A stretch of 24,083 bases of DNA. It comes from a virus. This document shows positions 1 to 24,083 of this stretch, piece after piece (within the stretch, counting starts at the first letter, position 1; every line of letters starts with the position of its first letter). The notes under the pieces were generated by a model. That model made no database searches. It was not told where the DNA came from and was given only the letters and a program-made list of their open reading frames with translations. The stretch is from positions 1-24,083 of the IMG/VR virus record IMGVR_UViG_3300045999_008283. One strand, 5' to 3'. The position numbers and the translations under genes were made by a program.

Positions 1-636
1 GGCCGCCTTAATTATTTGCATTGATTTAGCTTGCTTTACCTTGGCCTTCATAGAGACTACTGGGTTGTCAAACGAATCAATAAACTTCTTCGGATTAGAC
101 TTAGCTATCTGAAGCAAGTCATGCTTTATCTCCGCTACTTTTCTATCCGTAGATACATTAAAGGCCATAGCCACCGACATGAGTTCTTCAAGAGGCTTGT
201 CTCTAACCATTGATATAGCGTCTACAGAGAGGAATTCATTTTGAATTTCTTTCTCTGCATCCGCTTCATTATCAACCAAGTAAAATACAGTGCCCCCATT
301 TGCTTCATTCCCTGGGTGTAAGTCCAGATACCTCTTAAGGTTGGGCTTATTTTCGTGAACAAAAATTCTACCCATTCTAAAGACTATTGGTGTCTTAACC
401 GAACTAGACGATTGCTCGTCTTTGAATATAGAATTTTCGTTTTCACAATATCTGATCTCTCTTACAGCATTTGACTCTTTGTCGTATACCGTTATCCCAG
501 ATTGTATGAGCATATGTACCGAGCCGCCAGACTTCGACATGTATTCGTAAATGTTTTTGTCTGTTGACAAGCTCTTTGTAGTAGCCGCCTTTGTAGATAT
601 GCCTCTAGTACCTCTTTTGTTTTGCGTGGTTTCCAT
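1..636 (-). CDS. Hypothetical phage protein, 3' end outside window
   Basis: An open frame of 212 codons starts at the ATG complementary to 634-636 and runs off the left edge without a stop. It was found by translating the reverse strand. The protein starts METTQNKRGTRG, has a Lys/Thr/Ser-rich N-terminus, a beta-like middle (around PIVFRMGRIFVHENKPNL) and a helical, Lys-rich C-terminal part (FNVSTDRKVAEIKHDLL, then NPKKFIDSFDNP). I see no catalytic motif or membrane segment. It is the last minus-strand gene after the capsid and the putative decoration protein, so a virion or head-completion role is possible but only inferred from position. The leader is AT-rich (TTCAATTAAAATAAATG) without Shine-Dalgarno and resembles the leader of the M15 peptidase gene at 22875. 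Confidence 0.85.
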   Translation of the reverse strand, partial: METTQNKRGTRGISTKAATTKSLSTDKNIYEYMSKSGGSVHMLIQSGITVYDKESNAVREIRYCENENSIFKDEQSSSSVKTPIVFRMGRIFVHENKPNLKRYLDLHPGNEANGGTVFYLVDNEADAEKEIQNEFLSVDAISMVRDKPLEELMSVAMAFNVSTDRKVAEIKHDLLQIAKSNPKKFIDSFDNPVVSMKAKVKQAKSMQIIKAA

Positions 637-667
637 TTATTTTAATTGAATTGAGTTATTGAATGTT

Positions 668-1306
668 TTATGCCGCTCCTTTGATCAAGCCAAGAGTAAC
701 TAGATCCGCTCTAAGCTTGTTGAGCAGTTTATTTGTAGCAACAAATGCATTCTGAAGCTCTGTATTTGAGAAGGTCGCGTTAAAGGTAGGGTTGGTTACT
801 GCTGCCTGATCAGCTGATGCTATTTGAGCTGTTGCTGTTGCGCCGTAAAACCCTATTGTATCTGTAGTGGCATTACCGACAACCACGTTGCCATTCATAG
901 TTGCAGCGCCAGCCACTGTAAGCGTTCCAGTCAGAGTTAAGTTATCGGCATTAACAGTTCCAGAGCTATGTTCTCTAGCAAGCTGAAACCATCCTGAGTT
1001 GGTGAGCATCAAAGTGGTTGACTCATTTGTCCCATCAAGAGTCGCAATCAAGTTGTTTGCATCAACTGATAAATTGTACAGTTTAACGGTTTGGTTTGAA
1101 TCAAGAGTTCCGCATGTAATTACCACAAGAGTCCCAAGCTCATGGGGGCGGCCATCAGCCTTAACTGCTGGTATGGTAACCGTGGTATTAGTGCTAGCAG
1201 TTACATTGACTATGCTGGTGTTCGTGTCCCAAGTCCGCGCTCCAGCAGAACTTATCGTTTGAGTTGCCCCATCCAGCAAGAGCGGGAAAATATGTTTGGT
1301 TGCCAT
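668..1306 (-). CDS. Putative head fibre / decoration-like structural protein
   Basis: A 212-residue protein rich in Thr, Ala, Asn and Val with the alternating pattern of beta-structured virion proteins. The N-terminal half contains short beta-like repeats (TASTNTTVTIPA, then TLVVITCG). A middle segment (NADNLTLTGTLTVAGAATM) looks like a beta-helix or stalk repeat. The C-terminus (GFYGATATAQIASADQAAV, then LNKLRADLVTLGLIKG) is a signature I associate with phage head-fibre or fibre-trimerisation regions. There are no Cys-pair or enzyme motifs. It directly follows the probable capsid gene, separated from it by a hairpin. The start ATG is preceded by an almost pure A-tract leader, like that of the capsid gene. 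Head attachment is inferred from position; a tail-associated fibre is the alternative. Confidence 0.72.
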   Translation of the reverse strand: MATKHIFPLLLDGATQTISSAGARTWDTNTSIVNVTASTNTTVTIPAVKADGRPHELGTLVVITCGTLDSNQTVKLYNLSVDANNLIATLDGTNESTTLMLTNSGWFQLAREHSSGTVNADNLTLTGTLTVAGAATMNGNVVVGNATTDTIGFYGATATAQIASADQAAVTNPTFNATFSNTELQNAFVATNKLLNKLRADLVTLGLIKGAA

Positions 1307-1329
1307 TTTTTTTTATTTTTTAAGGTTAA

Positions 1330-1367
1330 AGAGGAGGAGGTTTTTATGCCTCCCCCTCTCTTTTTTT
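1330..1367. terminator. Strong hairpin between capsid and downstream gene
   Basis: The arms AGAGGAGGAGG (1330-1340) and CCTCCCCCTCT (1349-1359) pair over 11 positions with one G-U, around an 8-base loop. On the plus strand a run of seven T follows at 1361-1367, giving the classic intrinsic-terminator layout. On the minus strand, in which the flanking genes are transcribed, the hairpin is followed only by TTTAACCTT. It may therefore be a partial terminator or 3' stabiliser for capsid mRNA. Its place immediately after the capsid stop codon fits such a role. Confidence 0.65.
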
Positions 1368-1368
1368 G

Positions 1369-2739
1369 TTATCTCAACAAGACGTGTTGGTTAGCTGCTC
1401 TCGTGATCAGGTTGCACTCAGAGCGGTAGTTGAATCTAGCAACGTCCTCACCGTCAGTTGCGTAACCAAGGATAGAACCAGTTACGAAGTGCTCGATGTC
1501 TCTGTTGTAGTTGCCTGCCGCCTTGTAGTTCATCTCAAGGGCAGGAGCCTTCTCGCCAGTCTTCGCATCAGCGACAGTGGTAAGAGGAATCATCGCGCCT
1601 TTGTAGTAAGAACCAGCAGAGGTCAATCCAGAAATAGTAGCATCGTTCAACATCTTCCAGTCATGCTTGTGGAAAGTGTAGCCGCCTCTCGTGAACGATT
1701 TAAAACCAAGCTGAATAGCCATGTTTGCATCGTTGTTGAAAGCGCCAAACTGACCAGGAAGACCAGCAGTGACCTGCGTAGCAATGCCTTGAGCAAGCAA
1801 ATCATCAATGTCCAAAGAGGTTCTACGATCGACATACATAGCGTATTCCATCGGAGCGCCTTCCTTGTCCAATTCGAGGATGATTTGGTCCATGTCCGTG
1901 ATAGAAGCAAAAGTGCCTTGAGTTCCACCAGATACATCTGCAACAATGCCTCTGGTCTCAAGTGCTTGGAAATAACCCTCTGATCCAGTAACGGTTCCTT
2001 CGTTCAAGGTGATGCTAGCGCTTCCTTTCTGGCCAAACACCATCATCATCTCTCTCTGATTCATGAAGCGCTTGCGAGCGTCCATCTCGTTTTTGTGGTA
2101 CCACAAGTACGATCCGTTTACATTGACCCATCCAATGTTCGTGGCTTGGGAGCCGTTAACGATGAACACTTCCTTCGTAATGAACAGAGGGTTTGTGTAT
2201 TTCTCAAGATCAGTCTGGTAAAAAGCAGTGGGCTGCTTTGTTCCCTGTGCGTATATGTTACCAATAACAGCAGCTTTGTAGGTGCCGCTGAGTATTTCCG
2301 TAGTATTCCCGCCTTTCAGCGATTTCACATTTATGTTTCCATTAGTAGCAGTGCTTGTTACAACTACTCTTTGTCCATCGTGAAGCAGCAAAACATCATT
2401 AACTCTTACTTCGTCCTCAACGCCCGTTTCAACGGTTATGGCCGCAGGTGAAGCGGCGGTCATGGCGCTATAGGTAAACGTCTTGTGAAGACGGCCTTCT
2501 TCCCACCAGGTCACCTCGTCTGCTACAGCGGCAGATTTCTTGGCATTAGTGAGTTCCAAAAACCCAGTCAAGCCTTGATCGCCGTATGCCTTAATCAAAA
2601 GGTCTCTGTTGTCAGGCTTGGTAGGGTTAATCAAAGCCCCCAGTGTGGTATATGCTTCTGGGGTAGTTTTAAGCGTAGGGCGGTCGCCGCTGCCAAAAGC
2701 TGGGCGAGCGGAGCCGCCTGTCGTGTTTGAAATTGCCAT
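1369..2739 (-). CDS. Probable major capsid protein
   Basis: A 456-residue protein of typical capsid size, lying directly downstream of an acidic scaffold-like gene and upstream of a probable decoration gene. The N-terminus is flexible and Gly/Ser/Thr-rich, followed by helical segments (DNRDLLIKAYGDQGLTGFLE). A beta-rich central part includes an aromatic stretch followed by a charged helix (GSYLWYHKNEMDARKRFMNQ, then REMMMVFG), a pattern I associate with capsid proteins of Bacteroidota phages. The later part (SITDMDQIILELDKEGAP; MYVDRRTSLDIDDLLAQG) looks like HK97-fold A-domain and spine elements. No cleavage site is obvious and no protease gene adjoins. The A-rich leader (ACTAAACAAAAATGGC) and the downstream hairpin fit high expression. 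The assignment is from context and overall pattern, not from a diagnostic motif. Confidence 0.78.
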   Translation of the reverse strand: MAISNTTGGSARPAFGSGDRPTLKTTPEAYTTLGALINPTKPDNRDLLIKAYGDQGLTGFLELTNAKKSAAVADEVTWWEEGRLHKTFTYSAMTAASPAAITVETGVEDEVRVNDVLLLHDGQRVVVTSTATNGNINVKSLKGGNTTEILSGTYKAAVIGNIYAQGTKQPTAFYQTDLEKYTNPLFITKEVFIVNGSQATNIGWVNVNGSYLWYHKNEMDARKRFMNQREMMMVFGQKGSASITLNEGTVTGSEGYFQALETRGIVADVSGGTQGTFASITDMDQIILELDKEGAPMEYAMYVDRRTSLDIDDLLAQGIATQVTAGLPGQFGAFNNDANMAIQLGFKSFTRGGYTFHKHDWKMLNDATISGLTSAGSYYKGAMIPLTTVADAKTGEKAPALEMNYKAAGNYNRDIEHFVTGSILGYATDGEDVARFNYRSECNLITRAANQHVLLR

Positions 2740-2759
2740 TTTTGTTTAGTTTTTTTTAG

Positions 2760-3779
2760 TTAGAGGAATTTTATGCCTCCACCCCCAAATCCCAAAGCTT
2801 CTCTTAGCTGTTCAGTAAGGGGGTCTTGGCCGTTATTTGTGCCTCCTTGATTCGGCGTCCTAGTGCTTACGTTAGCCGCTTTATTCACTATGTTCTTTTG
2901 ACCATCGCTCATCCCTTGTCTGTATGCAGACGTAAGGATTTCATTGATGTTATCAAGAACGGTTCTGTGCATATTCAGCATGTCGTAATCCCAAGATCCA
3001 TCCTCGCGCACGTAAGGATCGAAGAACTCGTCAAGGCGAGTGTTTTTGTCATAGAGCTGAGCCTTGTATCTCTCATCAACGCCATAAGTGAACTTCTTTC
3101 CGTTAAGATCAAACTCGATCCCTTCGAAGTCGTTCAGGTTCTCGCGCATCTGATTTACCCAAGACTCATCCACTATGGAGCTGTAATCGCTGGCGCTAGC
3201 CTGAGGCAGTTGGTAACTGTTTCTGACGTCCTCTATGGAACGTCTTGCGGTAGCAGCATCGATTCTCAGTTGGATAGAAGAAAGCTTAACCTCGTCCTCT
3301 CCGTAGACGTCTGGGTTAAGTTTGTACTTGCTGCTGACGAAAAGATCAATCTCTTCTTGAGAAAGGTTAGGATATTCTGCCGATGTGTTCAGTCGGATGA
3401 CTGACAGGTCGTCCATTTCGGACGGATCGATCGACTGATAAACAAACCAATCTCTGGGATCGCGGCCAGTCTTCTCGACAAACTCCGCGATGACTGCTAT
3501 TCTTTCGTCAATAGCTCTTTCTCTATCTCTATATTCGATCAAGTCGTCGAGAGAGCTAACATTCTTACCCAGCCTTTCGCTCAGGTAATTGAATACAGCG
3601 CTGTCTACGTCTTGATCAGTATAGGTTTCTGTTTGTTGTGAGCCGTCATCAAAGTACGACTCTTGAGTCTCATTCTGCGGCTGCTCTTCTATGAATTGCT
3701 CTTCTTGCTGAAGGGCACCATTCACTTCTTCTTCATCCACAAAACGAAACGTAGTTTCTTCATTGTTTTCAAAGGACAT
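2760..3779 (-). CDS. Putative scaffolding / head morphogenesis protein
   Basis: A 339-residue protein with a very acidic, Glu/Gln-rich N-terminal 60 residues (VDEEEVNGALQQEEQFIEEQ) and several predicted helices. The C-terminus is low-complexity, Gly/Asn-rich (NQGGTNNGQDP) and ends with a short hydrophobic tail (GFGGGGIKFL). The stop lies 20 bases before the capsid ATG, so the two genes probably share an mRNA. An acidic, helical, disordered-tailed protein immediately upstream of the capsid gene is the usual picture of a scaffold, so the call is positional and compositional. No protease triad was recognised. The alternative is a portal-associated or internal head protein. Confidence 0.6.
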   Translation of the reverse strand: MSFENNEETTFRFVDEEEVNGALQQEEQFIEEQPQNETQESYFDDGSQQTETYTDQDVDSAVFNYLSERLGKNVSSLDDLIEYRDRERAIDERIAVIAEFVEKTGRDPRDWFVYQSIDPSEMDDLSVIRLNTSAEYPNLSQEEIDLFVSSKYKLNPDVYGEDEVKLSSIQLRIDAATARRSIEDVRNSYQLPQASASDYSSIVDESWVNQMRENLNDFEGIEFDLNGKKFTYGVDERYKAQLYDKNTRLDEFFDPYVREDGSWDYDMLNMHRTVLDNINEILTSAYRQGMSDGQKNIVNKAANVSTRTPNQGGTNNGQDPLTEQLREALGFGGGGIKFL

Positions 3780-3803
3780 GTCAATTAAATTTATTGATTT
3801 GAA

Positions 3804-4109
3804 TTATTTTATATACGCAATAGCGGCAACCCCCAAACCAGTAGTTACCTTGCTGAAAGTCCCTTCTATAGGAAGCGAAGTGGCAACCCCATTGATTGCA
3901 AGACCGCCAACAACTGTTCCATTAGTGCCGTCTACGGTCCATGATGTGCCGTTGTTAGCGGTCTCATATACGTTAGCCCCAAACAGAGTAATGCTATTGT
4001 CTGCGATAGTTGCGCTAGTTGAAACAATAATAAGTTTCTCTACAACCTTCCCCATAGCACCAGCATTAAGAGTACTGCTTGCTGGTAAGTAATATATTGC
4101 TGATGCCAT
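3804..4109 (-). CDS. Small beta-rich protein, putative virion component
   Basis: A 101-residue protein with a Ser/Thr/Ala/Gly-rich, beta-like sequence (IIVSTSATIADNSITLFGAN) and a C-terminus ending GLGVAAIAYIK. It has no Cys and few charges. It starts directly after the stop of the upstream 69-codon gene (TAAAATG arrangement) and lies within the structural cluster just upstream of the scaffold-like gene. Small beta-rich proteins here are often decoration, tail or fibre-tip components. I do not recognise a specific family. Confidence 0.7.
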   Translation of the reverse strand: MASAIYYLPASSTLNAGAMGKVVEKLIIVSTSATIADNSITLFGANVYETANNGTSWTVDGTNGTVVGGLAINGVATSLPIEGTFSKVTTGLGVAAIAYIK

Positions 4110-4110
4110 T

Positions 4111-4320
4111 TTATTCGTCTATTTGTTTTCTTGCCAAAAGTATCTTTATTTCCTGTACATCTTTTATCAGCTTGTCTATGCTGCTTTGAAGTACGCTAGT
4201 CTGCTTTTCATGTATATCGAGCCTAAGCGCAAGTTTGCTGATTTCTATATTCAGCTTTACGTATACGCCAACTAGCCCAGCAGCAAGAACTATTATCTGA
4301 TAGATGTTGATGTCAATCAT
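4111..4320 (-). CDS. Small membrane-anchored coiled-coil protein
   Basis: A 69-residue protein with an N-terminal hydrophobic segment (IYQIIVLAAGLVGVYVKL, residues about 6-23) followed by a heptad-like amphipathic helix (LRLDIHEKQTSVLQSSIDKL) and a charged end. The single N-terminal anchor with the coiled coil outside the membrane recalls small lysis accessory proteins (spanin- or holin-like) of phages, but the sequence alone cannot decide. A TATATTTG element lies 7 bases upstream of the ATG, so the transcript could be nearly leaderless. The neighbours are small conserved phage genes rather than the M15 lysin, which weakens a lysis call. Confidence 0.72.
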   Translation of the reverse strand: MIDINIYQIIVLAAGLVGVYVKLNIEISKLALRLDIHEKQTSVLQSSIDKLIKDVQEIKILLARKQIDE

Positions 4321-4327
4321 TTGGCTG

Positions 4328-4335
4328 CAAATATA
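4328..4335 (-). promoter_or_regulatory. Bacteroidota-type -7 element (TATATTTG)
   Basis: The reverse strand reads TATATTTG, matching the TAnnTTTG consensus of Bacteroidota sigma-ABfr promoters. It lies in the 22-base gap before the gene at 4111-4320. Seven bases separate it from the ATG, which would give a very short or absent leader. No TTG -33 element is evident at the usual spacing. The same extended string, TTATATTTGC, recurs before the portal gene at 14853. An eight-base degenerate match is weak evidence by itself. Confidence 0.35.
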
Positions 4336-4342
4336 ATAATGT

Positions 4343-4627
4343 TTACCACTTCACTTTATTAGCCCAGTAGGCTGCACTCATCTTTCCCTTGGCTATGTTC
4401 TTAGCATGTCTAGCCTGAAAAGACTGTCTTCTATTCCTGTATGAATCTGACTCCCCTTCTTTCTTTGGCGATCCAGATACACCTTGCTGGCCGAATCGAA
4501 TCAGCTTAGTCTTGTCCCCAACCTTCGCCAGCACCACGTGAGACTTTTTAGGGTGAGACGGGGTAGCCTTGGGTTGATTTACCCCAGACAGACCGTTCTT
4601 TTTAAGTATGTTTTTGTAGTCACTCAT
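4343..4627 (-). CDS. Conserved small basic phage protein
   Basis: A 94-residue, Lys/Arg-rich protein. It contains SHVVLAKVGDKTKLIRFGQQ, followed by GVSGSPKKEGESDSYRNRR and the C-terminal KGKMSAAYWANKVKW. I recognise this pattern as a widely distributed small phage protein of unknown function (possibly the DUF5872 type; the number is from memory and unverified). The high positive charge suggests nucleic-acid or acidic-partner binding. The start ATG overlaps the end of the upstream gene by 8 bases (ATGAGTGA), indicating coupled translation. Confidence 0.78.
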   Translation of the reverse strand: MSDYKNILKKNGLSGVNQPKATPSHPKKSHVVLAKVGDKTKLIRFGQQGVSGSPKKEGESDSYRNRRQSFQARHAKNIAKGKMSAAYWANKVKW

Positions 4628-4856
4628 AGCCTATGCTTTCGTTTTCATCTGGTTCGTTATTAACTGGAGCCTCCCATTCTGGAGTAGACGTTATCTGTAG
4701 GATCTCTTCGTGAGTTATGAAGTTGTCTCTTGGTGGCTCTATGGGTTGTATTAATACAAGAGTTTTGTCTTTATTAAACCTAGGTTCTAAGTAATAAGAA
4801 CCTGGGTCTATAGAGCTAAAATCTTCAGCTCTAACTATTAAGTATTTATAGTCCAT
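4620..4856 (-). CDS. Hypothetical acidic protein
   Basis: The protein has 78 residues from the ATG at 4856 (MDYKYLIVRAEDFSSIDPGS) and is acidic with a Pro/Glu/Asn-rich C-terminus. The frame is open to a GTG at 4886, but the ATG was chosen because AAGGAAGAT precedes it, one of the few Shine-Dalgarno-like leaders in the window. It overlaps the end of the LamG-like gene by 11 bases and the following gene by 8, so it sits in a tightly coupled operon between adhesin and small basic protein. No domain is recognised; an adhesin assembly factor or a small tail protein is possible. Confidence 0.65.
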   Translation of the reverse strand: MDYKYLIVRAEDFSSIDPGSYYLEPRFNKDKTLVLIQPIEPPRDNFITHEEILQITSTPEWEAPVNNEPDENESIGYE

Positions 4857-5664
4857 ATCTTCCTTTTGTTCCGTTATAAATTCCACTTACGAAAGCATTA
4901 ACTCTAGCAAACTCAGCACCAAAACTATCGCTAAAAAAAGCCTCTGGAATCCTTGCTGGCATCCACGAGGAAGTAGCCGCTGTTCCAGAACCGTTGTCTG
5001 CACCAAGCACCCATCTTTCGGAAAGAACAGAAGTTGCTGTAGTATTAGAAACAGTAGAAACCCAAGACCCATTTAGATATACACTAAATGTGTTTGTGTA
5101 TGGGGCCTCTGCTCCAGTTCCGCCTCTATAGACAGCAATAAAATTCCATGTATTTGGAAGTATTTGTGTAATAGGATGCGTTGCTGGTGCGGTCGTATTT
5201 ACATATAGGTTGATCCCATATCCAAAAGTGGATGTGTTAATTGTAATATCAAAAAGGTCAGTAGCGCCATCCCATATTGAATAAGCAGTTCTTTTTATGT
5301 TTATCGCTGCTGTGTCATGCCACAGCCAAAATCCCATAATCCTATTTTCTGTATAAAAAAAGTTGTCAGTAAAGTTAGAATAAAAAGCATCGTTTACCCC
5401 ATCAAATGCAAAGTATTTTGTATTACCGCTAGTAACAAATGACGGACCACCTTGAACAGTAAAAGTTCTTGTTCCTCCGCTGTAAGGGTCTATTGACGTA
5501 ATTGTTGTACCCGTTCCTGGATATGAAGAAGTATTATTAGTGTCTATTCTCCATCGCGTACCAGCGTTATAAGAAAAACCCCAGCCAGGTATGATTGTGT
5601 TCCAGTCAAACGGAACAAATGCTGGCGGCTGATAAGCATTAACGGCACTAAAAAATTCTGGCAT
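4846..5664 (-). CDS. LamG / concanavalin A-like fibre adhesin
   Basis: A 272-residue protein. Residues about 80-230 have the hallmarks of a LamG/concanavalin-like jelly roll: a strand set with YFAFDGVNDAFYSNF, then IMGFWLWHD, then NTWNFIAVYRGG, then FSVYLNGSWVSTV, then SERWVLGADN. This W/N-W-x-x-hydrophobic then YLNG-x-W order is typical of carbohydrate-binding LamG-like domains. The N-terminus is Pro/aromatic-rich (AYQPPAFVPFDWNTIIPGWG). The tail (FFSDSFGAEFARVNAFVSGI) also resembles the end of such modules. It lies 9 bases downstream of the collagen-like fibre gene, so it probably forms or tips a virion fibre that binds host surface polysaccharide. No signal peptide, as expected for a virion protein. 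Confidence 0.78.
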   Translation of the reverse strand: MPEFFSAVNAYQPPAFVPFDWNTIIPGWGFSYNAGTRWRIDTNNTSSYPGTGTTITSIDPYSGGTRTFTVQGGPSFVTSGNTKYFAFDGVNDAFYSNFTDNFFYTENRIMGFWLWHDTAAINIKRTAYSIWDGATDLFDITINTSTFGYGINLYVNTTAPATHPITQILPNTWNFIAVYRGGTGAEAPYTNTFSVYLNGSWVSTVSNTTATSVLSERWVLGADNGSGTAATSSWMPARIPEAFFSDSFGAEFARVNAFVSGIYNGTKGRYGL

Positions 5665-5673
5665 TGTATTAAA

Positions 5674-11961
<6,288 letters not shown>

Positions 11962-11962
11962 G

Positions 11963-12337
11963 TTATTGAGTTACAGTTATGTCTTCTTTTACGGTAAATG
12001 TTCCATACAACCAAGTTTTTACCACTGGTGGTGACGCATTTGTGTAAGTCTGTAAATCATAAACGTATATACCAGAAGGGATCGCCTTCATAGACGTGGC
12101 ATCTTTCTTGACATAAAGGACCTTTCCATTCTCTGTTAAAGAGTCAAATTCCATTTCAAGAAGATAGCCAGTGGCTCCAGCATCGTTTGTATCGTCGTAC
12201 TCTGACCTTCTAACCTGCATCTTGAAAGATCCGTTTGAACTCATGTCCTGACCAAAGTCTATAGACAGCCCAAACGTATCGCCCCTTCTACAAACTATAT
12301 CTAGTCTAGAAGATGAGTCTATTATTGCCTTTGCCAT
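11963..12337 (-). CDS. Small beta-sandwich-like structural protein
   Basis: A 124-residue protein with the core [19 protein letters not shown], then [12 protein letters not shown], then [12 protein letters not shown] and a C-terminal [14 protein letters not shown]. The CRRGDTF-hydrophobic-F opening and the Y-x-Y-D-L-Q strand are typical of short Ig- or baseplate-like proteins that accompany phage fibre genes. The start overlaps the portal stop by one base (TAATG), and the stop lies immediately before the collagen-like gene. It is therefore translated between portal and fibre and may serve as the fibre's attachment adaptor. The family is not securely identified. Confidence 0.72.
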
Positions 12338-14826
12338 TATCTTCCTAGTATTCTTGAGATTATTCCTGTTGAAATTTCCTGTGCTGCTTCAGCGGCCTGC
12401 TCTCTTATTTCTTCTAACTCTCCTCTTTTCCCGTCTCTCTGAGAGATCAGCTTGCTCTGCTCTACTGCTTGCTTCTTAACTCTCTCGTCCTTTCTATCCT
12501 CCTTCATGTTCTCCACTTCTTTCTTGAATGAGTTTTCCGCATCCTTTGAATAAGCGTATGCCTCGGCCTTTATCTGCTCTATCTCTTTTCTAAGCTCGTG
12601 AAGCGCTTGCTCTACCTGCACTTTAAGCTGAGCTTCAAGCTGCATCTCCTGAGCCTTTATCTGAGACTGAGCCTGCAACTCCTGCATTCTAATCTCTGCG
12701 GACTGTGCAGCCGACTGCTGCTGCATCTGTGCCTGCATCTGAGAGTTCTGCATAGCCATCTGCTGCTGAGAAGCCATACGCTTCTTTCTTCTCAAGATCA
12801 ACAGCTTCTCTGCTTGATTGATGTCCTTGAGCTGACGTATCGCTATAGCGTCCTCTATGTCAAGCTCTTTCTGTGAAAGGGAGATCTGTATGTTGTTTTC
12901 GAGATACTGCTTCTCAATCTCCTCCATGTCTTTTACTACAGTGATGCCGAAGTTAAACATGTACAAGTCAGAGAAAGAAGAGATCACCTTCATATTGTGA
13001 GCTCCGATGGCGTTCTCATATACTCTGAAGATAACAGAGTCGTTCGGGATGATCTGTATGCTCTTTATAACGTCAGCGCAAACCTTCTTGTACAGTATCA
13101 GCGAAGAGTTCGTTATATCATATATGGCGTTGTTTCCAGCGCTAATAGCCTGCTGTCTAACCCCAACAAGCTGGTCTCCCTTAGGAGACGAACCATCCAT
13201 GGCCTCGTTGATACCAGTGGTGTCTCGTATCATCCTGAGGTAGTGGTTGTATATACCTATAAGCTCGTTGATGTTTCTTATAGTGTTACCTATCTCTCTG
13301 ATCGGAGGATTCTGGAATCCACCCTCTGGGTTCTTACTTCTGTAGTAGAAGACGCCAGTCTGCTCGTATATATCATGCAACTCAAGCGGTTGGAGATCGC
13401 CTCCTTTGCCAAGTTGCACATTCTCCAGTCCTTCGATGTCGATGATGATACCGTCTGGCTTCGCCTTAGCTATAGACTGCTGGAGTTTTAGGTGAGAAAG
13501 TTGTATCTGGTCAGCAAACCCTATGCAGCTATCCACCATAGACTTAGGGATCATATCCCTCATATTCACTGCTACGGCAGAGTATGATAGGCATGCCCTA
13601 GTTATGTCGTGCATATTCTTTGGTATGTTGGTCTTCTTGCCGTAATTAAAGATCTTATTGCAGCAAATTACCATGCAACCACCATAGACTACCATGTTGT
13701 CCAGCTTTACTGGGCGTCTTTCGAATACGGAGTTCTGAGGGGCTTTATATGCCTCTCCTTTGTAGTGGAAACCTACGTTTCCGTGTCTGTTCTCTTTTTC
13801 TTCGAAGTAAATGACGTCATTGCACAAGAACTCAAAATCAAGCACATCTATCATATACTCGTCATACCCATATCTAACGCTTCCAGTCCCGCTGTCATAC
13901 TGCCTCCTGGTAAGTCCGTTCACATCGAGGCTGTACATCTTTTGAGCCGCTTTCGCTATTTCTTCGTACTCCTCTTCTGTAAGCTGATCCCCAGCAATTC
14001 TCTTAAGCTCCTGTATGGACATATGCTTCACATGACCAGCGTAAGTCATGTCAGAAAGGTTGGGGTCTTCAGTGTAGCTATGTATGAAGTTCGAAGGATC
14101 TACGTATTCTGTAACTATCCCGTAGTTAGGGTCGTTATTCCTCTTCACCGCAGCCATACCTAGAGTGGCTATGTCGTTTACGCAGCGCCTGAAGATATTG
14201 TCATTGAAGTCGCTCCACTCAAGCGTAAGGTTTGTGGCTATCTGAGCGGCCACCTCTGCGGTAGTCTTTATGTTCTGACCGAAGAAAATCTCTGCTTCCT
14301 CCAGTGTGTCTGGCAACTCATCGGGATCAACTCCGATAGTCATTCCAGTCTTTTGTTTTATATCACTGAGAGCCTGCTTAGAATTTATAAGCATCTCCAT
14401 CTTTCTCTTTTCTTTGTCTTTTGCAGAAGAAGAAAGAGGGTCTATAGCCTCTACGTTAGGATATGGGGCCTGAGATAGGATCTTGTTTACTACGATTCTA
14501 ACAAACTTCGGAAGTATAGGAACTGGAGTAAAGTCTATGTTCATCATGCTTCCGTCCCCGTTGTTAGGATCAGAAGAAGTGAGCAGCTGTCTATATATTA
14601 CTGTGTCTTGAGTTCCGTTCGCGTAATCTCTATTTCTTTCAAAATTTTTATACCTTCTTCTATACAAAGAAGAGTCCTCATCAAATCTGCCCCACTGCTT
14701 GTATATTGCCTTCGCATACGCCAACCCATACCCAGCAGTAGCCTTCTCTTCCGAAGACGCCAACGGGTTTGGGAAGCTCCCAGAAGAAAGTTGAACACCT
14801 CTATTTTTGTTTCCGCTTTTGTACAT
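12337..14826 (-). CDS. Portal protein
   Basis: An 829-residue protein from the ATG at 14826 (MYKSGNKNRG). The frame is open to 14865, but that extension would cover an inverted repeat and a putative promoter, so I chose the inner ATG. Portal features include PKFVRIVVNKILSQAPYPNV near residue 110 and FNDNIFRRCVNDIATLGMAA in the wing. The clip/stem region has IGNTIRNINELIGIYNHYLR, then RDTTGINEAMDGSSPKGDQL; TGINEA with a D-G-S-x-P-K loop is characteristic of portals in crAss-like and related phages. The last 200 residues are a Gln/Met/Glu-rich coiled coil that could form the crown inside the head. It directly follows TerL, as usual for packaging modules. The long C-terminal helix makes it larger than many portals. 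Confidence 0.9.
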   Translation of the reverse strand: MYKSGNKNRGVQLSSGSFPNPLASSEEKATAGYGLAYAKAIYKQWGRFDEDSSLYRRRYKNFERNRDYANGTQDTVIYRQLLTSSDPNNGDGSMMNIDFTPVPILPKFVRIVVNKILSQAPYPNVEAIDPLSSSAKDKEKRKMEMLINSKQALSDIKQKTGMTIGVDPDELPDTLEEAEIFFGQNIKTTAEVAAQIATNLTLEWSDFNDNIFRRCVNDIATLGMAAVKRNNDPNYGIVTEYVDPSNFIHSYTEDPNLSDMTYAGHVKHMSIQELKRIAGDQLTEEEYEEIAKAAQKMYSLDVNGLTRRQYDSGTGSVRYGYDEYMIDVLDFEFLCNDVIYFEEKENRHGNVGFHYKGEAYKAPQNSVFERRPVKLDNMVVYGGCMVICCNKIFNYGKKTNIPKNMHDITRACLSYSAVAVNMRDMIPKSMVDSCIGFADQIQLSHLKLQQSIAKAKPDGIIIDIEGLENVQLGKGGDLQPLELHDIYEQTGVFYYRSKNPEGGFQNPPIREIGNTIRNINELIGIYNHYLRMIRDTTGINEAMDGSSPKGDQLVGVRQQAISAGNNAIYDITNSSLILYKKVCADVIKSIQIIPNDSVIFRVYENAIGAHNMKVISSFSDLYMFNFGITVVKDMEEIEKQYLENNIQISLSQKELDIEDAIAIRQLKDINQAEKLLILRRKKRMASQQQMAMQNSQMQAQMQQQSAAQSAEIRMQELQAQSQIKAQEMQLEAQLKVQVEQALHELRKEIEQIKAEAYAYSKDAENSFKKEVENMKEDRKDERVKKQAVEQSKLISQRDGKRGELEEIREQAAEAAQEISTGIISRILGR

Positions 14827-14835
14827 TAAAAGGCG

Positions 14836-14858
14836 TATTTGCGATATTTCCGCAAATA
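14836..14858. repeat. Perfect inverted repeat in the TerL-portal gap
   Basis: TATTTGCG (14836-14843) and CGCAAATA (14851-14858) are exact inverted repeats separated by 7 bases. They fill most of the 40 bases between the terminase stop and portal ATG. One arm overlaps the TATATTTG element on the minus strand. The structure could be an operator or a weak RNA hairpin. No U-tract follows directly, which argues against an intrinsic terminator. Confidence 0.55.
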
Positions 14859-14860
14859 TA
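14853..14860 (-). promoter_or_regulatory. Candidate -7 element upstream of portal (TATATTTG)
   Basis: The reverse strand reads TATATTTG, a match to the Bacteroidota TAnnTTTG consensus, 26 bases before the portal ATG and overlapping one arm of an inverted repeat. It shares the extended string TTATATTTGC with the element at 4328. No clear -33 TTG is seen, and most of the upstream sequence lies inside the end of terL. Confidence 0.35.
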
Positions 14861-14866
14861 ATCAAA

Positions 14867-16993
14867 CTACCTATGCCACTCTTTTATCTTATATGTTCTG
14901 AAAAACGTCTTGTCTACAAACGAAGACGTCTTCTTTTCTTCTTTAGCTTTCTGAGCGGCAAGCAGCGCATATCCAGAACTAATAGTTAAGTCAAACTTAG
15001 TTCTGTTATTTATGTCAAACCCGATCCAGTCTTCAAGCGTTCTGTTGAAGTGCATGTTCCCCATTTCAAATGTCTCGCTATTCATGCCAACGTGGTTGTG
15101 TATGAAGTTTTCTATAGCCTGGGCGTGAGCATGCACTACGTCAGCAGAGCTGGATGGTATGCCCCGAGTCTTTACGTTTGCGTGAGAATTTGCAGATCTC
15201 AAGAAGTCTGGTCTCTCCATTAAATACTCCTCATATCCCCTAGCTTCGAAGTATCTGAATATCCCGTATTTGTTGTTCTCTACTAGCAGCGGATAGCCAT
15301 AGAAGAAAGCGCACATAAGTACATCTTCGTAAAAGATACTAGCTAGGTCTGGTCTAGAGTTGTATTCTACTACAAACATGTTAGATGGGACCTCCATGTT
15401 AAACTTATTGTATAAGTGCATGGCGCCTTTAGATCCTCTTCCGTCTACTGTAGCGTCAATATCATACGTATCCACCCCGCCACACCCTATGTGACCGTTA
15501 GGCGGTACTAACTTTCCTTTCTCCTCCCTGATCACATTCCTCTTCTCTTGAGGCGGCATCCAGGACACCTTAAACCTACCCTGCGGAGTAGGTGAGAACA
15601 TCACCGCTCTATCCTTGTCCTTCCACATGAAGTTTCCTGTAACTACAGGATTTGGGAATAGTTCGTTGTTGGCGTCTATCTGCTGGTATATCTTACCAAT
15701 ATTGAAGATGCTTCCTTCGATGCTATCCCTAAACGCCTCGTCCTCTGTAAAAGAGAACTGCCTGATAACTTCGTTTAACTCCCTTGGGTCGTGTTTTAGC
15801 GCTTCACGCTCGTTTCTCAAGAATGTCTTTGCCCCTATTGCAATCTTCTCTCCATCTATGCCCTCTACTTCTTTTTCTGGATTCTCTATAACTGCATTAC
15901 CGTATATATCAAAGAATCCCTCCAGAGCCTCATAAGCTGGTATGTATATCGAGTATAGTCCGCTTACAGTTCTTCCGTTCTGGTTTCTCTTCCCAGGGTC
16001 GGATTCATTCCATAGCTTCTTGTACTCTTTACCTCCTTTATCCATGGGATTTACCGTACTGCCTACAAGCGCCTTTCCTATGATCTTTTTACCTACAATC
16101 AAGCAAGTCCTTTCGATCCTCCAAGCTTCTTTTATGTCAGAAGGCTTCTCCCACTTACCAGCCTCATCGAGATAAAGCATATGCAGCTTCTCACCGTCAT
16201 ATGCGTTGTTCGTGGTGTTTTTCCAGTTGACGATCGTATTCAGGGCGTCCCCCATCCTTGAAGTCTTATTTGACTTCGTAATCCTTTTAGACGGTTCTCT
16301 AAATGCCAGCTCCATCCTTGGGTTTGTTGTGCCGTCTTGGATAGGCTTGAAGAAGAATGGGTAATTCTTAAACACATTAACCACCTTTTTCATGAAGATG
16401 TTTTCCTGAGCGTCTTTACCAGTCTTCGACTGTATGCCAAGAAGTTTGTCTTTAACCTGAGTAGCTTCATCCACAAGTACGGCGGAACATATATTGGTAT
16501 AGCCAGAACGACGGCACTTAGTATAAAGCTGGCCAAGGCAACGGTCGTCAACCTCGCAAGCAGCCAGATGAAGAAATATCTCACGTTGAAACTGTAAAAA
16601 GTTAGGATAACCTATATCCATCTTCGTCCACTGCAAGAACATATAGTTTCTTCCAGTTATATATGTTGGAACTCCGTTGTTATAAAACCACACCCCGTCT
16701 CTCCTCCTCTTAAACTCTTTCTCGATGAAAGGAGAGTGTTTGTTTCTAAATTCCTGGGGTCTCTCCATCCACTCATCCATAGTTTTTATCCTAGAGAGTT
16801 CAGGTGGAACCTCCACCCTCCTCCAGAACTGCTTGTTCTTGGGCAGGTCGTGGAACAGTATGTCTTTCTTTGCTGGCTGCTTAGGCAATACAACAAGAAG
16901 CCCATGAAGCTCGATTGTGTCTCCATGGGTTCCGTTTGGATCTATCACTATTCCTTTTTCCTTGTACCCCTTTATGTCTATTAGAAAACTCAT
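14867..16993 (-). CDS. terL: Terminase large subunit
   Basis: A 708-residue packaging ATPase/nuclease that drives DNA into the prohead through the portal. The N-terminal ATPase domain has a degenerate Walker A around residues 159-166 (KCRRSGYT), lacking the classic GKT/S. Walker B with catalytic Glu follows at 271-280 (HMLYLDEAGK), and a coupling motif at 309-316 (LVGSTVNP). The C-terminal RNase H-like nuclease contains a first acidic residue in GCGGVDTYDID (about 504-513), a second region VVEYNSRPDL (541-550) and LLVENNKYG (569-577). The portal gene follows. The upstream neighbour is a glycosyltransferase, not a small terminase, so TerS is either elsewhere or unrecognised. R/K-rich variant P-loops are common in TerL families. 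Confidence 0.95.
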   Translation of the reverse strand: MSFLIDIKGYKEKGIVIDPNGTHGDTIELHGLLVVLPKQPAKKDILFHDLPKNKQFWRRVEVPPELSRIKTMDEWMERPQEFRNKHSPFIEKEFKRRRDGVWFYNNGVPTYITGRNYMFLQWTKMDIGYPNFLQFQREIFLHLAACEVDDRCLGQLYTKCRRSGYTNICSAVLVDEATQVKDKLLGIQSKTGKDAQENIFMKKVVNVFKNYPFFFKPIQDGTTNPRMELAFREPSKRITKSNKTSRMGDALNTIVNWKNTTNNAYDGEKLHMLYLDEAGKWEKPSDIKEAWRIERTCLIVGKKIIGKALVGSTVNPMDKGGKEYKKLWNESDPGKRNQNGRTVSGLYSIYIPAYEALEGFFDIYGNAVIENPEKEVEGIDGEKIAIGAKTFLRNEREALKHDPRELNEVIRQFSFTEDEAFRDSIEGSIFNIGKIYQQIDANNELFPNPVVTGNFMWKDKDRAVMFSPTPQGRFKVSWMPPQEKRNVIREEKGKLVPPNGHIGCGGVDTYDIDATVDGRGSKGAMHLYNKFNMEVPSNMFVVEYNSRPDLASIFYEDVLMCAFFYGYPLLVENNKYGIFRYFEARGYEEYLMERPDFLRSANSHANVKTRGIPSSSADVVHAHAQAIENFIHNHVGMNSETFEMGNMHFNRTLEDWIGFDINNRTKFDLTISSGYALLAAQKAKEEKKTSSFVDKTFFRTYKIKEWHR

Positions 16994-16996
16994 TAC

Positions 16997-17884
16997 TCAA
17001 CCAATCAAGCTCTCTATTTCTGGTATCCAATATTCATCTACTATTTTTTTCCAGCTTCTACATCTAACTACCTCTTCATGTAACTTGCTGGTATAAACGT
17101 CAATCAGCTCTTTATTTCTTTTGAATGTGCTTATAATATCAACAGCCTCTCGTACTCCGTCAAATTTAATCAACGAGCTGAACTCAGCTGATATACCAAC
17201 CCTTGTGGATATAAATGGTATTTTTGCTGCCGCACACTCTAATAAAGCCATTGGATTTCCTTCTTGAACACTTGTACACACAACCATATCACATCCGTCA
17301 TATATTCTAGATCCAGCCATAAAATCCTTTCCATATATGTATCTAATCTCAACTCCAGATTTTCTGCATATATCTAAAAACATATTTGACCTTTTTACAG
17401 ACTCATATTCTTCTTTTCTATATACCGTCGGGTCGTAAACTATCCCGACAGTTTTTATTTCTTTTATTTCTTTTTTATCCCAAAACTCATCATCCACACC
17501 TATAGGCAAAAGTCCAGCGTCAACAGAATATCTTTTTTTTATCGAAGACACTACATCACGGCTTATCCCAAAAACTCTGTGATCGTTTATTACATCAGAA
17601 AAATCCGTATCATATAGTGGTTCAATCACGTCAACGCATTGATGATGAAAAACTGGAATAAACTTTACGTTTTCTTTGGTAGAGTATCCCCTTTTCTTTA
17701 GCATCAAAACATCGGCTGTAGATATAACAACATCAAATAAACCTCCAATAGCTATTTTAACCTCTTCAGGATTTTCCCAATGAAAAACACATACATTGTA
17801 TTTGTCAGACAAGTGTTTCTTAAGAAAGAAATTTATACTTGCCAGAGCCCACTTTTCTGGTCCTAAGAGCGCTATGTTTTTCAT
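16997..17884 (-). CDS. GT4-like glycosyltransferase
   Basis: A 295-residue protein with a Rossmann-like N-terminal half (MKNIALLGPEKW; FDVVISTADV). The C-terminal nucleotide-sugar domain has the signature SVQEGNPMALLECAAAKIPF at residues about 205-224, with the E-x7-E pair (E208, E216), followed by STRVG. This is typical of GT4-family (GT-B fold) retaining transferases, although the protein is shorter than most (about 350-400). The start overlaps the thyX stop by 4 bases (ATGA), and the stop lies 3 bases before terL. Donor, acceptor and linkage are unknown; a virion protein, host glycan or modified DNA base are possible targets. Its coupling to packaging genes suggests late expression. Confidence 0.85.
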   Translation of the reverse strand: MKNIALLGPEKWALASINFFLKKHLSDKYNVCVFHWENPEEVKIAIGGLFDVVISTADVLMLKKRGYSTKENVKFIPVFHHQCVDVIEPLYDTDFSDVINDHRVFGISRDVVSSIKKRYSVDAGLLPIGVDDEFWDKKEIKEIKTVGIVYDPTVYRKEEYESVKRSNMFLDICRKSGVEIRYIYGKDFMAGSRIYDGCDMVVCTSVQEGNPMALLECAAAKIPFISTRVGISAEFSSLIKFDGVREAVDIISTFKRNKELIDVYTSKLHEEVVRCRSWKKIVDEYWIPEIESLIG

Positions 17885-18510
17885 TGCTTAAATCCTATTG
17901 CCTTTGACGTTATAGGAAGCTGATCAGTGAATATAGCTTTAATGACTTTTGCTACTACTTGAATTTCCAGCTGAGCATGCTCGTCATCCCTTATGTCTAA
18001 GAAGTGAATCCAAGAACGAACGCTTCCAGTCATATGAATCTTAGTCTTTGTGGTCATAGGCAAAATCATCCGAGCGGTTTCTCTAGACACCCCACATTCT
18101 ATGAGGTTATTATAGAGCTGCTCACAAGCCGCAAGCACCATCTGCACCTTGTTATTTAGTACAACGCTATCCACTGGCTCCGTAGATGACTGCCTGTTGT
18201 TTGTAGCCTGATAGCGCAATTCAACTGGCTCAAACATTTCACCAAGTTGATTAACATCTTGGTATCTCTGACTAAACTCTTGAAATGTAAAGCTTCTGTG
18301 TCTAAGAAGCTGTATGGCAACGGCTTTGCTAGTCTCGATCTCAAATGTAAGGTAGGAGTGCTCGAATGGAGACCAATGCTTATGAAGCACGAGGTACTTT
18401 ATGAGCGACTCATAATTCTCCTTCTTATTCTCGCGAGAGCTAGAAACACGCGCAACTTCGACGATATGCCTTTCAGCATCAGGGGTGATGTTAAGTAGTT
18501 TAACCTTCAT
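17881..18510 (-). CDS. thyX: Flavin-dependent thymidylate synthase ThyX
   Basis: A 209-residue enzyme that makes dTMP from dUMP with FAD, NADPH and methylene-tetrahydrofolate. The ThyX signature RHRSFTFQEFSQRY is at residues 70-83 (R70-H71-R72 and S80, the RHR-x7-S motif). Other conserved parts are HWSPFEH (45-51), GVSRETARMILP and RSWIHFLDIR before DDEHAQLEI. The length is typical of the family. The start is ATG 18510; a GTG at 18528 would lie in the 3' end of the tRNA-Arg gene and was not chosen. The leader is AT-rich (ATTTAATTGAAATG). It overlaps the following glycosyltransferase. With MazG nearby it would support phage DNA synthesis independently of host ThyA. Confidence 0.97.
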   Translation of the reverse strand: MKVKLLNITPDAERHIVEVARVSSSRENKKENYESLIKYLVLHKHWSPFEHSYLTFEIETSKAVAIQLLRHRSFTFQEFSQRYQDVNQLGEMFEPVELRYQATNNRQSSTEPVDSVVLNNKVQMVLAACEQLYNNLIECGVSRETARMILPMTTKTKIHMTGSVRSWIHFLDIRDDEHAQLEIQVVAKVIKAIFTDQLPITSKAIGFKQ

Positions 18511-18523
18511 TTCAATTAAATTG

Positions 18524-18597
18524 TACACCCGACAGGATTCGAACCTGTGGCCGACTGCTTAGAAGGCAGTTGCTCTATCCTGCTGAGCTACGGGTGC
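18524..18597 (-). tRNA. tRNA-Arg (UCU)
   Basis: A complete 74-base cloverleaf on the minus strand. The acceptor stem pairs GCACCCG with CGGGTGT (one G-U), the D stem GCTC with GAGC, the anticodon stem ACTGC with GCAGT around the loop CTTCTAA, and the T stem ACAGG with CCTGT around TTCGAAT. The anticodon TCT reads AGA, and AGG by wobble. The discriminator is A. No CCA is encoded, so the end must be added by nucleotidyltransferase. It lies 5 bases downstream of a second tRNA gene and upstream of thyX, and is probably cut from a shared transcript. Confidence 0.95.
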
Positions 18598-18602
18598 GAT
18601 TG

Positions 18603-18676
18603 CGATCAGGGCGGGATTCGAACCCGCAACCGCTCGGTGCGATGACCAAACACTCTACCAGTTGAGATACCTGACC
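18603..18676 (-). tRNA. tRNA with irregular anticodon arm, identity unclear
   Basis: A 74-base minus-strand cloverleaf with a good acceptor stem (GGTCAGG with CCTGATC, one G-U), a three-pair D stem (CTC with GAG), a perfect T arm (GCGGG, TTCGAAT, CCCGC) and discriminator G. The anticodon arm does not fit the usual 5-bp stem and 7-base loop. It pairs either as TTTGG/CCGAG around the 8-base loop TCATCGCA, or with longer pairing around the 6-base loop CATCGC. U33 and the anticodon cannot be placed with certainty. Candidates are CAU, CGC or an Asp-like species given G73. It could be a degenerate tRNA, a frameshift-reading tRNA or a decoy. Confidence 0.75.
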
Positions 18677-18684
18677 AAAAAGGC

Positions 18685-18963
18685 TTACGCCTTTCTTCTA
18701 TCTGGAACGATAGTGTTCAAGATAGAATCAACAAGTCCAAAGACTTTGTTGTCTTTTTCTGTCGGCGTCAAGTTGATCACAACTTTAGCCAACACCATCA
18801 GGGCCACGAGGATTTCCATAAGATTTCCAAGCGTTACCCAGCTAGTTTGAGCAGCCGCTTCGTTCGGTGCTTCTACAGCAACCATTGCAGTATCTGCAAC
18901 AGCTGCGATGGTGTCCACTGCCGCTGGCAGCGAATCGACCACAGTTACAAGGGTGTCTAACAT
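18685..18963 (-). CDS. Small membrane protein, holin-like
   Basis: A 92-residue protein with an Ala/Val-rich, amphipathic N-terminal half (residues 1-40), one clear hydrophobic segment at about 43-65 (MEILVALMVLAKVVINL) and a short charged tail ending PDRRKA. Size, a single strong membrane segment and a basic C-terminus fit a class III-type holin or another small phage membrane protein. The M15 endolysin gene is about 3.5 kb upstream rather than adjacent, so the holin call is tentative. It follows mazG after 18 bases and precedes the tRNA pair. The stop lies only 8 bases before the first tRNA. Confidence 0.7.
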   Translation of the reverse strand: MLDTLVTVVDSLPAAVDTIAAVADTAMVAVEAPNEAAAQTSWVTLGNLMEILVALMVLAKVVINLTPTEKDNKVFGLVDSILNTIVPDRRKA

Positions 18964-18981
18964 ATTTTTTAGGGTTTCCGT

Positions 18982-19344
18982 TTACTTATCTTTTATGAAT
19001 ACTCCGTTTTCTGTCTTTCCAGTTCTGTTCTTGATAACATCATAGGCTACTCCAAGTGCGTAATCTGGGTCTACGCTCATCTGCTTGCAGAGTATTATCA
19101 ATGTCACAAAGCTATCACCGATTGCGTCAACTAGGTCATCTCGGTTGTTCTTGGCTAAAGCTCCCGCCACTTCTCCGACTTCTTCCATGACTTTGAGCAT
19201 TTGGCGAGTCGAATTAGACTCAGATACAAGACCTTTGTTAACAGCCCAACTGCCAACCATGTCAATAAGCTCATCAAATGAACGCTGCTTTACGATGTTC
19301 ACACTAGCTTCAGCACCATAAAAAGATTCCATTTCGTATTCCAT
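18982..19344 (-). CDS. MazG-like nucleotide pyrophosphohydrolase
   Basis: A 120-residue all-alpha protein of the MazG/dUTPase-2 superfamily. It hydrolyses (d)NTPs to monophosphates and pyrophosphate, or lowers (p)ppGpp in some phage models. The metal-binding pattern is visible as KVMEEVGEVAGALAKNN (E54, E55, E58) followed by LVDAIGDSFVTLIILC (D73, D77), the EExxE...ExxD-type arrangement with the second Glu replaced by Asp. The size fits a single-domain phage MazG. It follows the glycosyltransferase stop by 4 bases. With ThyX in the same block it probably shapes the nucleotide pool or delays host starvation responses. Confidence 0.9.
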   Translation of the reverse strand: MEYEMESFYGAEASVNIVKQRSFDELIDMVGSWAVNKGLVSESNSTRQMLKVMEEVGEVAGALAKNNRDDLVDAIGDSFVTLIILCKQMSVDPDYALGVAYDVIKNRTGKTENGVFIKDK

Positions 19345-19348
19345 TGTA

Positions 19349-20506
19349 TTATTTCATTGAGTACCAACCATCTCCCCTAAGACCGTGGATTTGCGTGAAT
19401 GCTCTATCGTACATCTTGCTCACACTCTCGAGTCCGTATTTTTCTCTAGCGTTCTTAGCTATTGACTTTCTGTCAAGTTTATCACTAGCATCTATTGCGT
19501 CCATCCATTCCTTCAATGTCTTACATCGGAATCCGTTTACCCCATGGTCAACAGTCTCCGCAAAAGCCCCGTAATCGGTGGTAATCAACGGGGTCCCGCA
19601 GAGTAATCCTTCGACTCCAGCACCTCCAAACGGTTCAATATACTTGGTTGGCATTAGCTGACATACCGCGTTTCTTATGAACTCGTTTCTTTCCATCCCT
19701 TTAAGCACTCCAACATATTGTATGTTGTCGCAAAGATAAGGCGTTGGGTCGCCTTGCCCAGCAACCTTCACTGGAATTTTTGATCTCTTTGCTATCTCTA
19801 CTATAGTATCCAATCCTTTTATATCACCTATCCTCCCCATGAAGGCTATATACTTTCCTTTTTTATAGCTCGGGCTCCATTGATCTAAGTCATAGTAGTT
19901 TGGTATAACGAAGTTGTAGTTTAACCCGTGGACAACGTCATCCTTTCCGTGCCAATAATGCAGCTTTGCGTAGCTTTCGAATATCTTAAAAGTTCCATTC
20001 AGCACGTCTGGGTATCCGATTCCAGTCTCTACGTGGCTGTGATTTGGGAACATCCCAACCATAGATGCGTGAGCTATCCCAAATGGATGACAGATTATGT
20101 CCCCATCCTTTAGATTGTTTACCAAGGCTGGAATCAGCCTCTCTTCAAAAAGTTTGTGGTGATCGCTGCCAACTACCGCGTCGTTACCATAGAAGTCTTC
20201 GTCTCTTTTCTTTGAAATCATAGAGAACAACTCTTCTTTAGTAAGCATTACGTGTTTTTCGTCAGCGGTGCTTTCTGATCCTTCATTCGAATACTCAATA
20301 ACCTTGTATCCCCGCATTTGCATCATCTTTGGGAATCTCAACGCCTTCCCAGTAAACGCGCAATGAGAGTGTTCGTCAGAGTGAACAGTGTGAAATATCC
20401 CTATTAAGTGAAGTGTAGGCTTGTCCTCCTCACTTTGAGAACTTTTCCGCAAATCCGCCAGAAAAGTCTTTGCCTTGTTCAATTTGCGTCCCAGAATCGA
20501 GTTCAT
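19349..20506 (-). CDS. GT4-family glycosyltransferase
   Basis: A 385-residue GT-B-type transferase. The N-terminal acceptor domain has TLHLIGIFHTVHSDEHSHC (31-49); a linker leads to NYNFVIPNYYD. The C-terminal donor domain has YIAFMGRIGDIKGLDTIVE (219-237) and the hallmark IEPFGGAGVEGLLCGTPLIT (290-309), with the E-x7-E pair E291 and E299, then GFRC and a C-terminal helix. All parts expected for GT4 are present at normal length. The first 77 bases overlap the preceding coiled-coil gene in another frame. Substrate unknown; targets may be virion glycoproteins, cell-surface glycans or glycosylated DNA. It is the second GT4-like enzyme in the window, not a close copy of the one at 16997. Confidence 0.9.
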   Translation of the reverse strand: MNSILGRKLNKAKTFLADLRKSSQSEEDKPTLHLIGIFHTVHSDEHSHCAFTGKALRFPKMMQMRGYKVIEYSNEGSESTADEKHVMLTKEELFSMISKKRDEDFYGNDAVVGSDHHKLFEERLIPALVNNLKDGDIICHPFGIAHASMVGMFPNHSHVETGIGYPDVLNGTFKIFESYAKLHYWHGKDDVVHGLNYNFVIPNYYDLDQWSPSYKKGKYIAFMGRIGDIKGLDTIVEIAKRSKIPVKVAGQGDPTPYLCDNIQYVGVLKGMERNEFIRNAVCQLMPTKYIEPFGGAGVEGLLCGTPLITTDYGAFAETVDHGVNGFRCKTLKEWMDAIDASDKLDRKSIAKNAREKYGLESVSKMYDRAFTQIHGLRGDGWYSMK

Positions 20507-20723
20507 TTAACAAATCATTTAATTTTTGTCTTTCAATTATTAACTCCTTACAGTCTATTGCTGTTTGTTTTATTGATTGCAGCTCTGCTTTTCTGGCGCT
20601 GCCTCCAGCATCTGGATCAACTGGCTTTTTTATCTCCTCTATCATGTTATTGATAGCTTGAGACATAGCATCCATAAGCTTTCTAGCTGCTTCGGCGTTA
20701 GAAAATTCAGTTTGTTTCGACAT
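20430..20723 (-). CDS. Small coiled-coil protein
   Basis: A 97-residue, mostly helical protein with heptad-like runs (AARKLMDAMSQAINNMIEEI; LIIERQKLNDLLNEL) and a C-terminus DFSGGFAEKFSK. No enzyme motif was recognised. It starts inside the end of the co-chaperonin-like gene (17-base overlap) and ends 77 bases into the glycosyltransferase gene. Both overlapping frames look protein-like, so I keep both. The Gly-Gly-Phe tail after an acidic helix resembles small conserved proteins of Bacteroidota phages, but that is pattern memory only. Confidence 0.72.
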   Translation of the reverse strand: MSKQTEFSNAEAARKLMDAMSQAINNMIEEIKKPVDPDAGGSARKAELQSIKQTAIDCKELIIERQKLNDLLNELDSGTQIEQGKDFSGGFAEKFSK

Positions 20724-21291
20724 ATAGAAGATCTATAAGACGTATTCTCAAATAATCCTTTCCGTCAATCTTGAATTTATATCCAAACTTAGGATTGAAT
20801 ACCACCACGTCTCCGATATTGATGCCTATTTCATCAAAATAGTCTGCGTAAAAAGCCACTTTGCCCTTCTTCGTGTCTTCTTCCTTAAACTCTATGACTT
20901 CTATAATCTCTGATAGCTTCTCCTTCTCTTCAACTACTGGCTCTAATACTGCCCAACCTCCAAGAGGAATTACCTCGTCAGTTCCTTTCTTCCTATAGGC
21001 TATTGCTTGGTTGTTTATGGCTGTTTCAGAGTAATTTACGATATAGGAATCCTTCTCGCCAGTAAGCGGTTGTCCGTCGTTTACTACCACGTGATGATGG
21101 AAGTACAGTGTGTCCCCTGGTGAAACACCCGTTTCAAACTTATAAGGAACAGCTACTACTTCTGCTTCGTTGACCCTGTGCTTAAACTCATCGTACTTAG
21201 GGTCAACATACAGCTCAATGCCACCAGCGATCGTTATGGTGTCATTCATCTTCTTTTCCATCGTTACGATGAACGCTTCTAGAGGTTTCAT
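20707..21291 (-). CDS. Tandem GroES-like co-chaperonin
   Basis: The protein has 194 residues from the ATG at 21291, placed directly after the preceding stop (TAAAATG). An in-frame extension to 21315 would overlap the upstream gene. The second half is GroES-like: IPLGGWAVLEPV (108-119) as the first strand, GKVAFYAD (143-150), then IGDVVVFNPKFGYKFKIDGK (159-178) and IRLIDLLYVE (183-192), matching GroES GDIVIFNDGYG and SDILAIVE. The first half has MKPLEAFIVTMEKK, a mobile-loop-like AGGIELY (22-28; GroES AGGIVLT), EAEVVAVP and VSPGDTLYFHHHV. It would cap a GroEL ring during folding of phage proteins, as gp31 does in T4. No GroEL is visible, so the host chaperonin would be used. The domain assignment is by eye. 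Confidence 0.7.
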   Translation of the reverse strand: MKPLEAFIVTMEKKMNDTITIAGGIELYVDPKYDEFKHRVNEAEVVAVPYKFETGVSPGDTLYFHHHVVVNDGQPLTGEKDSYIVNYSETAINNQAIAYRKKGTDEVIPLGGWAVLEPVVEEKEKLSEIIEVIEFKEEDTKKGKVAFYADYFDEIGINIGDVVVFNPKFGYKFKIDGKDYLRIRLIDLLYVETN

Positions 21292-21292
21292 T

Positions 21293-21532
21293 TTAAAAGT
21301 CGAGGTCGTATTCAATTATACAAGGCATATTTTCTATGGTCTTCCAGGCTACCTGGCTTTCGGGCTCTTGCACGTATATGACGTACTTAGTAACCCCGTA
21401 CATATCGAAAGAGTCTTGATCGAATACTATCGAGCATATGTTTCCTCTTCCTACGCTCATCCCTACGTAGTAGGCCATCCCGTCTTTCTTAGGATCGCGG
21501 CCAGCTACTATCTTCCTGATAAGGCCGTTCAT
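21293..21532 (-). CDS. Hypothetical protein
   Basis: A 79-residue protein, MNGLIRKIVAGRDPKKDGMA, with a beta-like core (KYVIYVQEPESQVAWKTI) and an acidic end (CIIEYDLDF). The start overlaps the upstream stop by one base (TAATG). The stop lies one base before the co-chaperonin ATG (TAAAATG), so the three genes are translated as a chain. No family recognised. Its coupling to the co-chaperonin may point to a related early or middle role. Confidence 0.7.
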   Translation of the reverse strand: MNGLIRKIVAGRDPKKDGMAYYVGMSVGRGNICSIVFDQDSFDMYGVTKYVIYVQEPESQVAWKTIENMPCIIEYDLDF

Positions 21533-21828
21533 TAGTTCAGGCTTATGTCGTCACCAAACAGGCTTCTCATCTTGCTATCCCCAGTCATAGCGGAAAACGC
21601 TTTATGCATCATAGTTGTCACGCTATATAGCTCCACATCGTCTTCGATTGCAAAGTGATATGTAGCAAGCACATCTATATTTTCGTCGTCTTCGTCAGCG
21701 TCATCTATGATCCCGTACATAGCTGCACATACAAGCCTGTCCTCGAGGTCGTACTTGGCTGCAAGAGATTCTATTTTGGAGACGATCTTCTTCATTTCGT
21801 CAAAAAACTCCCTGTATTCCTTTTTCAT
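21532..21828 (-). CDS. Hypothetical acidic protein
   Basis: The protein has 98 residues from the ATG at 21828; an upstream GTG at 21831 is possible. It is helical and acidic: YREFFDEMKKIVSKIESLAA, then YGIIDDADEDDENIDVLA with a dense acidic patch, then LYSVTTMMHKAFSAMTGDSK. It is the first gene of the minus-strand run that leads to the co-chaperonin, thyX and terL, and it starts just downstream of a TATCTTTG element. The acidic patch could mimic DNA or bind a basic partner, which is speculative. No known motif. Confidence 0.75.
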   Translation of the reverse strand: MKKEYREFFDEMKKIVSKIESLAAKYDLEDRLVCAAMYGIIDDADEDDENIDVLATYHFAIEDDVELYSVTTMMHKAFSAMTGDSKMRSLFGDDISLN

Positions 21829-21832
21829 CACT

Positions 21833-21840
21833 TAAATTTG
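21833..21840 (+). promoter_or_regulatory. Candidate -7 element of the plus-strand gene (TAAATTTG)
   Basis: TAAATTTG matches TAnnTTTG and ends 17 bases before the ATG at 21858. The only plus-strand gene in the window lacks any other upstream space, so its promoter must be in or near this gap, which makes the match more meaningful than average. A clear -33 TTG is not present. Confidence 0.45.
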
Positions 21841-21842
21841 TA

Positions 21843-21850
21843 CAAAGATA
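21843..21850 (-). promoter_or_regulatory. Candidate -7 element of the minus-strand run (TATCTTTG)
   Basis: The reverse strand reads TATCTTTG, matching TAnnTTTG, 14 bases before the ATG at 21828. It lies two bases from the oppositely oriented TAAATTTG, so the two form a back-to-back pair crossing at TGTACA. One RNA polymerase would probably exclude the other. Confidence 0.45.
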
Positions 21851-21857
21851 GAGTTAT

Positions 21858-22286
21858 ATGCCTAAGTCCAGGGTCCCAAAGGTGAGGATGTTCAGGGAGT
21901 TTTCCTACATGAAACCCTACTTTGTGGGGAAAAATCACCTCAAACGCATGAAGCAGAACAGGACTAAGTTCTTGGATTCTTCTGAGGTATCTCAAAGCGA
22001 GCTGGAGTTCTTGTTGTGGGCTTACGACCTAGAGTTCTTCACCATCAAGTTCGCTAGTGAAGACTATGAAATGAATGCTGGGAACCTTTCTAGCAGGATC
22101 CTCTATCCGCTTATGAATAGTGGGTATATATACAAGCATTTCGACAAGCTTACTTCTTCAGATATGTACGAAGACCATCTGTTTAGGGGTGAGACCAAGT
22201 TTAACTACAGAGTTCGCTATGCGCTTACTCAGAAGGCTAGGCTGTGCGTGCAGAGGTTCTACAATATGTTCGATCACCTCCCCTGA
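21858..22286 (+). CDS. Divergent protein, probable winged-helix DNA-binding
   Basis: A 142-residue basic protein, the only gene on the plus strand. The N-terminus is basic (MPKSRVPKVRMFREFSYMKP). A helical segment follows (SEVSQSELEFLLWAYDLEFF), then a putative recognition helix (NLSSRILYPLMNSGYIYKHF) and a wing-like hairpin (RGETKFNYRVRYALTQKARL) before a final helix. This helix-helix-helix-wing order with Y-x-L-T-x-K-[AG] resembles MarR-like winged helices. Its divergent position at a compact promoter region fits a regulator controlling itself and the minus-strand run, as many phage regulators do. The last 13 bases overlap a convergent small gene. A non-regulatory DNA-binding role is possible. 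Confidence 0.75.
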   Translation: MPKSRVPKVRMFREFSYMKPYFVGKNHLKRMKQNRTKFLDSSEVSQSELEFLLWAYDLEFFTIKFASEDYEMNAGNLSSRILYPLMNSGYIYKHFDKLTSSDMYEDHLFRGETKFNYRVRYALTQKARLCVQRFYNMFDHLP

Positions 22287-22417
22287 CCCGCGTACGGCTT
22301 CTCGTAGGTAGAGCTGCTCTTGTTTTTAGACCTGCTCTTGGCGTGTCTTCCGTGGTTCTTCTTGGAGTTCAGCACGAGCTTCTCTGAAGCCCTTCCGCTA
22401 GATTTTGCTTTAGCCAT
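22274..22417 (-). CDS. Small Lys/Arg/Ser-rich basic protein (47 aa)
   Basis: MAKAKSSGRASEKLVLNSKK, then NHGRHAKSRSKNKSSSTYEK and a PYAGQGR end. It was found by reading the reverse strand below usual length cut-offs. The ATG overlaps the stop of the M15 peptidase by one base (TGATG). The stop overlaps the convergent plus-strand gene by 13 bases. The composition is strongly basic and disordered, and the NHGRHAKS and YxxPYxGQGR parts match a type of tiny protein I recall as recurrent in Bacteroidota phages. Function unknown; nucleic-acid binding is plausible. Confidence 0.75.
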   Translation of the reverse strand: MAKAKSSGRASEKLVLNSKKNHGRHAKSRSKNKSSSTYEKPYAGQGR

Positions 22418-22875
22418 CAGTACAGCTTGTATATAGTTGCTTTTCCGTCGCGCATAGCACGCAGCACGCGCTTCTTATTATTCCCTTTGTGGTATGACAC
22501 GTGCACCCATTCTGGATTCTCGTCGTTACCGAACTCCCAAATCAGTTGATTGAACTCTAGGTTCTTCTTGATGAATTCAAAAACCTCTTTGTTTGTGACG
22601 CCTCCATGAGTATCTGCGTCAAGATCGAGCGCACGCCCAACCATATGCTCCGACGTTTTCGACCCGCCGACCGCTTTGTTGAGTTCTTTGCAGCGGAATC
22701 CTGATGATACTGCGATAGGTACATCGAAGTGGTCTCGTAAGGGCTGAAAAACATGGGTAGCTATATCTATAAGATTTGCAATGTCCTCTTTATCTGGGGC
22801 GTTATTTATCCCCAGGCGCTCTGCCGTTATAGACTTTGTCACCTCCCTTAGGCTGAGGTTTTTGCTTAGTTGCAT
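22417..22875 (-). CDS. M15-family peptidase, probable endolysin
   Basis: A 152-residue zinc D-Ala-D-Ala carboxypeptidase-like enzyme (Peptidase M15_3 type). It would cut peptidoglycan cross-links at lysis. The zinc site is visible in SSGFRCKELNKAVGGSKTSE (57-76) running into HMVGRALDLD, with H77 and D84 as ligands, and WVHVS with H125 as the third. The N-terminus LSLREVTKSITAERLGINN is also typical of the family. Single domain, no signal peptide or cell-wall-binding domain, so export would need a holin. The leader is AT-rich (TTCAATTAAAAATG). A small upstream frame overlaps the first 74 bases. A virion-borne role in entry is less likely but not excluded. Confidence 0.93.
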   Translation of the reverse strand: MQLSKNLSLREVTKSITAERLGINNAPDKEDIANLIDIATHVFQPLRDHFDVPIAVSSGFRCKELNKAVGGSKTSEHMVGRALDLDADTHGGVTNKEVFEFIKKNLEFNQLIWEFGNDENPEWVHVSYHKGNNKKRVLRAMRDGKATIYKLY

Positions 22876-22951
22876 TTTTAATTGAATTGTTATATGCTAC
22901 TACGGACGGGTTGACTCTCTTTATAGACGGGTTGAAGTACCCTCTACTCAC
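22802..22951 (-). CDS. Small overlapping ORF (49 aa), GTG start
   Basis: The GTG start shares four bases (GTGA) with the stop of the gene at 22948, a typical coupled arrangement. The peptide starts MSRGYFNPSIKRVNPSVVAY and continues NNSIKNATKQKPQPKGGDKV to a TAA. The last 74 bases overlap the start of the M15 gene in another frame. Without it the 72 bases between the two genes would be empty, unusual for this packed region. It is short and starts with GTG, so it may be chance. No family recognised. Confidence 0.45.
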   Translation of the reverse strand: MSRGYFNPSIKRVNPSVVAYNNSIKNATKQKPQPKGGDKVYNGRAPGDK

Positions 22952-23445
22952 CGATTGAGGCCATTGCGAGCGTTGAGCATCTGAAGCAGCTGCTGCATCC
23001 CGCCTTGGCCTCCCTCTTCACCTTCTTCCTCCTCGTATCCACCAGCTTTCTTCTTCATCATGCGCTCTGACTCGTTGTATCTCGTGCCAGTAGCTTCGTA
23101 TTGTGCTACGTCGAGCTCGAACTCCCCGTTTTCGTTCTTTCTGACAGGGAAGTCTTCGTCGGCGATGAGGTCGTTCCCCTCTTCGTCTCTAGCTACAGCG
23201 TACTCGTTCCACACACCATACACTTTTACAGGCGCTTGGCCAGGGACCCCAGTGTCATACATGACATACTCTCTATCTCCATCCATCATAACGGGTGAAG
23301 CGAACTGACCAGTAAGCATAAACTCGGGGCTTTTGGGCTTCTTTGGGTCGCCACCACCTTGCATAGATCTCATCATAGCCTCCATTCCGCCCCCTTCATT
23401 GAATTTCATGAAGGAATTGCTTATTCCTGTATAGTTGCTGGGCAT
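22948..23445 (-). CDS. Hypothetical protein, Gly/Glu/Met-rich
   Basis: A 165-residue protein with a flexible, Met/Gly-rich N-terminus (EGGGMEAMMRSMQGGGDPKK), a central beta-like part (SPEFMLTGQFASPVMMDGDR; PVKVYGVWNEYAVARDEEGN) and an acidic Gly/Glu/Gln-rich C-terminus (GGYEEEEGEEGGQGGMQQLL). Disordered ends around a folded core suggest a virion or DNA-metabolism accessory, but no family was recognised. It starts one base after the stop of the preceding 47-residue gene and lies upstream of the M15 peptidase. Confidence 0.75.
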   Translation of the reverse strand: MPSNYTGISNSFMKFNEGGGMEAMMRSMQGGGDPKKPKSPEFMLTGQFASPVMMDGDREYVMYDTGVPGQAPVKVYGVWNEYAVARDEEGNDLIADEDFPVRKNENGEFELDVAQYEATGTRYNESERMMKKKAGGYEEEEGEEGGQGGMQQLLQMLNARNGLNR

Positions 23446-23446
23446 G

Positions 23447-23590
23447 TTATTTTTTATTTCTGCTAAGATACTTGAAATACTCTACTTGTCTAAGGCGGTC
23501 CTTTGCTCCCTTTAGGGTAGGTGATTCACCTAGGTTTCTTCCTTTAGAAGACACTACTCGGTAACCGCCAGAAGACTTTTTTACTATCAT
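23447..23590 (-). CDS. Small conserved phage protein (47 aa)
   Basis: MIVKKSSGGYRVVSSKGRNL, then GESPTLKGAKDRLRQVEYFK and a basic end. A GGYRVVSxKGRNLG beta-hairpin followed by KxxAxxRLRQVEYFK is a pattern I recognise from small proteins of many environmental phages. The ATG overlaps the previous stop by 4 bases (ATGA). Function unknown. The complete frame ends with TAA just before the next gene's ATG. Confidence 0.8.
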   Translation of the reverse strand: MIVKKSSGGYRVVSSKGRNLGESPTLKGAKDRLRQVEYFKYLSRNKK

Positions 23591-23754
23591 GCCTTTTTAG
23601 ACTTCATCAGGGCCTTCTGAGATCTAGCCATTATTCTAGATGCTCTCTTCATGTTGCCCTTCCCAGAGTCAGCGACTCTCTCGGACTTGTCTTCAAGGCG
23701 CATGGCCTTGTCTGAAAGGCGCATCCCTTTCTTCTGTGATTTTGGGTAGTTCAT
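23587..23754 (-). CDS. Small basic helical protein (55 aa)
   Basis: The frame is open upstream to 23877, but that extension overlaps the preceding gene by over 100 bases. The ATG at 23754 (MNYPKSQKKGMRLSDKAMRL) starts 17 bases after the upstream stop and is preferred. The protein is highly basic with repeated helical R/K-rich segments (EDKSERVADSGKGNMKRASR, then IMARSQKALMKSKKA). It may bind nucleic acid or be an internal head protein; no family recognised. It is coupled to the next gene by an ATGA overlap. Confidence 0.7.
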   Translation of the reverse strand: MNYPKSQKKGMRLSDKAMRLEDKSERVADSGKGNMKRASRIMARSQKALMKSKKA

Positions 23755-23770
23755 TATTTTGTTGTTCTTT

Positions 23771-24083
23771 TTAATCAAGGTATATCTTTGCGCTATTGCC
23801 GTTATTAGAAATTTGTCTTTGATTAAAATTTCTATTTTTAGAGCTTTCTCTCCAGTCTCTTCCGAAATAAGAGTCAAACATTCTCTCGTATTGGTCCTCT
23901 ATTTTTGCATCTGGATTTTTCTGGTAAAATTCATATGCTTGTTTAGCCGTTTTTTCCCTTCCTTCACGGGTTGCTCTTTTTTTCTGGACATTGTATGACC
24001 TTGAGTTAAGCTCTTTTAGGAGCTCAGAAGTGTTTCTGACTGGTCTAGGATCTGTCCCCATGTTGCCTGCCGCAGAAACATCT
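23771..24083 (-). CDS. Hypothetical charged helical protein, 5' end uncertain
   Basis: From an ATG at 24061 it encodes 96 residues (MGTDPRPVRNTSELLKELNS), with charged helices (RATREGREKTAKQAYEFYQK) and an Asn/Gln/Ser-rich end. The frame stays open upstream to the window edge (DVSAAGN before the Met), so the true start may lie outside and the gene may be partial. No motif recognised. The pattern EFYQKNPDAKIEDQYERMF suggests a compact helical domain. It is the first visible gene of the small-gene run leading to the M15 peptidase. Confidence 0.65.
   Translation of the reverse strand, partial: DVSAAGNMGTDPRPVRNTSELLKELNSRSYNVQKKRATREGREKTAKQAYEFYQKNPDAKIEDQYERMFDSYFGRDWRESSKNRNFNQRQISNNGNSAKIYLD

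Follow-up and report, generated by a model that had tools for sequence, protein, structure and literature searches.

A probable phage-encoded co-chaperonin of two tandem GroES-type domains preceding the terminase, portal and capsid genes

Double co-chaperonins are textbook knowledge for chloroplasts; Cpn20 of chloroplasts and apicoplasts, like the phage protein described here, consists of two GroES-like domains arranged head to tail. Bacterial GroES is a single-domain protein, and the phage T4 co-chaperonin gp31, whose known client is the T4 capsid protein, has one domain per chain and assembles into a homoheptamer. T4 gp31 is devoid of roof loops, and a wider opening is thought to result (PMC6318259); Plasmodium cpn20 retains the roof hairpins (PMC3542282). 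The solutions found in Cpn20 for a seven-fold partner are mixed seven-domain rings with Cpn10 or one site or domain left unused (PMC5780408, PMC3542282). No description of a double GroES of phage origin was found in the literature searched.

The window, that is, the whole 24,083-nt stretch of IMGVR_UViG_3300045999_008283 analysed here, is a genome fragment (24 kb), and from its terminase, capsid and MAG relatives we infer a host among the Bacteroidota. The co-chaperonin gene is packed inside a run of minus-strand genes (window ORFs). Its start lies one base past the stop of a 79-codon gene located upstream, and at the other end it shares 17 bases with the 97-codon gene that follows. An alternative in-frame TTG is located upstream at position 21315, whereas the relatives start with ATG. 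The features of the gene are as follows.

20707–21291, minus strand: two-domain GroES-like co-chaperonin gene; ATG start, intact 194-codon frame, 194 aa
20992–21291, minus strand: GroES-like domain 1, divergent, residues 1–100; profile–profile E = 1e-5 to GroES, own AlphaFold model
21169–21258, minus strand: domain-1 loop at the GroES mobile-loop position, residues 12–41; G-I-E-L at 21211–21222
21118–21150, minus strand: place of the GroES roof hairpin in domain 1, residues 48–58; short, hairpin absent, gap relative to E. coli GroES
20974–20991, minus strand: inter-domain linker, residues 101–106; in the model, no strand between E96–100 and E107–109
20710–20973, minus strand: GroES-like domain 2, canonical, residues 107–194; Pfam Cpn10 above cut-off, hhalign to GroES E = 1e-10, Cpn10 chains at Z 7–9
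20866–20937, minus strand: domain-2 mobile loop, residues 119–142; predicted flexible, conserved S-D-h-I-E-V-V
20815–20856, minus strand: place of the GroES roof hairpin in domain 2, residues 146–159; short, hairpin absent, 7-residue gap relative to E. coli GroES
20430–20723, minus strand: 97-aa gene overlapping the co-chaperonin stop; in relatives at the same place, 46–84% identical

The 194-aa protein was confirmed to consist of two tandem GroES-type domains, residues 1–100 and 107–194. The second half scores 25.4–29.8 bits against Pfam Cpn10 (PF00166), with 29.8 bits over residues 107–189 and a curated cut-off of 21.1 bits, and a Cpn10 match at E ≤ 0.01 is present in 52/52 relatives. Residues 1–192 align with positions 1–199 of the 200-position model of PHROG 13932 (co-chaperonin GroES) at E = 3e-40. 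For the first half, nothing significant was obtained in the Pfam, PDB-sequence or single-sequence hhalign tests. The failure in hhalign is not counted against GroES, because T4 gp31 fails the same test; gp31 itself has no significant hhalign match to either half. The profile of half 1 matches that of GroES and phage single GroES proteins with a score of 35.2 over 69 columns (E = 1e-5) and in the expected register; 100 permutations of the columns gave no score above 16.5, and the reversed control reached 14.2. When the two halves are compared directly, only the GDxxxF region shows similarity (E = 0.002). A PDB-sequence match to CpcN (8imn, E = 0.0013) is spread across weak repeats and was set aside. 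The GroES landmarks claimed earlier for both halves can indeed be aligned in register with E. coli GroES: AGGIELY with SAGGIVLT and VSPGDTLYF with VKVGDIVIF in half 1, IGDVVVFNPKFGYK with VGDIVIFNDGYGVK and IRLIDLLYVE with MSESDILAIVE in half 2.

The AlphaFold model of the whole chain, calculated from the alignment of 52 relatives, has a mean pLDDT of 87.2 and a pTM of 0.82. Its closest PDB structure is chain R of entry 7ekq (titled CrClpP-S2c), superimposed over 168 residues in both halves with Z = 10.5 and an rmsd of 4.2; this chain we take to be Chlamydomonas Cpn20, the chloroplast double co-chaperonin, within the chloroplast ClpP complex. The remaining top matches of the whole model are single GroES or Cpn10 chains lying on half 2. 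With half 1 as a separate model (pLDDT 85.9, pTM 0.75), the 14 best structural matches are all GroES, Cpn10 or gp31 chains (Z 5.0–6.5); GroES-like domains from alcohol dehydrogenases rank next. Foldseek gave a weaker result with half 1, the top match being GroES at E = 0.02. The original prediction of a fused double co-chaperonin, for which a profile match of half 1 and a GroES fold of each half had been named beforehand as the checks, is thus borne out by both the profile match and the predicted folds.

The loop of half 1 carries G24 in 52/52 relatives and G24 with hydrophobic residues at positions 25 and 27 (G-h-x-h) in 48/52, the tripeptide region being mostly G-L-E-L. The earlier statement that a clear tripeptide in the mobile loop is limited to half one needs correcting: half 1 does carry the motif, but half 2 also possesses a conserved hydrophobic loop, S-[DE]-[IVL]-I-E-[VI]-[VI] in the 52 relatives. 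The half-2 loop is predicted to be the more flexible, with a pLDDT of about 62 (blocks 121–140) versus about 84 in the half-1 loop. The latter is longer than that of GroES, and its strong conservation extends past the tripeptide. Because of the fairly ordered prediction, the extra length and the conservation outside the tripeptide, the half-1 loop may serve a role other than GroEL binding. Among distant relatives, the half-2 loop is shortened in elemo and Manatee, which have a recognisable motif in half 1, while in phi40:1 the half-1 motif is gone and N-G-L-R-V is retained in half 2. The roof-hairpin segment is short and constant in length in both halves of 52/52 relatives.

More than 570 relatives of the double co-chaperonin are present in IMG/VR, and the 52 aligned ones are all full length. 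The window protein is 20–26% identical to the versions from isolate phages. Database names for the double protein are chaperonin cpn10, co-chaperonin GroES or hypothetical protein, and ‘chaperonin cpn10’ is listed among the core genes of Pervagoviridae (PMC8776804). The members of PHROG 13932 (Cellulophaga phi18:3 gp096, Calle_2 gene 13 and elemo gp30) are full-length homologues in the same gene position; their two-domain nature is not mentioned in the database entries or the literature searched. To look for a cellular origin, 296 Bacteroidota genomes were searched. Among the matches listed, the alignments of the best cellular GroES proteins fall essentially within half 2 of the double model, and the sole full-length match is located on a phage-like contig. 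This contig, from an Ekhidna MAG (L152 / G024), carries the co-chaperonin, terminase and portal genes in the same order; the match is viral, not cellular. The identity to Cpn20 is 15%, and the phage-borne version, in contrast to Plasmodium cpn20, has no roof hairpins in either half. With a roof-loop segment that is short in each half throughout the 52 relatives, the phage protein is filed as a functional analogue of Cpn20 and not as a Cpn20. Its origin is likely independent.

The genes for DNA packaging and the capsid follow the co-chaperonin gene in the window.

14867–16993, minus strand: terminase large subunit; PHROG 6681, E = 1e-205
12337–14865, minus strand: portal protein; PHROG 6547, E = 7e-192
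2760–3779, minus strand: gene between the portal and capsid genes in a scaffold-like position; putative role, from position and homologues in relatives
1369–2739, minus strand: major capsid protein candidate, 456 aa, proposed client; PHROG 13704 (virion structural), E = 1e-122

The order double GroES, terminase, portal, capsid is conserved in the window clade and in phages elemo, Manatee Spring, phi18:3, phi40:1, Calle_2 and Panino. The double GroES of annotated phages is encoded by the gene preceding the terminase or by one near it. In a set of 50,697 phage records, relatives of the window capsid protein were found in 85 and the double co-chaperonin in 77 + 8 = 85. Both tallies by organism are the same (Flavobacterium 68, Cellulophaga 15, Caudoviricetes 1, Maribacter 1), the comparison being one of organism tallies and not of every accession. 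As 68 of the 85 records are near-copies of elemo, the co-occurrence amounts to about six lineages, including that of the window, and one contrast. The latter is Tenacibaculum phage Gundel_1 (L205), which has a related terminase and a divergent capsid gene relocated far from it, and in which no GroES of either kind, single or double, was found. The equality of the double co-chaperonin tallies with those of the window's capsid family, and the position of the gene ahead of terminase, portal and capsid, are newly noted here.

A single-domain GroES is encoded beside the double one in six reference genomes belonging to five lineages: phi18:3, elemo, Manatee Spring, phi40:1, Calle_2 and Panino (phi40:1 and Calle_2 being one lineage). 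Five of the six, namely elemo, Manatee Spring, phi40:1, Calle_2 and Panino, also encode GroEL, which has been reported for Panino (PMC11590407); phi18:3 has the single GroES but no GroEL. Related phages of Flavobacteriia with genomes of only about 60 kb (L143, 2465–4278; L142, 18672–20001) contain a complete GroEL and a single GroES besides the double GroES. Sensitive profiles detected neither a second GroES nor a GroEL in four window-clade genomes with matching ends (114 bp, 256 bp, 2.7 kb and 77 bp) and one 46-kb contig. An ordinary GroES is present in 60/61 genomes of Bacteroidota, the presumed host group.

Proceeding from the two GroES domains, the family, the gene position, the co-occurrence with the capsid gene and the partner gene content, we infer ring formation, GroEL binding, stoichiometry and client as follows. 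It is probable that the tandem protein is the phage counterpart of Cpn20, forming the lid ring of GroEL with the capsid protein as the main client. Each double chain would take two neighbouring positions of the ring, which would dock through its hydrophobic mobile loops on a GroEL-type chaperonin, at the apical domains, and close the folding chamber. In the window clade this would be the host GroEL, because the four end-matched genomes encode none. Since both domains lack the GroES roof hairpin, as does T4 gp31, the lid would probably be open at the top. Gene position, co-occurrence and the precedent of gp31 make the major capsid protein of the phage itself, whose gene belongs to the same late block, the likeliest client. 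The seven sites would most simply be filled by three double chains and one single GroES (3 × 2 + 1 = 7), the latter coming from the phage itself in most of the isolate lineages and from the host in the window clade; alternatively, four doubles could be used with one domain left out. The seven-fold mismatch had been expected to require an unusual solution, but chloroplast and apicoplast Cpn20 already solves it: Cpn20 and Cpn10 form seven-domain rings, and lids of six or eight domains also work with GroEL (PMC5780408, PMC3542282). A single GroES co-encoded by the phage fits a mixed seven-domain ring, and the window clade would then depend on host GroES or an eight-domain solution. That the mixed ring of three phage doubles and one single GroES is obligate, serving as a counting device with the single mostly phage-made in isolates and host-made in the window clade, we consider unlikely; if true, the lid in the window clade would be a phage–host chimaera redirecting the host chaperonin to one capsid family.

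Other arrangements of the same protein have to be weighed against the lid ring with seven occupied sites. A closed ring of four doubles, with one of its eight domains unused on the seven-fold GroEL and the single GroES unneeded, is possible, if somewhat doubtful. Arabidopsis Cpn20, reported to be tetrameric, works in this way, concatamers of six or eight domains work with GroEL (PMC5780408, PMC3542282), and the window clade has no single GroES; however, a single GroES is co-encoded in 6/6 isolate or reference genomes checked, and the hosts (60/61 Bacteroidota genomes) have one of their own. Similarly tentative is the suggestion that one half only is the GroEL-binding lid domain and the other is degenerate or a client-binding module. 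The divergence of half 1 and its lack of a Pfam match, the shortened half-2 loop of elemo and Manatee and the lost half-1 motif of phi40:1 are consistent with it, while the conserved hydrophobic loop residues in both halves of 52 close relatives and the GroES fold predicted for both argue against it. Half 2 is the more canonical GroES domain and the one with the loop predicted to be flexible. The division of labour with one active half put forward in the original prediction was not established, both halves keeping a conserved hydrophobic loop in the window clade.

A GroES-fold ring repurposed to cap the ClpP protease of the host or to serve in the packaging machine would agree with 7ekq as the closest PDB structure, where the chloroplast co-chaperonin was solved together with ClpP, and with the gene abutting the terminase in several phages. 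This is nonetheless very unlikely in view of the retained mobile-loop motif and the co-encoded GroEL and single GroES in several genomes, and a DNA-binding domain was not seen in the protein. The common form of GroES is single-domain, and two genes might have been joined through a sequencing or assembly error, but the same two-domain frame recurs in more than 570 metagenomic relatives and in isolates from several laboratories, so that an artefact is hardly conceivable. Assembly fusion was rejected on account of the full-length PHROG 13932 member, the 52 full-length aligned relatives and the independent isolates.

If the preferred reading of a GroEL lid for the capsid protein is true, a widespread phage double lid that lacks roof hairpins and is linked to a single capsid family would represent a second case of the Cpn20-like design, one that probably arose independently. 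It would raise the questions of how an even-numbered lid fits a seven-fold chamber and whether capsid folding drives the evolution of phage chaperones. Cellulophaga phages phi38:1 and phi18:3 and the Flavobacterium elemo phages offer tractable small systems.

Several neighbouring genes deserve mention. The 97-aa gene at 20430–20723 (minus strand) has no Pfam or PHROG match. Throughout the clade it stands beside the co-chaperonin, near the terminase, and it may have a small-terminase role. Between the co-chaperonin and terminase genes, two glycosyltransferase genes (16997–17884 and 19349–20506, minus strand) flank genes for MazG and ThyX. They may be recent insertions, since no homologue of either was found in relatives G005, G006 and G010, whose gene order otherwise matches. 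An open frame of 142 aa (21858–22286, plus strand), without a Pfam match and on the opposite strand within the minus-strand run, looks like a real gene. The 2095-aa protein encoded between the portal and capsid genes (5674–11961, minus strand) contains 14 Pfam collagen-repeat stretches (E = 3e-115) and is likely a fibre-like virion protein.
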